This document shows, one piece after another, positions 1 through 64,000 of a DNA stretch of 64,000 bases. This stretch comes from Thomasclavelia cocleata. GTDB taxonomy: Bacteria; Bacillota_I; Bacilli_A; Erysipelotrichales; Coprobacillaceae. The notes beneath the pieces were generated by a model. That model did not search any database. It saw nothing but the letters and a program-made list of their open reading frames with translations, and was not told the origin of the DNA. Location of the stretch: positions 164,064-228,063 of the forward strand of contig NZ_FOIN01000001.1 of the NCBI RefSeq assembly GCF_900102365.1, read 5' to 3'. How positions within the stretch are numbered: position 1 is the stretch's first letter; each line of letters begins with the position of its first letter. The position numbers and the translations under genes were made by a program.

Positions 1-192
1 GGATGTCCAATATTAAAAAAGGGAACTAGAGGTAATCTAACTAAATTACTTCAGGAAAAACTTGGTATTAAAGCAGATGGTATTTTTGGAGATAATACTA
101 AAAATGCAGTAATCAACTACCAAAAAAAACATAGTCTAACTCCTGATGGTATAGTTGGAACCAATACATGGAAAAAGTTATTAAATTTGTAA
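1..192 (+). CDS. Peptidoglycan-binding C-terminal domain, probably of a phage endolysin (5' end outside window)
   Basis: The window opens inside a reading frame that ends at the TAA at 190-192. The visible 63 residues form one PG_binding_1 repeat, with the signatures GIFGDNTKNAV and DGIVGTNTW that this fold uses to bind the cell wall. The catalytic domain lies outside the window, so amidase, lysozyme or peptidase cannot be told apart. The next gene starts one base after the stop. The following genes include a typical phage lysis-cassette protein, so I infer a prophage endolysin. A host spore-cortex or autolysin enzyme is the alternative. Confidence 0.75.
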   Translation, partial: GCPILKKGTRGNLTKLLQEKLGIKADGIFGDNTKNAVINYQKKHSLTPDGIVGTNTWKKLLNL

Positions 193-193
193 T

Positions 194-403
194 ATGAGAT
201 ATTTTACTAAAAATAAGATTATAGGAATGCTGATTATTTTAGTGGCATTCCTATTAATTTTATTATCTGATATATTGACTAGAAATAGAAATTTGGAAGC
301 CAAGATTAAAATCCAAGAGGACATTATAGAGATTAAGAATAATAAAATTAATGAATTAGAAACTGTCAAACAGAATATGGACGAGCAGTTTGGGATTTAT
401 TAA
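194..403 (+). CDS. Small membrane-anchored coiled-coil protein of the phage lysis cassette
   Basis: A 69-residue protein begins one base after the endolysin stop and has no clear ribosome binding site of its own, which suggests translational coupling. Residues 8-25 form one hydrophobic segment (IIGMLIILVAFLLILLSD). The rest is a charged, heptad-like helix ending in FGIY. This layout (one N-terminal anchor, external or cytoplasmic coil) occurs in small phage holin-like or accessory lysis proteins. I do not recognise a named family, so the holin role is inferred only from position. Confidence 0.6.
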   Translation: MRYFTKNKIIGMLIILVAFLLILLSDILTRNRNLEAKIKIQEDIIEIKNNKINELETVKQNMDEQFGIY

Positions 404-427
404 CCAAGTATGTTAAAGGAGAATTAT

Positions 428-613
428 ATGAAAGTAAAAATAGTTCGTGGAGCAAAAGATATTGACCATGATGCCTTAGAAAAGATAGGAGATTACGATG
501 ATGAATTTGAACTAATTGTAGAAGGCAAAGAATTTTCAAGAGTTAGCAATAGGAAAAGTGAATATTGGTTTAAGAATCAATTTCTTATCAAGCAAGATAA
601 TGTAAAAGATTAA
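428..613 (+). CDS. Small acidic hypothetical protein
   Basis: A 61-residue soluble protein (MKVKIVRGAKDIDHDALEKI...). The ATG at 428 is preferred over the upstream in-frame ATG at 410 because AAAGGAG at 415-421 sits at correct distance from 428, whereas 410 lies in front of that site. Composition is rich in Asp, Glu and Lys, with no membrane segment and no Cys. It sits between two phage-type genes on the same strand and is probably co-transcribed with them. I do not recognise a family. Confidence 0.6.
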   Translation: MKVKIVRGAKDIDHDALEKIGDYDDEFELIVEGKEFSRVSNRKSEYWFKNQFLIKQDNVKD

Positions 614-653
614 ACCATTATACAATTTGTAGTGAAAGGAATTATTTGAATAA

Positions 654-1028
654 ATGTTAAATTTTATTGAAGAAAACTTGCCAAGTATAATCGGATTTTT
701 AGGAGCTTTTGGTATAGTTGTTGAGGTATCTCCGATAAAATTGTATCCATTAAGATGGATTGGCAATTTAATCAACGCAGATATAAGAGAAAGATTGGAA
801 TATCATATAAAAGAATCAGATAAAAAAGAGATGAAGAATCTTCGCCACCAAATATTAACTGCCGCTGACGAATTAGAAAATGGAGCAGTGTTCTCTAAAG
901 AAAAATACGAGCATCTAATTGATGCAAATAAAGATTATCACAGTTTAATTGATAAATATGATTTTGATAATGGGTATTTGGATGCAAGGTTTGAATACAT
1001 AATGAAAAAATTTAAAGAACAGTACTAA
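654..1028 (+). CDS. Phage lysis-module protein with N-terminal anchor (holin-associated type)
   Basis: A 124-residue protein. Residues 8-28 (NLPSIIGFLGAFGIVVEVSP) form one membrane segment, followed by SPIKLYPLRWIGNLINADI and a charged helical domain ending in FEYIMKKFKEQY. The combination of a membrane segment, an E-x-[ST]-PIK motif, a W-[IL]-G-x-x-I-N motif and a C-terminal His/Glu-rich helix resembles a family I know from lysis ends of Clostridium and Enterococcus prophages, where its function is undefined. The spacing from GAAAGGA to the ATG is about 13 bases, longer than usual. It is the last gene before a strong terminator, consistent with the end of a late operon. Confidence 0.6.
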   Translation: MLNFIEENLPSIIGFLGAFGIVVEVSPIKLYPLRWIGNLINADIRERLEYHIKESDKKEMKNLRHQILTAADELENGAVFSKEKYEHLIDANKDYHSLIDKYDFDNGYLDARFEYIMKKFKEQY

Positions 1029-1030
1029 AA

Positions 1031-1109
1031 AAAAATAGGGCTGGGATACATTGGTAGATTATTACTTATTTAAAAGTAAATCTAATTAGTATATCCCAGC
1101 CCTATTTTT
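1031..1109. terminator. Bidirectional intrinsic terminator closing the phage operon
   Basis: An 18-base-pair perfect inverted repeat: AAAAATAGGGCTGGGATA at 1031-1048 pairs with 1092-1109, flanked by A- and T-runs so it can work on both strands. The 43-base loop contains a second imperfect stem (TAGATTATTACTT against AAGTAAATCTA). Confidence 0.9.
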
Positions 1110-1149
1110 TTGCATTTTAATAAAATTAAATAAAAAAACACTTTGTATA

Positions 1150-1404
1150 TTATACATTTTGTGTTAAACAAGAGATAATATAATCAAATAAAAAAATAAC
1201 TACCTCATATGTTTTGGAAGCTACGGGATAGTTATTTCTCTTAGTAAATCCAAGGTATAACCATTTATTGGCTGTTCCCTTAGCACCTATATTATAACCC
1301 ACGAACACTTTTAAACTAGCTAATTGAAAAATTTATGATTCAAACATTTTGACATTTAAATCTAATACTATCATAAGATTTTCAAGATTAGCTCTATCCA
1401 AATA
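1150..1404 (-). pseudogene. Decayed gene, C-terminal remnant with in-frame stop
   Basis: The minus strand reads as protein-like sequence for 85 codons, interrupted by one stop (TAA at 1335-1333), with no start codon. The downstream 60 residues contain VFVGYNIGAKG, NKWLYLGFT, YPVASKTYEVV and a final CLTQNV. Composition and codon use look like a real protein rather than noise. I do not recognise the family. Because the frame is closed upstream at 1407-1405 and internally broken, I call it a remnant of a gene that once ran away from the prophage end. Confidence 0.55.
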
Positions 1405-1582
1405 TTATTTTTTCAAAACCACAAAACTAATTTTTAAACATGCATTTTATTACACTGTATCTTTTTGTTGAAAATGTTCAATTAACAAGCGTTATATATG
1501 ATATTTGCGTAAAACTTTTTTGGGTTGTAAAGACATTTTTAATATATTATAAACAATCATTTTTTTCATCTTCTATTATCCG

Positions 1583-1677
1583 CCTATAAAATACTTTATC
1601 TTTTTAATTTTTTATGATAATATTCTTATACATAGTCGAGTCCTCTCTAAATATCATCTACGACTATGTTTTTTTAT
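1583..1677 (+). ncRNA. Candidate small structured RNA / hairpin element, copy 1
   Basis: A 95-base segment begins CCTATAAAA, runs through TTTTTATGATAATAT and ends in a 9-bp stem (ACATAGTCG 1630-1638, CGACTATGT 1661-1669), a 22-base loop and a T-run. A diverged second copy lies at 51943-52037. The stem differs at three positions, each with its paired base also changed, and both loops are 22 bases with GTCCTCTCT conserved. TATGATAAT just upstream could be a -10 box. The 3' end is formally an intrinsic terminator. No gene on the plus strand precedes it that it would obviously terminate. Confidence 0.6.
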
Positions 1678-1699
1678 TTATATTTAATTCATATTTTTA

Positions 1700-1728
1700 T
1701 TTACATAACTATATTTATTTGCTATAAT
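1700..1728 (+). promoter_or_regulatory. SigA-type promoter reading into the CRISPR-like array
   Basis: TTTACA (1700-1705), a 17-base spacer and TATAAT (1723-1728) form a near-perfect vegetative promoter. The expected start point near 1735 coincides with the first base of repeat 1. Confidence 0.8.
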
Positions 1729-1734
1729 ATTAAT

Positions 1735-1884
1735 AGTTAATAGCAACACGAGGTGTATTGAAATTTAGATATAATTTTATATCTTTATTTTAATAATTTA
1801 ATATCAACACATGGTGTATTGAAATTTTATTATTACCTCGATCGATAGCTATAACTTTAATATCAACACAAGGTGTATTGAAAA
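1735..1884 (+). CRISPR. CRISPR-like mini-array A: three repeats, two spacers
   Basis: Three 30-base repeats (1735-1764, 1796-1825, 1855-1884) share TTAATA-CAACAC-GGTGTATTGAAA and end in ATTGAAAT or ATTGAAAA, the 3' handle style of type I-B and III repeats. Each repeat can fold through ACAC/GTGT. The spacers are 31 and 29 bases. The first can fold on itself (AGATATA/TATATCT). The second begins TTTATTATTACCTCGAT, which recurs in the array at 60740-60832. No cas gene is visible. The repeats differ from each other at several positions, unlike a young adaptive array, so this may be a relic or a regulatory crRNA-like gene. Confidence 0.65.
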
Positions 1885-1909
1885 AGAACTTTAAATTAAG
1901 TTCTTTTTC
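1881..1909 (+). terminator. Terminator or attenuator between array A and the zinc-ribbon gene
   Basis: AAAAAGAACTT (1881-1891) pairs perfectly with AAGTTCTTTTT (1899-1909) around a 7-base loop and ends in a T-rich run. The stem begins within the last four bases of the third repeat. No other promoter is obvious before the ribosome binding site of the next gene, so it may work as an attenuator for that gene. Confidence 0.7.
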
Positions 1910-1936
1910 TTTATGTATATTAAAGGAGAGTTTATC

Positions 1937-2263
1937 ATGCAAAAAAAATGCATAGTTTGTGGAAAGATTTTTAATTCCAAAAATGGTGTTATTACTTGCT
2001 CACACGAATGTTATTTAGTAAGAAAAAGAGAACATTATGCTAGAGGAAATTTTACTCGATACAGTGGACAGAAAAAAACAAAAAAATGTCCTGTATGTAA
2101 AAAAATTTTTTATATTGAAAAAAAACATCTTATATATTGTTCTGTAGAATGTAGAGAAATAGCAACTAAAGAAAAAAAGAAAAAATATTTTAAAAATTAT
2201 TACGAAGATAACAAAGGTAAAATAATAGAGCGAGTCAAGCGTAATAATAAAAAGACAATCTAA
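1937..2263 (+). CDS. Small basic protein with two zinc ribbons
   Basis: A 108-residue protein. The ATG at 1937 is chosen over 1913 because AAAGGAG lies just before it. Two copies of a C-x2-C ... C-x3-C module are visible: CIVCGKIF to CSHEC (about residues 4-24) and CPVCKKIF to CSVEC (about 50-71). The C-terminal third is almost entirely Lys, Arg and Asn. Such duplicated ribbons occur in small phage and mobile-element proteins that bind nucleic acid; the function is unknown. It lies immediately downstream of array A and its terminator on the same strand, so its expression may depend on read-through from the array promoter. Confidence 0.7.
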   Translation: MQKKCIVCGKIFNSKNGVITCSHECYLVRKREHYARGNFTRYSGQKKTKKCPVCKKIFYIEKKHLIYCSVECREIATKEKKKKYFKNYYEDNKGKIIERVKRNNKKTI

Positions 2264-2293
2264 ATTAGCGATCATCCTTTTATTTATCTTAAT

Positions 2294-2881
2294 TTAGTCA
2301 ATTTTATATTTAATACCAAAAGAAATTATCAACCTATTGTTATGATACACCTTTAAAGGATATGTTTGCTCTGCTTTATCAGTCAACCCTGAACCAACTA
2401 AAATTGTTTCAAATCTTTTTTTCATTCTTTCAGCCATTCTCATATATAAGTATTTTTTTTCATACTCTGCAAATTTTTCATCTTTTTTAAATGATTTGTG
2501 TAATTCTTCATACAAATCATCAGACGATTTTTCATCATAACTATCACTGTCTTCATCGAAGAAAGGAAAAGCTTTGCAAATGTAGTCAAAAATATAATCT
2601 TTAACACTATCATATTTTTGAAAATGTTCGAAATCATCACTATCTATTAAAATACGCTCGTCTTCATTGGCATATCCTTCACCTATTCTAATAACCCCTC
2701 CACGAAAATCTCCCCATGCATTAAATTCTAATCCAGCAAACACAGAAAGATTTGTGTTGCATTTTTCTTTAAACAAAATAATAGCTTCTATTAAATCTTT
2801 AAAATTTTGTGGTGTATTTTTTATTGTACTTTCTAAATAATTAAATATATTTTCTTTCAATTCTTTTACAGTTAGCTCCAT
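2294..2881 (-). CDS. Hypothetical protein, accessory island
   Basis: A 195-residue soluble acidic protein (MELTVKELKENIFNYLESTI...) with no signal peptide, no membrane segment and no catalytic motif that I can recognise. The middle is Asp/Glu-rich (FFDEDSDSYDEKSSDD). AAAGGAG precedes its ATG, which lies one base after the stop of the upstream gene, so the two form a tight operon. It converges on the zinc-ribbon gene. It could be a phage or island accessory protein of any kind; no function is proposed. Confidence 0.7.
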   Translation of the reverse strand: MELTVKELKENIFNYLESTIKNTPQNFKDLIEAIILFKEKCNTNLSVFAGLEFNAWGDFRGGVIRIGEGYANEDERILIDSDDFEHFQKYDSVKDYIFDYICKAFPFFDEDSDSYDEKSSDDLYEELHKSFKKDEKFAEYEKKYLYMRMAERMKKRFETILVGSGLTDKAEQTYPLKVYHNNRLIISFGIKYKID

Positions 2882-2882
2882 A

Positions 2883-3317
2883 TCATTTCTCCTTTATTTT
2901 TTCATTTAACATTTTTATAATATTATCAATATCCATTCCATCTCTTACAAGACTAACTAAATAATCAATCGAGCTATCAAAATCACTAGGTCTTTTTATT
3001 TTATTAAGAGCGAACCGTTCTGCCATTGCCTCATATCCACATTTTAACAACACTCTATTATTTATGTAAAACCTAGCTTCTTTAATGTTTTCTAACATAT
3101 AATTAATTACTACCAAGTTAACGATTATGGGTGTTAATCTTTTTTTGTCAAATTTGTAGGCTACAAATTCATTTACTAACTCAACATAAGTTTTTCTTAT
3201 GTCATTAGCCCATAAAATTTGTTTTTCACTTCCTTCCAATATTGGAAGTTTTTTTATTATTTCACAATATTTATTTTTTACTTCTTCAGCTCTATTTATT
3301 CTTTCTTCTAGATTCAT
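2883..3317 (-). CDS. Conserved hypothetical protein with GSEKQI-x-WA motif
   Basis: A 144-residue protein. Residues 27-40 (EGSEKQILWANDIR) match a motif I associate with a family of uncharacterised proteins on Firmicute prophages and integrative elements, where GSEKQI-x-WA precedes a helical domain. The rest is helical and charged, ending in KEK. The start is preceded by a run of six G that can serve as ribosome binding site. It is the first gene of a two-gene operon, and its promoter region carries five GTAC-core boxes. Confidence 0.7.
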   Translation of the reverse strand: MNLEERINRAEEVKNKYCEIIKKLPILEGSEKQILWANDIRKTYVELVNEFVAYKFDKKRLTPIIVNLVVINYMLENIKEARFYINNRVLLKCGYEAMAERFALNKIKRPSDFDSSIDYLVSLVRDGMDIDNIIKMLNEKIKEK

Positions 3318-3347
3318 TTCTTTATCCCCCCATGAACATTTTTGTTT

Positions 3348-3432
3348 GTACTTTAATTATATAGTACTACATTATAGTTCAACAATTCCAAGTATTACTG
3401 GATTCTACATGTACTATCTGTACCTTGTACTA
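3348..3432. promoter_or_regulatory. Cluster of five GTAC-core boxes upstream of the minus-strand operon
   Basis: GTACTT (3348), GTACTA (3364, 3411, 3427) and GTACCT (3420) lie within 85 bases, in front of the gene starting at 3317. This density is well above what such an AT-rich stretch should give by chance, but I did not test it statistically. They resemble the GTACCA boxes at 4802-4850. Confidence 0.4.
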
Positions 3433-3453
3433 CATTTAAATTTAAATACTAAA

Positions 3454-3741
3454 TTATTTTAGCATAAATTCTCTTTTATACTCTCTAAACGATTCCATCA
3501 GTGTGTTGAATTCCAAGGTAGAAATATCAACATCTTGTACTATTTTGTCTATTACTTCTTTATTATTCAGCATTATTTCTTCAATATATTTATTAGCTGC
3601 TTTATTACCTTTGGAAATAACCATCATATAATCATAAATCTGCTTGTACATATCATCATTCATAAACATAATCCAATTATGACAATTTGTAATATCTATT
3701 ATGTTAATTATATTTCTTGCTATCAATTCTCTATCTTTCAT
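3454..3741 (-). CDS. Small hypothetical protein
   Basis: A 95-residue protein starting at the ATG at 3741; AGGTG lies about six bases upstream, and an in-frame GTG at 3750 is the less likely alternative. It is helical, Met- and Ile-rich (WIMFMNDDMYKQIYDYMMVI), with no signal peptide and no recognised domain. It lies between the GTAC-box region and a DUF2513-like gene on the same strand, and is probably part of the same mobile island. Confidence 0.6.
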   Translation of the reverse strand: MKDRELIARNIINIIDITNCHNWIMFMNDDMYKQIYDYMMVISKGNKAANKYIEEIMLNNKEVIDKIVQDVDISTLEFNTLMESFREYKREFMLK

Positions 3742-3824
3742 TTTTATCACCTGCTATTATATAATAAAAATAGTATTCACTTTACTAGTGTTATAATTAT
3801 CATCATGTTGTAAATGATATTTTT

Positions 3825-4223
3825 TTACAACCCTAGTTTTTGTTGCAGTATTTTTAATGCTATCGCTTTAACTATATCAAGTGTCACACTTGAGCTAATA
3901 TCGTTTATTTTATCCATAACCATACTAAACACTTTTTGACTTCTAATTGTATCTAAAAACTGATGTCCCTCAAAAGTCAACTCAGTAATATATGATGTAC
4001 TAACCAAACCGCCTCTTGAAAACTTTAATACACCTACTATATAATTTGCATCTATCAATTTTTTTAATGTGTATATTAAATCATTTTTATTAAAATGTTT
4101 TAAATATGAACAGTTTAATAAATCTTGTATATGTATGTAATTAAACACACCTTGGTCATTTACAAAAGATAATTTTTCAATAGCCAATAAAACGTTTCGT
4201 ATATTTTCAACTTTTAATTCCAT
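3825..4223 (-). CDS. DUF2513-like protein
   Basis: A 132-residue protein with a winged-helix look: an N-terminal segment ENIRNVLLAIEKL, a central YTLKKLIDANYIVG and then ELTFEGHQFLDTIR, followed by a C-terminal amphipathic helix (DIVKAIALKILQQ). The order 'helix, L-I-x-A/S-x-Y/F-I, L-T-x-x-G-H-x-F-L-x-x-I-R' is the pattern of DUF2513, a family common in phage and island accessory regions and probably DNA-binding; no biochemical function is established. GAGGGATGATAA precedes the ATG. Confidence 0.7.
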   Translation of the reverse strand: MELKVENIRNVLLAIEKLSFVNDQGVFNYIHIQDLLNCSYLKHFNKNDLIYTLKKLIDANYIVGVLKFSRGGLVSTSYITELTFEGHQFLDTIRSQKVFSMVMDKINDISSSVTLDIVKAIALKILQQKLGL

Positions 4224-4358
4224 TTATCATCCCTCTGAGTAATAATATCAAAAAAAATCAAACACTCTTCTTTCGCAAAATAATTTATATATAATTCCTA
4301 TTTGTTGGGCTAGATTTTTTTTATGTCCAAAATGTATCTTGGGCATAACATAGTAAAA

Positions 4359-4382
4359 AGGAACAGCTTTTAACTGTTTCCT
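4359..4382 (-). terminator. Terminator-like hairpin, minus strand
   Basis: On the minus strand AGGAAACAG and CTGTTCCT pair with one bulged A, followed by TTTTTAC. It lies about 100 bases downstream of the short peptide frame at 4479-4523 and could end that transcript. Confidence 0.5.
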
Positions 4383-4478
4383 AACAATTTATTTAGGATA
4401 AAACTATAATATTTAAAGGTATATTTTTATGAATTTTAAAAACCTAAAAATTGACTCCTATTGTAAAGCAGTAATACC

Positions 4479-4523
4479 TCAATTAGCACTTTCTTTTTGT
4501 TTAACTAATAACACTTTTCCCAT
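4479..4523 (-). CDS. Possible 14-residue peptide gene (MGKVLLVKQKESAN)
   Basis: A very short minus-strand frame encodes MGKVLLVKQKESAN. It is preceded by AGGAGGGGGG five bases before the ATG, one of the strongest ribosome binding sites in the window, and by TATAAT about 25 bases upstream. No good -35 box is seen. It has no signal peptide. It could be a signalling or leader peptide, or the 5' stump of a lost gene. The strong initiation signals are what is seen; any function is speculation. Confidence 0.4.
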   Translation of the reverse strand: MGKVLLVKQKESAN

Positions 4524-4801
4524 ATAATCCCCCCTCCTACAATGTATTATAATCTAAACAATTTGTTCCACATTCGTCTTGTAAATAAAATATATTCACA
4601 TATAATTCGTGCTACTTTACTAAATCCTAACACATTTTCATATACATGTCATTAAAATAGTACAAAATTTAGTTTTTTTATTCAAGATTTGTTACAATAT
4701 CTTAGATACATCTTATTATTTTTTATAAAAAAAAGAACATTTAAATATTCTTAATATTTCACTTATCCAATTAAATTCGTAGAAGAGTTCTTTCTTTTTC
4801 C

Positions 4802-4850
4802 GTACCACTCTGTACCAATTTTTTTTGAGTTCTGTACCATTTCTGTACCA
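4802..4850. repeat. Four phased GTACCA boxes (operator or iteron-like)
   Basis: GTACCA starts at 4802, 4812, 4834 and 4845. The intervals of 10, 22 and 11 place all four on one face of the helix. The second and fourth are followed by ATTT. They sit 120-160 bases upstream of a strong ribosome binding site and ATG at 4965. Confidence 0.6.
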
Positions 4851-4964
4851 ATTTGTTAAAAATTTATAAGAAATTATAAGAAATTTTGTATTTTTTTACA
4901 GTGTTATAAAACTATATAACATTAAAAAATGGCTTTATATCAACGTTTTCAGGAGGTTGTAAAC

Positions 4965-5021
4965 ATGTTTGAACTTCACTACGCAGGAGCAATACCACGC
5001 CACAATGAAACTGTAACATAA
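4965..5021 (+). pseudogene. Severed gene start fused into ssb DNA
   Basis: AGGAGGT at 4951-4957 and ATG at 4965 form an excellent initiation site, but the frame encodes only 18 residues. The first few (MFELHYA) are followed by antisense ssb sequence and a stop. The structure implies that a real gene beginning here lost its body at the junction near 4980-4990. What the gene encoded cannot be said. Confidence 0.5.
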
Positions 5022-5161
5022 TCACTCTCATAAGCACCTAAACCATTTTTAAATCCTTGTTCGACTTGAAGTGTAGCATTAGCTACTTTAACACCTCCTT
5101 TTGTCGTCTTCATTATTGGAATATCTATAAGACGGCCTACTAACATTACTTGATTCAACAT
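4979..5161 (-). pseudogene. ssb: Single-stranded DNA-binding protein, 3'-truncated
   Basis: The minus strand encodes MLNQVMLVGRLIDIPIMKTT..., the N-terminal strand of the SSB OB fold, continuing to DYVTVSLWRGIA and then stopping after two foreign residues. A full SSB is about 110-180 residues; only 60 remain. The start at 5161 is set by AAAGGAGGGG upstream, so the in-frame extension to 5224 is not used. Missing are the last OB strands and the acidic C-terminal tip that recruits partners. The break coincides with the start of a different gene on the other strand, so it is a recombination junction rather than a point mutation. Confidence 0.8.
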
Positions 5162-5365
5162 CTTAATCCCCTCCTTTGCAGAAGCAATTATAGACATAAA
5201 AATATTTTTTTGCAAGCTCACCATTTTTACCTTTATTTCTTAAAAAAATTAAAATTAGTCACAGATGACTACTATTTTCTCACTTTTGTTTAAATATCAA
5301 CCAAATATGATAAAATAGTCCAATCATGTCTATTGAAAAATGGCGAAAAAAAGTGACCAGTACAC

Positions 5366-5391
5366 AAAAAAAGAAGTCATTTTAGACTTCT
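5366..5391 (-). terminator. acpS terminator overlapping its stop codon
   Basis: On the minus strand AGAAGTC and GACTTCT pair (5391-5385 with 5378-5372) around a loop that holds the acpS stop codon, followed by seven T. Confidence 0.85.
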
Positions 5392-5714
5392 ATAATCACA
5401 TATGCAACTGCATAATTATTTTCATGAGCTAAAGAAATAAATGATTTAGAATAATTAAGATATGGTTTACCATTAATATCATTTAATATTTCTATATCTT
5501 GAAATGAATTTAACCCTTTTTCAATTCCAATCGCCTTAAAAAAAGCTTCTTTTCCAGCAAAACGCCCACCTAAAAATTCTTTTTTTTGTTTAAAAGTTTT
5601 TTTATTTTTATAAATTTCAAACTCTTTAGCAGTTAAAATTTTTAACGCTAAGCTATCATTATTAATATCTAAACGACTTAAATCTACAATATCACAACCA
5701 ATACCTTTAATCAT
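5382..5714 (-). CDS. acpS: Holo-[acyl-carrier-protein] synthase
   Basis: A 110-residue phosphopantetheinyl transferase that moves the 4'-phosphopantetheine of CoA to a serine of acyl carrier protein in fatty acid synthesis. Motifs seen: GIGCDIVDLSRL at residues 4-15 (metal-binding Asp) and GRFAGKEAFFKAIG around 50-63 (catalytic Glu and Lys). Length is slightly below the usual 115-125. AAGGATT precedes the ATG. It is the last gene of a cluster read leftward (trmB, ytpP, ytpR, an acidic protein, acpS) and ends in its own terminator. Confidence 0.95.
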   Translation of the reverse strand: MIKGIGCDIVDLSRLDINNDSLALKILTAKEFEIYKNKKTFKQKKEFLGGRFAGKEAFFKAIGIEKGLNSFQDIEILNDINGKPYLNYSKSFISLAHENNYAVAYVIIEV

Positions 5715-5716
5715 TT

Positions 5717-6400
5717 CTAATCCTTAAATTTTTTCTCATATAAACTCATTAATTCATCTAATGACATATCATCATCAATTTCATCAATTAATGAATTTTG
5801 TTTTTCAATTTCTTTAGTTCCAAAATCTAATTTGAATTCACCAGTTCTTTCTTCAATAATTTTTAACTGATCCTTTTCTTCCTCAACTATTTTAGCAATA
5901 TTACGAAGATTTTCTTCAACAGTAGGTAATTTTTCAATTTCTTTAGCTAATTTTTCGGCTTCTTTTTCTTCATTTATAGAAGTTAATTTAGCTTCTGACT
6001 CAATTATCGGTTTTTCTTCATAGTTGCCAAAATATGGACTTATTACTGGTACTAGCTGATCGTTATTTTTCTTCTTTTTAGGTTTTGAAATTTTTTTTCT
6101 TTTTTCAGTTTTTTCAGCTTCTTTTCGTCTAGAAATACCATGCATTGGTGAAATAACTTCACTCATTTGATAAACTGATTTGGGCTTTTCTTCAACTACT
6201 GGTTTAACCTCATTAACCTTTGGTTTTGTTTTAGGCTTACTTATTACCTTTTCATCAGGTTCACTAGCCTCTTCCTCTTTAAACTCTTCATCATAAATTA
6301 AAGGTGTACTGAACTTTTCTTTACGACGTTGTTCAACTACAGGATCAACTTCAAAAATATCATCATCCTGCTCATGTTTTTTAAATAAGCTTCTAAACAT
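5717..6400 (-). CDS. Charged, low-complexity cytoplasmic protein with repeated VISP-x-x-G motif
   Basis: A 227-residue protein dominated by Glu and Lys. The ATG at 6400 follows AAAGGG with suitable spacing; the GTG at 6409 is weaker. The motif V-I-S-P-x-x-G occurs twice (SEVISPMHGI and VPVISPYFGNY), separated by a Lys-rich stretch, and the C-terminus ends in a short helix (DDDMSLDELMSLYEKKF). There is no membrane segment or catalytic motif. It occupies the position where Bacillus has the DNA translocase gene ytpS (sftA), next to ytpR. I infer a disordered scaffold, possibly for cell division, but do not recognise the family. Confidence 0.7.
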   Translation of the reverse strand: MFRSLFKKHEQDDDIFEVDPVVEQRRKEKFSTPLIYDEEFKEEEASEPDEKVISKPKTKPKVNEVKPVVEEKPKSVYQMSEVISPMHGISRRKEAEKTEKRKKISKPKKKKNNDQLVPVISPYFGNYEEKPIIESEAKLTSINEEKEAEKLAKEIEKLPTVEENLRNIAKIVEEEKDQLKIIEERTGEFKLDFGTKEIEKQNSLIDEIDDDMSLDELMSLYEKKFKD

Positions 6401-6414
6401 ATTTATCACCCTTT

Positions 6415-7014
6415 CTAAAAAAATGAATCTCCTACATTATACTTGTTTTTATCTAACACTAAAATTCCTCGAACTTGAGGTGCATTAGGTAACCCTAATT
6501 CACGTGCTGAACAAATCATACCATTAGAATCTATTTTACGTAGTTTTGATGGTTTTATTATTAAACCACTTGGCATAACTGCACCAACTGTTGCAACAAC
6601 TACTCTTTGACCAGCCTCTACATTGGGAGCACCACATACAATTTGTGTCTGTTCGTTCTTTAAATCAACCTGACATACATGTAAATGATCAGAATCAGGA
6701 TGTTCACTCATAGAAATAATTTCGCCTACAATAAAACGTGGTGTTTTATCTATAACTACTGGAGCTAAATTATATTTAGCTAATAATTCATTAAAAATCT
6801 CTATTTGTGAATCACTAAAATTTATTAAGCCATCATTGATTTTTCCTAAATATTTACTTGCATTTAGTAAATTAAAACCAATTATACTATCTTTTTTATC
6901 TTTTAAAACAACTAAATCATCATACTTATCATAATCAAATGTTTTACCTTCACCACATCTAGCTAACACGATATCGCCAACATAGTTATAATTATAAAAT
7001 CCATGAAATATCAT
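6415..7014 (-). CDS. ytpR: YtpR-type tRNA-binding domain protein
   Basis: A 199-residue protein whose C-terminal half is an EMAPII / CsaA-like tRNA-binding OB fold: EHPDSDHLHVCQVDL, then QIVCGAPNV, then GMICSARELGL, the same signature as the N-terminal domain of the PheRS beta subunit. The N-terminal half (MIFHGFYNYNYVGDI...) is the DUF4479-like domain of YtpR. Its cellular role is not well defined; tRNA or RNA binding is established only for the fold. The neighbours ytpP and trmB on the same strand match the Bacillus arrangement. Confidence 0.9.
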   Translation of the reverse strand: MIFHGFYNYNYVGDIVLARCGEGKTFDYDKYDDLVVLKDKKDSIIGFNLLNASKYLGKINDGLINFSDSQIEIFNELLAKYNLAPVVIDKTPRFIVGEIISMSEHPDSDHLHVCQVDLKNEQTQIVCGAPNVEAGQRVVVATVGAVMPSGLIIKPSKLRKIDSNGMICSARELGLPNAPQVRGILVLDKNKYNVGDSFF

Positions 7015-7025
7015 CTCTACACCTC

Positions 7026-7346
7026 TTATTTTAAACCATCAATAAATGCTTGTATCTCATCTTTAGTTTTACGTAATTTACTTACAAAACGTCCTATTTC
7101 TTCACTATCTTCATAAGCAATAAACGAAGGAATTCCTAAAACATCTAAATCTTTACATAGATCTAATAAATTATCCCTGTTTACTAAATAAAATTTAAAT
7201 TCAGGATTAGCACTTACAATATCACCTATAAAAGGTTTTACAAACATGCAATCAGGACACCAATCAGCTGTAAACATTATAATCGTTTTACCAGTGCGAA
7301 TCTTGTCAAATTCTTCAATAGTCTTAATTTCTATTAACTTATCCAT
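7026..7346 (-). CDS. ytpP: Thioredoxin-family protein (YtpP-like)
   Basis: A 106-residue thioredoxin fold. The redox-active motif is WCPDC (residues 29-33 in FTADWCPDCMFVKPF), not the classical WCGPC, which is typical of YtpP-type thioredoxin-like proteins. The cis-Pro region is LGIPSFIAYED. It probably reduces disulfides or low-molecular-weight thiol adducts in the cytoplasm; the substrate is unknown. The start overlaps the end of trmB by 8 bases, so translation is likely coupled. Confidence 0.9.
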   Translation of the reverse strand: MDKLIEIKTIEEFDKIRTGKTIIMFTADWCPDCMFVKPFIGDIVSANPEFKFYLVNRDNLLDLCKDLDVLGIPSFIAYEDSEEIGRFVSKLRKTKDEIQAFIDGLK

Positions 7347-7992
7347 TCTTTCGATACCTAGCTACCAATTTATAAATTGGTCCTTTCGTACAAAATTTAC
7401 GTTCATATTCAGTCATAATATTACTTTCATTTTCTGGACTGTTATGTAAATCTAAACTTACATATTCTAAATCCATAGGATATTGATTTAATGAAATCAA
7501 CGAATATTCAAACAAACTTCGATTATCAGTTTTAAATTCAATTACTCCATCATCTACTAATATTTTACGATAAACATCTAAAAATTTATTAGATGTCAAT
7601 CTTCTTTTAGCATGACGGCTTTTAGGCCATGGATCACTAAAATTTAAAAAGATTTTATCAACTTCATTTTCACTAAATACTTTCTCTAATTCAATTGCAT
7701 CATAATGCATCAATCTAAGATTTGTCACTTTTTTTTCTTTTTGTTTAATCTTATTAATTGCTGCTGCTAATACACTTGGATATTTTTCAATTCCAATAAA
7801 ATTGATATCTGGATAATTACAAGCATTCTGAAATATAAAATCACCTTTTCCCATCCCAATTTCAATATATATTGGTCTATCATTATCAAAAATATCTTTC
7901 CAATTGTTTTTTAAATTTTCAGGCTCAATAACAACAAAATCACTATTTTCATTCATTATCTCATAAGCCTTTGGATTATTTCTAAGTCGCAT
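7339..7992 (-). CDS. trmB: tRNA (guanine-N7-)-methyltransferase
   Basis: A 217-residue SAM-dependent enzyme that makes m7G46 in the tRNA variable loop. Seen: YIEIGMGKGDFI (SAM-binding motif I), FIGIEKYPSVL (motif II), FLNFSDPWPKSRHAKRRLT (the TrmB signature DPWPK-x-RH-x-KRR) and FKTDNRSLFEYS. Length is normal. It heads the ytpP, ytpR, acpS run and overlaps ytpP by 8 bases. Confidence 0.96.
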   Translation of the reverse strand: MRLRNNPKAYEIMNENSDFVVIEPENLKNNWKDIFDNDRPIYIEIGMGKGDFIFQNACNYPDINFIGIEKYPSVLAAAINKIKQKEKKVTNLRLMHYDAIELEKVFSENEVDKIFLNFSDPWPKSRHAKRRLTSNKFLDVYRKILVDDGVIEFKTDNRSLFEYSLISLNQYPMDLEYVSLDLHNSPENESNIMTEYERKFCTKGPIYKLVARYRKNG

Positions 7993-8024
7993 TACTACTC
8001 CCCTTTACATATATGCATATTCTA

Positions 8025-8744
8025 TCATAAATCATTCATCAAGTCGACTAATTCCTTATCTGTAAGCTCACGAAAGTCTCCTAGTTCTAAACTACGATCT
8101 AATAATAAATTTTTAATTTTTAAACGCTTCAAAAAAGTAACATGTTTCCCACAAGATTCAACCATCTTTTTAACTTGATGAAACTTTCCTTCAAAAATCT
8201 CTATTTCAACTTCACAACAATTATCATCTACTTCAATTACTTTTAAATTAGCACTTTTACAACAATATCCAGTATCTAAAACAATCCCTTTTTTAAAAGA
8301 ATCTATATCTTTTTCATCCATAACTCCTTCAATTTCAGCCCAATAGAGCTTAGAATGATTTCTACTAGGAGCCATTAATTTATGTGAAAAATCCCCATCA
8401 TTAGTTATTAAAAGTAACCCTTCTGTATCTATATCTAACCTTCCTACAGGAAATAAATCATAATTTTCGTAGCCAATAATTAAATCAATTACAGTAGGAT
8501 GAACATTATCTTTAGTAGCACTAACATAACCTTGTGGTTTATTAAGCATTAAGTATACATAGGGACGATATTCTACTACTTCACCATCGAAAATAATGAT
8601 ATCCTTTTGATAATCAACTTTGGAATCATCCTTTTTTATTACTTTACCATTTACTTCTACAAAACCTTTTCTAATATAAGCTTTAACTTCTTTACGTGTC
8701 CCAATTCCATAATTTGAAAGCAGCTTATCTAGTCGCATCACCAT
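8025..8744 (-). CDS. RsuA/RluB-family pseudouridine synthase
   Basis: A 239-residue enzyme with an N-terminal S4 RNA-binding domain (MRLDKLLSNYGIGTRKEVKAYI) and a pseudouridine synthase domain. The catalytic Asp is in GRLDIDTEGLLLITNDG, and KFHQVKKM is the conserved RsuA-family motif III. It isomerises a uridine in 16S or 23S rRNA; the family alone does not give the target position, though the best match by gene context is the small-subunit RsuA type. The start overlaps the upstream lipoprotein gene by 20 bases; the ATG at 8744 or 8738 is possible. Confidence 0.92.
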   Translation of the reverse strand: MVMRLDKLLSNYGIGTRKEVKAYIRKGFVEVNGKVIKKDDSKVDYQKDIIIFDGEVVEYRPYVYLMLNKPQGYVSATKDNVHPTVIDLIIGYENYDLFPVGRLDIDTEGLLLITNDGDFSHKLMAPSRNHSKLYWAEIEGVMDEKDIDSFKKGIVLDTGYCCKSANLKVIEVDDNCCEVEIEIFEGKFHQVKKMVESCGKHVTFLKRLKIKNLLLDRSLELGDFRELTDKELVDLMNDL

Positions 8745-9222
8745 ATAATTTTAAATACCTTTCTTCCTTTTTTTTACACTCTTCATCACTATAAAATGTT
8801 AGATATATTAAAACATCAAACTTATTTTCTTTCGTTATCCCTGATAAATTTACACCTTTATAAATCCCGTTTGCTTTGTCAACAAGATTTGGAATAAGTG
8901 AAAAAACATCATTTTCTAGAATTCCTAAACTAGGAAGACTTTCATTTTCATCTTGACTAACTTTAGCAATTGCTTGTAAATGATACATATTAATCTTGGG
9001 ATTGTCAATAATAATATCATATCGATTATTATTATCATCTATTTTATTAACAACAAGCCTGATCATAAACTCATCACTAGTCACTTGATAATCTTGTTGC
9101 TTAACAAGTTTTTTTTCATATTCGAGATACTGCTCATATAATCTATTACTATCATCAACTATATTCTCATTAGAACAGCCAGTCAATAATATACAAATGA
9201 TAACAAAAATAATTTTTTTCAT
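8725..9222 (-). CDS. Predicted lipoprotein
   Basis: A 165-residue exported protein. The start at 9222 (GGGTG upstream) gives MKKIIFVIICILLTGCSNE, a perfect lipoprotein signal with lipobox LTGC cut before Cys16; the in-frame extension upstream is not used. The mature part is charged (YEQYLEYEKKLVKQQDYQV) with no recognised domain and ends in LKLYGDATR. TATAAT lies just upstream at 9243-9238. It is transcribed with the pseudouridine synthase, but the functional link is unclear. Confidence 0.8.
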   Translation of the reverse strand: MKKIIFVIICILLTGCSNENIVDDSNRLYEQYLEYEKKLVKQQDYQVTSDEFMIRLVVNKIDDNNNRYDIIIDNPKINMYHLQAIAKVSQDENESLPSLGILENDVFSLIPNLVDKANGIYKGVNLSGITKENKFDVLIYLTFYSDEECKKKEERYLKLYGDATR

Positions 9223-9267
9223 GTAATCACCCACATTATTATAACACGTTTTATTGTACAATAAAAT

Positions 9268-9291
9268 AAATAGGAACCGAAGTTCCTATTT
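9268..9291 (-). terminator. Terminator with UUCG tetraloop at the end of the DUF1540 gene
   Basis: AAATAGGAAC (9268-9277) and GTTCCTATTT (9282-9291) form a 10-bp stem closed by TTCG on the minus strand, followed by a T-rich tract. The DUF1540 stop codon lies in the stem. Confidence 0.85.
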
Positions 9292-9435
9292 ACATCTAAA
9301 AGTATCACAAGCAGTTTCTTTAACATCTTTTGCTTCATTACATTTACAATTACATACTGTAATTTCTTGGGCATCGCACTTACAATCACGATTGTATACA
9401 CAACTGTCAACATGACAACATACATCTTTTGCCAT
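9286..9435 (-). CDS. Cysteine-rich DUF1540 protein
   Basis: A 49-residue protein beginning MAKDVCCHVDSCVYNRDCKC and ending DTFRCK. It holds nine Cys in the spacing typical of DUF1540, a small probable metal-binding family abundant in spore-forming Firmicutes. GGAGGTGATACC immediately precedes the ATG at 9435. A longer overlapping frame on the same strand, from 9473, lacks any such signals and is a shadow. The family's function is not established; some members are made during sporulation. Confidence 0.88.
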   Translation of the reverse strand: MAKDVCCHVDSCVYNRDCKCDAQEITVCNCKCNEAKDVKETACDTFRCK

Positions 9436-9482
9436 GGTATCACCTCCATAGTTATTTTTAACATATTTTTCAAAAACTATAC

Positions 9483-9511
9483 AAAAAAAGGATAAATAAA
9501 CTTATTTATCC
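9483..9511 (-). terminator. Terminator of the Cse60-like gene
   Basis: GGATAAATA (9490-9498) pairs with TATTTATCC (9503-9511) around four bases, followed on the minus strand by seven T. The stop codon lies at the loop edge. Confidence 0.8.
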
Positions 9512-9675
9512 TCATACTCAATCAAACAGCTAAAACTATATTCTAATTCACTAGAAAAAGTCATCGCTACTTGATAATGCATTGCTAAAATATTAGGATT
9601 TTTTTTAGCAATAAATTCATTGATTTCATCTTCTAAATCTAATTCATGCGTTTTTTCAATAATTTTTACTTTCAT
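9502..9675 (-). CDS. Cse60-like sporulation protein
   Basis: A 57-residue protein, MKVKIIEKTHELDLEDEINE..., then QVAMTFSSELEYSFSCLIEYEDK. The pattern 'MKVKI-x6-DLE-x-E-[IV]-N-x-[FW] ... Y-Q-V-A ... FSALI-x-Y' is that of the small Cse60 family, named after a SigE-controlled Bacillus gene. No strong ribosome binding site precedes the ATG, which lowers confidence in the exact start. It is followed directly by its own terminator, so it is a single-gene unit. Confidence 0.7.
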   Translation of the reverse strand: MKVKIIEKTHELDLEDEINEFIAKKNPNILAMHYQVAMTFSSELEYSFSCLIEYEDK

Positions 9676-9713
9676 GATTAAATTATAAAACTATAATTAC
9701 AAAATATTTGTCA

Positions 9714-10592
9714 TTATTGGTTGATTTCGATTTTTAATACAGCTTCAAATACCTCATTTGGTTTTAAAGTAATGACTCCTTCTTTATCCTTTAATTCACC
9801 TTTAAAATCATCATAATCACTATGACCAAACCAAGGTTCAATTGCAATTAATCCACCAACATGTTTAGCTGCCCATATTCCTAAATGTGTAAACTTATCC
9901 ATATGAACAATTAAAGATTTATCATGATTTAAAGATTTTAAAGCTATTTTATTTGATTTAAAATCTTGTAAAATAATTGTATCATTACTAAATAATTCCT
10001 GCCGAATAAAAAATCTTTTTTCATTATCTAAAAATGGTACAGTTTCATGAGTAACTCCCTTTTTTTCAAGATTAATTACTTTTCTATCTAAAGTCTCATT
10101 TTCACTAAATTCAAGATAATAATCATTACTTGATTCATTATCCATAAAAGGACAAGCAAAAGCAGGATGACCACCAATTTGAAAATATATTTCTTTTTCA
10201 TCCACATTAGTAACTTTAAAATTACATTCAACAACATTTTTAACTAAACGATACGTAACCTCTAATTTAAATAAATATGGATACTGTTTAATAATTTCTT
10301 CATTTGAAGTCAAAGTAAAAATTACTTCCTGATCACTAATTTGATTTGCATTATACTCATTATGACGGGAAAAACCATGTTGATTCATATTATAAGTTTT
10401 CCCATCAATACGACATTCATTATTTTGTAAAGCTCCAACAATTGGAAATAAAACTGGTGCACTGCTTCCCCATTGAATAGGATCACGTCGCCACATATAA
10501 TTAATTCTATCATTTTGACCAACTATTTTAATAATTTCAGCACCTTTATTTTCAAGTGTTACTTCTAAAAATTCATTTTTTAATGTTATCAT
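9714..10592 (-). CDS. Aldose 1-epimerase family protein (LacX-like)
   Basis: A 292-residue beta-sandwich mutarotase-type protein. Seen: FPIVGALQNNECRIDGK near residue 50, NQHGFSRHNEY with the conserved His-Gly-Phe, IGGHPAFACPF, and a late IEPWFGHSDY with the catalytic-type Glu. These match the LacX branch, which acts on sugars or sugar phosphates whose identity is usually unknown. The ATG at 10592 fits family N-termini; a TTG at 10604 has the better-spaced AAAGG and cannot be excluded. It overlaps nagA, implying coupled expression for amino-sugar use. Confidence 0.9.
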   Translation of the reverse strand: MITLKNEFLEVTLENKGAEIIKIVGQNDRINYMWRRDPIQWGSSAPVLFPIVGALQNNECRIDGKTYNMNQHGFSRHNEYNANQISDQEVIFTLTSNEEIIKQYPYLFKLEVTYRLVKNVVECNFKVTNVDEKEIYFQIGGHPAFACPFMDNESSNDYYLEFSENETLDRKVINLEKKGVTHETVPFLDNEKRFFIRQELFSNDTIILQDFKSNKIALKSLNHDKSLIVHMDKFTHLGIWAAKHVGGLIAIEPWFGHSDYDDFKGELKDKEGVITLKPNEVFEAVLKIEINQ

Positions 10593-11733
10593 TTCCTTCA
10601 CCAATTAAAACCTTTCCATCAATCATAACAAAGTCAACATTTATATCTTCATCAAACATAATTATATCAGCTTTTTTATTAATTGCCAATTCTCCTAAAT
10701 CAATTAAATTCAAATTTTTAGCAGGATTATAACTAGCTAATCTAACAGCTTCATAAATAGTTAAACCTAAATGATGATGTGCATTTTTAACTGCTTTATT
10801 CATTGCTAAAACACTTCCCGCTAAAGTTCCACTTTCTAAACGTGCTGAATTATCTTTAACATATACAGCTTGATTACCAATTTTATACTGCCCATCTTCA
10901 AGTCCTGAAGCTTCCATTGAATCAGTAATCAACATTACTTTATCTATCCCTTTAGCTTTTAATAGCACTTTGGCAGCTGGATAATTTACATGAATACCGT
11001 CAAGTATTAATTCTGCATATACCTCATCACTTTCCATGATTGCACCAACAACACCAGGATTACGATGGGTAAGTGGTGTCATAGCATTAAAAGTATGTGT
11101 TCCTGAAGTAGCTCCTACTCTAATTCCTTCAATTGCCTGCTGATATGTTGCATCTGTATGTCCTAAACTTACAACTACACCTTCTTTTACTAAATATTCA
11201 ATTAACTTATTAGCATTTTCCAATTCAGGTGCTAAACTTATTTTTTTAATCAAATAACTAAATTTCCCAATTAGGCTTTTGTAGTTAGAAATTGTCGGAG
11301 CAAGCATGTATTCTTCAGGCTGAGCTCCTTTATATTTGTGGTTAAAAAAAGGTCCCTCCAAATGAATACCTAAAATTTTGCTTCCACTAACTTTATCTTT
11401 GTTTTCAGCAATATTTTTTACTGCTGTATAGATATCTTCTTTTGACATAGTCATAGTTGTAGCTAAAATTCCAGTCACACCACTCTTAATAAAACTACTA
11501 GTAATTGTGTTTAAATCTTCAAAAGAAGGATACATAAAATCACTACCATTACGTCCATGGCTATGGGATTCGATAAATCCTGGTGAAACATAACGTCCTT
11601 TAGCATCAATTATTTTTTCGTTATCAGGCAAACGCTTTGAAATTTCACAAATATGATCATCTTCTACATAAACATTAGCATTAATAACTTTATCCTTTAA
11701 AATTACTTGTCCATTTATAATACATTGTCTCAT
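10573..11733 (-). CDS. nagA: N-acetylglucosamine-6-phosphate deacetylase
   Basis: A 386-residue amidohydrolase that converts GlcNAc-6-phosphate to GlcN-6-phosphate and acetate in amino-sugar and cell-wall recycling. Seen: PGFIESHSHGRNGSDF (a metal-site region in which one His of the classical HxH is Ser-flanked), LGIHLEGPFFN (metal Glu), VVSLGHTDATY and SGTHTFNAMTPL (His ligands), and LITDSMEASG (catalytic Asp). The ATG at 11733 lies ten bases after AAAGGAG. It overlaps the downstream epimerase-like gene by 20 bases. Confidence 0.95.
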   Translation of the reverse strand: MRQCIINGQVILKDKVINANVYVEDDHICEISKRLPDNEKIIDAKGRYVSPGFIESHSHGRNGSDFMYPSFEDLNTITSSFIKSGVTGILATTMTMSKEDIYTAVKNIAENKDKVSGSKILGIHLEGPFFNHKYKGAQPEEYMLAPTISNYKSLIGKFSYLIKKISLAPELENANKLIEYLVKEGVVVSLGHTDATYQQAIEGIRVGATSGTHTFNAMTPLTHRNPGVVGAIMESDEVYAELILDGIHVNYPAAKVLLKAKGIDKVMLITDSMEASGLEDGQYKIGNQAVYVKDNSARLESGTLAGSVLAMNKAVKNAHHHLGLTIYEAVRLASYNPAKNLNLIDLGELAINKKADIIMFDEDINVDFVMIDGKVLIGEGNDNIKK

Positions 11734-11831
11734 TTTTTTCAATCTCCTTTATCATTAACATATTATGACACTTTCATATTTAAATTATACGAATAAGGCA
11801 TTAGCAATTTATTATTACTAAAAAATAAAAA

Positions 11832-11870
11832 GTCTTTTGACTAACAGATTTATACTGTAAGCCAAAAGAC
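11832..11870 (-). terminator. Terminator after rbfA
   Basis: GTCTTTTG (11832-11839) pairs with CAAAAGAC (11863-11870), and inner ACAG/CTGT bases pair too. On the minus strand a TTTTTATTTTTT tract follows. It closes the nusA-infB-rbfA operon. Confidence 0.85.
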
Positions 11871-11890
11871 CTAATAAATATAATTTAAAA

Positions 11891-12238
11891 TTATTTATCA
11901 TGATGATTGATATCATCAATAATTTTTTCAATTTTATTACCATACTCTAATGAAGTATCATGAACAAAATGTAACTCTGGTACTTTACGAATAGTTAAAC
12001 GTTTAGCTAATAATGAACGGATAAATCCCTTAGAACGCTCTAATGCTTCCATACCTTTACGAACATTATAATCCTTGCCTAAAAACGTAACATAAATCTT
12101 AGCAATTGATAAATCATTTGTTAAATCAACTGCAGTAATAGTACAAAAACCAATTTTAGGATCACGTACTTCAACTTGAAGAATATGTGATAATTCACGT
12201 TGAATAATACCACTTAATTTGTCTTTTTTAAGAACCAT
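11891..12238 (-). CDS. rbfA: Ribosome-binding factor A
   Basis: A 115-residue KH-like protein that binds the 30S subunit during late maturation of the 16S rRNA 5' end. Seen: IQRELSHIL at the N-terminus, DPKIGFCTITAVDLTNDLSIAKIYVTF, and the conserved VRKVPEL-like segment TIRKVPELHFVHDTSLEYGNKIE. AGGTGATTGA precedes the ATG. It is the last gene of the nusA-infB operon. The ylxP gene usually found between infB and rbfA in Bacillus is absent here. Confidence 0.96.
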   Translation of the reverse strand: MVLKKDKLSGIIQRELSHILQVEVRDPKIGFCTITAVDLTNDLSIAKIYVTFLGKDYNVRKGMEALERSKGFIRSLLAKRLTIRKVPELHFVHDTSLEYGNKIEKIIDDINHHDK

Positions 12239-12246
12239 TCAATCAC

Positions 12247-14094
12247 CTACTTAACTTCTACTTCCTCCATAATATATCCTTCAACAATATCCCCTTCTTT
12301 AATATCATTAAAGTTTTCAATACTTAAACCACATTCAAAACCACTTGCAACTTCTTTAACATCATCCTGGAATCTCTTCAATGAACCTAATTTACCTTCA
12401 TATACAACAACACTATCACGAAGTAAACGAATCCCACAATTACGACGAATAAACCCATCTGTTACATAGCATCCAGCGATATTCCCAACTTTAGAAACTT
12501 TAATAACTTGACGAATTTCAGCTTGACCAGTTACTACTTCTTTAACTTCAGGAGCAAGCATTCCTTTCATAGCTGTTTCTATTTCTTCAACCATCTTATA
12601 AATAATGTTATGAAGACGAATTTCAATTCCTTCTTCTTCTGCTTTTTGGCGTACTTTAGCATTTGGACGCACATTAAATCCATAAATAATTGCTTTTGAT
12701 GCAGTCGCTAATAAAACATCAGCTTCTGTAATTCCACCTGCAGTAGAACGAATTACATTTACTCTAACTCCATCTACATCAATTTTTTCAAGCGATGCCT
12801 TAACAGCTTCAGCAGTTCCTTGAACATCTGCCTTAACAATAATATTTAAATCAATAATTTCTCCATCTTTGATTTGTGAAAATAGATCATCAAGTGATAA
12901 AGCAGCTCCAGTGGCACGTTCTTTATCTTGTTTTGCCTTTAATCGTGCTTCACCAACACTACGAGCTTGTTTTTCACTTTCAAAAACCATAAATTTATCA
13001 CCAGCTGCAGGCACATCATTTAAACCTGTAATTTCTACTGGAGTGGCAGGAAGAGCTTCCTTGATTATTTTACCATGATCATCTAACATTTGACGAACTT
13101 TACCATAAGCAGTACCAACAACAATTGGATCACCTGCTCTTAAAGTTCCGTTTTCTACTAATAGAGTTGCAACAGGACCACGTCCCTTATCTAGTTTGCC
13201 TTCAACAACACTACCATATGCATAACGATTTGGATTAGCTTTTAAATCTGCTAATTCAGCAACAACAGTCAATGTTTCTAACAACTCTTCAATTCCAATT
13301 CCCTGTTTGGCAGAGATTTCACAATAAACAGTATCCCCACCCCAATCTTCAGGTAATAATCCATATTCAGACATTTCACCCTTAATTCTTTCAGGATCAG
13401 CACCATCTTTATCAATTTTATTGATAGCTACAACGATTGGAACTCCTGCTGCTTTAGCATGATCGATTGCCTCTTTAGTTTGTGGCATAACACCATCATC
13501 AGCTGCAACAACAATAATAACAATATCTGTTACTTGAGCTCCACGAGCACGCATAGCTGTAAAAGCTTCATGGCCAGGTGTATCTAAAAAAGTAACCTTT
13601 TTATCATTTACATCAACTTGATAAGCACCAATATGTTGTGTAATACCACCAAATTCTCCTTCAACTACAGCCGATTTTCTAATTGTATCTAATAATGTTG
13701 TCTTACCATGATCAACATGTCCCATTATAGTTACAACTGGACAGCGAAGAACTAAATCTTTTTCATCATCAACAATATCTATTTCTTCAAAATTAACTTC
13801 ACTAACTTCAATATGTTTTTCTACTTCGAAGCCATACTCTAAACAAATTAGCTCTACTTGTTCATCAGTTAATGAAGAATTAATTGTAACCATCGTACCA
13901 AGTAAGAATAATACTTTGATAACATTTGCAGGAGTTTGCCCCACCTTTTCTGCTAATTGTCCAACTGTAATCCCTTCTTCATATACAATTACACCATCTT
14001 TAATTGTATTTTCTTCCTTTTTATTTGGAAAATTAGATTTAAGCTGCTTCTTTTTTGGAGCCCCTTTTTTATTATTCATGTTTTGTTTTGCCAT
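12247..14094 (-). CDS. infB: Translation initiation factor IF-2 (short form)
   Basis: A 615-residue GTPase that delivers initiator tRNA to the ribosome. The N-terminal IF2_N domain ([17 protein letters not shown]) lies at residues 44-60. The G domain follows, with GHVDHGKTT at about 125-133, DTPGHEAF and NKIDK. After it come domain II, the IF-2 domain and C2. At 615 residues it lacks the long variable N-terminal extension of Bacillus (about 716) or E. coli (890). It sits between ylxQ and rbfA in the canonical order. Confidence 0.97.
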
Positions 14095-14098
14095 AATT

Positions 14099-14395
14099 TC
14101 ACCCTCCTATCTTTTCTTTTAAATTTTTAGCAAATCCAGCATCCTGGATACCTAATGCAACACGATTATTTTTACCAACCGCTTTAGAAAGTTCATCAAT
14201 ATTACTAGTAATAATATAATCAACATTATAACTAGTACATTTATCAGTAAGTTTCTTTTTTGTATTATCACTTGCATCAGTTGCAATAATAACAAAATGT
14301 ACCTCATTAGACCGAATTTTATTAATTAATGTTTCTCCAGTAACAATTTTGCGAGCACGACTAGCCAAACCAAGTGTGTTTAAAAAATTACTCAT
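14099..14395 (-). CDS. ylxQ: L7Ae-family ribosomal-like protein YlxQ
   Basis: A 98-residue kink-turn-binding fold ([20 protein letters not shown], then [18 protein letters not shown] and [18 protein letters not shown]). The ATG at 14395 overlaps the end of ylxR by 8 bases; the longer open frame upstream is a shadow of ylxR. Family members bind kink-turn RNA; the role of YlxQ itself is poorly defined. It is always found in the nusA-infB operon, as here. Confidence 0.93.
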
Positions 14396-14651
14396 TAACA
14401 AATTTTTCCAATTCTTCAAAAATTTGATCAGGAATCTCAACTTGCAAAGCACGAGCTAAAACTTTTTTCTTTTTTGCGATCTCAAATGCTTTTCTATCTC
14501 TTTTTAGATAAGCTCCCCGTCCATTCATTTTACCAGTTGGATCAACATGCACTTCGCCCTCTTTATTTCGAACAACTCTTATCAGTTCCATTTTTGGCAA
14601 TTGTTCACCAGTAGCTAAACATTTCCTTAATGGTATTTTACGCAATATCAT
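14388..14651 (-). CDS. ylxR: YlxR (DUF448) RNA-binding protein
   Basis: An 87-residue protein with the family signature RKIPLRKCLATGE ... LIRVV and DPTGKMNGRGAYL. YlxR proteins bind nucleic acid and have been linked to RNase P or transcriptional control in other bacteria. The start is uncertain: AAGGAG is followed by GTG at 14654, ATG at 14651 and TTG at 14645; the last has the best spacing and gives the typical M-RKIPLRKC N-terminus. It is translationally coupled to ylxQ. Confidence 0.92.
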   Translation of the reverse strand: MILRKIPLRKCLATGEQLPKMELIRVVRNKEGEVHVDPTGKMNGRGAYLKRDRKAFEIAKKKKVLARALQVEIPDQIFEELEKFVNE

Positions 14652-14657
14652 CACTCC

Positions 14658-15971
14658 TTAATCAGCATCATAATATTTATCATATTCATCATAATCAATT
14701 TCTTCATCATACTTACTATATTCATCATCTAAATCTTCAAAATCTTCATATTCAATTACTTTTTTAACTGGTACAGTTTCCTCTTCTTCGATATTTTCTT
14801 CTTCGGTATCATCAATATCTTCATCCAAAGTTTTTTCTAACATTTCTTGTGCAAATTCTTCTTCAAAATTAGAATCAACTGGTGAATTCTCTACTGAAGC
14901 AGTAATATCGTCTACAGTAATTAAACCAAGTTCTAAAGCTTCACTAACAGATTTAATATCAATTTTCCATCCAGTAAGTCTTACTGCTAAACGAGCATTC
15001 TGTCCACGTTTACCAATTGCTAAAGATAACTGATCATCAGGTACTACAACTAATGCACTATGATCAGTTTCATTAATTGCAACATATTTAACTTCTGAAG
15101 GACTTAAAGCATTTGAAATAAATACAACTGGATCACTACTCCAAATAATAATATCAATCATTTCACCATTTAATTCATCAACAACATTTTTTACACGACT
15201 TCCCTTAGGGCCTACACAAGACCCTATTGGATCAATACTTTCGTTACTTGTATAAACAGCTACTTTACTTCTTTCTCCTGGCTCACGAGAGACAGCTTTA
15301 ATTTCAACTGTTCCATCGTATACTTCAGGCACTTCTAATTCAAATAATCTTTTGACAAAATTTGGTTCAGTTCTACTAACAACAATATGAGTACCTTTTG
15401 TTCCACGATCAACATCACTAACATATACTTTTAAATGTTGTCCTTCTTTAATTTTTTCACCAGGAATTTGTTGATTTATAGCTAAAAAAGCCCCAGTTTT
15501 ACCAATATTAACGATTGCAAATTTATCTTCAACACGATCAACAATACCGGTAATGATATCATCTTTTTTATCTGCAAATTCATTATAAAGTGTTTCTTTT
15601 TCAGTTTCCCGAATTTTTTGTCTAAATAATTGCTTTGTTTGTATTGCAGCTAAACGCCCAATATGTTCAACATCAGCTTCTGTTTCTACAACATCTCCAA
15701 CTTTATAAAAAGGATTAATAGCTTGAGCTTCTTCTAACGATAATTCAATATCTTCATCATCAAGATCATCAACAACTGTTCTGATTTCAAATAATCTAAA
15801 CTTTCCAGTTTTTTCATTAATCTCAACACGAACATTAGCATCAGGATTTAAATAATTTTTCTTATATGCCTTTGCAATAGACTCTTTTAACATCTCCAGG
15901 AAAACATCTTTTTCAATTCCTTTTTCTTCAATCAACAAATTTAATGCTTCCATGAATTTTTTACTTGCCAC
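14658..15971 (-). CDS. nusA: Transcription termination/antitermination factor NusA
   Basis: A 437-residue protein that binds RNA polymerase and nascent RNA. The N-terminal domain ([19 protein letters not shown]) is followed by an S1 domain around residues 130-200 ([18 protein letters not shown]) and two KH domains with [18 protein letters not shown] and [21 protein letters not shown]. The C-terminus is a very acidic, Tyr-rich tail ending in EYDKYYDAD, an extension beyond the core Firmicute protein. Order: rimP, nusA, ylxR, ylxQ, infB. Confidence 0.97.
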
Positions 15972-15983
15972 TTTTTTATCCTC

Positions 15984-16451
15984 CTAAAATTTCACAGCTA
16001 GTCTAATAAATTTAATATTGTTATAGTCAATTTTAATCTTTTTCTTAATATTCTTAACTAAATATTCAAATTCAATCGTTTCATCTTCAATTCTTTTAAT
16101 AAAACCTTCAACTTCATCTAATCCTGCTACAGGATTATAAAATTTAGCATAAACATATTTACCAAGAGAAGATTTAACTTGTTCAAATGTTTTCAATGGT
16201 TTTTCTACACCTGGTGAAGAAACTTCCAAATAATATTCTCCCTCAATTGGATCCTCTTCATCCATTTTTTGGCTAATTGCTTCACTTACTGCAACACAAG
16301 TATCCATATCTAAGAAACCCTCATTTTTTTCAACAAATATCCTAAGATACCATTCTCCACGATCTTGAACATATTCAAGATCATCAAGATAAACATTATT
16401 ACTTTTTAAAATTGGTTCAATCATTATTTTAATTTTATCCAAAAGTTCCAT
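15984..16451 (-). CDS. rimP: Ribosome maturation factor RimP
   Basis: A 155-residue protein needed for 30S maturation. The start at 16451 is set by GAGGTGAAATA; the extension to 16526 crosses a terminator-like hairpin and is not coding. Seen: the N-terminal alpha/beta domain (YLRIFVEK with DMDTCVAVSEAIS and YYLEVSSPGVEKPLK) and the C-terminal SH3-like domain. It is the first gene of the nusA operon. Confidence 0.95.
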   Translation of the reverse strand: MELLDKIKIMIEPILKSNNVYLDDLEYVQDRGEWYLRIFVEKNEGFLDMDTCVAVSEAISQKMDEEDPIEGEYYLEVSSPGVEKPLKTFEQVKSSLGKYVYAKFYNPVAGLDEVEGFIKRIEDETIEFEYLVKNIKKKIKIDYNNIKFIRLAVKF

Positions 16452-16476
16452 TATTTCACCTCTATTCAATAATAAA

Positions 16477-16494
16477 GAGTGGGTTGCCCCACTC
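16477..16494 (-). terminator. Hairpin in the rimP leader (terminator or attenuator)
   Basis: GAGTGGG and CCCACTC (16477-16483 with 16488-16494) form a GC-rich stem with a four-base loop, followed on the minus strand by TTTATTATT. A second, weaker hairpin (AACTGAT to ATCAGTT, 16506-16534) lies between it and the polC stop. They separate polC from the rimP-nusA operon and may attenuate it. Confidence 0.7.
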
Positions 16495-16549
16495 GCTTCT
16501 CTATGAAACTGATCATATATTAGCATATATCAGTTAGAATTGCAACCTT

Positions 16550-19500
16550 TTAAAATAACGATAACTGATTTCTTTCCTGCATCCCATTAAAAACGCCCAT
16601 CTTAGTTAATGTCTTGATATGTGAGTTATTTAACTTAGTTCGCTTAATTACATCCTCTTTTGATAAAAATGGGCCGTTTTTACGAGCTTCTACTACCGTA
16701 GAAGCAACTGCCTCCCCTAAAGCATCAATTGCACTAAAAGGAGGAATTAAAGCATATTTATCATTAGGGTCTAAAATAAACTTACTTGCTTGTGAATATT
16801 CTAAACTAACTGGACTAAAGCGAAATCCTCGTTCAATCATTTCCAAAGCAATTTCAAAAACATCCCACAATCCTTCATCTTTATTTGACGCACTTCTCTC
16901 TGATCTAAGCTGAGTGATTTCCTCACGTCTTGCCATGATAGCATCTTTTCCTTGAATTAAAGTTTCAATTTCATAGAAATCACAACGTGTTGAGAAGTAT
17001 ACCGCATAATATTCACGAGGATAATAAACTTTCCACCAAGCAACTCGAATCGCCGAAAGAACATAAGCTACAGCATGAGCTTTAGGGAACATGTACTTGA
17101 TTTTTTTACAAGAATCAATATACCATTGTGGTACATTATGTTTTTTCATTAATTCTTCATATTTTTTTTCAGGAAAAACAGCTGGTGATTTACCCTTACG
17201 TACACACTCCATAATATCAAATGCGTCTTTGTTCGGTAAACCTTTTTCAATTAAATAAACCATGATATCATCACGACACCCAATTACTTCAGAAAGTGTA
17301 CAAGTACCAGCTTTAATTAAACTTTCAGCATTCCCTAAATAAACATCTGTACCATGAGATAATCCCGAAATAATAACTAAATCACTAAAAGATTTAGGTT
17401 GAGTCTGATCTAACATTCCTCGAACAAAGGTAGTACCAAACTCTGGTAATCCCAATGCACCATTTTTACATCCAATAAAATCCAAATTACATCCTAATGC
17501 TTCACTACTTGTAAAAAGTGACATAACTTTTTTATCATTAGTAGGAATTGTTTTAGGATCAACTCCCGTCAAATCCTGCAATGCTCTAGTAACGGTTGGA
17601 TCTACATGTCCTAAAATATCAAATTTTAACACATTATCATGAATTGCATGGAAATCAAAATGAGTAGTTTTCCATGCTGCTGATAAATCATCAGCTGGAT
17701 ATTGATACGGTGTAAAATCAAACACATCCATATCTCCAGGGATTACAATAATTCCTCCTGGATGTTGACCCGTTGTTCTTTTTACCCCACCACAACCAGC
17801 AGCAATTCTTTCTAACTCAGCACTCCTAATACTCTGATCAGTTCCCATTAATTCAGCATATCCTTTAGCGTAACCATAAGCTGTTTTTTCTGCTACAGTA
17901 GAAATAGTTCCTGCTCTAAACACGTGATCTTCACCAAAAATCTCTTTTGTAAAAGCATGTGCATTAGCTTGATACTCTCCAGAAAAGTTAAGATCAATAT
18001 CTGGAACTTTATCAGCATTAAATCCTAAGAAGGTTTCAAATGGAATATTATGACCCTCTCCTTTCATTATTGCACCACATTTAGGACAAACTTTATCCTC
18101 CAAATCATAACCATCAGCAATAACCCCTTCTTCTAAAAATTCACTATGTGAACATTTAAGACAAACATAATGAGGTGGTAAAGGATTAACCTCAGTTATC
18201 CCCGACATTGTTGCAACAAATGAAGAACCAACTGATCCTCTCGAACCAACTAAATAACCATCATCATTTGATTTTTTAACTAATAAATGAGAAATATAAT
18301 AAATTACTCCAAAACCATGTTTAATAATATTACTTAATTCTTTTTCTAATCTTTTTTCAACAATCGATGGTAAAGGTTTACCATACGTCTTATAAGCTGT
18401 TTCATAACATAATTTTTTTAAGTTATCATCAGCACCTTCGATTTTAGGTGTAAAAAGTTTATCATGAACAGGTTTAATTTCTTCAATCATATCAGCAATT
18501 TTATTAGTATTAGTAACCACATACTCAAAAGCTTCTTCTTGAGATAAATATGGATAACATTCCAGCATTTCATTTGTAGTTCTTAAATATTGACAAGGAT
18601 TTTTAGCCTTGGGATTACGACGATCACATAATGGATGAGCTTTATGACCAATTCCAATAGTTGGATTTGAGATAAAAACATCCCTAAATATTTTATCTTT
18701 TACATCAAGAAAATGAACATCACCAGTAGCTACAATCAGCTTATCCAATTTCTTAGCACAATCAACAATCCGATGTAATGACTTGATCAATTCATCACGA
18801 TCTTGTAATTTACCACGTTCAATTAAATGGTAGTAATCTTCAATTGGCTGAATTTCAATATAATCATAAAATTTCATTGCTTGTTCAAGCTTTTTATCAG
18901 AAAGATTTAGTGCAGCTTCAAAAACATCACTATTATAACAACTGCTCCCATATAATAAGCCTTCACGATAATATTCAAGTCGCTCCTTAGGAATACGTGT
19001 TTCTCCATGAAAATATTTTGTGTTTGCTTCACTGACTAACTTAAACATATTTTTTAAACCTGTTTTATTTAAAGCTAACGCTGTCATGTGATAAGGGTAG
19101 ACGATTTTATATATATCGTCACCAGTCAACTCACATAAATCTAATAAGTTATATTTGCCAGTTTGCATAATTTGATGAATCATTAAATTAAAAACTTCTC
19201 CTAGTACTTGTGCATCATAATCAGCTCTATGAGCGACTTCATCATCATAATTAACTCGATATGTACGACAAACATTTCCTAAACGATATGATTTCATTGG
19301 TTTTAAGATTGCCCTAGCTAAAGCAAGAGAATCAATTACTGGATTAGTAATTTCTGGTAAATTATTACGTCTTAGATTCTCATTTAAGAATCCAATATCA
19401 AAATTAGCATTATGAGCAACTAAAATACAGTCATCAAAGAATTCTATTATTTCTGATAAAACAGCATCAATCGTTGGCTCGTTTTTAACCATATCATTAG

Positions 19501-20869
19501 TAATACTAGTAAGATTAGTGATTCTAGAGGAAATTGTTTTACCAGGATTAATAAATTTTTGCATTCTATCAATTACTTCCCCATTACGAATCTTAACTGC
19601 CCCAAACTCTGTTATTCCATCATGAATTACTGAAAGACCTGTTGTTTCTAAGTCAAAAGAAACATAAGTTGCATGTTCGATTGATGTATCAATAGGGTTA
19701 TATACAATATTTAAAACAGGATCAACCATGTTAAATTCAACTCCATAAATCATCTTAATTCCTGCCTTTCCACTTGCCATTTGGGCTTCTGGAAAAGACT
19801 GAACATTTCCATGATCAGTTACAGCAATAGCTTTATGCCCCCATGAAGCTACAGCATTAATATATTGAGAAATAGTACCAATTCCATCCATTGCAGACAT
19901 TTTTGAATGTGTATGTAACTCAACCCTTTTAGCTTCACAAGTATCTTTTCTTGGTGCAGGACTTTTAATTACTTCTACCTCTCGAGCCATCAATACAGTT
20001 TCATGAGCAAAACTATCGAATCGTGCTTCACCACGTACCTTGATCCAAATATTCCCTTTACCAATAACTTTTAATTCTTCAAGTGAATTATTTGAATTAT
20101 TTTCAAATCTTTTAACGATGATTGAATCAGTATAATCAGTAACCCAAAGACTTTGAATATGTTTTCCAGCTCTTGTTTTAACCATATCAGCTTTAAAGAC
20201 ATAACCTTTAATAACAATATTATTTTCCATTGTTTGATTTGTGATTTCTTCAATTTTCATATCTATAGCAGTTCCTTTAGAACGATAATTATTTTTATAA
20301 TTATTTTCCTGGACTGGTGATTTTTCTGACTTTTGTAATAATGATATATCAATTTCAACAGGCTCATAAGCTTCCATTTCTTCTTTAATATCTTTAAATA
20401 CATCATTATTTTCATCAATATAAAAATCAATTGTTTTATTAATACCAACACTATTAAATAATGCTTCAATCACTGTTTTTAATTGTGATAATTGTTCTAA
20501 TTGTATCTCATTACAAGTCTCAATCTTTATAGTTGAACCAATTTTAAAGTTATTTACAGTTAGAGTAGAACAAACAGGATAATCTAATTTTAACTTTTCT
20601 AAAAGATATCCAACATATGGTAATAGATCTTTAACATTAAAACTTGTTTCTTCATAAGTGATTTGATATTTTATCGGATAAGGAAAATTTTCTCTACCTT
20701 GTAACAATAACTGATATTCAGCAAAGGGAATTAGTTGTTTAAATGATAAATGAAATATATAGTTATCATCTTTTCCTACTACTACCTTGGTTATTTTTCC
20801 CTCTTTTAAATTATAAACCTGCTCATCAATTTTCAAGTTCTTTAATAATATTAATAATTTATCTTCCAT
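16550..20869 (-). CDS. polC: DNA polymerase III PolC
   Basis: A 1439-residue replicative polymerase of low-GC Gram-positives. Start at 20869, after GAGGTGAAAG. Order of domains: N-terminal OB region (about 215-310), PHP domain beginning VELHTHSKMSAMDG (about 321), a DnaQ-type 3'-5' exonuclease inserted in the PHP domain (SFDLETTGL, about 409-575), a four-Cys zinc site (CLKCSHSEF, later CPKCG), then the polymerase core with PDIDLNFSGEYQ and GQHPGGIIVIP. It has its own -10 box right behind the rseP terminator. proS, usually between rseP and polC, is absent. Confidence 0.97.
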   Translation of the reverse strand: MEDKLLILLKNLKIDEQVYNLKEGKITKVVVGKDDNYIFHLSFKQLIPFAEYQLLLQGRENFPYPIKYQITYEETSFNVKDLLPYVGYLLEKLKLDYPVCSTLTVNNFKIGSTIKIETCNEIQLEQLSQLKTVIEALFNSVGINKTIDFYIDENNDVFKDIKEEMEAYEPVEIDISLLQKSEKSPVQENNYKNNYRSKGTAIDMKIEEITNQTMENNIVIKGYVFKADMVKTRAGKHIQSLWVTDYTDSIIVKRFENNSNNSLEELKVIGKGNIWIKVRGEARFDSFAHETVLMAREVEVIKSPAPRKDTCEAKRVELHTHSKMSAMDGIGTISQYINAVASWGHKAIAVTDHGNVQSFPEAQMASGKAGIKMIYGVEFNMVDPVLNIVYNPIDTSIEHATYVSFDLETTGLSVIHDGITEFGAVKIRNGEVIDRMQKFINPGKTISSRITNLTSITNDMVKNEPTIDAVLSEIIEFFDDCILVAHNANFDIGFLNENLRRNNLPEITNPVIDSLALARAILKPMKSYRLGNVCRTYRVNYDDEVAHRADYDAQVLGEVFNLMIHQIMQTGKYNLLDLCELTGDDIYKIVYPYHMTALALNKTGLKNMFKLVSEANTKYFHGETRIPKERLEYYREGLLYGSSCYNSDVFEAALNLSDKKLEQAMKFYDYIEIQPIEDYYHLIERGKLQDRDELIKSLHRIVDCAKKLDKLIVATGDVHFLDVKDKIFRDVFISNPTIGIGHKAHPLCDRRNPKAKNPCQYLRTTNEMLECYPYLSQEEAFEYVVTNTNKIADMIEEIKPVHDKLFTPKIEGADDNLKKLCYETAYKTYGKPLPSIVEKRLEKELSNIIKHGFGVIYYISHLLVKKSNDDGYLVGSRGSVGSSFVATMSGITEVNPLPPHYVCLKCSHSEFLEEGVIADGYDLEDKVCPKCGAIMKGEGHNIPFETFLGFNADKVPDIDLNFSGEYQANAHAFTKEIFGEDHVFRAGTISTVAEKTAYGYAKGYAELMGTDQSIRSAELERIAAGCGGVKRTTGQHPGGIIVIPGDMDVFDFTPYQYPADDLSAAWKTTHFDFHAIHDNVLKFDILGHVDPTVTRALQDLTGVDPKTIPTNDKKVMSLFTSSEALGCNLDFIGCKNGALGLPEFGTTFVRGMLDQTQPKSFSDLVIISGLSHGTDVYLGNAESLIKAGTCTLSEVIGCRDDIMVYLIEKGLPNKDAFDIMECVRKGKSPAVFPEKKYEELMKKHNVPQWYIDSCKKIKYMFPKAHAVAYVLSAIRVAWWKVYYPREYYAVYFSTRCDFYEIETLIQGKDAIMARREEITQLRSERSASNKDEGLWDVFEIALEMIERGFRFSPVSLEYSQASKFILDPNDKYALIPPFSAIDALGEAVASTVVEARKNGPFLSKEDVIKRTKLNNSHIKTLTKMGVFNGMQERNQLSLF

Positions 20870-20908
20870 TCTTTCACCTCTCATTTAAACTTAAAATCCA
20901 TAAATGCT

Positions 20909-20914
20909 ATTATA
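20909..20914 (-). promoter_or_regulatory. Putative -10 box for polC
   Basis: TATAAT on the minus strand, about 40 bases before the polC start and just after the rseP terminator. No convincing -35 hexamer. Confidence 0.5.
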
Positions 20915-20922
20915 ACACAAGA

Positions 20923-20943
20923 AAAGGGAATTTAATTCCCTTT
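20923..20943 (-). terminator. rseP terminator overlapping its stop codon
   Basis: AAAGGGAAT and ATTCCCTTT (20923-20931 with 20935-20943) pair around three bases. The rseP stop lies in the stem; a short T-run follows on the minus strand. Confidence 0.75.
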
Positions 20944-22021
20944 AGCCAAATATTTTAGAAATATCATTAACAGTAACAAAAATCATTAAACCAAACACTA
21001 ATAACAATCCAATTACTTGAAGAGTATATTTTAATTTAGTTGGTAACTCACGACCAATTACCTTCTCCACTACAGCAAAAAGCACTTGGCATCCATCCAA
21101 TCCAGGAATTGGCAATAAATTAAACATTCCAATATTAGTAGATAATAGTGATAATAAAATCAATAATTGACTAATTGAACCACTCTGAGTTATTTCTGAA
21201 GTAACATTATATATCCCTGCAGGTCCAGATAATTGACCAATTGTATTAGCAGAATCAGTAATTAATTTACCTAAAGTTGTAAATATTAATAACGACATTG
21301 TTTTAAATTGATCCAAACCATAATTGACTGCTTCAAAAAAACTTAAATGTCTTGTGGCCGCTTTAATTCCCATAACATAAGAATCACTATCTTTATCATA
21401 TTTAGCATTTACATTTTTAGTCATCGTTTTGCCATCACGAACAATTTCAACTTCTAAAGTAAGTTGATCACTATTTAATTTCAAATTTGAATTATTTAAC
21501 ACATCTTGAAGATCACTAAAAGAAGCAATAATATTCTCTTGTCCATTATATGTTACTTTAGAAATTGTATCTCCAGCTTCTAAACCAGCCATCATCGCAG
21601 GACTATTTTGATTAACAGTACCAATTTCTGAAGTATTTGTCTGAACATTGATAAAACAATAAACACCAATTAAAATAACTAATGATAATACAAAATTCAT
21701 GAAGACACCTGCTAAAAAAACAACACACTTTTTCCAACAGCTAATCCCTTTTAAAGTTCTTTCAATAGGAACATCTTTAAACTCCTCAATATCATTATCT
21801 GCTTCACCAGCCATACTGACAAAGCCTCCAATTGGTAATGCTCTAATTTCATATTCAGTTTCACCAATTTTCCGAGAAAATAATTTTGGTCCCATTCCAA
21901 TTGAAAACTCACTACAAAAAACACCAAAAGATTTTGCTGTTAAAAAATGCCCTAGCTCATGTACCAAAACAACAATTCCTAAAATTAAAATAAAAACTAC
22001 TATATTTATTAACGTCTGCAT
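20942..22021 (-). CDS. rseP: Site-2 zinc metalloprotease RseP (RasP)
   Basis: A 359-residue intramembrane protease that cleaves anti-sigma factors and leftover signal peptides. HELGH (residues 21-25) in the first membrane segment is the zinc site; a PDZ domain spans roughly 120-200 (TVNQNSPAMMAGLEAGDTI); NLLPIPGLDGCQV near the C-terminus supplies the third ligand (the LDG motif). About four membrane segments. The stop and start of the neighbouring dxr touch at 22021, so the two are coupled. Confidence 0.96.
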   Translation of the reverse strand: MQTLINIVVFILILGIVVLVHELGHFLTAKSFGVFCSEFSIGMGPKLFSRKIGETEYEIRALPIGGFVSMAGEADNDIEEFKDVPIERTLKGISCWKKCVVFLAGVFMNFVLSLVILIGVYCFINVQTNTSEIGTVNQNSPAMMAGLEAGDTISKVTYNGQENIIASFSDLQDVLNNSNLKLNSDQLTLEVEIVRDGKTMTKNVNAKYDKDSDSYVMGIKAATRHLSFFEAVNYGLDQFKTMSLLIFTTLGKLITDSANTIGQLSGPAGIYNVTSEITQSGSISQLLILLSLLSTNIGMFNLLPIPGLDGCQVLFAVVEKVIGRELPTKLKYTLQVIGLLLVFGLMIFVTVNDISKIFG

Positions 22022-23172
22022 TAATTTTCTCCTATCTCTTTTAACACAAAATTACGTGCCCAAGCATCAATTTCGATTAATTGTTGTAAAGTTGGATCCT
22101 TGATAAATCGATGACTATTCAAAGCCTTTTCAACTAACTCTTCGATTTGCAAAAACTCTATTTTACCTCTTCTAAATAATTCATTTGCCTGTTCATTAGC
22201 ACCATTTAAGACACAAGGTTTGCTACCACCATCTCGTCCAGCTTGATACGCTAAAGCTAAAGCTTTAAAGCGTTTAAAATCTGGTTTCTTAAATGTTAAA
22301 GTAGCAACTTTAGCCAAATCTAAACTCTCTCCACCAAATAAAATATCACGTTGCGGATATGTCAAAGCATACTGAATTGGTAAACGCATATCTGGATTTC
22401 CTAATTGACCAATAATTGAAGTATCAACAAATTCAACCATTGAATGAATAATACTCTCAGGATGAATTAAAACCTCTATTTGATCATAACTAACATCAAA
22501 AAGCCACTTTGCTTCGATAACCTCTAATCCTTTATTAAAAAGAGTTGCACTATCAATCGTAATTTTAGCCCCCATTGACCAATTAGGATGATTTAAAGCT
22601 TCCTCAACACTTACACCTATAAGCTCTTCACGAGTCTTATTACGAAAACTTCCACCACTAGCTGTTAAAATAATTTTCTTTATCTGTTTTTTATTTTCAC
22701 CATTTAATGATTGAAAAATTGCTGAATGTTCACTATCAACTGGTAAAAGAGCAACATCATATTCTTTTACAAGCTTAGTAATTATATGCCCTGCAACAAC
22801 TAAAGTTTCCTTATTAGCCAAAGCAATATCTTTTTTAGCTTTAATTGCCTCTATTGTTGGTACTAAACCAGCAAATCCAACAATTGCATTCAATACAATA
22901 TCAACTTCATTTAATACTGCAATTTTAACTAAACCATCTGTTCCATGATAAATATATTTATTAGGATACTTAGCTTGTAAATAATCAGCATCTTCCTCAT
23001 TAACTACACAAATATATTTAACATCGATTATTTTTAAAATTTCTTCAACTTTTTCTATATTATATCCAGCTGACATTGCAACGATCTTAAATTTATCAGG
23101 ATGATTTTTAACAACATCAACAGTTTGCATGCCAATTGAACCAGTTACCCCTAATACTGTAATCTTTTTCAT
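22021..23172 (-). CDS. dxr: 1-deoxy-D-xylulose 5-phosphate reductoisomerase
   Basis: A 383-residue NADPH enzyme of the MEP pathway, making 2-C-methyl-D-erythritol 4-phosphate for isoprenoid synthesis. Seen: ITVLGVTGSIGMQTVDVV (NADPH site), LANKETLVVAG, PVDSEHSAIFQSL (metal-binding acid residues), TASGGSFRNKTREEL, HPNWSMGAKITIDSATLFNKGLE. Full length. Flanked by rseP and cdsA; the next steps (uppS) are in the same operon, so precursor and carrier-lipid supply are co-expressed. Confidence 0.97.
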   Translation of the reverse strand: MKKITVLGVTGSIGMQTVDVVKNHPDKFKIVAMSAGYNIEKVEEILKIIDVKYICVVNEEDADYLQAKYPNKYIYHGTDGLVKIAVLNEVDIVLNAIVGFAGLVPTIEAIKAKKDIALANKETLVVAGHIITKLVKEYDVALLPVDSEHSAIFQSLNGENKKQIKKIILTASGGSFRNKTREELIGVSVEEALNHPNWSMGAKITIDSATLFNKGLEVIEAKWLFDVSYDQIEVLIHPESIIHSMVEFVDTSIIGQLGNPDMRLPIQYALTYPQRDILFGGESLDLAKVATLTFKKPDFKRFKALALAYQAGRDGGSKPCVLNGANEQANELFRRGKIEFLQIEELVEKALNSHRFIKDPTLQQLIEIDAWARNFVLKEIGEN

Positions 23173-23173
23173 C

Positions 23174-23956
23174 TTATAACCTCACCATCACTAAAAAGAA
23201 ACTAAATACAATTGCATTAAATAAAATACTATCTATCCTATCTAAAATACCACCATGACCAGGTAATAAACTAGAATAATCTTTAACTCCAAAATGACGC
23301 TTTACAGCACTAAAAACCAAATCACCAATTTGACTAGTAAATGTTAATACAAAACAAGCTATTATTAAAACCGGATTTATTTCAACAAGTCCAAGATATC
23401 CTGCATAACTAATTGCTAAAACAGTTCCTAAGACAATTCCTCCAATCGAACCCTCAATTGTTTTCTTTGGTGAAAGTCTTGGTATTAATTTATGCTTACC
23501 TAAAAACACACCAGCAAAATATGCTCCAGTATCGCTGCCATAAGTAGCTAATGCCAATAATAACAAATATTGAAATCCATACACATCACGAAGCGACATC
23601 AATGAATGCAGACCAGCGCATACTAATACACCCATAGTAAAAATATAACTTGTTCTTTCAATTGTTAGTGTTTCATCAAAAATTGTTGCTGCAAACAAAG
23701 TAATCAAATAAACTAAAATTCCATACGAAGCCAAAAACAAATCATTTTGGTCAAATAAAAATCCATAACTAAAAAATAGAAATACAATTGGATAAACATA
23801 TAATTTAATTTTAGGACGTGTACAAATATGCAACATCTCATAAACAGAAAGTGCTAAGATCACCCCTATTAAACCTTTGAAATAATATCCCCCTAAAATA
23901 ACACAAGGCAAGGCCACTGCCATAAGTAAAATAGCAGTAATTATTCTTTGTTTCAT
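23174..23956 (-). CDS. cdsA: Phosphatidate cytidylyltransferase
   Basis: A 260-residue integral membrane enzyme making CDP-diacylglycerol for phospholipid synthesis. About eight hydrophobic segments. The C-terminal signature (SQIGDLVFSAVKRHFGVKD, then LLPGHGGILDRIDSILF) contains the family's invariant Asp residues. The upstream uppS stop and the cdsA start meet at 23956. Confidence 0.96.
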   Translation of the reverse strand: MKQRIITAILLMAVALPCVILGGYYFKGLIGVILALSVYEMLHICTRPKIKLYVYPIVFLFFSYGFLFDQNDLFLASYGILVYLITLFAATIFDETLTIERTSYIFTMGVLVCAGLHSLMSLRDVYGFQYLLLLALATYGSDTGAYFAGVFLGKHKLIPRLSPKKTIEGSIGGIVLGTVLAISYAGYLGLVEINPVLIIACFVLTFTSQIGDLVFSAVKRHFGVKDYSSLLPGHGGILDRIDSILFNAIVFSFFLVMVRL

Positions 23957-24711
23957 TATTTCAAACCTCCAAAGCGTCGATCACGATTTTGATACAGCCA
24001 AATTGCTTTATATAATTCTTCATCATTAAAATCTGGCCATAAGACATTAGTAAATACAAATTCAGCATAGGCCAACTGCCATAATAAGAAATTTGATAAA
24101 CGCTGTTCTCCACTTGTTCTAATCATCAAATCTACATCAGGAAGATCCTTAGTCATTAATTCATTACAAAATAATTGTTCATTAATATCATCCTCTTTAA
24201 TTAATCCCTCTTTTAATTTGATAGCAATATTTTTACTAGCATGAACAATTTCATCACGTCCACCATATATAAAAGCAAAACATAATTTTAAACCAGTATT
24301 ATCTTTAGTCTTTTCAATTGCTGTATTAATGATATCCTGTGTTTCTTGAGGGGCCATATCTAAATGACCAATTGTACAAATTTTAACGTTATTTTCCATC
24401 AATTCTTTCATATAAGCCTCAAAAAAATCCTTTGGTAACTTAAAAATATATTGTACTTCTTTTTCAGGACGAGCAAAATTTTCTGTTGAAAAAGCATATA
24501 CTGTCATCGCTTCAACCTTCAACTCATTACACTTTAAAGCAATATTACGAATTGTCTTGGTTCCTTCATGATGACCATAAGTACGTGGCATTTTTCGTTT
24601 TTTAGCCCAGCGCCCATTTCCATCCATAATAAATGCTATATGTTTAGGTATATTATCTAAATCAAGATTATGATAATCATTACCTTCTACTTTATCTTTT
24701 TTAAAAAACAT
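23956..24711 (-). CDS. uppS: Undecaprenyl diphosphate synthase
   Basis: A 251-residue cis-prenyltransferase that elongates farnesyl diphosphate to the C55 carrier for peptidoglycan. Seen: HIAFIMDGNGRWAKKR (catalytic Asp), TYGHHEGTKTIRNI, VYAFSTENFARPEKEV, and MIRTSGEQRLSNFLLWQLAYAEFVFTNVLWPDF with its diphosphate-binding Arg residues. First gene of the uppS-cdsA-dxr-rseP operon, with an extended -10 promoter upstream. Confidence 0.97.
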   Translation of the reverse strand: MFFKKDKVEGNDYHNLDLDNIPKHIAFIMDGNGRWAKKRKMPRTYGHHEGTKTIRNIALKCNELKVEAMTVYAFSTENFARPEKEVQYIFKLPKDFFEAYMKELMENNVKICTIGHLDMAPQETQDIINTAIEKTKDNTGLKLCFAFIYGGRDEIVHASKNIAIKLKEGLIKEDDINEQLFCNELMTKDLPDVDLMIRTSGEQRLSNFLLWQLAYAEFVFTNVLWPDFNDEELYKAIWLYQNRDRRFGGLK

Positions 24712-24739
24712 TTGTTGACCTCCTGTTTAACTACTCGAG

Positions 24740-24748
24740 ATTATACCA
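24740..24748 (-). promoter_or_regulatory. Extended -10 promoter for the uppS operon
   Basis: TGGTATAAT on the minus strand (TATAAT at 24745-24740) has the TGn extension that compensates for a weak -35 element. It lies about 30 bases before the uppS start. Confidence 0.6.
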
Positions 24749-24803
24749 TAAATTCCTCATAAAAAAAAGGCTTTCAAAATTTCTCTTTCAAGCAAATTAA
24801 AAA

Positions 24804-24828
24804 GGTGCTAAATTTTACTTTAGCATCC
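24804..24828 (-). terminator. Terminator after frr
   Basis: GGATGCTAAA pairs with TTTAGCACC on the minus strand (one G-U pair), followed by TTTTTAA. Ends the pyrH-frr unit before the uppS promoter. Confidence 0.8.
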
Positions 24829-24834
24829 TCATTA

Positions 24835-25380
24835 TTATACTGTCAAAATCTCTTTTTCTTTAACCTTAGCAATTTCATCAATTTCTTTAACAAATTTATC
24901 AGTTAATTTTTGTATTTTTTCTTGTCCAGCCTTTATCTCATCTTCACTTCCATCAATTTTTTTTATTTCATCATTACCATCACGACGAATATTACGAATT
25001 GATACCTTAGCATTTTCAGCAAATTTCCAAACTTGTTTAGCAAACTCTTTACGACGTTCTTCTGTCAAAGCTGGTACCATGATTCTAATAATTTCACCAT
25101 CATTTTGAGGAGTCAATCCTAATTCAGCTTCATAAATACCATGTTCAATATCCTTAATGCTAGATTTATCATATGGCTTAATAACCAATTGACGACCTTC
25201 AACTACTGAAATACCTGCTATTTGATTAACTGGTGTTGGTGAACCATAATAACTAACCATAACTCGATCAAGCATTGCTGGATTAGCACGACCTGTTCTA
25301 ACAGTAGTTAAATCACGTTGGAAAGACTCAATAGTTTTATTCATTCTTTCAGTTGTATCTTCTAAAATCATATCTATCAT
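24835..25380 (-). CDS. frr: Ribosome recycling factor
   Basis: A 181-residue protein that, with EF-G, splits post-termination ribosomes. The start at 25380 is chosen because GGAGG, which also encodes the last codons of pyrH, lies about eight bases upstream; the longer frame is a pyrH shadow. Seen: TERMNKTIESFQRDLTTVRTGRANPAMLD, VSYYGSPTPVNQIA, ALTEERRKEFAK and VSIRNIRRDGND, all family signatures. Confidence 0.96.
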   Translation of the reverse strand: MIDMILEDTTERMNKTIESFQRDLTTVRTGRANPAMLDRVMVSYYGSPTPVNQIAGISVVEGRQLVIKPYDKSSIKDIEHGIYEAELGLTPQNDGEIIRIMVPALTEERRKEFAKQVWKFAENAKVSIRNIRRDGNDEIKKIDGSEDEIKAGQEKIQKLTDKFVKEIDEIAKVKEKEILTV

Positions 25381-25381
25381 T

Positions 25382-26098
25382 TTATTTTCCTCCTGTAATA
25401 GTTGTTCCAATTTTATCGCCATTACATGCTTTAGCAATATTTCCATCTTCAGACATATTAAATACGCATAAATCAATATTATTATCTTTACATAAAGTAA
25501 TAGCTGTTTGATCCATAATTTTCAAATCTTTTTGTAAGACATCAAAATATGAAATTTCTTCAAAACGTATAGCACTAGAATCCACTTTAGGATCAGCAGA
25601 ATATACACCATCAACTCCATTTTTTGCCATTAAAATCACATCAGCGTTAATTTCTGCTGCTCTTAAAGCTGCAGTTGTGTCGGTTGTAAAAAAAGGACTC
25701 CCTGTACCAGCTCCAAATATTACGATTCTTCCTTTTTCTAAATGACGGATAGCTCTTCTTCTAATATAAGGTTCTGCTACCTGACGCATTTCAATTGCAG
25801 AAAGAACCCTAGTTGGAACATCTATAGCCTCTAAAGCATTTTGTACTGCTAAACCATTCATTACTGTTGCCAACATTCCCATGTAATCAGCACTAGAACG
25901 ATCCATTCCCATATCAGCACCAGTTTTACCACGCCATAAGTTTCCTCCGCCACATACAATTGCAATTTCAACACCCAAGTTCTTGGCGTCTTTAATTTGA
26001 CGTGCAATATCAGCTACAGTTAAAGCACTTATTCCTGTCTTTTCTTCACCAGCTAAAGCCTCACCACTTAATTTCAATAATACCCGCTTATACTTCAT
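25382..26098 (-). CDS. pyrH: Uridylate kinase
   Basis: A 238-residue hexameric UMP kinase of pyrimidine nucleotide synthesis. The start at 26098 has AAGGAG correctly placed; the upstream extension is not used. Seen: [62 protein letters not shown] and [14 protein letters not shown]. It overlaps nothing upstream but is separated from tsf by a decayed region, whereas rpsB-tsf-pyrH-frr are usually contiguous. Confidence 0.96.
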
Positions 26099-26310
26099 AT
26101 TAATCTCCTTTTTTATAATTTCTTTAAAAAGATTTATGCATAATTTTGCATTTATCATCAACAATAATGATTACTTTTTCTCTAAAAAATTTATCATATT
26201 TTCTTCCTTTAGTCAAGGTACAATAGGCAGGTAAAAGAGTACACTGTGATTCGAAAATAAATTTGTCTCAACTTATCAAAAATGACTTTGTCCCATTTAT
26301 GTTGAGAAAA

Positions 26311-26432
26311 CTTATTGATAATGAGCATTTCTAAGTTATACTATTTCATCAAAAAAAGGTATATCGTTCCTTGTTTTTTACCTTTTTGATGATTTATTAG
26401 GTTCTTAGGAATCGAGGCTCATTGTCAATAAG
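26311..26432. repeat. Large imperfect palindrome (mobile-element-like)
   Basis: CTTATTGATAATGAGC at 26311-26326 is the inverted partner of GCTCATTGTCAATAAG at 26417-26432. Inside lies TCATCAAAAAAAGGTA, pairing with TACCTTTTTGATGA (about 26347-26393). Together they form a long two-part hairpin, like a MITE or a terminator-bearing element end. Confidence 0.55.
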
Positions 26433-26512
26433 GAAATTGGAATAAATTTTGGATATTTTCAAATTCGCTTGACATGAATCGTTTTGTAATTACTTGAATT
26501 TCATCATTGTCA

Positions 26513-26732
26513 TTACTCTTTCTCAGTTTCAAGAGAAGGCTTGAATCTTTTGTTTTTCACTTGATATATTACAATTGCGTAAAATAGAATCCAAAATCCC
26601 TCAGTATATGTTTTTTTATTCTGTAAGTCATTCCAATACCAAACTCCAACTAAAATTCCACATCTGTTTTATGGTAATAGTTACAAAAACAAGAATGGAT
26701 AATTTCACTGAATCAATCAAAACATATGTCAT
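26513..26732 (-). pseudogene. Frameshifted small membrane protein
   Basis: The minus strand begins MTYVLIDSVKLSILVFVTIT. After a one-base frameshift near an A-run it continues GVWYWNDLQNKKTYTEGFW ILFYAIVIYQVKNKRFKPS and ends ETEKE. With the shift repaired it would be about 73 residues with two membrane segments and a basic C-terminus. There is no good ribosome binding site. I do not recognise the family. Confidence 0.45.
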
Positions 26733-26748
26733 GCCCAGAATACAAAGT

Positions 26749-26783
26749 AAGAACCTTGAAAACACTAAATTTTCAAGGTTCTT
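26749..26783 (-). terminator. Terminator after tsf
   Basis: AAGAACCTTGAAAA (26749-26762) pairs perfectly with TTTTCAAGGTTCTT (26770-26783) around a seven-base loop. Ends the rpsB-tsf transcript. Confidence 0.85.
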
Positions 26784-26806
26784 ATTTAATATTTACAAAA
26801 ATAAAA

Positions 26807-27694
26807 TTATTTTCCCATTTGAGCAGCTACTTCTTCAGCAAAGTTTTCTTCTCTTTTTTCCATTCCTTCACCAACTTGGAATCTTACCATACTTAAAACT
26901 TTACCTTCACCTAAGAATTTAGCTACAGTTTCGTCAGGATTTTTAATAAATTCTTGATCAACTAAACACATTTCTTTTAAATTTTTGTTTAATCTACCCT
27001 CAACCATTTTTTCAACAATATTTTCTGGTTTAGGTTTAGCAGCTTGAGCATTTTCTTCCATTGCTTGAGCTTTTAATACTGCTAATTCATGATCTAATAC
27101 TTCTTGAGGAATAGCAGTTCTATCAATATATTGAGGATTTGAAGCAGCCACATGCATAGCAACATCACGAGCTTTTTCTGCAGTAGAGTTAGCAACTTTA
27201 ACGATCGCTGTCATTTTTCCACCCATATGAGAATAAGCACCAAATACTTCATCATCTTCTTTAGTTAATACTTCAAATCTTCTAAAACTTAATTTTTCAC
27301 CAATTTTTCCACTAGCTTCAGCAATAACTGTTTCTAAATTTTTACCATCCAATTCAACATTTAATGCTGCAGTTAAATCAGCTGGTTTGTTAGCTGCAAC
27401 AGTTTCACAAATCAACTTAACTAACCCTTGGAATTCTGCGTTTTTAGCTACGAAATCTGTTTCAGAGTTAACTTCAACGATTGCTGCAGTATTTCCATCT
27501 ACTACAAAAGCTGATAAACCTTCTGCTGCAATACGATCAGCTTTTTTAGCAGCCTTAGCAATACCTTTTTCTCTTAACCAGTCAAATGATTTTTCAATAT
27601 CACCTTCACAAGCTTCTAAAGCTTTTTTACAGTCCATCATTCCAGCACCAGTTTTTTCACGTAATTCTTTTACTAATTTTGCACTAATTGCCAT
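26807..27694 (-). CDS. tsf: Elongation factor Ts
   Basis: A 295-residue guanine-nucleotide exchange factor for EF-Tu. The N-terminal UBA-like domain has [21 protein letters not shown], followed by the core with the TDFVAKN motif ([12 protein letters not shown]) that contacts EF-Tu, and a C-terminal extension ending in EEVAAQMGK. Downstream of rpsB, spaced by about 70 bases. Confidence 0.97.
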
Positions 27695-27763
27695 TTTATT
27701 ATCTCCTTTATTATATATTTTTATTTAAAAAGGAAAAGCCATGCTTTCCCTTATTCTACAGAA

Positions 27764-28624
27764 TTATTTTTCAGTTCCAGCTGCGTTATCTTTATTTGGT
27801 CTTGGAGCATTATTTCTTCTAGGATTAGGTCTTCCACCTTTATTTCTAGGAGCTCTTCTTTGATTGTTTTCAACTGAAGTGATTGCATCATTCATAGATA
27901 CTTCTTTATCATCTTCATCTTTAATGTACGCTACAGTTAAAGGTTCATTTTTTGCTTCACAAATTGCATCAGCCATTGCAGCAACAATTAATTTAACTGC
28001 TCTAATAGCATCATCATTAGCTGGGATAACATAATCAACTTCATCAGGATCACAGTTAGTATCAACAATACCAAATACTGGGATTCCTAAAATTCTTGCT
28101 TCAGCAACTGCATTATGTTCAGCTTTTGGATCAACAACGAATAAAGCATTAGGTAATCTTCTCATTTCTTTGATACCACCTAAGTTCTTTTCTAACTTAG
28201 CAGCTTCTTTTTTAAGCAATATAACTTCTTTTTTTGGTAATAATTCAAAAGTACCATCAGCTTCCATTTTTTCTAATTCAATTAATCTTCTAATTCTTTT
28301 TTGAATTGTCTTAAAGTTTGTTAAAGTTCCCCCTAACCAGCGAGAATTAACATAAAAACTTTCTGAACGGATAGCTTCTTCTTTTACAGCTTCTTGAGCT
28401 TGTTTTTTAGTACCAACAAATAATACTTTTCCACCTTTAGCAGCGATTTCATTCATTGCTTTATAAGCTTCATCAATTTTTTTAGATGATTTTTGTAAAT
28501 CAATAATATAAATTCCATTTCTTGCTGTAAAGATGTATGGAGCCATTTTAGGATTCCATCTTTTTGTTTGATGTCCAAAATGAACACCTACTTCTAATAA
28601 TTTTTTCATTGAAATTACTGACAT
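27764..28624 (-). CDS. rpsB: 30S ribosomal protein S2
   Basis: A 286-residue small-subunit protein. Seen: [58 protein letters not shown] and [27 protein letters not shown]. About 40 residues of basic, Asn/Arg/Pro-rich tail ([20 protein letters not shown]) extend beyond the usual end; such disordered tails vary between species. A structured leader and a SigA promoter lie upstream. Confidence 0.97.
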
Positions 28625-28725
28625 TGTAACTTCCTCCTTTTTGTTTTTCCTCCATTATTTCGAACACTTATCACCTAATCAGGCACTAGATAAGTGAATT
28701 CATAATGTGTGTATTTTCATACCTG
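28625..28725 (-). promoter_or_regulatory. rpsB leader RNA with a conserved-looking hairpin
   Basis: The 100-base leader folds through CACTTATC/GATAAGTG (28665-28672 with 28689-28696), with CCT/AGG pairing inside the loop. Ribosomal protein S2 often regulates its own operon through such leaders; assignment to a particular family is not possible by eye. Confidence 0.5.
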
Positions 28726-28729
28726 ACAT

Positions 28730-28758
28730 ATTCTATCATAAAAAACCTAGCCATACAA
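28730..28758 (-). promoter_or_regulatory. SigA promoter of rpsB-tsf
   Basis: On the minus strand TTGTAT, 17 bases and TAGAAT give a good vegetative promoter with a start near 28723. Confidence 0.65.
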
Positions 28759-28783
28759 GCATATTTTTTTAATTTTCTTTATT

Positions 28784-29689
28784 TTATCTACTTCGTGGAT
28801 GTGCACACAAATATACTTCTTTTAAATGATCTTTTGTAATATGAGTATATATTTGTGTTGTAGCTAAATTTTCATGCCCTAAGAGTTCTTGCACAGTTCT
28901 AATATCAGCTCCAGCATTTAATAAATGTGTTGCAAAAGAATGACGAATAGTATGTGGATGAATTTTTTTAGTTGGATCGTAATGTCGTGTTACTCGATCA
29001 ACTATATCTTCAACCCCACGATTTGTTAGAGGATTACCAAATTTATTAACAAAAACAAAGTTATGACCTTCATTTTTAATCATTAAACTTGTTCTAGCCT
29101 CTTCAATATAATTTATCAGCCAATCACGGGCATATTCATGAAATGGAACATAACGATCTTTATTTCCTTTTCCATGAATCAATAAAATCATTTGACCAAG
29201 ATCAATATCGAATATTTGTAAATTAACAACTTCTGAACATCGTAAACCTGAAGCATACATCAATTCCAACATTGCTTTATTACGAACCCCTAAATCATCT
29301 TTTGTTTCAATACTCTCCAATAAATCAAGCATCTCTTCTAAAAAAAGAAAATCTGGATTACGCTGAGTAGTTTTTTGAGACTCAACTAATAAAAATGGAT
29401 TATCTAAAATTAATTCCTCTTTCAATAAATAGTTAAAAAAACTACGTAACGCACTTAACTTATGATTGATTGATGTTTTAGCTAAATTTTCTTCATACAA
29501 TTTTGTTAAATAACCACGTAGCATCAAATAATTAACGTCATTATAATCAGTAATTGCTTCTTGATTTAAAAAATAAATAAAATGCTTGATTTGACGATTA
29601 TATGATTCAATTGTTTTAATCGAATAATGTCGTTGATATTGAAGGTACTCAAGATATTGACCTGCTAGTTTATCCAAGTTCATTTTCAT
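28784..29689 (-). CDS. xerC: Tyrosine recombinase, XerC/XerD type
   Basis: A 301-residue site-specific recombinase. The N-terminal SAM-like core-binding domain ([26 protein letters not shown]) is followed by a catalytic domain with Arg in [11 protein letters not shown], then [27 protein letters not shown] and the nucleophile Tyr in TQIYTHIT. Position after trmFO matches the XerC/CodV slot of Bacillus, so a role in chromosome dimer resolution is likely; XerC versus XerD cannot be proved by motif. Overlaps trmFO by 20 bases. Confidence 0.9.
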
Positions 29690-30974
29690 TCACAAATTTT
29701 TTCATTGTATCCAATGCTCGAGTGGCATAAGCTGCTTTTCGTTCTTTCTTTTTTATACGAATCGAAAAATCTGGTAATATTCCAAAATTTGCTTTCATTG
29801 GCTGAAAATTCTCTTTTGAAGCATTAATAACATAATTAGCTAGAGAGCCCATAACTGTTTCATTAGGAAAAACTAACATTTCTTTACCTTCTAGCATTCT
29901 TGCCATATTTATTCCTGCTACCATTCCACTTTGAGCAGATTCTACATATCCTTCAACACCTGTAATTTGACCTGCCATAAATATATCTGGATAAGTCTTT
30001 AGCTGATATGTATTCAATAAATGCTTAGGTGAACAAATAAAACTATTTCTGTGCATTACTCCATAACGAACAAAATTAGCATTTTCAAGTCCTGGAATCA
30101 TTTGTATTATTCTTTTTTGTTCAGGCCAGGTAAGATGTGTCTGAAAACCAACAATATTGTATAAACTTGCTTGCACATTATCTTGTCGTAATTGTACTAC
30201 AGCATATGGTCGAGTTCCATCAGGAGCAGTTAATCCAACAGGTTTCATGGGCCCAAATAATAAAGTCTGTTTTCCTCGTCTAGCCATCTCTTCAAAAGGC
30301 ATACAGCCTTCAAAAAATTTTTCTTCAAAATCTTTTGGTTTTACCACTTTTGCATTAATCAATGCATCATAAAAAGATTCAAACTGTTCTTCATTCATTG
30401 GACAATTTATATACTCATTATCCCCCTTATCATAACGTGATTTATAATAAGCAATATCAAAGTTAATACTTTCCTTAGTAACGATTGGTGCTGCAGCATC
30501 AAAAAAATAAAAATAATCTTCACCTAATTTATCTTTAATTGCATTAGATAAACTATCACTAGTTAAGGGACCAGAAGCAATAATTGTCTTTCCCTTTGGA
30601 AATTCTGTTACCTCTTCATGAATTACTTCTACCAAAGGATGATTAACAATATAATCTGTTATCGCCTTTGAAAAATTATCACGATCCACTGCCAAAGCTC
30701 CCCCAGCTGGAACTTGATGTATTCTTGCAAATTTAATAATGATACTATCCATCATTTCCATTTCTGCTTTTAAAACCCCTACAGCATTACCAGTTCCATC
30801 AGCTCGTAAAGAATTTGAACAAACTAATTCGGCAAAATTTTCACTATGATGTGCTGGTGTCATTTTTTTAGGACGCATTTCATATAAACGCACCCTATAT
30901 CCTCTTTTCACTAATTGATGACAAGCTTCTACACCAGCTAATCCTGCCCCAATTATATTTACTATTTTCTCCAT
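29670..30974 (-). CDS. trmFO: Methylenetetrahydrofolate-tRNA-(uracil-5-)-methyltransferase TrmFO
   Basis: A 434-residue folate- and FAD-dependent enzyme that makes m5U54 in tRNA in most Gram-positives. Seen: [20 protein letters not shown] (FAD-binding Rossmann), [29 protein letters not shown] and SGLVSAQ-like [11 protein letters not shown]. Full length. In the Bacillus order topA-trmFO-xerC. Confidence 0.96.
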
Positions 30975-31018
30975 TTTATATCACCTTCTATAGTTTATCA
31001 TTTCTAATTTGAAAACAA

Positions 31019-31041
31019 AAGTAGAACTTTACGTCCTACTT
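31019..31041 (-). terminator. topA terminator overlapping its stop codon
   Basis: On the minus strand AAGTAGGAC and GTTCTACTT pair (one G-U pair) around five bases, followed by a T-rich tract. The topA stop (TAG) is within the stem. Confidence 0.75.
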
Positions 31042-33108
31042 GATAATTGTTTTACATTTTGGGTAATTCGAGCAAGCTTTGAATTCACCCCAGCGTCCCT
31101 GTTTAATTACAACTGGCGACCCACAATTTGGACATGTTTCATCAGTCATAACAGGTTCTTTTTTCTTTGAATTTTTAATATATTTACATTCTGGATAATT
31201 TGAACATGCTTCAAAACGACCAAAACGACCATTCTTAAAAACCATCTTACTGCCACACTTAGGACAATCTTCACCAGTATACTCAATTTCTACAGGATCT
31301 TTTTTTACATACTTGCATTCTGGATAGTTTTCACAAGCCACAAAAGTTCCATAACGACCTTTACGTTCAACTAGATCATGACCACATTCAGGACACTTTT
31401 CACCTGTTTTCTTTGGAGCAATTACTTCCATCTTATCATATGCATTATCTAACAATGGCTGGAAGATATCCATAAAACTTTGTAAAGCACTAACATAATC
31501 ATCTTCACCTTCAGCGATATCATCTAATTCATGTTCCATTTTAGCAGTATATTCAACATTGATAATATCATTGAAATATTGAGTTAAACGATCACTTGTT
31601 AAAATACCAGATTCAGTTGGTTTGAAAGTCTTTTCAATCAATTCAACATATCCTCTAGTTTGAATCGTATCAATAATCATTGCATACGTACTTGGACGTC
31701 CAATTCCTAATTCTTCCATTTCCTTTATTAATTTAGCTTCACTATAACGAGCAGGTGGTTTAGTAAAATGCTGACTCTTTTCAATCTTTTTACTTTCTAA
31801 AATCTCTTTTTCTGTAAGAATTGGTAATAATTCATTATTTTGTTTTTCGTAAGCCCCATAAACTCTTAGATAACCATCAAATTTAATTACCGAACCACTA
31901 GCCTTGAATTCATAACCATTATTCATCATTGAAACTGAAGTTGCATCAAATTTAGCAGGTGCCATTAGCGAAGCCATAGCCCGAGAATAGATCAAAGCAT
32001 ATAATTTATACTCTTCTGGCTTTAAAAACTCTTTTACACTTTCTGGTGTTCTAAGTGCACTGGTAGGACGAATCCCTTCATGAGCATCTTGAACATTTTC
32101 AGTTTTTTTACTAACTTTAACTTTTCCAATGTAATCTTTACCATATTTTTCATTAATATATTCTTGAGCACTACTTACAAATGAATCAGATAATCGTGTT
32201 GAATCAGTACGCATATACGTAATTAAACCAACAGTTTCATCTTCTAATGTTATCCCCTCATAAAGTTTTTGAGCAATTGACATTGTTCTTCTTGCTTTAT
32301 AACCAAGTTTAGATGAAGCTTCCTGTTGTAAAGTAGATGTAATAAAAGGAGGTTTAGATTCTCTTTTTTTGGTAGTCTTTTTTACATTTGCAATTTCAAA
32401 TTCTTTATTTAAAGATTCATAAATCGCACTTGCTTCTTCACCATTTTTAATTTCTAATTTCTTATTATTATATTTAGCAAGCTCACCAGTAAATTCAATT
32501 TCATCTTTTTCAAACTCAGCTTTGATCTTCCAATATTCCTGAGGAACAAAAGCTTCAATCTCACGTTCTTTTTCAACAATCAAACGCAAAGCAACAGACT
32601 GAACACGTCCAGCACTTTTAGATTTAATCTTTTTTTGTAATAATTTTGATAATTTAAATCCAATGATTCGATCAAGAACTCTTCTTGTTTCCTGTGATTT
32701 AACTAAATTTTGATCAATTTTACGAGGATGACTCAAAGCATCAACTACTGCATCTTTAGTTACCTCATTAAAAACAACTCGATTTTCTTTATCCATATCA
32801 ACATTCAGCACCTGTGCTAAATGCCATGATATCGCTTCTCCTTCACGATCAGGGTCAGTTGCCAAATATATATCATCTGACTCTTTTACTAATTGTTTTA
32901 ATTCTTTAACAACATCACGCTTATCTTTATTTATTACATATTTAGGTATAAATTTGTTTTCAACATCTACACCTAATCCCTCTTTTCCAGAAGTAGCCAA
33001 ATCCCTAACATGACCTTTTGATGAAGTAACAATATAATCACTTCCCAAATATTTTTCAATTGTTTTGGATTTTGATGGCGATTCGACAATAACTATTTTT
33101 TTGCTCAT
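31036..33108 (-). CDS. topA: DNA topoisomerase I
   Basis: A 690-residue type IA topoisomerase relaxing negative supercoils. Start at 33108 after GGAGG. The Toprim domain begins KKIVIVESPSKSKTIEKYLG and includes DPDREGEAISWHL. The nucleophile is the Tyr of VGLITYMRTDSTRLS. Three C-terminal four-Cys zinc ribbons follow: CPECGHDL to CKYV, CPKCGSKM to CKYI, and CPNCGSPV to CKTI, each with the YP-x-CK ending. A SigA promoter lies between it and dprA. Confidence 0.97.
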   Translation of the reverse strand: MSKKIVIVESPSKSKTIEKYLGSDYIVTSSKGHVRDLATSGKEGLGVDVENKFIPKYVINKDKRDVVKELKQLVKESDDIYLATDPDREGEAISWHLAQVLNVDMDKENRVVFNEVTKDAVVDALSHPRKIDQNLVKSQETRRVLDRIIGFKLSKLLQKKIKSKSAGRVQSVALRLIVEKEREIEAFVPQEYWKIKAEFEKDEIEFTGELAKYNNKKLEIKNGEEASAIYESLNKEFEIANVKKTTKKRESKPPFITSTLQQEASSKLGYKARRTMSIAQKLYEGITLEDETVGLITYMRTDSTRLSDSFVSSAQEYINEKYGKDYIGKVKVSKKTENVQDAHEGIRPTSALRTPESVKEFLKPEEYKLYALIYSRAMASLMAPAKFDATSVSMMNNGYEFKASGSVIKFDGYLRVYGAYEKQNNELLPILTEKEILESKKIEKSQHFTKPPARYSEAKLIKEMEELGIGRPSTYAMIIDTIQTRGYVELIEKTFKPTESGILTSDRLTQYFNDIINVEYTAKMEHELDDIAEGEDDYVSALQSFMDIFQPLLDNAYDKMEVIAPKKTGEKCPECGHDLVERKGRYGTFVACENYPECKYVKKDPVEIEYTGEDCPKCGSKMVFKNGRFGRFEACSNYPECKYIKNSKKKEPVMTDETCPNCGSPVVIKQGRWGEFKACSNYPKCKTIIK

Positions 33109-33134
33109 TTCATTTCCTCCACACGAATAACACA

Positions 33135-33163
33135 ATTATTAGTGTTTTTTATTCTTTTGTCAA
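33135..33163 (-). promoter_or_regulatory. SigA promoter of topA
   Basis: On the minus strand TTGACA, 17 bases and AATAAT. The leader then contains a small AACAC/GTGTT hairpin. Confidence 0.7.
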
Positions 33164-33183
33164 TACAAATTTAAAAAAAGTGT

Positions 33184-33936
33184 TTAATCATCAATAATAT
33201 CATTAATATCCATAACTAATTTTGCACCTTGTTGAATCAAATGATTACACCCCAAAGCATCACCTACTCTACCTGGAATACAATAAATATCTTTTCCTTG
33301 CTCTAAAGCATGGCCAACTGTAATCATTGTCCCACTTCGCTTATTTGCCTCAGTTACTAATATAGATTCACTCAACCCTGAAATTATGCGATTCCTCCGG
33401 GGAAAATTAAATTTCTTTGGTACTAAATTACCAGGATATTCACTAATAATCAACTGATTATTTTTCATTGCCTGATATACTGACTTATTTTTCAGTGGAT
33501 AACAATAATCAATACCACTACCTAAAACTGCAATTGTTTTACCTAAATTATTCATTGCGCTTTTATGTGCAATCACATCAATTCCCAAAGCCAAACCACT
33601 TACAATTGTGTAATTTTCTTTAACCAAACTAGCAACCATTGCCTTTGTTACTTCAGTTCCATAATCACTAGGATGACGCATTCCAATAACTCCAATACAC
33701 TTAGTAGCAGTCAACGTTAAATCACCATAATAGAATAAAACAAATGGTGGGCAACTAATTTCTTTTAATGCACTTGGATAGTCTTTTGATATTATGGTTG
33801 TATATTGTGATTTTAAACTTTTTAATAACCTTTCTTTCAATAAAACATCTACTTTTTCTTTACACTTTAAAGCTTGATATATTTTATCAAAGTCTCCTTG
33901 ATATTTTAACGAAAAATATAATAGAATTTCCTCCAC
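33184..33936 (-). CDS. dprA: DNA-processing protein DprA (Smf)
   Basis: A 250-residue protein that loads RecA on incoming single-stranded DNA during transformation and is conserved also in non-transforming species. The Rossmann-like domain is seen in CIGVIGMRHPSDYGTEVTKAM, YTIVSGLALGIDVIAHKSAM, IAVLGSGIDYCYP and NRIISGLSESILVTEANKRSGTMITVGHALEQG. N-terminal SAM domain is reduced; length is below the usual 280-300. Neighbours rnhB and topA give the standard order. Confidence 0.95.
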   Translation of the reverse strand: MEEILLYFSLKYQGDFDKIYQALKCKEKVDVLLKERLLKSLKSQYTTIISKDYPSALKEISCPPFVLFYYGDLTLTATKCIGVIGMRHPSDYGTEVTKAMVASLVKENYTIVSGLALGIDVIAHKSAMNNLGKTIAVLGSGIDYCYPLKNKSVYQAMKNNQLIISEYPGNLVPKKFNFPRRNRIISGLSESILVTEANKRSGTMITVGHALEQGKDIYCIPGRVGDALGCNHLIQQGAKLVMDINDIIDD

Positions 33937-34008
33937 TATTTATCACCTCATTATCTTTTACCCCAACAAATATATCATTACTACAAAAAAAATAAACAAA
34001 TATCATTT

Positions 34009-34629
34009 TCACAAATTAAATGACATTTGTTTATTTAGAATTCTTTGAACAGGTGCAAAAGATTTACGATGAATTGGACAAATTCCATACTTTTCAATCG
34101 CTTCTTTATGCATTTTGGTAACATAACCCTTATGCTTATCAAAACCATATTCTGGATATACTCTTGCATATTCCTCCATTAATCTATCTCGTGTTACTTT
34201 AGCTAGAATACTGGCCGCACCAATTGAAATACTCTTCGCATCACCTTTAATAATTGCTTCATGATTTATATAATTTAAGGGCATAGCATCACTTAATGCA
34301 AACATATTATCACGTTTTAAGTTCTCTAAACATTTTTCCATTCCCTGTTTACTTGCTTGATATACATTTAACTTATCAACATCTTCAACACTTATAATTT
34401 CTATATCATAAGCTAAAGCATTATCAATCACTAAAGCATATAATTCTTCACGTTTTTTCTTTGAAAGCTGTTTAGAGTCATTGATTCTTTCATCATAAAA
34501 ACCTTTAGGAAAAATAACTCCTGCCACAACTAACTCACCAGCCATTGGTCCTCGGCCTGCTTCATCTAAACCAATTATATAATCATAACCTTCTTGATAA
34601 TATTTAGTTTCATATTCATAACGTATCAT
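34009..34629 (-). CDS. rnhB: Ribonuclease HII
   Basis: A 206-residue enzyme cutting RNA in RNA-DNA hybrids and single ribonucleotides in DNA. Start at 34629, inside the end of rbgA; the longer frame upstream is an rbgA shadow. Catalytic acids appear in IIGLDEAGRGPMAGELVVAGVIF (Asp-Glu), LSDAMPLNYI and SIGAASILAKVTRDRLMEEY. Coupled to rbgA by a 14-base overlap. Confidence 0.95.
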   Translation of the reverse strand: MIRYEYETKYYQEGYDYIIGLDEAGRGPMAGELVVAGVIFPKGFYDERINDSKQLSKKKREELYALVIDNALAYDIEIISVEDVDKLNVYQASKQGMEKCLENLKRDNMFALSDAMPLNYINHEAIIKGDAKSISIGAASILAKVTRDRLMEEYARVYPEYGFDKHKGYVTKMHKEAIEKYGICPIHRKSFAPVQRILNKQMSFNL

Positions 34630-35482
34630 CTGGTCTCTCCCACGTAATCTTCCCCATACTGCCATCAAATATATCATTAAAAAAAACTTCCATTACACGA
34701 TCATAATCAGTATACCCACGAACTGGTTTAATTTTTCGATTTTTAGCAATATCATCATATGCTTTTTCTACCCAGTCATCATTAAAATCAATTTCAATAT
34801 CATAACGATCCATTACTCTTTTAGGATATACAGCCTCTAAATATTTAACCGCATATATAAATAACTCATCTAATGGTAAAATATCTTGTTTAATAGAACC
34901 AATTAAAGCAATATTACGAGCTATATTGATATCTTCAAACCGCGGCCATAACACTCCTGGCGTATCAAATAATTCAAAATCCTTATCAACGCGAATAATC
35001 TGTTGTGCTTTAGTCACTCCTGGACGATTACCCGTAACTGTTGCTTTACGCTTGGCTAAACGATTAATGAAAGTAGATTTTCCAACATTTGGAATTCCTA
35101 ACACCATTGCCCGCATCGCTCGTGGTTTTAACCCCCGTTTTGCTTCACGTTCCATCTTTTCTTTTAAAATTTCTTTACTGATATTAATAACTAACTGATA
35201 CTCATTAAAATTCTTTAAATTAACACATATTGCATCTATATTTTTCTTTTTAAAGTACTCAATCCATTTATTTGTAACTCTTTCATCAGCCAAATCCTTT
35301 TTGGTCATTACAATTAATCTTGGTTTATTATTACAAATCTGATCAAACATTGGATTTTTAGAAGAAAGTGGAGCCCTTGCATCCACCAATTCAATAACAA
35401 TATCAATTAATTTTATTTTTTCACTAATTTCTCTTCGTGCTTTGGCCATATGTCCTGGAAACCATTGAATTTGTTTTGACAT
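34616..35482 (-). CDS. rbgA: Ribosome biogenesis GTPase RbgA (YlqF)
   Basis: A 288-residue circularly permuted GTPase required for late assembly of the 50S subunit. N-terminal IQWFPGHMAKARREI. G motifs appear in permuted order: VMTKKDLAD (G4), then GIPNVGKSTFINRLAKRK (G1) and DTPGVLWPRF (G3). Starts 11 bases after lepB, overlaps rnhB. Confidence 0.97.
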   Translation of the reverse strand: MSKQIQWFPGHMAKARREISEKIKLIDIVIELVDARAPLSSKNPMFDQICNNKPRLIVMTKKDLADERVTNKWIEYFKKKNIDAICVNLKNFNEYQLVINISKEILKEKMEREAKRGLKPRAMRAMVLGIPNVGKSTFINRLAKRKATVTGNRPGVTKAQQIIRVDKDFELFDTPGVLWPRFEDINIARNIALIGSIKQDILPLDELFIYAVKYLEAVYPKRVMDRYDIEIDFNDDWVEKAYDDIAKNRKIKPVRGYTDYDRVMEVFFNDIFDGSMGKITWERPDDTL

Positions 35483-35493
35483 ACTCTACCTCC

Positions 35494-36039
35494 CTAACTA
35501 ATAAATTCCATATTACTAAATGGATATATTATAATCCCTTTTTTACCAATAATATCACTATATTTAAATGTTCCAAGAGTTCTTGAATCAGCAGAACGAA
35601 GTCTATTATCTCCAAGTACAAAAATCTCATCATCTTTTAAAGCAATTTCAAAATCATTAGTAAATAATTCAACACTATATTTTACCTTTGCTTCTTCAAT
35701 ATATTTTTTATCTAAATAATCTTCTGAATAATATGTACCATTAATATATAATCTATCATCCTTAAAAATAATAGTATCTCCTGGTAACCCAATTACCCGT
35801 TTTACAATATCTTTATCTAATTTATCACATCTTAAAACAATAATATCAAATCGTTTTATATCACTTTTACTTAGATATAAGGCATTTATAATAGCAGTAT
35901 CTTTATCGTGTAAAGTAGGATACATACTTTCCCCATCAATACGTATAGGAATTACAATTTTAGTAAAAACTATAGCAGCAATAACTACAACCACTATCAT
36001 TTCAAGAGAAAACTTGATTAGTCCCTTATTCTTTGCCAT
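35494..36039 (-). CDS. lepB: Signal peptidase I
   Basis: A 181-residue membrane-bound Ser/Lys protease that removes Sec and Tat signal peptides. A single N-terminal membrane segment (about residues 12-30) precedes IDGESMYPTLHDKD (nucleophile Ser38) and DKDIVKRVIGLPGDTI (general base Lys80); VLGDNRLRSADSRTLG is box E. AGGAGGC precedes the start. A 280-base AT-rich gap without genes separates it from rplS. Confidence 0.96.
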   Translation of the reverse strand: MAKNKGLIKFSLEMIVVVVIAAIVFTKIVIPIRIDGESMYPTLHDKDTAIINALYLSKSDIKRFDIIVLRCDKLDKDIVKRVIGLPGDTIIFKDDRLYINGTYYSEDYLDKKYIEEAKVKYSVELFTNDFEIALKDDEIFVLGDNRLRSADSRTLGTFKYSDIIGKKGIIIYPFSNMEFIS

Positions 36040-36305
36040 TAGAAAGCCTCCTACAAAATTATTATCAAAATAGAAAAAGATATATCGCCTAGATTAACTT
36101 AATAAAATAATTTTTCTACTACTAAAATAATATCTGCTTTTTTAATGTTTGTAAACAATTTTATTCTTATATTCATTATATTAAGATTATAAAAACATCA
36201 ATTTTTTACGATTATAATCCAAACAACAATTTTAATCTAAAATATAATAAATAATCATTTACTAAATAAAATTTTATAAATCATACCAATACATTTTTAA
36301 TAAAA

Positions 36306-36327
36306 AAGAAACGGGAATCCGTTTCTT
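36306..36327 (-). terminator. rplS terminator
   Basis: AAGAAACGG and CCGTTTCTT pair around four bases; the rplS stop is at the stem edge and TTTTTTATT follows on the minus strand. Confidence 0.85.
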
Positions 36328-36676
36328 ATTTTCTAATTTCTTTAATTCTAGCAGCTTTACCAGATAAACCACGTAAATAGTGAAGTTTAGCACGACGCAC
36401 TTTACCAACTTTAACTACTTCAATATGGTCAATAATTGGTGTATGAATAGGGAAAGTTCTTTCAACACCTACTTGATATGAAATCTTTCTTACTGTAAAT
36501 GTTTCTGAAATACCGCTACCTTTTCTCGCAATACAAACCCCTTCAAATAACTGAACACGGAATTTGTCACCTTCTTTAATTTTTACAAATACTTTTAATG
36601 TATCCCCAGCTTTAAATTGAGGAACATCATTTCTTAATTGTTTTTTAGTAATTTGTTCTACTAATTGTAAATTCAT
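36326..36676 (-). CDS. rplS: 50S ribosomal protein L19
   Basis: A 116-residue protein at the 30S-50S interface. Seen: [84 protein letters not shown]. It is transcribed separately from trmD through its own promoter and structured leader. Confidence 0.97.
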
Positions 36677-36750
36677 CCTTATTCTCCTTTAACAAATTTG
36701 TCTTAAATGTTCATTCGATTAACCAGCGGAACATCTGCAGTCTTGCGACT
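36677..36750 (-). ncRNA. Ribosomal protein L19 leader RNA
   Basis: The 5' untranslated region of rplS contains, on the minus strand, a GTC-GCAA-GAC tetraloop hairpin (36749-36740) and then ATGTTC pairing with GAACAT (36734-36729 with 36712-36707) around CGCTGGTTAATCGAAT. The sequence and position fit the L19 leader family of Firmicutes, thought to mediate autoregulation. I recognised it by pattern, not by covariance search. Confidence 0.65.
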
Positions 36751-36755
36751 TTTTC

Positions 36756-36784
36756 ATTATAAAGAAATACACAGTAAAAATCAA
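36756..36784 (-). promoter_or_regulatory. SigA promoter of rplS, overlapping the trmD stop
   Basis: On the minus strand TTGATT, 17 bases and TATAAT. The predicted start matches the first base of the L19-leader fold. Confidence 0.7.
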
Positions 36785-37500
36785 TCATTTTCTTTGATTT
36801 TTTTCATCATTTCTAAACTTTCTTTATCAAATTGATACGATTGTAATAAATCGGGTCTTTTTAAATAGGTTTTTTTCAATGATTGATACTTCCGCCATTT
36901 ACGAATATTTTCGTGATGTCCACTTAATAACACTTCTGGTACCTCATTTCCATCATAACACTTTGGTCGAGTATATTGAGGATATTCCAATAAACCATGA
37001 CTAAAAGAATCATCCTGATGACTATCTTCTTTTATTGCACCTTCAAGCAAACGAATTATAGCATCACTAACAACCATACTGCCTAACTCCCCGCCAGTCA
37101 ATACATAATCACCTATTGACAACTCCATATCAACATAATCTCTAATTCTTTCATCAAATCCCTCATAATGTCCACATATAATAATTAGATGTTTTTTATT
37201 AGATAATTCAACTGCTAGACCATGATTCAATGTTAAACCCTGAGGAGACATTAATATAACAATACTATCATCAGTGGTAAGTGTCTTTAAACATTCTATA
37301 ATTGGTTCACACATCAATACCATACCTTGTCCACCACCATATGGATAATCATCTACATGCTTATGTTTATCTTTAGAAAACTCTCTAAAATCATGCAATC
37401 TAACATCTACAAGTTCTTTATCAATTGTTCTTTTTATAATTGAAGTATTTAAAAAACCAGTAAACATTTCTGGAAATAACGTCAAAATATCAATCTTCAT
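36781..37500 (-). CDS. trmD: tRNA (guanine-N1-)-methyltransferase
   Basis: A 239-residue SPOUT-class enzyme making m1G37 next to the anticodon, preventing frameshifts. Seen: MKIDILTLFPEMF, YPYGGGQGMVLMCEPI, VILMSPQGLTLNHGLA, LIIICGHYEGFDERIRDYVDMELSIGDYVLTGGELG (trefoil knot). Start at the ATG 37500, overlapping the rimM stop. Order rpsP-khpA-rimM-trmD-rplS is canonical. Confidence 0.97.
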   Translation of the reverse strand: MKIDILTLFPEMFTGFLNTSIIKRTIDKELVDVRLHDFREFSKDKHKHVDDYPYGGGQGMVLMCEPIIECLKTLTTDDSIVILMSPQGLTLNHGLAVELSNKKHLIIICGHYEGFDERIRDYVDMELSIGDYVLTGGELGSMVVSDAIIRLLEGAIKEDSHQDDSFSHGLLEYPQYTRPKCYDGNEVPEVLLSGHHENIRKWRKYQSLKKTYLKRPDLLQSYQFDKESLEMMKKIKEND

Positions 37501-37999
37501 CAATTAACCCCTTGATTAATTCTACTATAATTACTTTATTATCAATATCAACATCCTTAATAAAGGCATCCACATAAGGAATAGCAACATTTTTACCATT
37601 ATAATCAATATTTAAGATATCATGACGTCCATTATTATAAATTGATGTAACTATCCCAATCTTTTTACCCTTAATACTACTAACTTCCAATCCAACCAAA
37701 TCATCATAAAAATATTCATCATCATCCAATAAACCTTTATCCTTAAAACCATAAACAAAAGACCCGATAAATTTTTCTACTAAATTAATATCTTGATTAT
37801 CTTTAAACGAAACTAAATAATTACTCTTATGAACTCTAGATGAAACAATTTCTAATTCAAGCTCATTTCCTTGATAGCTAACAATTATAAAATTTCCATT
37901 TTTAAACCTTTCCTCACCAAAATCACTACTAGATCTAATTTTCACTTCGCCTTTTAAACCATGGGTCCCCACAATTTTACCAATTTTAATTTTATCCAT
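37490..37999 (-). CDS. rimM: 16S rRNA processing protein RimM
   Basis: A 169-residue protein with an N-terminal RimM barrel (IKIGKIVGTHGLKGEVKIRSSSDF) and a C-terminal PRC-barrel (YYDDLVGLEVSSIKGKKIGIV, then RHDILNIDYNGKNVAIPYVDAFI). It assists assembly of the 30S head. Translationally coupled to trmD. Confidence 0.96.
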   Translation of the reverse strand: MDKIKIGKIVGTHGLKGEVKIRSSSDFGEERFKNGNFIIVSYQGNELELEIVSSRVHKSNYLVSFKDNQDINLVEKFIGSFVYGFKDKGLLDDDEYFYDDLVGLEVSSIKGKKIGIVTSIYNNGRHDILNIDYNGKNVAIPYVDAFIKDVDIDNKVIIVELIKGLIDED

Positions 38000-38039
38000 T
38001 TTTCCTCCAAAAAAATAGATGTGCTATGCACATCTATAA

Positions 38040-38288
38040 TTATTCATACGATTCAAACTTAATATCTAGTTTCTTATTAGTCTTGCGACCAGCTACTGAC
38101 ATTAATTGTCTAATTGAATTAGCCATCATTCCTTTACGACCAATTAATCTAGCAATATCAGATTGAGCCGAATATACATACAAAACAACTACATTTTCTT
38201 CTAAAGAAGGCATTTCACGCACTTCTAAATGCTCTTTGTCTTCAACTAATTCAATTGCGATATCTTTAAGAATCTTAGCATAATCCAT
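38040..38288 (-). CDS. khpA: KH-domain RNA-binding protein KhpA (YlqC)
   Basis: An 82-residue single KH domain with the GxxG loop in LIGRKGMMANSIRQLMSVAG. In Firmicutes KhpA pairs with KhpB and binds many mRNAs and sRNAs, affecting cell size and division. It starts two bases after the rpsP stop with only a weak ribosome binding site, suggesting coupling. Confidence 0.95.
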   Translation of the reverse strand: MDYAKILKDIAIELVEDKEHLEVREMPSLEENVVVLYVYSAQSDIARLIGRKGMMANSIRQLMSVAGRKTNKKLDIKFESYE

Positions 38289-38290
38289 AA

Positions 38291-38563
38291 TTATTTACCT
38301 AATTTTGAATCAGCAAATTTTTTCATAATTCCTTGTTTAGATAATAAGCTTTTAACTGTATCTGATGGTTGTGCACCATTGTTTAACCATTTTAATACTT
38401 CTTCTTCTTTGATTGTAACTTGTGCAGGATTAGTACAAGGATTATAAGTTCCTAACATTTCAATAAAGCGCCCATCTCTTGGAGCTCTAGAATCAGCTGC
38501 TACAATTCTATAGAAAGGAGCTTTTTTAGCACCCATTCTGATTAATCTTAATTTTACTGCCAT
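38291..38563 (-). CDS. rpsP: 30S ribosomal protein S16
   Basis: A 90-residue protein ([40 protein letters not shown]). AGGAGGAAATATAA precedes the ATG. It is the first gene of the rpsP-khpA-rimM-trmD operon and has a promoter embedded in an inverted repeat. Confidence 0.97.
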
Positions 38564-38594
38564 TTATATTTCCTCCTAATTAATTTACGTGTAT

Positions 38595-38641
38595 ACTTTA
38601 ACATAATGCTTCTAAGGTGTCAAGCAAAAAAACTTGACACC
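38595..38641 (-). promoter_or_regulatory. rpsP promoter with -35 box inside an inverted repeat
   Basis: On the minus strand TTGACA (38623-38618), 17 bases and TAAAGT (38600-38595). The -35 box lies in one arm of a 9-bp inverted repeat: GGTGTCAAG (38616-38624) and CTTGACACC (38633-38641) around an eight-base A-tract. The other arm places a second TTGACA in the opposite direction. Confidence 0.6.
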
Positions 38642-38775
38642 CTAATATATTTAATCTTCTCAAGTAATTTAGTCTTTATTACTTATACAATCAATAATAA
38701 AAATAACAATAATAATCATTCCTTAATTATTGATTTAAAAAATATACTAGTTATATTCTATCTTAAAAATAGAAA

Positions 38776-38800
38776 AGATATCAGATATTTACTGATATCT
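38776..38800 (-). terminator. ffh terminator
   Basis: AGATATCAG and CTGATATCT pair (38776-38784 with 38792-38800), followed by TTTTCTATTTTT on the minus strand, just past the ffh stop. Confidence 0.85.
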
Positions 38801-38805
38801 CAAAT

Positions 38806-40197
38806 TTATTTTTTCTTTTTCTTTTTATGACGTACTTTTTTACGATTTGGATCAAATGATTTATTATTTTTAGGTTTTTGTGTTGGCATTCCTATTTCTG
38901 GATCAAAATTACCTAACATTTTCATCATCTTTTTAGATTCTTCAAATTGTTTTAATAAACGATTAATTGCCGCAATATCTTTTCCACATCCCTTTGCAAT
39001 TCTTTCTTTACGAGCAAGATTAATTATGCTAGGATCTCGGCGTTCTTCTTTTGTCATCGAAAAAATAATTGATTCAGTTTCTTTTAACTTACGATCCGAA
39101 TCCTCATCATTAAGTTTAGGAATTTTAGGCATTCCAGGAATCATTTTTAATATTCCAGAAAGAGGTCCTAATTTTCTTAACTGTTGCATTTGTGAAAGCA
39201 TATCATCAAGACCAAATTGTCCTGACTGCATCCGTTTATAAGTTTTCATTGTATCTTTTTCATCATAGACATCTTGAACTTTTTCTACTAAAGATACAAC
39301 ATCCCCCATTCCAAGAATACGATCTGCCATACGATCTGGATAAAATAAATCAATAGCATCTAATTTTTCACCAGTCCCAATAAATTTAATTGGAACATGA
39401 GTAATGTGTCGAATAGATAAAGCTCCACCACCACGAGAGTCACCATCTAATTTCGTTAAAACCGCTCCTGTAATGCTTAATTGTTCATTAAATGAACTTG
39501 CAACATTAACAATATCCTGTCCTGTAAGAGCATCAACTACTAATAATATTTCATGTGGATGTGCAATTTGTTTAATATTTGATAACTCTTTCATCAAAGG
39601 TTCATCAATATGTAAACGACCAGCGGTATCGATAATAATTACATCATTATTATTTTCACGAGCAAAACGCATCGCTTCTTCAACAATTGATTCAGCTGAT
39701 TGTGAAGTTCCTTTTTCATAAACAGGGACATTTAATTGTTCACCTAATGTTTTTAACTGATCAACTGCAGCAGGACGATAAATATCGGCCGCTACCAATA
39801 ATGGTTTCTTAGCATGTTTTTTACTAATTAAATTGGCAATCTTACCAGCAGTAGTAGTTTTACCTGACCCTTGTAAACCAACCATCATAATAACAGTAGG
39901 TTTCTTATCATAATCAATTGTGGCAACGCTAGTTCCTAATAATTCAACCAATTCATCATGAACTATCTTTACTACTACTTGACCTGGTTTTAATGACCCT
40001 AAAACATCTTGTCCTAAAGCCTTTTCCTTAGTTGAAGCAATAAATTCTTTTACAACTTGAAAGTTTACATCTGCTTCTAATAATGCTAAACGAATCTCAG
40101 TTAGCATTTCTTCCATATTTTTTTCTGTTAAACGTCCTTGACCAGAGACCTTCTTTAATGTCCCCTGCAGACGTTCCGATAATGAATCAAAAGCCAT
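38806..40197 (-). CDS. ffh: Signal recognition particle protein Ffh (SRP54)
   Basis: A 463-residue SRP GTPase that binds signal sequences on nascent chains. N domain, then G domain with GLQGSGKTTTAGKIA, DTAGRLHIDE, TKLDGDSRGGGALS; the Met-rich M domain follows (RMQSGQFGLDDMLSQMQQL, IPGMPKI). The C-terminus ends in a run of lysines (KKVRHKKKKKK), stronger than in most relatives. It lies two genes after its receptor gene ftsY. Confidence 0.97.
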   Translation of the reverse strand: MAFDSLSERLQGTLKKVSGQGRLTEKNMEEMLTEIRLALLEADVNFQVVKEFIASTKEKALGQDVLGSLKPGQVVVKIVHDELVELLGTSVATIDYDKKPTVIMMVGLQGSGKTTTAGKIANLISKKHAKKPLLVAADIYRPAAVDQLKTLGEQLNVPVYEKGTSQSAESIVEEAMRFARENNNDVIIIDTAGRLHIDEPLMKELSNIKQIAHPHEILLVVDALTGQDIVNVASSFNEQLSITGAVLTKLDGDSRGGGALSIRHITHVPIKFIGTGEKLDAIDLFYPDRMADRILGMGDVVSLVEKVQDVYDEKDTMKTYKRMQSGQFGLDDMLSQMQQLRKLGPLSGILKMIPGMPKIPKLNDEDSDRKLKETESIIFSMTKEERRDPSIINLARKERIAKGCGKDIAAINRLLKQFEESKKMMKMLGNFDPEIGMPTQKPKNNKSFDPNRKKVRHKKKKKK

Positions 40198-40209
40198 AAT
40201 TACCCCTTC

Positions 40210-40539
40210 CTATATCTTCCTTAGTAAATCTAAGTATTCTTCTATTTCTTTATGTTCACTAGATATATCTTCTTCAATTCTTTGAATTAAGTCAAGTCTT
40301 TCTTGATGTTTTTTCATTAATTCTAACTTTTCTTCGTAATTTTCCAATAAATGCACAGCTTTTTTCAAATTATCAAAAACTGCATTTCGACTAACATCTA
40401 ATATTTCTGCAATTTCAGAAAGCGAATAATCCTCATGATAATAATAATCCAAATACACTTGTTGTTTTTCCGTCAATAAATCACCATAACAATCCATCAA
40501 TAAATTGACTCGCTGTTTCTTTTCTAAACTAGACTCCAT
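40210..40539 (-). CDS. ylxM: YlxM helix-turn-helix protein
   Basis: A 109-residue protein of the UPF0122 family found next to ffh. The sigma-70 region 4-like HTH is YHEDYSLSEIAEILDVSRNAVFDNLKKA (about residues 33-60), followed by a coiled-coil. Some streptococcal YlxM proteins modulate SRP GTPase activity; function here is inferred from context. It begins one base after ftsY. Confidence 0.93.
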   Translation of the reverse strand: MESSLEKKQRVNLLMDCYGDLLTEKQQVYLDYYYHEDYSLSEIAEILDVSRNAVFDNLKKAVHLLENYEEKLELMKKHQERLDLIQRIEEDISSEHKEIEEYLDLLRKI

Positions 40540-40540
40540 G

Positions 40541-41524
40541 TTATTCCTCTACTAAATTCTTACATAAACCATAAATATATTGGTCTAAATCAAATTCTTG
40601 TAAATCATCAACCTGTTCACCTAGCCCAATAAATTTAACTGGTAAATTTAATTGATCCTTAATTGATAATACAATTCCACCCTTTGCAGTTCCATCCATT
40701 TTTGTTAGAACCAAGCCTGTTACATCAGTGATTTTTGAAAATTCAACAGCCTGACTAACTCCATTTTGACCAGTTGTCGCATCAATAACTAATAAAGTTT
40801 CATGTGGTGCATCAGGTACTTCACGTTTAATGATACGATTCATTTTCTCCAATTCTTTCATTAAATTAACTTTGTTTTGCAAACGACCTGCCGTATCACA
40901 GATCAAAACATCGACATTCTTTTCCTTTGCTTGTTTTAAAGCATCAAAAACCACAGCAGATGGATCACCACCTTCATTACCTTTAACAATTTCAACACCA
41001 ACTCTATTTGCCCAAACAGCTAATTGATCGATTGCTCCAGCCCTAAAAGTATCTCCAGCAGCAACCATAACCTTTTTACCCTCATCTTTGGTAATACGAT
41101 TAGCTAATTTACCAATTGTAGTTGTTTTACCAGCGCCATTAACCCCAACCATCAAAATTACTGTTAAACCTTCATCAGCATAATTTATCTTAGTTGTCAT
41201 AACACTATCATTTGCATAAATCACAAACATTTTATCAACAATTATTTCATTAATTTCTTTAGGATTAGTAATATTTTGTAAACGTACTTCATTTTTGATT
41301 TCAGCAACAATCTTCATCACCATTGAAACCCCAACATCTGACATAATCAAAATATTTTCTAATTCTTCAAAATACTCATCATTGATTTCTCTAAATCTAG
41401 CAGCTAATTCATTGATTCGATCAGAAAAAGTTGTATTTGAACGATCTAACCCTGCTACATACTTATCATTTTGTTTAGCCGACTTACCAACAAACTTCTC
41501 CTTAACTTTACTAAAAAATCCCAT
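40541..41524 (-). CDS. ftsY: SRP receptor FtsY
   Basis: A 327-residue membrane-associated GTPase receptor for SRP. Short N-terminal basic segment (MGFFSKVKEKFVGKSAKQ) instead of the long acidic A domain of E. coli, then the NG domain with GVNGAGKTTTIGKLANRI, DTAGRLQNKVNLMKEL, TKMDGTAKGGIVLS and GLGEQVDDL. Between smc and ylxM. Confidence 0.97.
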   Translation of the reverse strand: MGFFSKVKEKFVGKSAKQNDKYVAGLDRSNTTFSDRINELAARFREINDEYFEELENILIMSDVGVSMVMKIVAEIKNEVRLQNITNPKEINEIIVDKMFVIYANDSVMTTKINYADEGLTVILMVGVNGAGKTTTIGKLANRITKDEGKKVMVAAGDTFRAGAIDQLAVWANRVGVEIVKGNEGGDPSAVVFDALKQAKEKNVDVLICDTAGRLQNKVNLMKELEKMNRIIKREVPDAPHETLLVIDATTGQNGVSQAVEFSKITDVTGLVLTKMDGTAKGGIVLSIKDQLNLPVKFIGLGEQVDDLQEFDLDQYIYGLCKNLVEE

Positions 41525-41536
41525 TTAAAATTCCTC

Positions 41537-44482
41537 CTAACTTGGATCACTTAAATCAATTGCCTCTTCTAATTTAACACTAACTAATTTAGTAACTCCT
41601 TTTTGTTGCATTGTCGCTCCATAAAGCAGATCACATTCTTCCATTGTTCCTTCACGATGTGTAACTACAATAAATTGTGTCGTTCCTGAAAACTCTTTTA
41701 GATATTTGGCAAATCTTTCAACATTTGCGATATCCAGAGCTGCTTCAACCTCATCTAAAATACACATTGGAATCGGTCTAACTCTTAATATTGCAAATAA
41801 GCAGGAAATAGCAATTAATGCTTTTTCTCCACCTGAAAACAAAGTAATATTTTGTACTGCTTTACCTGGGGGCTGAACATCAATATCTATACCAGTCTCT
41901 AAAATATTTGTTGGATCAGTATATTTTATTTTAGCCTTCCCACCGCCAAATAAACTTCTAAACACTGTATTAAATTCCAAATTTATTTTTTCAAAAGTAT
42001 TAGAGAAACGTTCAACCATAATTTCATCCATTTCCCTAATCGCCTCTAAAATACTATCTTGAGCTTGAATCAAATCAATTCGTTGGCGATTCATATTTTC
42101 AAACCGTTCACTAACTGTTTTATATTCTTCAATAGCATCAACATTAACATTTCCCAATCTTGTTATTTTAGTTCGCAATTCATAGACTTCTAGTTTAGCC
42201 TGTTCAACATCAATTTCTTCTTGATATTGTTCTACAGCATATTCATAAGTCATTCGATATTCATCATTTAAACGAGTTAAGTGATTATTTAACATTGTTT
42301 CTAATTTAGTTGCTTTAATAGCACTGCTATTAACTTCATTTTGAATATCTTTTAAATCTTTACGACATTCTCTTAATTCTACATCTAAAGCTTCATTTTG
42401 ATTAACATAAGACATTCTAAGTTCTCGTTTAGATTTAATTTCTTCAGTTAAATTATCTCGATATTTAATTGCTTCATTCAATTGATTTATCAATTTACTT
42501 TCAGTTTTACCACTTGCAAAATCCTCTAATTCTATATTTTGGTCTGATAAAGATTCATATTCAGATTTTGCTTTAATTAATTCCTCTCTTTTGCCTTGAA
42601 CAACAACCTCTAATTTTGCATAGGCCATCTGTTTTTGTAATAAAGCATGTGAAACTTCTTTAATTTCATTATCCAATACATTATATTCATTACGCTTAAT
42701 TGCATATTCTTTTTCCTGATTTTCTAGAGTAATAGCCACTTCTTCAAGTTCTCTTTTTTGAACCAAAGATGATTTTCTACGATTAAAGCTTCCCCCTGTC
42801 AAAGAACCTCCAACATTTACAACATCTCCGTCTAAAGAAACGATCTTATAACGTGAAAATGTTGCCTTACTTATTTCATTAGCAGCATCAATATTTTGAG
42901 CAACAATAATATTTCCTAACTGATTTAGCACAATACTACTGATTTTATCATCATAACTAACAAAATCACTAGCCAATCCAAGATAACCTTCCATTGTCTT
43001 ACTTACCATCAGATGTTCTTCACGAACGTCACGCGGCTTCATTGTACTAACTGGTAGAAAAGTTGCCCTACCAGCTTTATTATCACGTAAAAATTTAATT
43101 GTCTCACGTGCTGTTAAATCATCAGTTGTAACAATAAACTCTAAAGCCCCAGCTAATGCTGAAGATATTGCCAGCTCATAGCCTTCCTTTGTAGAAATCA
43201 AATCACCTAAAACTCCAATAATATTTTTATTACTTTTTGCAAGTGATAAAACTGTTTTAATTCCATGATGATAATTTGATTTATTTTCAACTGCATCAAT
43301 TAAAATTTCTTTTCGTGATTTATTTTTATTAATTTCGCTAGCTAAATATTCAATTTCTTCTTTCAATTTAGCTAAACGTTTATTTCTATTTCCCTGACTT
43401 TCAATTACCTCATTTAACTCTTTTTCAGTATTTTCTAAACGTTCTACACGATCATTATATTCATTAACAATATCACTTAAAATTGCTTTCATATTAGCAA
43501 TATTTTCTTGTAAATTTTCTTTACTTAGTGTTTCTAAAGCATGTTTTCTTTTTTGATCAACCTCTACTTTAGCTGTTTCTAATTTAGAAACATTGGAAAC
43601 TGCTTCTAATAGTTTGGTTTGCAGTGCATTAACTTGCTGATCTAATGAAAACATTTTTTTCTTTATCTCATCATTACTATTTTCTTTTAACTGAATATCA
43701 GTTTCTAATGATACCTGTTGTTCATTTAAATCTTTCATTGTCTTACTTAGCCCATCAAGTGTTTTTTTAGCTTCACTTATTTCACTAATTAAAACATTAA
43801 CTTCAATTGCAGTTAACTTATCTTTCAAAGCTAAATACTTTTCAGCTTTATCTTTCTGCCTTTTTAAAGGACCAACCTGCTTCTCTAACTCTGCAACAAT
43901 ATCTCCAATCCGTTCCAGATTTTCCTTAGTTCTTTCCAATTTACGAATTGATTCTAATTTACGTTTTTTATATTTAGAAACTCCTGCTGCTTCTTCAAAG
44001 ATTCCTCTTCGTTCTTCTGGCTTACTATCAGCAAAACTAGAAATATTACCTTGCGAAATAATTGATAAAGAATCTCGCCCTAAACCAGTATCCATAATCA
44101 AATCCACAATATCTTTCAAACGACACTGCTGCTTATTAATCAAATACTCAGCTTCATTATTTTGGCGATAAAGCCTTCTTGTAATCTCTACTTCATTATA
44201 ATCATATTTCATAAAACGATCACTATTATCAAAAACAAGAGTAACTTCAGCTAAATTTTGAGCACGACGATCTTCACTTCCTGCAAAAATGACATCAGAC
44301 ATATTAGCACCACGTAATGATTTTACTGATTGTTCTCCAAGTACCCATCTAACAGCATCAGAGATATTCGATTTACCACAACCATTAGGTCCAACAATCC
44401 CTGTAATTCCAGGTTGGAACTCAACATTAACTTTATCGGCAAATGATTTAAAACCATGTAATTCAATTCTTTTTAAATACAT
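41537..44482 (-). CDS. smc: Chromosome segregation protein SMC (short-arm form)
   Basis: A 981-residue condensin ATPase. Walker A is GPNGCGKSN (residues 31-39). The first coiled coil runs from about 170 to 395, then the hinge (about 405-560, containing NIIGVLGDLISTKEGYELAI and GGSLTGGSFNRRKSS), the returning coil, and the C-terminal head with LFSGGEKALIAI (signature) and CILDEVEAALD (Walker B). Bacillus SMC is nearly 1190 residues; here each arm is about 100 residues shorter. Operon: smc, ftsY, ylxM, ffh. Confidence 0.97.
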   Translation of the reverse strand: MYLKRIELHGFKSFADKVNVEFQPGITGIVGPNGCGKSNISDAVRWVLGEQSVKSLRGANMSDVIFAGSEDRRAQNLAEVTLVFDNSDRFMKYDYNEVEITRRLYRQNNEAEYLINKQQCRLKDIVDLIMDTGLGRDSLSIISQGNISSFADSKPEERRGIFEEAAGVSKYKKRKLESIRKLERTKENLERIGDIVAELEKQVGPLKRQKDKAEKYLALKDKLTAIEVNVLISEISEAKKTLDGLSKTMKDLNEQQVSLETDIQLKENSNDEIKKKMFSLDQQVNALQTKLLEAVSNVSKLETAKVEVDQKRKHALETLSKENLQENIANMKAILSDIVNEYNDRVERLENTEKELNEVIESQGNRNKRLAKLKEEIEYLASEINKNKSRKEILIDAVENKSNYHHGIKTVLSLAKSNKNIIGVLGDLISTKEGYELAISSALAGALEFIVTTDDLTARETIKFLRDNKAGRATFLPVSTMKPRDVREEHLMVSKTMEGYLGLASDFVSYDDKISSIVLNQLGNIIVAQNIDAANEISKATFSRYKIVSLDGDVVNVGGSLTGGSFNRRKSSLVQKRELEEVAITLENQEKEYAIKRNEYNVLDNEIKEVSHALLQKQMAYAKLEVVVQGKREELIKAKSEYESLSDQNIELEDFASGKTESKLINQLNEAIKYRDNLTEEIKSKRELRMSYVNQNEALDVELRECRKDLKDIQNEVNSSAIKATKLETMLNNHLTRLNDEYRMTYEYAVEQYQEEIDVEQAKLEVYELRTKITRLGNVNVDAIEEYKTVSERFENMNRQRIDLIQAQDSILEAIREMDEIMVERFSNTFEKINLEFNTVFRSLFGGGKAKIKYTDPTNILETGIDIDVQPPGKAVQNITLFSGGEKALIAISCLFAILRVRPIPMCILDEVEAALDIANVERFAKYLKEFSGTTQFIVVTHREGTMEECDLLYGATMQQKGVTKLVSVKLEEAIDLSDPS

Positions 44483-44498
44483 TTATATCCCCTTTTCG

Positions 44499-45071
44499 TT
44501 ATCTTAAAATTACTGTTCCATCTTTAAAATCATCAACAATCGCTAATGATTCTACACGATATCCTTGATTTTCAATCAGTTTTCGTCCATCTTGGAAACC
44601 TTTTTCTACTACAATTCCAACCCCAGCAACTGTTGCTTTAGCTTGATTCACAATATCAATCATTCCTAAAACAGCTTGACCATTAGCCAAAAAATCATCT
44701 ATGATTAAAATATTATCATTTTCATTCAAATATTTTTTACTTACTATTGCATCATAATCAATTCCTTTTGTAAAAGAATGAACTTTCGATGTATATAAAT
44801 GAGTACTAGTTGTTTTAGCAGTACCTTTTTTTGCAAAAACCACTGGTATATCTCCAAATTCAAAAGCTGTCGCTAAAGCAATTCCTATTCCTGAAGCTTC
44901 AATAGTTAATATTTTATTAATATTGGTATCTTTATAACGTTCTTTAAATTCTTTAGCAATTTCACGATATAACGAACAGTCGATTTGATGGTTTAAAAAA
45001 CTATCAACTCTAAGTATATTAGGCATAATTACAATACCATCTCTCAAAATTCTTTGTTTTAATAATTCCAT
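44499..45071 (-). CDS. xpt: Xanthine phosphoribosyltransferase
   Basis: A 190-residue purine salvage enzyme: xanthine plus PRPP to XMP. Seen: DGIVIMPNILRVDSFLNHQID, LTIEASGIGIALATAF, PVVFAKK and the PRPP loop region DNILIIDDFLANGQAVLGMIDI. No purine riboswitch is visible: the gene follows the histidine kinase with only three bases between. Confidence 0.94.
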   Translation of the reverse strand: MELLKQRILRDGIVIMPNILRVDSFLNHQIDCSLYREIAKEFKERYKDTNINKILTIEASGIGIALATAFEFGDIPVVFAKKGTAKTTSTHLYTSKVHSFTKGIDYDAIVSKKYLNENDNILIIDDFLANGQAVLGMIDIVNQAKATVAGVGIVVEKGFQDGRKLIENQGYRVESLAIVDDFKDGTVILR

Positions 45072-45074
45072 GTA

Positions 45075-46469
45075 TTAATCCTTTCTATTTAATGATAATT
45101 TCTCTTTTAAATCAAAAGATTTTCGTTCACTTGGTAACTTTATAATAAAGGTTGATCCCACATCAACTTGTGAAATAACATCAATATTTCCATGATGTAA
45201 ATCAATAATAGACTTAACAATTGATAACCCTAGTCCATTACCTTCAACTGAACGAGCCTTATCTTCACGATAAAATCGTTCAAATATATGTGAAATAACT
45301 TCTTTTGACATTCCATGTCCAGTATCTTCTATTGAAACTTCAACTTCTCTAGAAGTCTTTTTAACTCTTATTGTAATCAATCCACCTTTATCAGTATACT
45401 TGATTGCATTAGAAATAATATTTATCCATACTTGTTCTAATCTTTGTTCATCACCATATACCATGGCATCTTTTCGAGGTCTTTCAAATTCAATTTCAAT
45501 ATCCTTTAAAATCGCCTGATTTTCTTGAGTCGAAATAACCCTTAATAACTGTTCAACAATAGAAAAAGTCGTAAACTCTAACTCAACTTCTTCCCGCTCT
45601 AAAAGAGTCAATTGTAACATATTTTTAGATAATGTTGATAAACGTTTAGAATGAAACAAAATAATATCAGCATATTTTTGACGCTGTTCTTTTGGCAAAT
45701 CTTCTTCTTTTAATATATTAGCAAATCCTTGTATCGCAGTTAATGGCGTTTGAAATTCATGCGAAATATCAGAAATAAATTTCTGTCTAGTTTCCTCCTG
45801 TTTAGCTAACTGCTGTGCCATTTGATTAAACCCCTGATTTAATCTTGATATCTCATCATCACCAACATAATTCACTCGAACACTATAGTTTCCTTTAGAT
45901 AACTCTTTAGTTGCATTTGTCAAACGGGTGATTGGTTTGACAATAATATCAGCAATCGCAATAAATACTAAATTTCCTGATAAAAATACACATCCTAGAA
46001 TTAATACAGCTGAATTGGCAAAAATACTTTTTTCATAACTAGTATCTTTTTGAACATAAACATATACATCCATATCTCTTATATTTGTCTTACTACCATA
46101 TGACTGGATACTTTTCTGTTCAGCATAACAGCCATTTTTACTATCATCATAATAATATCTTTTCATCATCTCTTTAGATGGTGCATATTTATTACCACCA
46201 TATGTATAATATCCATAATTTGGTGAATATAGCGTAATATTAATTTCTGAGCTAATTGCATACTGATCCATGATATCATTAATATTAGTATCTTCTAAAC
46301 TATTTAAAATTCCCACAACATATTCACTTGTCGCACTCAATTCATTTTGTGCCATATCTGCAATCTGATCATAATTGCTTCTTAAAGCTACATATCCTGC
46401 AACTGAAAAACTAAAAACTATGGTAATTAAAAAACCACAAATTAATTTACCATAAATAGATTTCATCAT
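45075..46469 (-). CDS. Sensor histidine kinase
   Basis: A 464-residue membrane kinase. Membrane segments at about 7-27 and 150-173 enclose a roughly 120-residue external sensor domain rich in Tyr (PNYGYYTYGGNKY). HAMP follows (about 175-228), then HisKA with phospho-acceptor His237 in FISDISHEFQTPLTAIQGFA, and HATPase with NIISNAIKYTDKGG, DTGHGMSKEVISHIFERFYRED and GNGLGLSIVKSI. It overlaps the upstream response regulator by four bases. Signal unknown. Confidence 0.95.
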   Translation of the reverse strand: MMKSIYGKLICGFLITIVFSFSVAGYVALRSNYDQIADMAQNELSATSEYVVGILNSLEDTNINDIMDQYAISSEINITLYSPNYGYYTYGGNKYAPSKEMMKRYYYDDSKNGCYAEQKSIQSYGSKTNIRDMDVYVYVQKDTSYEKSIFANSAVLILGCVFLSGNLVFIAIADIIVKPITRLTNATKELSKGNYSVRVNYVGDDEISRLNQGFNQMAQQLAKQEETRQKFISDISHEFQTPLTAIQGFANILKEEDLPKEQRQKYADIILFHSKRLSTLSKNMLQLTLLEREEVELEFTTFSIVEQLLRVISTQENQAILKDIEIEFERPRKDAMVYGDEQRLEQVWINIISNAIKYTDKGGLITIRVKKTSREVEVSIEDTGHGMSKEVISHIFERFYREDKARSVEGNGLGLSIVKSIIDLHHGNIDVISQVDVGSTFIIKLPSERKSFDLKEKLSLNRKD

Positions 46470-47137
46470 TCAACTTCTACCTTATATCCAAGCCCTCTTA
46501 CCGTAACAACCTTAAATCCTGGTAAATGACCTAAATTTTCACGAATTCTTTTTATATGTACATCAACAGTACGATCAAAACCATCATAATCCATTCCCCA
46601 TATTTTTTCAATTAACTGCTCACGACTAAAAATTTGTTCAGGATGTTTAGCTAACTCAAATACTAGCTCAAATTGTTTTAATGGCAGATGAATCATTTCA
46701 TCCTTATAGCGAATCTCATATTTTTCACCATCAAATTCAACTTCATTTAATTTGATGATGTTTGATGTATTTACACTATATCTTTTTAACACTGCTCTTA
46801 CACGAGCCATTAACTCAGTAGGATCAAACGGCTTTACTACATAATCATCTGCCCCTACTGAAAAACCACGGAGTTTATCTTTACTTTCACCTTTAGCTGT
46901 CAGCATGATTACTGGAACATCTTTGAACTCCTTTAAATTTTCAACTAGCTCAAATCCATCCATTACTGGCATCATAACATCAATGATTCCTAAATCAACA
47001 TATTCGTTTTCAAAGATTTCTAATGCTTCTTCACCATTACTAGCTTCTAACATTTCAAAACCCTCTTTATTTAAATAAAACCCAATCAATTCTCTAATAT
47101 CCTTTTCATCATCAACTACCAATACCTTTGGTTTCAT
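46466..47137 (-). CDS. OmpR-family response regulator
   Basis: A 223-residue regulator. Receiver domain with VLVVDDEKD, phospho-acceptor Asp53 in GIIDVMMPVMDGF, LTAKG and GADDYVVKPFDP; C-terminal winged helix with FELVFELAKHPEQIFSREQL and DGFDRTVDVHIKRIRENLG. It precedes its cognate kinase in one operon. A minus-strand TTGACT with a TATGTT or TATAAT -10 lies upstream. Confidence 0.96.
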   Translation of the reverse strand: MKPKVLVVDDEKDIRELIGFYLNKEGFEMLEASNGEEALEIFENEYVDLGIIDVMMPVMDGFELVENLKEFKDVPVIMLTAKGESKDKLRGFSVGADDYVVKPFDPTELMARVRAVLKRYSVNTSNIIKLNEVEFDGEKYEIRYKDEMIHLPLKQFELVFELAKHPEQIFSREQLIEKIWGMDYDGFDRTVDVHIKRIRENLGHLPGFKVVTVRGLGYKVEVE

Positions 47138-47209
47138 ATAAACACCTCAATTCATTGTAAGATTATAACATAATTTATTTTGTAAATATAGTCAAACCCC
47201 AAGTAAAAA

Positions 47210-47233
47210 AGCAGAAAACTACAGTTTTCTGCT
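47210..47233 (-). terminator. Terminator after the 555-residue membrane protein gene
   Basis: AGCAGAAAAC (47210-47219) pairs with GTTTTCTGCT (47224-47233) around four bases; TTTTTT follows on the minus strand and the stop codon lies at the edge. Confidence 0.85.
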
Positions 47234-48899
47234 AGTTAAATTTAATTGAAGTAATTACCTCACTGTCATCTTTACTATTAACAAACTCAATTGTTACATT
47301 ATCACCCACTTTAGCCAATGGGAAACGATTACTTAAACTAATATCACCAATAAATACAGTTTCATTACCTTCGATTTTAAAATAATAAGTACTATTCCCA
47401 TCAATTACAGCTTCATTAATCGCAGTTATTGCACCTGTCAATTTATTTGTCTTAAAATCACCAGCATCCATCTTTTTACCATTTGATTCAAGCAAAGCAT
47501 AATATGCCTGTTCAGCTTGAGCTACACTATCACCTGTAGCAACAATTTGATAATTCTCGACACTAACAAAAGCATATTTTTTCACAAGATTAGCATCATC
47601 TTTTAAAGATAAGAAATAAGTAGGTTGTCCCCCTGCATTAATTAAAATCGGGAAAGTTGCCCTATATTTAAGATTTTGAACTTGTCCTTCAGCAGAAGAC
47701 ATTGCTGAATACTCTTCTGCCCCAGAAATATTATAATATTTCCCTTCCTTAGTTCGTAAATTGATCATTGCAAAACCGACATTAGAAGCATCTTTAGAAA
47801 CTGATGTTAAACCAGTGTATAAATATACATCATCATTAATAGCAACATAGTTATAACCATCAGTTGGACGTAATACACCTTTTTGTGAAAGTAAAGTATT
47901 AATATATCCATTTGTAAATTTCCCATAATTTTCCAACTGACTTAAAACTAATTCTGCCGGATATGCCCGATCAACCCATTGTGGAACTTTTTTAATATCA
48001 TAATACTGATGATCACCGTTAATCGCATTAACCAGCACAGCACCAGTTATATCTTTACCACCAAAAATACCAATCTTATAATCATAAACAGGAGCAATCC
48101 AGTATGGTGTCCCTTTTTCATCAACTTCAAAGGCAAGAGTATCAAACATCAAAGTTGGATAATTAGCTCGTAAATGCCGTTCAATTTTTCTTCCAAAATG
48201 CTCCGATTTAGAATACTTCATTCCCTCTTTTAATTTAACAACTTCTGATTCCTGAGTTACCATATTTACCCGAATATAAGCAGGTAATCCATCTCCACGA
48301 TTAGTAAACCATTTAATCAAATCACTATATTCAAGCGGTGTTACACGATATGGGTTATCATTATAATTGATTTGTTCATATGATTCATCAACTTCAAATT
48401 GAGAAACATAATCAACCATTTCACCCATTTTACGATCTCCTAGTTTAATTGCACTGTCACGATCAACAACTGGAATTGACTGATAAGAGATAGTCTTATT
48501 ATCTTCAAAGAAATCTGCTTTTTTGTCTAATGTTAACTGTTTTTGATAACTTTTAGCATTAAATATCGTTGAGCTGGCAAATGTTCCTCCTGCCACATAA
48601 ATAACTAACAATCCAATAATAATCAGACTATATTTCATGATCTTATTAAATCCACGATTAAAACTAAAATATAAAAAATCAAAAATAATTAATAAAAAAC
48701 AAACATATATAATAAATTGTGGAGCCTTAATATTTAATGGTATCAATAATGCATATTCACTAATTAAAGCTATAACTAAAGTAAGTATAAAAGCTTTAAC
48801 AAAAGCCCCTTTTTCTGATTTATTAACCACATTGTTTTGATATTTACGAAAGGTAAATCCTTCAACAAAATTTGCAAATATTTCATTAATTTTATTCAT
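47232..48899 (-). CDS. Large membrane-anchored conserved protein of unknown function
   Basis: A 555-residue protein. Three or four hydrophobic segments lie within residues 30-110 (AFILTLVIALISEYALLIPL, FIIYVCFLLIIFDFLYFSF, YSLIIIGLLVIYVAGGTFA). About 440 residues then face probably the outside, with repeated beta-rich patterns such as TPYWIAPVYDYKIGIFGG, GAVLVNAINGDHQYYDI and TYFLSLKDDANLVKKYAFV. I do not recognise the family name; the outer part looks like a repeated PepSY-like or lipid/sugar binding fold. The start follows AAAGGAG and overlaps nrnA by eight bases. Confidence 0.85.
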   Translation of the reverse strand: MNKINEIFANFVEGFTFRKYQNNVVNKSEKGAFVKAFILTLVIALISEYALLIPLNIKAPQFIIYVCFLLIIFDFLYFSFNRGFNKIMKYSLIIIGLLVIYVAGGTFASSTIFNAKSYQKQLTLDKKADFFEDNKTISYQSIPVVDRDSAIKLGDRKMGEMVDYVSQFEVDESYEQINYNDNPYRVTPLEYSDLIKWFTNRGDGLPAYIRVNMVTQESEVVKLKEGMKYSKSEHFGRKIERHLRANYPTLMFDTLAFEVDEKGTPYWIAPVYDYKIGIFGGKDITGAVLVNAINGDHQYYDIKKVPQWVDRAYPAELVLSQLENYGKFTNGYINTLLSQKGVLRPTDGYNYVAINDDVYLYTGLTSVSKDASNVGFAMINLRTKEGKYYNISGAEEYSAMSSAEGQVQNLKYRATFPILINAGGQPTYFLSLKDDANLVKKYAFVSVENYQIVATGDSVAQAEQAYYALLESNGKKMDAGDFKTNKLTGAITAINEAVIDGNSTYYFKIEGNETVFIGDISLSNRFPLAKVGDNVTIEFVNSKDDSEVITSIKFN

Positions 48900-49830
48900 T
48901 TATTAGCTCCTTTAAATCTTCAATTAATTTTGGCAACATTTCAAAATCATCCAATTTTGCACCACTTGCTAGAGCATGTCCACCACCATTATATTTTTGT
49001 GCAATCCCATTAATTGTTATATCACGTGATCGAATACTGATACGCCAATTATTATCTACTACATTTTCTGTTACTGCTACCCAAATTTTATATTCTTCAA
49101 TACCTGAAAGAATATTAACAAAATCTGATCCTCGTTCTCTGCTTATTTTTAGATTTTTTAAATCTTCATCTCTTAAAACATAATAAGCTACACCACCATC
49201 AAATTTATAATTATTTAAAATAAACTTATTAACTTCTAAATCCTTAGCTTTTCTTAGATAGATACGATTATATATGTCAACTATATCAATTCCTGTCTTT
49301 AATAAAGTACTTGCAGCATCAAATGTTCTAACATCTGTACTTTTAAACAAAAATCTGGAAGTATCACCAATAATACCTAAATATAAAGCAGCAGCACCAT
49401 CTTTAGTTATCTTTAAAGTAGAATTATCTTTAAAAAACTGAGTAACTAATTGACTTACAGAACTAGCTGTACTATCTTCATAATTTAAATCTCCATAACT
49501 ATCTATAACAATATGATGGTCAATTTTAATAATTTCTTTACATTTTGTATAACTGTCATCATCAATTCTTTCCCTATTAGCAGTATCTAATACAATTCCT
49601 AATACTTCATTGTTATAATCAACTGTATCATCATTAAAATCTACTGTATATTTTCCTACTAATTCTGAGCTAAAATCACCACAAAGATAAACTTTTTTAT
49701 TAGGGTATGTTGTTTTTATGATATCATACATCCCAAATTGACTACCAAAAGCATCAAAATCCGGATTAATATGACGGTAAACTGCAATGTAGTCATATGC
49801 TTCAATTTTTGCAATAATATTTTGATCCAT
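48892..49830 (-). CDS. nrnA: Bifunctional oligoribonuclease / PAP phosphatase NrnA
   Basis: A 312-residue DHH/DHHA1 phosphoesterase degrading nano-RNAs and pAp. Start at 49830 after AAGGAG; the 96 bases of open frame upstream are AT-rich and not used. Seen: YRHINPDFDAFGSQFG, GIVLDTANRERIDD, IIKIDHHIVIDSYGD (DHH motif) and GGGHALASGAKL (DHHA1 domain). Confidence 0.94.
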   Translation of the reverse strand: MDQNIIAKIEAYDYIAVYRHINPDFDAFGSQFGMYDIIKTTYPNKKVYLCGDFSSELVGKYTVDFNDDTVDYNNEVLGIVLDTANRERIDDDSYTKCKEIIKIDHHIVIDSYGDLNYEDSTASSVSQLVTQFFKDNSTLKITKDGAAALYLGIIGDTSRFLFKSTDVRTFDAASTLLKTGIDIVDIYNRIYLRKAKDLEVNKFILNNYKFDGGVAYYVLRDEDLKNLKISRERGSDFVNILSGIEEYKIWVAVTENVVDNNWRISIRSRDITINGIAQKYNGGGHALASGAKLDDFEMLPKLIEDLKELINE

Positions 49831-49904
49831 TTTCTCACTCCTTATAATACAATCAACTATAACATATTTTATTATAAATATAAACAAAAATGACATAAAG
49901 AAAA

Positions 49905-49931
49905 AGCTATTGAAATAAATATTCAATAACT
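49905..49931 (-). terminator. ackA terminator
   Basis: On the minus strand AGTTATTGAA pairs with TTCAATAGCT (one G-U pair), followed by TTTTTC. Confidence 0.75.
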
Positions 49932-49941
49932 TCTTAACTCT

Positions 49942-51138
49942 TTATAATCCCAATACTCTTATAGTATCACGAGCAATCATTACTTCTTCATTAGTTGGAA
50001 TTACATAAACATCAACTTTTGAATATTGGTGCGAAATCAATCTGTTTTCTTTGCTTCTTGTCTCATTAGCTTCTTCATTTAAGAAAACCCCTAATGCTCG
50101 AGAAACATTATCAATAATTAAACGACGTAAATAAGATGCATTTTCACCAACTCCAGCAGTAAATGCGATAGCATCAATACCACCCATTTCAACAAAATAA
50201 CTACCAATAAACTTAGATACGATTCGTGCATATAATAGCCCAGTCAATAAAGCTCGCTCATCTCCAGTTTTAAATAAGGCATTTTCAATATCACGTGAAT
50301 CTGAAGAAATTCCAGAAATCCCTAACATTCCAGACTTTTTATTGTAAATATCTAATATTTCATCTGGTGTCTTATCTAGTTTTTTACATAAATAAGGCAT
50401 AATTGAAGGATCCACATCACCACAACGTGTTCCCATCATTACTCCTGCTAGTGGTGTAAAGCCCATTGAAGTATCAATACATACACCATCTTGAACCGCT
50501 GAAATACTTGCCCCATTTCCTAAATGACAAACAACAATTCTAGAATGTTTTGGATTTCCTAACATTTCTAATGCGACTTGTGATACATATTTATGACTTG
50601 TTCCATGTGCACCATATTTACGTACTTTTAAATCTGTATAATATTCTAATGGCAATGGATATAGATATCTTTCACGATCTAATGTTTGATGGAAAGCAGT
50701 ATCAAAAACAAATACATGTTCAACACCTGGTAACGCTTCTTTAAAAGCATTATAACCAACAATATGAGCAGGGTTATGAAGTGGTGCTAATTCAGCTAAC
50801 TCTTCAACTCTAGCAACAACTTCCTCATCTGCTTTAACTGAATCATTAAAATATTCTCCACCATGAACAATTCTATGTCCACAAGCTTCAATCTCACTTA
50901 AACTGCTTACTACTTTTTGATCAATTAAAGCATCTAATAATAGTTGTACTGCTACACTATGATCTACAATTGGACATTGTTTAGTAAACTTCTCACCATT
51001 ATATTTCATTTCAAAGTTACCTTGCTCTAAACCAATTCTTTCTACTAGTCCAGAAGTTATAACTTCTTCACTTGGCATATTGATTAACTGGAATTTCAAA
51101 GAAGAACTTCCTGCATTTATAGCCATTACTTTTACCAT
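49942..51138 (-). CDS. ackA: Acetate kinase
   Basis: A 398-residue enzyme converting acetyl phosphate and ADP to acetate and ATP, the main substrate-level ATP step of mixed-acid fermenters. Seen: VMAINAGSSSLKFQL, GHRIVHGGEYF, FDTAFHQTL, YGAHGTSHKYVS, VCHLGNGASISAV, DTSMGFTPLAGVMMGTRCGDVDPSI and FTAGVGENASYLR. Monocistronic; pta is not in the window. Confidence 0.97.
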   Translation of the reverse strand: MVKVMAINAGSSSLKFQLINMPSEEVITSGLVERIGLEQGNFEMKYNGEKFTKQCPIVDHSVAVQLLLDALIDQKVVSSLSEIEACGHRIVHGGEYFNDSVKADEEVVARVEELAELAPLHNPAHIVGYNAFKEALPGVEHVFVFDTAFHQTLDRERYLYPLPLEYYTDLKVRKYGAHGTSHKYVSQVALEMLGNPKHSRIVVCHLGNGASISAVQDGVCIDTSMGFTPLAGVMMGTRCGDVDPSIMPYLCKKLDKTPDEILDIYNKKSGMLGISGISSDSRDIENALFKTGDERALLTGLLYARIVSKFIGSYFVEMGGIDAIAFTAGVGENASYLRRLIIDNVSRALGVFLNEEANETRSKENRLISHQYSKVDVYVIPTNEEVMIARDTIRVLGL

Positions 51139-51277
51139 TTATAATTCCTCCTTATTTCTGTCATATATTAATTGTACCTAAAATATCAACTAAACTCAAC
51201 ATTTTTTGAAAGCACTTCCAAATTTTATTGTTATTTTTATGATTTATCCTTAAAAAAATCTAATTTATTTGAAATTT

Positions 51278-51302
51278 AAAACCCTAGTTAAACTAGGGTT
51301 TT
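51278..51302 (-). terminator. Terminator of the first spore protein gene
   Basis: AAAACCCTAGT and ACTAGGGTTTT pair around three bases, directly after the stop. Confidence 0.85.
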
Positions 51303-51309
51303 AAAATAA

Positions 51310-51528
51310 TTATTTTGATTGATTATAATTAGATGAACTCATTTGAGATTGTCCCATAGCTACTAATCTTTTAGTGATTTCGCCACCTACAGAACCATTC
51401 GCACGAGATGTTGCATCAGGACCTAAATTAACGCCAAATTCGTTTGCAATTTCGTATTTCATTTGATCAATTGCATTTTGAGCTCCAGGAACAACTAATT
51501 TGTTTCTGCTAGAGTTATTTTGTGACAT
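51310..51528 (-). CDS. Alpha/beta-type small acid-soluble spore protein, copy 1
   Basis: A 72-residue DNA-binding protein that saturates and protects the spore chromosome. Seen: [20 protein letters not shown], the germination-protease site [11 protein letters not shown], and [12 protein letters not shown] with the conserved GG-x-x-x-[KR] helix. AGGAGGTGAAACTAT precedes the ATG. Differs from the copy at 53717 at only a few residues (ATSRANGS versus TTARENGS, and the C-terminal [10 protein letters not shown]). Confidence 0.97.
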
Positions 51529-51533
51529 ATAGT

Positions 51534-51580
51534 TTCACCTCCTGACACATATATTTTGTGTTATAAATTTTAAATTATAC
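51534..51580 (-). promoter_or_regulatory. Putative SigG promoter and hairpin leader of spore protein copy 1
   Basis: On the minus strand GTATA (51580-51576), 17 bases and CAAAATA (51558-51552) resemble forespore SigG boxes. ACACA/TGTGT flanks the -10 region and could form a short hairpin before the ribosome binding site. Confidence 0.45.
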
Positions 51581-51628
51581 ATATTAGTAAAAAATATTTA
51601 AAATTTTTTTACTACCATCACTAATGAT

Positions 51629-51663
51629 TAAAACCCCAGATAATTCTAGGTTTTACCATCTAT
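51629..51663 (-). repeat. Orphan copy of a spore-protein terminator
   Basis: TAAAACCCCAGATAATTCT followed by GGTTTTACCATCTAT matches the terminator and stop region of the second spore protein gene (53685-53719) at 32 or so of 35 positions, but no spore protein gene follows. It suggests a deleted third copy. Confidence 0.6.
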
Positions 51664-51666
51664 AAA

Positions 51667-51916
51667 GGATCGCTTGATTTTGAGTTATCTTCATACGAGT
51701 GCTACGAAATTATACTCAAGTGTTCAAGGTACAATGGAAATTACTATGTCTATTCTTTTGTACGAGAAGCAGAACATATAATTAAATATCATACGTTCAA
51801 TTTCACCAAAAAAAACAAATGATTTTCTAAGAGATTTATTAGCATCTTATTTAAATAATGAACTAATATTTAAAGATTTTAAGATTAATATATTTTTTCT
51901 TATTGCTAGTTTCTAA
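51667..51916 (+). pseudogene. Frameshifted gene remnant
   Basis: The plus strand reads GSLDFELSSYECYEIILKCS, then RYNGNYYVYSFVREAEHIIK, and stops after TKKNK. Shifting by one base in an eight-A run continues NDFLRDLLASYLNNELIFKD FKINIFF to a stop at 51914-51916. The amino-acid composition is protein-like through both segments. There is no start codon or ribosome binding site. No family recognised. Confidence 0.5.
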
Positions 51917-51942
51917 TTTGTATCTCTTGTTGTATATTTTAT

Positions 51943-52037
51943 CCTATAAAATTACTTCATTTTTATAAATTTTTATGATAATATCTTTATGCATAGTTAG
52001 GTCCTCTCTCAATGGCATCCATAACTATGCTTTTTTT
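51943..52037 (+). ncRNA. Candidate small structured RNA / hairpin element, copy 2
   Basis: Aligns over 95 bases with 1583-1677, including CCTATAAAAT, TTTTTATGATAATAT, a 9-bp stem (GCATAGTTA 51991-51999, TAACTATGC 52022-52030), a 22-base loop with GTCCTCTCT, and seven T. Three stem pairs differ from copy 1 with both partners changed, which supports selection on RNA pairing. Confidence 0.6.
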
Positions 52038-52295
52038 GCAAAAAACTCATTATATAATAAGAATAAAGCATCCAATCATCAGGTGCTTTTTTTATTTATT
52101 CTTTAATTTATCCATAATTTCATGTAGTTTCACCATTTTTCTTCTCTCATGAATATAATTATATATACAAATTATAAAGTATTCTGACAGATTTTTGTAA
52201 ACTGATAGGGACTGTAAAACAGGTTTAAAGGATAAAAAAACAGAAACAACGATATCTATTACAAAATATCAGGAATTATTAAAATATAATATTGC

Positions 52296-52324
52296 TTGAC
52301 TTTTGTACCTCATATTGGTACTCT
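52296..52324 (+). promoter_or_regulatory. Promoter with internal GTACC palindrome upstream of the exported protein
   Basis: TTGACT (52296-52301), 17 bases and TACTCT (52319-52324). Within the spacer, GTACC (52305-52309) and GGTAC (52317-52321) form a palindrome, a natural repressor site. Confidence 0.5.
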
Positions 52325-52412
52325 GATAATAGAGAGCGCTTTCTTTATCATTATTATTTATTTTGCAAAATAATAAAACAGTGGCAAGTGAGAGTCGCGG
52401 GATGGAGAAAAA

Positions 52413-53099
52413 ATGAAAATTTTAAAACAAGTGAATAGGAATTTTTGCAGTGCATTATTAGTTTTAGTGGTTTTATTGCTATCAATAAGTAGTGTTAGTG
52501 CAACAGAAAGTGTAGGATATTATGCTAAAACATATCCTAATACAAATAAATATCTTAAAGATGCTTTTAATGAAAATGTCCATGATGTTCATATCTTTGA
52601 TGATTCATGTGTTGATATCACTGAACAGTTTATATTAGATAACCAGAATAAAGCCTGGGAATCAGTTATGGAAAATTACGCTAGTGGAGGTTATCTGTTA
52701 AAAGTTAGCAAGACTGATGAACCAGAAATATCTGTGCCAACACCATATGTTTCTCAATCAGTTTCCAAAGAAACTGATTGGATTTATAAAATTTTAGAAT
52801 ATAATGGTAGAAAAACATCAAATGAGTTTGGTGGAAAAGTAAAAGCTGTTTGTACATTTAACGATGCAATTGGACAATATACTAACATTGGTAATCCATA
52901 TATATATAAAGGATCACTTACCTCTGGAAACGTAAGTGATATTAAATTAACATATAGTAAAACTGTTGCAACTAATAAAAGAAAAGTCACTTATAGCAAG
53001 TTCTCATTTCTAGTTTATGATGAACAATATGGTAATAATAGCGGAATGGGTCTATATTATGATAAATTCTCAATTCCAGATACTTTAACTTTTAACTAA
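52413..53099 (+). CDS. Exported protein of unknown function, paralogue 1
   Basis: A 228-residue secreted protein. Residues 1-30 form a Sec signal peptide (MKILKQVNRNFCSALLVLVV to SSVSA, cut before TES). The mature N-terminal part YPNTNKYLKDAFNENVHDVH, then DITEQFILDNQ and WESVMENYASGG recurs in the next gene. The second half (about 115-228) is beta-rich (AVCTFNDAIGQYTNIGNPYI, KVTYSKFSFLVYDEQYG). GGGATGGAG precedes the ATG. No family recognised. Confidence 0.8.
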   Translation: MKILKQVNRNFCSALLVLVVLLLSISSVSATESVGYYAKTYPNTNKYLKDAFNENVHDVHIFDDSCVDITEQFILDNQNKAWESVMENYASGGYLLKVSKTDEPEISVPTPYVSQSVSKETDWIYKILEYNGRKTSNEFGGKVKAVCTFNDAIGQYTNIGNPYIYKGSLTSGNVSDIKLTYSKTVATNKRKVTYSKFSFLVYDEQYGNNSGMGLYYDKFSIPDTLTFN

Positions 53100-53112
53100 A
53101 AAGTAGTTATTT

Positions 53113-53421
53113 ATGAAAATATCAAAAGGGGCTATTATTACAATCATTTTCGCACTTGCAATAATATCAGTTATAGTATGCGCAATTATTGACGGGGATT
53201 CAAACCCTTATCCTAATACAATCAAATACCTTGAAGATGCTTTTAATAAAAATGAATATGGTGTAAAAATTATAGATTCAAATAAAGGAGAAGACATAAC
53301 AGATTCTTTTATTTCAGAAAATAAAGAACTTTATGAAAATGGAGATTGGGATACAATTATGGAAAATTTTAATCAAAAACATTGTCATTTATCAGTTGAA
53401 AGAAATTCAGATGAAGAGTGA
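53113..53421 (+). CDS. Membrane-anchored or exported protein, paralogue 2
   Basis: A 102-residue protein with an N-terminal hydrophobic segment (GAIITIIFALAIISVIVCAI) and then YPNTIKYLEDAFNKNEYGVK, DITDSFISENKELY, WDTIMENFNQ. It matches the N-terminal half of the preceding gene in the pattern YPNT-x-KYL-x-DAFN-x-N, DIT-x-x-FI-x-x-N and W-[DE]-x-x-MEN-[FY], but lacks its beta-rich second half. It starts 13 bases after that gene. Tandem duplication with C-terminal loss is the simplest reading. Confidence 0.75.
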   Translation: MKISKGAIITIIFALAIISVIVCAIIDGDSNPYPNTIKYLEDAFNKNEYGVKIIDSNKGEDITDSFISENKELYENGDWDTIMENFNQKHCHLSVERNSDEE

Positions 53422-53445
53422 TTTTAACATAAAATATTAAAATAG

Positions 53446-53475
53446 GGTTAAGGCAATTAATGTCTTAGCCTTTTT
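53446..53475 (+). terminator. Terminator of the exported-protein pair
   Basis: GGTTAAGGC (53446-53454) pairs with GTCTTAGCC (53462-53470), two G-U pairs included, followed by five T. Confidence 0.75.
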
Positions 53476-53685
53476 ATTATACAAAACACAAAAAAACTAG
53501 TTCACTTTAGGTTCAAACTACAGCCAGTTTATGTTACAATCAAATATCTGATAGCGGTTATTGATAATTATTCAAAGATAAATACGAACAAATAACTAAT
53601 GTTATGAAGAAGTAAAACCCTATGGGAGTTAAAACGGAGTAAAAAATCAAATATCACCTTTTATTATAATTAGCATAAACACATT

Positions 53686-53711
53686 AAAACCCCAGATAAT
53701 TCTGGGGTTTT
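53686..53711 (-). terminator. Terminator of the second spore protein gene
   Basis: AAAACCCCAGA and TCTGGGGTTTT pair around four bases just after the stop. Confidence 0.85.
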
Positions 53712-53716
53712 ATCAT

Positions 53717-53938
53717 CTATTTAGATTGATTATAACGACTTGATGAAGTCATTTGTTTTTGTCCCATCTCAACTAATCTTTTTGTAATTTCGCCACCGAC
53801 AGAACCGTTTTCACGAGCAGTTGTATCAGGACCTAAATTAACGCCAAATTCGTTTGCAATTTCGTATTTCATTTGATCAATTGCATTTTGAGCTCCGGGA
53901 ACAACTAATTTGTTTCTACTAGAGTTATTTTGTGACAT
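53717..53938 (-). CDS. Alpha/beta-type small acid-soluble spore protein, copy 2
   Basis: A 73-residue spore DNA-protecting protein nearly identical to that at 51310-51528: same N-terminus [20 protein letters not shown], same protease site [11 protein letters not shown], then [32 protein letters not shown] before the ATG is identical as well. The two genes are 2.4 kb apart on the same strand, with decayed DNA and an opposing gene pair between them, consistent with a local gene family. Confidence 0.97.
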
Positions 53939-53943
53939 ATAGT

Positions 53944-53990
53944 TTCACCTCCTGACACATATATCTTGTGTCAAAGTTAAAAACTTATGC
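53944..53990 (-). promoter_or_regulatory. Putative SigG promoter and hairpin leader of spore protein copy 2
   Basis: On the minus strand GCATA (53990-53986), 17 bases and CAAGATA (53968-53962). TGACACA and TGTGTCA (53953-53959 with 53967-53973) form a perfect 7-bp inverted repeat across the -10 region. Confidence 0.5.
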
Positions 53991-53999
53991 ATCATTTTT

Positions 54000-55196
54000 T
54001 TAAAAAAATTCAATATTTTGCTTATAAGTATTATTTACTACAATTTCTTCATCATTTTCAATACATTCTTCAATCAATTTTTCAAAATCAAATTCTTTTT
54101 CAAAAGCTTCTGCTTTATAACTTTTGGGTTTTGTAGCAGGAGCTTTAGGTGTAAAAATTGTACAACAATCTTCATGAGGACGAATAGATATTTCATAAGT
54201 ATCTATTTTATTTGCAATATCAATAATTTCTAATTTGTCTAGACATAAAACAGGTCTTAATACTGGAATTGTTACAACTTCATTGATTACCTGCATACTA
54301 TTTAGTGTTTGTGAAGCTACTTGACCTATGCTTTCTCCATTAACCAAAGCCAAACAATTATTTTTATGAGCAATTCTTTCACTAATACGATACATCATTC
54401 GTCGCATTACTGTCATTGCATAGCTTTCATCACAATGATCATAAACAGCTAGCTGCAGTTTAGTAAAATTAATAACATGAACTTTAATTTGACCATGGGC
54501 ATAATGACGTAATTTATCAACCAAATCAAAAACTTTTTCTTGTGCTAATTGATTAGTATATGGTGGAGCAGCAAAATGAATACATTCAAGATCAACTCCA
54601 CGTTTTAATGTCAAATAACCAGCTACTGGTGAGTCAATTCCTCCTGACATCATTAGTAAAGCTTTTCCTCCAACACCAACTGGATAACCACCTGCTCCTT
54701 TAATAATATTATCCATAACATAGATTGCATCATAACGAATTTCAACTGTTGCTAGAATTGCAGGATTATGAACATCTACTTTTAATTTTTTTGTTGTATG
54801 ATGAAAAATATATCCTGCAATTTCTCGATTTATCTCTTGAGAAGAGCCTGGAAAATTTTTATCAGATCTCTTAGTATTAATTTTAAAAGTATTTCCTTCA
54901 TTATTCTCAATTATTTGTAAAACTGCTTGTTTGGCTAGTTCAAGATTTTTTTCTAACTTATAAGCAACTGAAAAAGAATAAATACCAAAAACTGTTTTTA
55001 ATTTATCACTTACAGCTTGATGATCACTACCATTTAAAATAATATACATACGATCATGTTGTAAATCATAATTTAATTGTTTAAAATCACTTAAGATTTC
55101 TTTTGTATTTTTTAAAAGACGATTTGTAAATAGTTTACGATTTTTTCCCTTTGTTGTAAGCTCACCAAAGCGAACTAATATATAATTTGCTTCCAT
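54000..55196 (-). CDS. thiI: tRNA 4-thiouridine synthase / thiamine thiazole sulfur carrier enzyme ThiI
   Basis: A 398-residue enzyme with ferredoxin-like and THUMP domains (about 1-165) and a PP-loop ATPase domain with LLMMSGGIDSPVAGYLTLKR (about 178-197). It adenylates U8 of tRNA before sulfur transfer. It has no C-terminal rhodanese domain, as in Bacillus, so the sulfur must come from the adjacent cysteine desulfurase, encoded just upstream on the same strand with a three-base gap. Confidence 0.95.
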   Translation of the reverse strand: MEANYILVRFGELTTKGKNRKLFTNRLLKNTKEILSDFKQLNYDLQHDRMYIILNGSDHQAVSDKLKTVFGIYSFSVAYKLEKNLELAKQAVLQIIENNEGNTFKINTKRSDKNFPGSSQEINREIAGYIFHHTTKKLKVDVHNPAILATVEIRYDAIYVMDNIIKGAGGYPVGVGGKALLMMSGGIDSPVAGYLTLKRGVDLECIHFAAPPYTNQLAQEKVFDLVDKLRHYAHGQIKVHVINFTKLQLAVYDHCDESYAMTVMRRMMYRISERIAHKNNCLALVNGESIGQVASQTLNSMQVINEVVTIPVLRPVLCLDKLEIIDIANKIDTYEISIRPHEDCCTIFTPKAPATKPKSYKAEAFEKEFDFEKLIEECIENDEEIVVNNTYKQNIEFF

Positions 55197-55199
55197 TTT

Positions 55200-56336
55200 C
55201 TACCTCTGCTTCTTTAATTTTACCAAACTTTCTTCTAAATAGTAACAAAACTGATCAATATCTTCTTTACTAGTATGCTCACCAAAGCTAATTCTAAGCG
55301 CACTTGAAGCAACTGCATCATCCAGGTGTAATTGTGCCATAACTCTTGAAACATTGCTTGTTTTAGAAGAACATGCACTACGTGTTGAAAGATAAATTTC
55401 TTTAGTTTCTAAATCATGTAAAATAACTTCTGGTTTATAACCAGGACATGAAAAATTCAAAATTGTTGTAATACAGCAAGACTCATCACTATTAATTACT
55501 ATTCCAGGAATTTGTTTTAAACAATGTCTTGCATACTCATTGATCTTTTTTATATGTTGTACTTTATTATCAAAATCTTCTAATGCTAAACGTAGAGTTT
55601 TTGCAAAAACAATATTAGTACAAGCATTAGATGTTCCTCCTCGCAGACCAAATTCTTGTTGACCTCCATTTATTAATGGTACAAGTGTAGTTGAACGTCG
55701 TTTAAATAATAAACCACTGCCTTTTAATCCATATATTTTGTGAGCTGAAAAAGATGCTAGATCAACATCATTTAAATCAATTGGCAATTTTCCTAAAGCT
55801 TGAACCATATCAAAATGCAACTTTATCTTATCGTGTTTTTTAACAATTCTTTTAATATCTTCAATTGGATTAATAACACCAATTTCATTATTTACATACA
55901 TAATAGATACTAAAATAGTATCATCCCTTATGCTATCCTGCAATTCTTGTAAAGATATACGACCTTTTTTATCAACTTTTAAATAAGTAACTTCAAATCC
56001 AAAAACTTTTTCTAATTCTTTACAACTTTCATAAACTGATGAATGCTCAATAGCTGTAGTAATAATGTGTTTACCACGATTTTGATATTGAAAAGCAGTA
56101 CCTTTAATAGCTAAATTATTTGCTTCACTGCCACAACTAGTAAAAATCAATTCATCTTCTTTAACTTTAAATGTCTCACTTAATAGTTTTCGTGAATGTT
56201 CCATCAAACGATTAATTTCAATACCTTTATCATATGCTGAATCAGCATTATAAAAATAATTTTCTAATAAATTATGGTATGTCGTTAAAACTTCTGAATT
56301 TAACGGCGTTGTTGCTACATAATCTAAATATATCAT
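55200..56336 (-). CDS. Cysteine desulfurase (NifZ/IscS-like), partner of ThiI
   Basis: A 378-residue PLP enzyme removing sulfur from cysteine. Seen: YLDYVATTPLNSEVL, FTSCGSEANNLAIKG, TTAIEHSSVYESC, SFSAHKIYGLKGSG (PLP-binding Lys) and LSTRSACSSKTSNVSRVM (catalytic Cys on the mobile loop). Immediate linkage to thiI matches the Bacillus nifZ-thiI pair, so tRNA thiolation is the likely destination of the sulfur. Confidence 0.93.
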   Translation of the reverse strand: MIYLDYVATTPLNSEVLTTYHNLLENYFYNADSAYDKGIEINRLMEHSRKLLSETFKVKEDELIFTSCGSEANNLAIKGTAFQYQNRGKHIITTAIEHSSVYESCKELEKVFGFEVTYLKVDKKGRISLQELQDSIRDDTILVSIMYVNNEIGVINPIEDIKRIVKKHDKIKLHFDMVQALGKLPIDLNDVDLASFSAHKIYGLKGSGLLFKRRSTTLVPLINGGQQEFGLRGGTSNACTNIVFAKTLRLALEDFDNKVQHIKKINEYARHCLKQIPGIVINSDESCCITTILNFSCPGYKPEVILHDLETKEIYLSTRSACSSKTSNVSRVMAQLHLDDAVASSALRISFGEHTSKEDIDQFCYYLEESLVKLKKQR

Positions 56337-56365
56337 AATAACCCCCTATTTTATTATATGCAATT

Positions 56366-56398
56366 AAAACACAAAGTCCTACACTGACTTTGTGTTTT
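56366..56398 (-). terminator. ezrA terminator
   Basis: AAAACACAAAGTC (56366-56378) pairs perfectly with GACTTTGTGTTTT (56386-56398). The ezrA stop codon is at the loop. Confidence 0.9.
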
Positions 56399-58118
56399 TA
56401 TTAATCAACATCTCATAAGAACCTGGATTTATTTTTTCAATAATATCAACAGCTGTAGAAAGTGCTTTAGTATACTCTCCATTTCTAAACAATAATTCCG
56501 CTTTAGTCAATTCTGTATTAACCTCTAAAAAAGAACTACGGAAACGATTACCATAAATAATTGCTTCTTCTACCATCTCTGCTGTCACAATCAAATTATG
56601 AACATTATCATATAATTTATATATTACATCACGTGCTGCATCAACTTGAACCGATAATCTTTCTAAATCAATTGGTCGATGACGTATAAACTTTAAAATT
56701 TCATCCGCTTTTAAATATGAGTCATCAATATAATCTTTATATGATTCATTAATCATTGGTAAATGTTTATTTTTTATCTCAGATTTTATTTCTAATAAAA
56801 CAATATTTATATTATCCAACTCATCTAGAGCTCTTTTTTCCTGAAGACGTAATGAATTCTCTAATTCATTGTACTTAGTTAAAGCATCATCAAATGGTTG
56901 ACAACGTGTCACCAATTCACCAAACTGTTCAATTAAAGCACTATATGAAAAATCCTTTGATTCTATAATATTAGTTAATTTTGCTAAATCATCCACAACT
57001 AACTTAAATTTTTTATAATCATCATTGATTGTAATATCATAATCAGTAAGTAAATAATTATGTTGTAATTCATCAAATGAACTTACTGTACGTTTCAACC
57101 CTTCATCTAAACGTTCAATATGACGATAACAATTATTACGAGCTTCTTCATATTGATTATAGGCAGTCTGTTCTTTTTCTAAATCAGCTCCTAAAGTATT
57201 TAGTTCTTCAGTCATTACTTCAATAGAAGCACCAACATTTTCTAACATTAAATCTTTGATTGCTTGAATCGTATTTTCTAAATCAGAATAAATTTTATTA
57301 TAACGTACAGAAGCATTTAATTTTTCGATTGAAAAATCTTTTTCTTTCATCACTTCTAAAATCTCATATAATTCTTCTAAACGTTTAGGAATGTATTTAC
57401 GAACAATCGAAATATATGTAGGTAAATCTCGAAGATTAGCAGCTAACAAATCAACATCCTTTTCTATTTTAGAAGCAAATGTTTTTGCTTCATCAAAGCG
57501 CTGATTATTCATCATATCTTCCAATGAAACAAAACGACTGTCAATATCATTAAAAATAGCAGGAATTGCTGGAACAAAATCCTCAATTTTAAACCGTACT
57601 GCAGCAAAATTGTCACTAGCAGCACGATATTTTTCTTTGATCTTAATAATCGCTACTCGTTGAACATTCTCAATTTCTGTAATAACTTCAATCTTTTTTA
57701 ATAAATCTTGTGCTCTTTTTTCATATTCAATAATTTCTTTTCTTAACTTCACTAATTTACCATGAACCCCAGATAATTTACGATAAAAAAGCTGTTCATC
57801 TACCTCGTTAATCAATGGGGCAATATCATTATTTTGATAAATATTCAATTCATTAAACTCAGTTTCATATATCTCATATTTTTCAAGTACTTCTGGCATG
57901 TTTTTACCAATACCTTTTACTCTTCCTAAACGATATTGGATTGGCAAAGTTTTTATTGCATTCATTTGATTCTCAAGCTCTACTATTTCTTTACGATACA
58001 TTTTTAATTTTATGGCACGATAAACAATTATACCTATAATAATCACTAATATGCTTACACATACAATAATAACATTTTGTCTACCAAATTTTTCTAATAT
58101 ATTATCTAAAAATTTCAT
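56379..58118 (-). CDS. ezrA: Septation ring formation regulator EzrA
   Basis: A 579-residue membrane-anchored division protein. One membrane segment (about residues 15-36, NVIIVCVSILVIIIGIIVYR) with the rest cytoplasmic and made of long coiled-coil, spectrin-like bundles (LPIQYRLGRVKGIGKNMPEV, then repeated helices). It modulates FtsZ ring placement. Length agrees with Firmicute EzrA (560-575). Confidence 0.93.
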   Translation of the reverse strand: MKFLDNILEKFGRQNVIIVCVSILVIIIGIIVYRAIKLKMYRKEIVELENQMNAIKTLPIQYRLGRVKGIGKNMPEVLEKYEIYETEFNELNIYQNNDIAPLINEVDEQLFYRKLSGVHGKLVKLRKEIIEYEKRAQDLLKKIEVITEIENVQRVAIIKIKEKYRAASDNFAAVRFKIEDFVPAIPAIFNDIDSRFVSLEDMMNNQRFDEAKTFASKIEKDVDLLAANLRDLPTYISIVRKYIPKRLEELYEILEVMKEKDFSIEKLNASVRYNKIYSDLENTIQAIKDLMLENVGASIEVMTEELNTLGADLEKEQTAYNQYEEARNNCYRHIERLDEGLKRTVSSFDELQHNYLLTDYDITINDDYKKFKLVVDDLAKLTNIIESKDFSYSALIEQFGELVTRCQPFDDALTKYNELENSLRLQEKRALDELDNINIVLLEIKSEIKNKHLPMINESYKDYIDDSYLKADEILKFIRHRPIDLERLSVQVDAARDVIYKLYDNVHNLIVTAEMVEEAIIYGNRFRSSFLEVNTELTKAELLFRNGEYTKALSTAVDIIEKINPGSYEMLINKNTKSV

Positions 58119-58262
58119 TTACGCATCCCTCTTTATATACAGCTTACCTATAGTAGTATACCACAACATACAAGTCATGTCTAAGTGGAATCTAATAATT
58201 TTTACAATACTTTACATTATTTTCGTTTATCTTAATATATAGATATAAGGAGGAATTTATTA

Positions 58263-58931
58263 ATGAACAAAAAAATATTAGCACCACTTCGTTCATACAG
58301 TACTAGACGTGTTTTATATATTTATAATGAATATCTTGAAATGTTCAAACAAGCACATCTAGATATAATTACAATCGGTTCAACAAGCCAAGATACTCAA
58401 CAATTTCTTGTTGACAATTGTGATGGGCTTTTACTTACAGGAGGATTTGATATTGACCCAATTTATTACCAGGAAAAAATACATCCTAAAACAAAAAAAG
58501 AACTATTTGAATTAGAAGCATTAGAATTTTCTTTGATTAAAATGTTCACTCAGCAAAACAAACCAATTCTAGGAATCTGTCGTGGCATACAGACAATTAA
58601 TGTTGCTTTTGGGGGAACATTAATTCAAGATCTTGAATCAGATTTTCATATGCAAAAAGAAATAACAAGTTATCAGCATTTAGTAAAAACCACAAATAAT
58701 TCTCTTTTAAAAAAATATTTAGGTGAAGAATTTATGACCAATTCTTTTCATCACCAGGCAATCAATCACTTAGCTAAAGATTTTATGATTAGTGCTAAAA
58801 GCGAAGATAACATTATTGAAGGTATAGAAAAGGATAATATTATTGGTGTACAGTGGCATCCAGAAAAAAATAATGATAAAATACAACAAAGGCTTTTAAA
58901 TTTATTCAAAGATTTGTTGGAGGAAAAATAA
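58263..58931 (+). CDS. Gamma-glutamyl-gamma-aminobutyrate hydrolase-like class-I glutamine amidotransferase (peptidase C26)
   Basis: A 222-residue hydrolase. Nucleophile Cys in PILGICRGIQTINVAFGG, preceded by GLLLTGGFDIDPIYY; His-Glu in GVQWHPEKN near the C-terminus. The family removes gamma-linked glutamyl groups (PuuD-like) but the substrate is not fixed by sequence. AAGGAGG precedes the ATG. It is followed by a dehydrogenase with no gap, forming a two-gene operon. Confidence 0.9.
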   Translation: MNKKILAPLRSYSTRRVLYIYNEYLEMFKQAHLDIITIGSTSQDTQQFLVDNCDGLLLTGGFDIDPIYYQEKIHPKTKKELFELEALEFSLIKMFTQQNKPILGICRGIQTINVAFGGTLIQDLESDFHMQKEITSYQHLVKTTNNSLLKKYLGEEFMTNSFHHQAINHLAKDFMISAKSEDNIIEGIEKDNIIGVQWHPEKNNDKIQQRLLNLFKDLLEEK

Positions 58932-59795
58932 ATGAAAAAAATTGGATTTATTGGTGTTGGAGTAATGGGTAGAGGAATGGTTTTAAATTTAAGTAAGACT
59001 AATTACGATATTTCTATTTATACCCGTAGTAAAGATAAGATTAAAGATCTTTTAGATGAAAAAATAAAATGGTGTGATGATATTGAACAATGTTGTAAAG
59101 ATAAAGATATAATTATGACCATGGTAGGTTTTCCAAATGATGTTGAGGAAGTTTATTTTGGTGAAAAAGGGATTATAAATAGTGCTCAACCAAATACAGT
59201 TTTAATTGATTTTACAACCTCAAGTCCACTTTTAGCAAATAAAATCTACAATCAGGCTAAAATAAAAAAATTATTCAGTTTAGATTGTCCAGTTTCTGGT
59301 GGGGATATTGGAGCAGCTAACGGAACACTTTCTATTATGGTAGGTGGTGACAAAGAAATTTTTGAACAAGTAAAACCTATCTTAGAAGTTTTAGGAACTA
59401 ATATTAATTATGTTGGTTTACCAGGTTATGGACAACATACAAAAATGGCTAACCAGATTGCTTTAGCTGGGGCATTAGCTAGTGTATGTGAAGCTATCAC
59501 TTACGCAAAAAGTGTTGACCTCGATCCTCAAAAAATGCTTCAATGTATCTCTAGTGGAGCAGCTGGATCATGGCAAATGAACAATAATGGTCCTAAAATG
59601 TTATCTGGTGATTTTGATCCTGGTTTTTTTATCAAACATTATATTAAGGACATGAAAATAGCCAAGGATGTAAACAAAACTAATAACCTTGACCTTGAAG
59701 TTTTAAATACAGTTTTAAAAATGTTTGAAACTATGCAATCTAATGGAGATGACGATTTAGGAACCCAAGCAATAATTAAATATTACCAAAGATAG
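58932..59795 (+). CDS. NAD(P)-dependent beta-hydroxyacid dehydrogenase
   Basis: A 287-residue enzyme of the 3-hydroxyisobutyrate / tartronate semialdehyde reductase family. Rossmann motif GFIGVGVMGRGMVLNL, substrate motif CPVSGGDIGAANGTLSIMVGG, catalytic Lys in HTKMANQIALAG. The start directly follows the stop of the preceding hydrolase. The real substrate (for example a short-chain semialdehyde) cannot be read from motifs. Confidence 0.92.
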   Translation: MKKIGFIGVGVMGRGMVLNLSKTNYDISIYTRSKDKIKDLLDEKIKWCDDIEQCCKDKDIIMTMVGFPNDVEEVYFGEKGIINSAQPNTVLIDFTTSSPLLANKIYNQAKIKKLFSLDCPVSGGDIGAANGTLSIMVGGDKEIFEQVKPILEVLGTNINYVGLPGYGQHTKMANQIALAGALASVCEAITYAKSVDLDPQKMLQCISSGAAGSWQMNNNGPKMLSGDFDPGFFIKHYIKDMKIAKDVNKTNNLDLEVLNTVLKMFETMQSNGDDDLGTQAIIKYYQR

Positions 59796-59801
59796 TCCTG
59801 A

Positions 59802-60659
59802 CTATCTTTTTTCTTTATCTATAAGATTATTTCTATTAGCAAGAAACATTGCCCCCACCATTAAAATCATTGCCAGCATTTTACTAAAATCAAATTGTTC
59901 TTGTAACAATAATGAACCTATATATGTAAACACTGGATTTAACCCTAATAAAAAACTGGTTTTAACACTCCCTATTTCATGAACTGCCTTAAAATAAATC
60001 AACTGAATAATTGCAAATCCTATTCCTGAAAAGAGAACAAATAAAATCCACAACATAATTGAAATATCTTTAAAATTGTTTGTTTGTGGAAATAAAATAG
60101 ATATTATTAATAATTGTATAAAACCATAACTTAAATATTCCAATGTAAAAGTTAAACTATCTTCCTTTTTACAATTATGTTGAATCAATAAGTTTCCATA
60201 ACTATAAAAAATTATTCCTCCAACCAGCATCAAATGTCCTAAAGAAAGTTCTTGAAATTTAAAGTTTATTGAAATCAAAAAACCTATGCAAGCAACACTC
60301 ATCGCAATTAATTGATTTTTATTTACTTTATTTTTATATAAAAACCAAGACAAAAGAATTGTAATTAATGGTGCTAATGAATTAATAATAGCATTAGAAC
60401 TACCACTAATTATATTTAATCCCTCAAATGTTAAAATAAAATTTATCGTTATAGAAAATACTGCTACTCTTAACCCTAAAAAATCACGTCTTCTTTTTAA
60501 CTTTATTTTTTTATATCTCATCACAAATAAAATAGCTAAAACAGAAAGAAAAACTTTTAAAGCTGCTAAATAATACGTTGATACATGTTCTAACATATAT
60601 TTCATAACTAATACATTACTACCCCATAGAAAACTTGCGAAAATCAACCAGCCATACAT
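59802..60659 (-). CDS. EamA-family (DMT) transporter
   Basis: A 285-residue protein with about ten hydrophobic segments in two EamA halves: FASFLWGSNVLVMKYMLEHV, NAIINSLAPLITILLSWFLY in the first, FALVIQLIYFKAV-like ending GSLLLQEQFDFSKMLAMILM in the second. These carriers export or import metabolites or amino acids. It converges on the dehydrogenase. Immediately upstream on its strand is CRISPR-like array B, so transcription may begin beyond that array. Confidence 0.9.
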   Translation of the reverse strand: MYGWLIFASFLWGSNVLVMKYMLEHVSTYYLAALKVFLSVLAILFVMRYKKIKLKRRRDFLGLRVAVFSITINFILTFEGLNIISGSSNAIINSLAPLITILLSWFLYKNKVNKNQLIAMSVACIGFLISINFKFQELSLGHLMLVGGIIFYSYGNLLIQHNCKKEDSLTFTLEYLSYGFIQLLIISILFPQTNNFKDISIMLWILFVLFSGIGFAIIQLIYFKAVHEIGSVKTSFLLGLNPVFTYIGSLLLQEQFDFSKMLAMILMVGAMFLANRNNLIDKEKR

Positions 60660-60665
60660 TATATC

Positions 60666-60687
60666 ACCAGTTTTAGTATTACCAGTT
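60666..60687 (-). promoter_or_regulatory. Paired AACTGGT boxes in front of the EamA gene
   Basis: On the minus strand AACTGGT occurs twice, 15 bases apart (60687-60681 and 60672-60666), ending about six bases before the ATG. A repressor site or coincidence; not tested. Confidence 0.3.
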
Positions 60688-60739
60688 AAATTACTTTAAA
60701 ACTAAAAAAAACAATATAACCTAAAGCTAGTTTATACTG

Positions 60740-60832
60740 GTTTTTATACATCTTATGTTGTTATTAACCATAATATCATAGCCCAATCGAGGTAATGATA
60801 AAATTTCAATACATTCTATGTTGTTATTAAAC
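60740..60832 (-). CRISPR. CRISPR-like mini-array B: two repeats, one spacer
   Basis: On the minus strand the first repeat (60832-60803) is GTTTAATAACAACATAG...ATGTATTGAAAT and the second (60769-60740) is the same with degenerate ends, as expected at the far end of an array. The 33-base spacer starts TTTATCATTACCTCGAT, matching spacer 2 of array A at 16 of the first 17 bases. Repeats match those of array A at about 24 of 30 positions, with the ACAC/GTGT stem replaced by ACAT/ATGT. No cas genes nearby. Confidence 0.6.
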
Positions 60833-60859
60833 TCTAATAAATAAGCTACTTTATATTCA

Positions 60860-60865
60860 ATTATA
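60860..60865 (-). promoter_or_regulatory. Candidate -10 box upstream of array B
   Basis: TATAAT on the minus strand, 28 bases before the first repeat. A -35 box is not convincing (TTGATA at 14 bases spacing). Confidence 0.4.
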
Positions 60866-61263
60866 CTACAATCCCTCTATATCAAGAATTTTATATTTTT
60901 TAATCCTGTACTTTGATTAGCCTACCTACTTAAATCATATAAAAAACTTAAATTCCTTGCAATCAAACTAATTATACAACAGGCAATCATTAATTTCAAA
61001 TCTAGACTTAAATGAATTAGTTTTTCCTAAGTTAGAATAAAATTACCAATCAATAATTCAAATAAATAAAAAATAGTGAGATTTTATATACTTTAACGTA
61101 AATGCTAAATTATATTAATATAATTTATAAAGATTTATATAAATTTTTATTAAAATAATAATTACAGATAATGAATCATTTTATCACAAAATAGTTGAAT
61201 AAAGTAAACTTTTCTTTCTCATTGATAGTGAATCTTTATTGATTTTTTCAATTGTTTTGTTAA

Positions 61264-61424
61264 TTATTCATCAATTACTTGATAATAACCCGTATTTGCT
61301 TCACCCATGATTATTGGACATATCTTTAACCACTTAGTAAAATATTCTAAATAAAATAATAAAATCGCATTTTTTAATACAATCTTTCGCTACTTCCACC
61401 AAAGTGAGCAAAAATAATTTGATT
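61264..61424 (-). pseudogene. Frameshifted C-terminal gene remnant (HFGGS motif)
   Basis: The minus strand reads NQIIFAHFGGSSERLY then a stop. One base out of frame it continues VLKNAILLFYLEYFTKWLKI, then CPIIMGEANTGYYQVIDE and a stop at 61264. The shift lies near a TATTAAAAAA run. The AHFGGS stretch recalls metal-dependent hydrolases, but the piece is too short to assign. No start or ribosome binding site. Confidence 0.45.
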
Positions 61425-61539
61425 ATTTCACATATTAAACTACCTTTATTATAACATTAATAATAATAATTTTCCTAAACTCTTGCTGTTTTCTATTTTC
61501 ATTCCCTTTCTTTTGTGCACATTTTTGGACTTAATATAT

Positions 61540-61583
61540 ATTTCAATTTTGAAATCATTGTTCCTATAATGTGATCTAATGTA
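61540..61583 (+). promoter_or_regulatory. Promoter-like region with ATTTCAA/TTGAAAT palindrome
   Basis: ATTTCAA (61540-61546) and TTGAAAT (61549-61555) form an inverted repeat about 10-20 bases before a TATAAT. AAAGGAGG follows near 61600, but the next bases (AAGTATACC) give no ATG, GTG or TTG start: probably the control region of a lost gene. Confidence 0.35.
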
Positions 61584-62092
61584 ATGAAAGTTAAATAGGG
61601 AAAGGAGGAAGTATACCAATAGAAGCAAGACTAGTTTTTTAGAATACATAACAAGTAATCTAGGCCATATATGACAAATTTTTTCGAATTAAATTTAGGT
61701 TTAATGGATTTATGATGCATATAAGTAGCCCTCTATTGTATCTAAACTATATATTCGAAATAAGAAAAGTTGAATATAAACAGACAGTTTAACACTAATG
61801 TTCAGGTAGTTTATTTTTTTTTATCGTAGATAAATATCTTGTAATGAGTCATCCATTGTAAAAAAGAAACAGTTCCTAATTTCTATTTCAAAAAATACTA
61901 ATCTGAATAAGTTGTTATAAATTTCTAATGAAATTGGAAAGTTTTTGTTCTTATAATAAATAACTAAGCAAGAACTCATTTATAAATGAAACAACCATAT
62001 ATATTGAAAAATATTGGCACAGTTGAAAAAGGATAGACTATCTAGACTTTGCCTATTTCATTTTGTATTTGTAGTTAACTACATATTTATTT

Positions 62093-62135
62093 TATGCAAA
62101 ATATGCATAAATGTCAATATGCGCAATATGCATAA
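62093..62135. promoter_or_regulatory. Two operator copies upstream of the XRE regulator
   Basis: TATGCAAAATATGCATAA (62093-62110) and TATGCGCAATATGCATAA (62118-62135) are 18-base copies spaced exactly 25 bases, each with an internal TATGCA/TGCATA inverted repeat. Likely autoregulatory operators. Confidence 0.65.
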
Positions 62136-62156
62136 GTTAAAATTAGTTGGAGGACT

Positions 62157-62387
62157 ATGAAAATGAAAGCAAATAAATTGCTTGATTTAAGAGAAGATAA
62201 GAACTTGACCCAGGCTGATATTGCAAAAACATTGAATGTCAATCAAACCACTTATTCGAGATATGAACGTGGTGATATTAACATACCACTTGATATTTTA
62301 ATTAAAATGGCATTATTCTTTAATACAAGTATCGATTATATTCTAAATTTAACAAATGAGAAAAAGCCTTATAAAAGAAAAAGATAA
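62157..62387 (+). CDS. XRE-family helix-turn-helix regulator
   Basis: A 76-residue Cro/CI-type DNA-binding protein, single HTH domain: LREDKNLTQADIAKTLNVNQ, TTYSRYERGDINIPLDILIK, FFNTSIDYILNLT, then a basic tail KKPYKRKR. The domain covers nearly the whole protein, as in small phage or toxin-antitoxin repressors. TTGGAGGAC precedes the ATG at 62157 (a second ATG at 62163 is possible). Two matching operators lie just upstream. No partner gene is intact, so it may be the survivor of a lost element. Confidence 0.9.
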   Translation: MKMKANKLLDLREDKNLTQADIAKTLNVNQTTYSRYERGDINIPLDILIKMALFFNTSIDYILNLTNEKKPYKRKR

Positions 62388-62854
62388 AATAATATAATGA
62401 TATTAATCTTTTATATGTAGTTGCGACATCGTCCATAAAATGGACTTTCACCACATAGATATATGCCATGCATACAAAAAGCAGTGAGATCACGATTATA
62501 AAAAGTGATTTTCACTGCTTTGATATTTTTATTAAACTAAAACTATATTCACTCAACTTTTTTCTAAGTTTTATAATTAGCAATTTAATTTCTGATATAA
62601 AGGTAACTAACTTAAATCTATCCCATTACAGTCATCTTAATAACTGTTTTTAATCTATATAACATGAAAAGGAATATACCCCAATATCATAGTCACATAT
62701 AATTATATGCTACCATTTATATATGCATCTATTTATTGAGAAAAAACTATTTTACTAGTTTTTATTCATCAATAAATAATTTTCTATTGGATTCAACTTC
62801 TTCAGCCTCTTTATCAAACACAATATACTTTTTACAATTGACTCTTACATATAT
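62388..62854. other. Intergenic region between the XRE gene and ribF
   Basis: About 470 bases: the hairpin at 62478-62521, then AT-rich sequence with no gene, and at its right end an open stretch in frame with ribF (62762-62854) that follows the ribF stop. Confidence 0.55.
62478..62521 (+). terminator. Nested terminator-like hairpin after the XRE gene
   Basis: AAAGCAGTGA (62478-62487) pairs with TCACTGCTTT (62512-62521); inside, ATCAC (62489-62493) pairs with GTGAT (62505-62509). It is followed by GATATTTTTATT. It can also serve transcripts from the other strand. Confidence 0.65.
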
Positions 62855-63775
62855 TTATTTTACATGTGTTGTAATATATTGCTTATCATTGTTTAATTGC
62901 TCAATTAACTTATTAACACTTTCAAATTTTTTTTCAGCTCTTATTTTCTTTATAAATGCAATAGTAATTACTTTGCCATAAACATCTTCATCAAAATCAA
63001 ATATATTAACTTCTAATGAAACTTTAGATAAAGTTTTAAAAGTTGGATTAAAACCTAAATTTGCCATTCCCAAATAAACTTTATCATCAATAAAAACCTT
63101 CGCACCATAAACTCCATTTTGGGGTAATACATAATCTTTAACATCAATATTAGCAGTTGGAAATCCAATTTTATGACCATTTTGGCGCCCATAAATAACC
63201 TCTCCACTTACACTATATGGACGATTTAATAATTTAGTAACAGTTTCTACATCTCCATTATTTAATAATTCTCTAAGATAACTAGATGATATTTTATGAT
63301 TTTCATATTCTAATTTTTCAATTATTGTTACTTGATAATTATTATTACTATTTTTGATTAAAACATTACTGTCACCTAAACCATGATTTCCAAAATGAAA
63401 ATCAAAACCACATACTACATGTTTAATTTTTGCTTCTATAATATATTCTTTAATAAACTCTTCAGGTTCTAATTTGGCTAAGGCTTCGTTAAATTGCAAC
63501 ACAAAAAGATAATCAAAATTATATTTCTTTAATAATTCAATCTTATCTTCTAAACTCATTAAATACTTAAATGATTGATTAGTTAAAAAAGATTTTGGTT
63601 GAACATCAAAAGTTAATAATCCTTTTTTTAAATCATTCTTTTTGGCAACACTTATAACTTCTTTAACTAATTTCAAATGTCCTAGATGAAAACCATCAAA
63701 AAAACCTAATGCTACACAACTTGGTTTTAAAAACAAATTATCTTGTTCATTTAAATATATGATCTTCATTACCAT
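62855..63775 (-). CDS. ribF: Bifunctional riboflavin kinase / FAD synthetase RibF
   Basis: A 306-residue enzyme producing FMN and FAD. N-terminal nucleotidyltransferase domain: VALGFFDGFHLGHLKLVKEV, FDVQPKSFL, VVCGFDFHFG, SSSYLRELL; C-terminal flavokinase domain: GHKIGFPTANIDV, YLGMANLGFNPTF, LEVNIFDFDEDVYG. AGAGGATT precedes the ATG; the start overlaps the truB stop by seven bases, the usual truB-ribF operon. Confidence 0.96.
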   Translation of the reverse strand: MVMKIIYLNEQDNLFLKPSCVALGFFDGFHLGHLKLVKEVISVAKKNDLKKGLLTFDVQPKSFLTNQSFKYLMSLEDKIELLKKYNFDYLFVLQFNEALAKLEPEEFIKEYIIEAKIKHVVCGFDFHFGNHGLGDSNVLIKNSNNNYQVTIIEKLEYENHKISSSYLRELLNNGDVETVTKLLNRPYSVSGEVIYGRQNGHKIGFPTANIDVKDYVLPQNGVYGAKVFIDDKVYLGMANLGFNPTFKTLSKVSLEVNIFDFDEDVYGKVITIAFIKKIRAEKKFESVNKLIEQLNNDKQYITTHVK

Positions 63776-64000
63776 AATCCTCTTATATTCTTCAAATACC
63801 CTTTACCATCAGGCCCATACATTGCCAAAACCTTTTTATCCTTATTTACAATAACAACCTGTTCATTCATATCAGACTTAATCTTTTTACCATGATAAAC
63901 AATATTTTCATCTTCAACTTCTAACCACTGATAATCACTTAAAGCAGTTTCTAAATTTAAACAATTATATTGTCCATCAGCTATCTGTTCCAGTGTATAA
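63769..64000 (-). CDS. truB: tRNA pseudouridine(55) synthase, C-terminal part
   Basis: The last 76 codons of truB lie in the window; the N-terminal catalytic domain is beyond the right edge. Visible is YTLEQIADGQY followed by the PUA-like domain (QVVIVNKDKKVLAMYGPDG and a final LKNIRGLW). TruB makes pseudouridine 55 in the tRNA T-loop. Linkage to ribF is canonical in Firmicutes and supports the assignment of this short piece. Confidence 0.85.
   Translation of the reverse strand, partial: YTLEQIADGQYNCLNLETALSDYQWLEVEDENIVYHGKKIKSDMNEQVVIVNKDKKVLAMYGPDGKGYLKNIRGLW

Follow-up and report, generated by a model that had tools for sequence, protein, structure and literature searches.

A prophage array and a solitary host CRISPR unit of Thomasclavelia cocleata share the start of one guide

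The window analysed here, a stretch of 64,000 nucleotides of the Thomasclavelia cocleata genome (contig NZ_FOIN01000001.1, positions 164,064 to 228,063), holds two small CRISPR units at distant loci: array A, located in a prophage, and array B, judging by its sequence a solitary host CRISPR unit with a leader. When the spacers are aligned from the adjoining repeat, spacer 2 of array A and the only spacer of array B are identical at positions 1-19 except 6 and 18. An earlier note on this DNA had claimed a shared spacer start at two distant loci, and our analysis bears this out: the observation is real, it is not due to chance, and the two units belong to known kinds. Our leading reading, held tentatively and stopping a little short of probable, is that array A works as a phage-borne mini-CRISPR array and provides the host Cascade with guides, probably against a competing element, and that array B is a unit of the host. 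The finding is of moderate interest, because the search for a target came back empty and the pair is carried by one species only.

On contig C46 the genome (2.96 Mb, 88 contigs) has the full type I-B operon cas6-cas8b-cas7-cas5-cas3-cas4-cas1-cas2 and, behind it, an array whose repeat matches. There are five ordinary host arrays (on C46, C24, C43, C52 and C62), the last of which has a single spacer; the host type I-B repeat is GTTTAATAACAACATAAGATGTATTGAAAC or a one-base variant of it (arrays on C24, C43, C52 and C62). The host spacers are 34-37 nt long, apart from one of 54 nt, spacer 6 of the C24 array (L029:9155-9240); its second half reproduces that array's own spacer 2 except for one change, which would fit a fusion of two spacers. 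A type III-A locus is found on contig C37, and two more cas1 genes (C46:42864 and C65:19162) are more divergent than those of the I-B and III-A loci. Since the genome has a complete I-B operon and arrays with a related repeat, arrays A and B sit where processing is possible.

Array A, on the plus strand (1735-1884), is built of three repeats with two spacers between them, at a repeat spacing of 61 and 59 nt, and is devoid of a CRISPR leader. Its features and those of its surroundings are as follows.

1-4223, no strand: right part of the prophage, with lysis and moron genes, holding array A (left part in L036; viral contigs L051 and L052)
1700-1728, plus strand: predicted array A promoter, TTTACA-17-TATAAT with TG ahead of the -10 (11/12 consensus match)
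1735-1764, plus strand: repeat 1, 7/30 differences from the host repeat, stem ACAC/GTGT
1765-1795, plus strand: spacer 1, 31 nt, very AT-rich and self-complementary
1796-1825, plus strand: repeat 2, 6/30 differences from the host repeat, stem ACAC/GTGT
1826-1854, plus strand: spacer 2, TTTATTATTACCTCGATCGATAGCTATAA, 29 nt, its first 19 positions shared with the array B spacer except 6 and 18
1855-1884, plus strand: repeat 3, 5/30 differences from the host repeat, stem ACAC/GTGT
1880-1909, plus strand: predicted intrinsic terminator, a 12-bp stem and a T run (0.0 expected in shuffles)

In each of the three array A repeats, C15-G19 takes the place of the hairpin pair T15-A19 of the host repeat, and the ATTGAAA handle is unchanged. 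The intermediate pair T-G occurs in the repeat of a related genus (G011), so the array A repeats may derive from the array type of a relative, as opposed to having decayed within the present host. Spacer 1 looks eroded. To the left of the array, at 1029-1111, lies an inverted repeat, about 83 nt long with a T run at its end, which is probably a bidirectional terminator.

Array A sits near the right end of the prophage, directly to the right of its genes for tail proteins, lysis and endolysin. In IMG/VR the prophage is present as two proviruses, L051 and L052, which carry the array at an identity of at least 99.9%. The 116-aa gene adjoining the array, used to seek related phages, matched only the same provirus. 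No cas1 was found on the prophage contig, and none was recognised among the prophage genes read.

Array B is a type I-B CRISPR unit of two repeats and one spacer on the minus strand (60832-60740), located in an insertion between eamA and ribF.

60709-62854, no strand: insertion of 2.1 kb with array B, between eamA and ribF, absent from eight congeners
60833-60901, minus strand: array B leader, a homologue of the leader found at the five host arrays
60803-60832, minus strand: first repeat, GTTTAATAACAACATAGAATGTATTGAAAT, 27/30 identity to the host I-B repeat, stem ACAT/ATGT, handle ATTGAAAT intact
60770-60802, minus strand: spacer, TTTATCATTACCTCGATTGGGCTATGATATTAT, 33 nt, positions 1-19 shared with array A spacer 2 except 6 and 18
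60740-60769, minus strand: last repeat, GGTTAATAACAACATAAGATGTATAAAAAC, handle decayed to ATAAAAAC, like the last repeat of the phage mini-array L061

Both repeats match the repeat of the cognate I-B cas locus (C46) at 27/30 positions, and the leader with the first repeat is 83% identical to the array of the cas operon (query 99-197, C46:63655-63757). In the alignment, the array B leader lacks 2 bp between the -35 (TTGATA) and the -10 (TATAAT) relative to the host leaders. Array B thus resembles ordinary satellite arrays of a type I-B host, such as that on C62, in its host leader, near-consensus repeats and single spacer, but differs from them in the shortened promoter region, in the insertion, and in a guide shared with a prophage. 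In the eight congeners without the insertion eamA and ribF are adjacent; within it, window positions 62419-62490 match multicopy sequences of several relatives and are possibly left over from a mobile intron or mobile element. Rfam yielded nothing at threshold, a sub-threshold CRISPR-DR27 match on one array B repeat, and chance miRNA matches on a terminator-like inverted repeat.

The 17-mer common to the two spacers has only two locations in the 2.96-Mb genome, array A spacer 2 and the array B spacer, the next best sites having two mismatches. Anchored matches at 16 or more of 17 positions would arise by chance with a probability of about 1.5e-8 for one spacer pair and about 2e-5 over all the pairs examined. 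Together, the genome-wide count and this probability rule out a chance origin. The strength of the match comes from its anchoring to the repeat and its single mismatch; in a DNA search allowing three mismatches it is not significant alone. The 'GCTAT core' that had also been described as shared is five bases long and offset by two, and carries no weight. Beyond position 19 the spacers diverge: 8 of 10 positions differ over 20-29, versus 2 of 19 before (Fisher p 0.0004). Both exceptions fall at multiples of six, which has a probability of 1.8% by chance given two mismatches. Cascade of type I complexes leaves position 18 unread. Positions 6 and 12 are likewise dispensable in the pairing of type I-B CreA (PMC8501985). 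In frame 1, moreover, positions 6 and 18 fall on the third base of a codon and the changes are synonymous (FIITSI; 8.8% by chance), and two mismatches are a small sample; for both reasons the pattern is only suggestive as a sign of guide constraint.

We propose that array A would be transcribed from its own predicted promoter and that, as its repeats keep the hairpin and the 5' handle needed by the host Cas6b and Cascade, the host I-B machinery would make two crRNA-like guides from it. The guides from A and B would both start 5'-AUUGAAAU and, sharing the PAM-proximal 19 nt apart from two positions that Cascade would not read, would bind the same DNA. Neither the chromosome nor the carrying prophage shows an outstanding site for the shared guide, and the target would therefore most likely be another mobile element; array A would most likely serve superinfection exclusion by the prophage. 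The competitor is hypothetical, because neither spacer yielded a protospacer. The shared guide could have arisen when the phage array recombined with a host array resembling B, or both could have sampled the same invader family. The short spacers of array A (29 and 31 nt, against 34-37 nt and one of 54 nt in the host) count against a working mini-array, as do the eroded appearance of spacer 1 and the deletion in the array B leader; both units could be relics.

Virus-borne mini-CRISPR arrays (PMC6858448, PMC11656645) resemble array A in their one or two spacers, in a virus that carries no cas genes and in which no target turned up, and in repeats that the host system can use. Array A differs in being leaderless, in repeats that diverge at 5-7 of 30 positions, in that no target virus was found, and in one guide sharing its first 19 nt with a host-array guide. 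For leaderless phage mini-arrays, Medvedeva et al. 2019 proposed that spacers are gained by recombination with host arrays (PMC6858448). Action of archaeal virus mini-arrays against other viruses was proposed from reciprocal targeting (PMC6858448), and a review reports that the role of mini-arrays was validated in competition experiments (PMC11656645). The phage mini-arrays reviewed there have repeats identical to those of the host (PMC11656645), a point against our reading of array A. Array A, with two spacers on a cas-free viral genome and repeats not identical to the host's, would thus work like a mini-array and is not a textbook case. Another phage contig (IMGVR 3300006198_000009) carries at L061:2300-2450 a three-repeat, terminator-ended mini-array with spacers unrelated to those of A; its last repeat ends TGTATAAAAA, like that of array B. 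The earlier note had treated A and B as two mini-arrays of equal kind, which does not agree with the leader and insertion of B and the leaderless, prophage-borne, separately promoted and terminated A.

The main rival, which we consider somewhat unlikely, is that the two spacers were acquired independently from homologous protospacers of related invaders and are decaying into relics that have no function today; a common PAM would set the shared start and the divergence of the invaders would produce the differences. The earlier note regarded such sharing as unexpected for independent acquisitions. This expectation fails, since further diverged spacer pairs occur in this genome, as repeated sampling of a phage family predicts: at least three such pairs were found in the host arrays, within one array or between distant arrays (C24_2/C43_5, C43_1/C46_10 and C52_2/C52_5, the last differing at positions 3, 6, 25, 29 and 33). 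C52_2/C52_5 and C24_2/C43_5 are each diverged versions of one protospacer, C43_1 corresponds to C46_10 in reverse complement save for one change, and C24_3 and C46_7 are reverse complements of each other. Sampling the same invader family repeatedly is the norm in this genome. The altered leader of array B also agrees with decay, and the synonymous changes at 6 and 18 fit a codon pattern as well as guide constraint, but no reading frame is open across both spacers. Judged from the sequences, the A/B pair stands out among these pairs by its abrupt end after position 19, its exceptions at multiples of six, and one partner that is leaderless and viral. The abrupt divergence is not seen in the other pairs, ordinary acquisition is hard for a leaderless array, and the Cas6 hairpin of the array A repeats has been kept by paired change; all three argue against this rival.

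Two matches bear on the PAM. Host spacer C43_2 matches C57:123505-123538 (L175:5539, minus strand) at 34/34 positions, with 5'-TCA, in a conjugative-element-like region with pilin-like and sortase-like genes; this self-target suggests that I-B interference is blocked or tolerant. In a congener, a weaker match has CCA in front, and from these two sites only the PAM may be YCA. As a speculation, YCA before the shared guide would read GAGGTAATRATAAATG on the other strand, a ribosome-binding site followed at normal spacing by a start codon. The search for complementary host or phage sequence that the earlier note had called for gave no convincing protospacer in this genome, its relatives or IMG/VR, and neither spacer yielded a protospacer in phage or plasmid collections or in the order; in relatives and viruses, as in the order, no candidate exceeded the control. 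A 31-nt 'Acinetobacter phage' match (H1) proved to be a metabolic gene in an unrelated record, and L221 and L222 were rejected as protospacer candidates because the seed is broken.

Two further readings invoke regulation or selection on the guide, and we hold each to be improbable. According to the first, A and B are CreA-type regulatory guides, with which Cascade, led by the seed to a promoter, represses a gene, the phage copy mimicking the host copy and, for example, keeping a toxin silent. The CreA antitoxin RNA of CreTA (PMC8501985, PMC9458426) is similar in its degenerate ectopic repeats around one short spacer, its conserved PAM-proximal match with position 6 free (here 6 and 18), its type I-B context and its promoter-terminator unit. 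The main test of this reading, an adjacent promoter target, failed: in contrast to CreTA, neither a creT gene nor a promoter target was found beside A or B, and the regions upstream of the two arrays and of cas6 yielded no match to the seed (1-5, 7-11) with a PAM. An 11-nt seed match at 2251 (minus strand), inside the gene downstream of array A, has no YCA PAM. The best chromosomal site, TCA with the full seed match, lies inside agrB and favours a regulatory guide, but a site of this kind is expected about once by chance; seed sites elsewhere in the genome are inside genes and no commoner than in a reversed control. Moreover, B is preceded by a CRISPR leader and not by a toxin gene, and A lies in a prophage.

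According to the second, equally improbable, the prophage guide is a selected crRNA mimic of the solitary host guide, used by the same Cascade on one target through the same 19-nt PAM-proximal stretch, with positions 6 and 18 free to drift, and would usurp the role of a regulatory guide of the host or keep hold of a silencing target common to both. The earlier note had inferred a functional constraint on the spacer. Of that inference, the non-chance sharing stands, concentrated in the PAM-proximal half as expected of a constrained guide; no fixed host target was found for it. A conservation search in the genus recovered the guide from this genome only, and the array B insertion is absent from the eight congeners.

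More doubtful still is that array A acts as a decoy, an RNA anti-CRISPR whose repeat-like RNA would occupy Cas6 and Cas7 and block host immunity, the spacer match being incidental. Like the Racr RNA anti-CRISPRs (PMC10651486), it is a prophage-encoded element with CRISPR-like repeats, its own promoter and terminator and a preserved hairpin, and the perfect self-target with a plausible PAM on C57 is tolerated as if interference were inhibited. Known Racrs, however, are solitary repeats, unlike the three repeats and two spacer-sized gaps of A, and a decoy has no need of a seed in common with B. Descent of both loci from a single duplicated RNA gene, the other origin offered in the earlier note, is contradicted by the different flanks, the leader on B only, and the promoter, terminator and prophage setting of A; the choice between function and duplication was too narrow.

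The pair offers a concrete case of a prophage array with a guide whose first 19 nt recur in a host guide, and with diverged repeats that retain their hairpin through paired change. In such a case, gain by recombination, seed-limited selection on guides and chance re-sampling of one invader could be distinguished.

Elsewhere in the window, two near-identical genes of 72-73 aa on the minus strand (51310-51528 and 53717-53938), about 2.2 kb apart, resemble those of small acid-soluble spore proteins.
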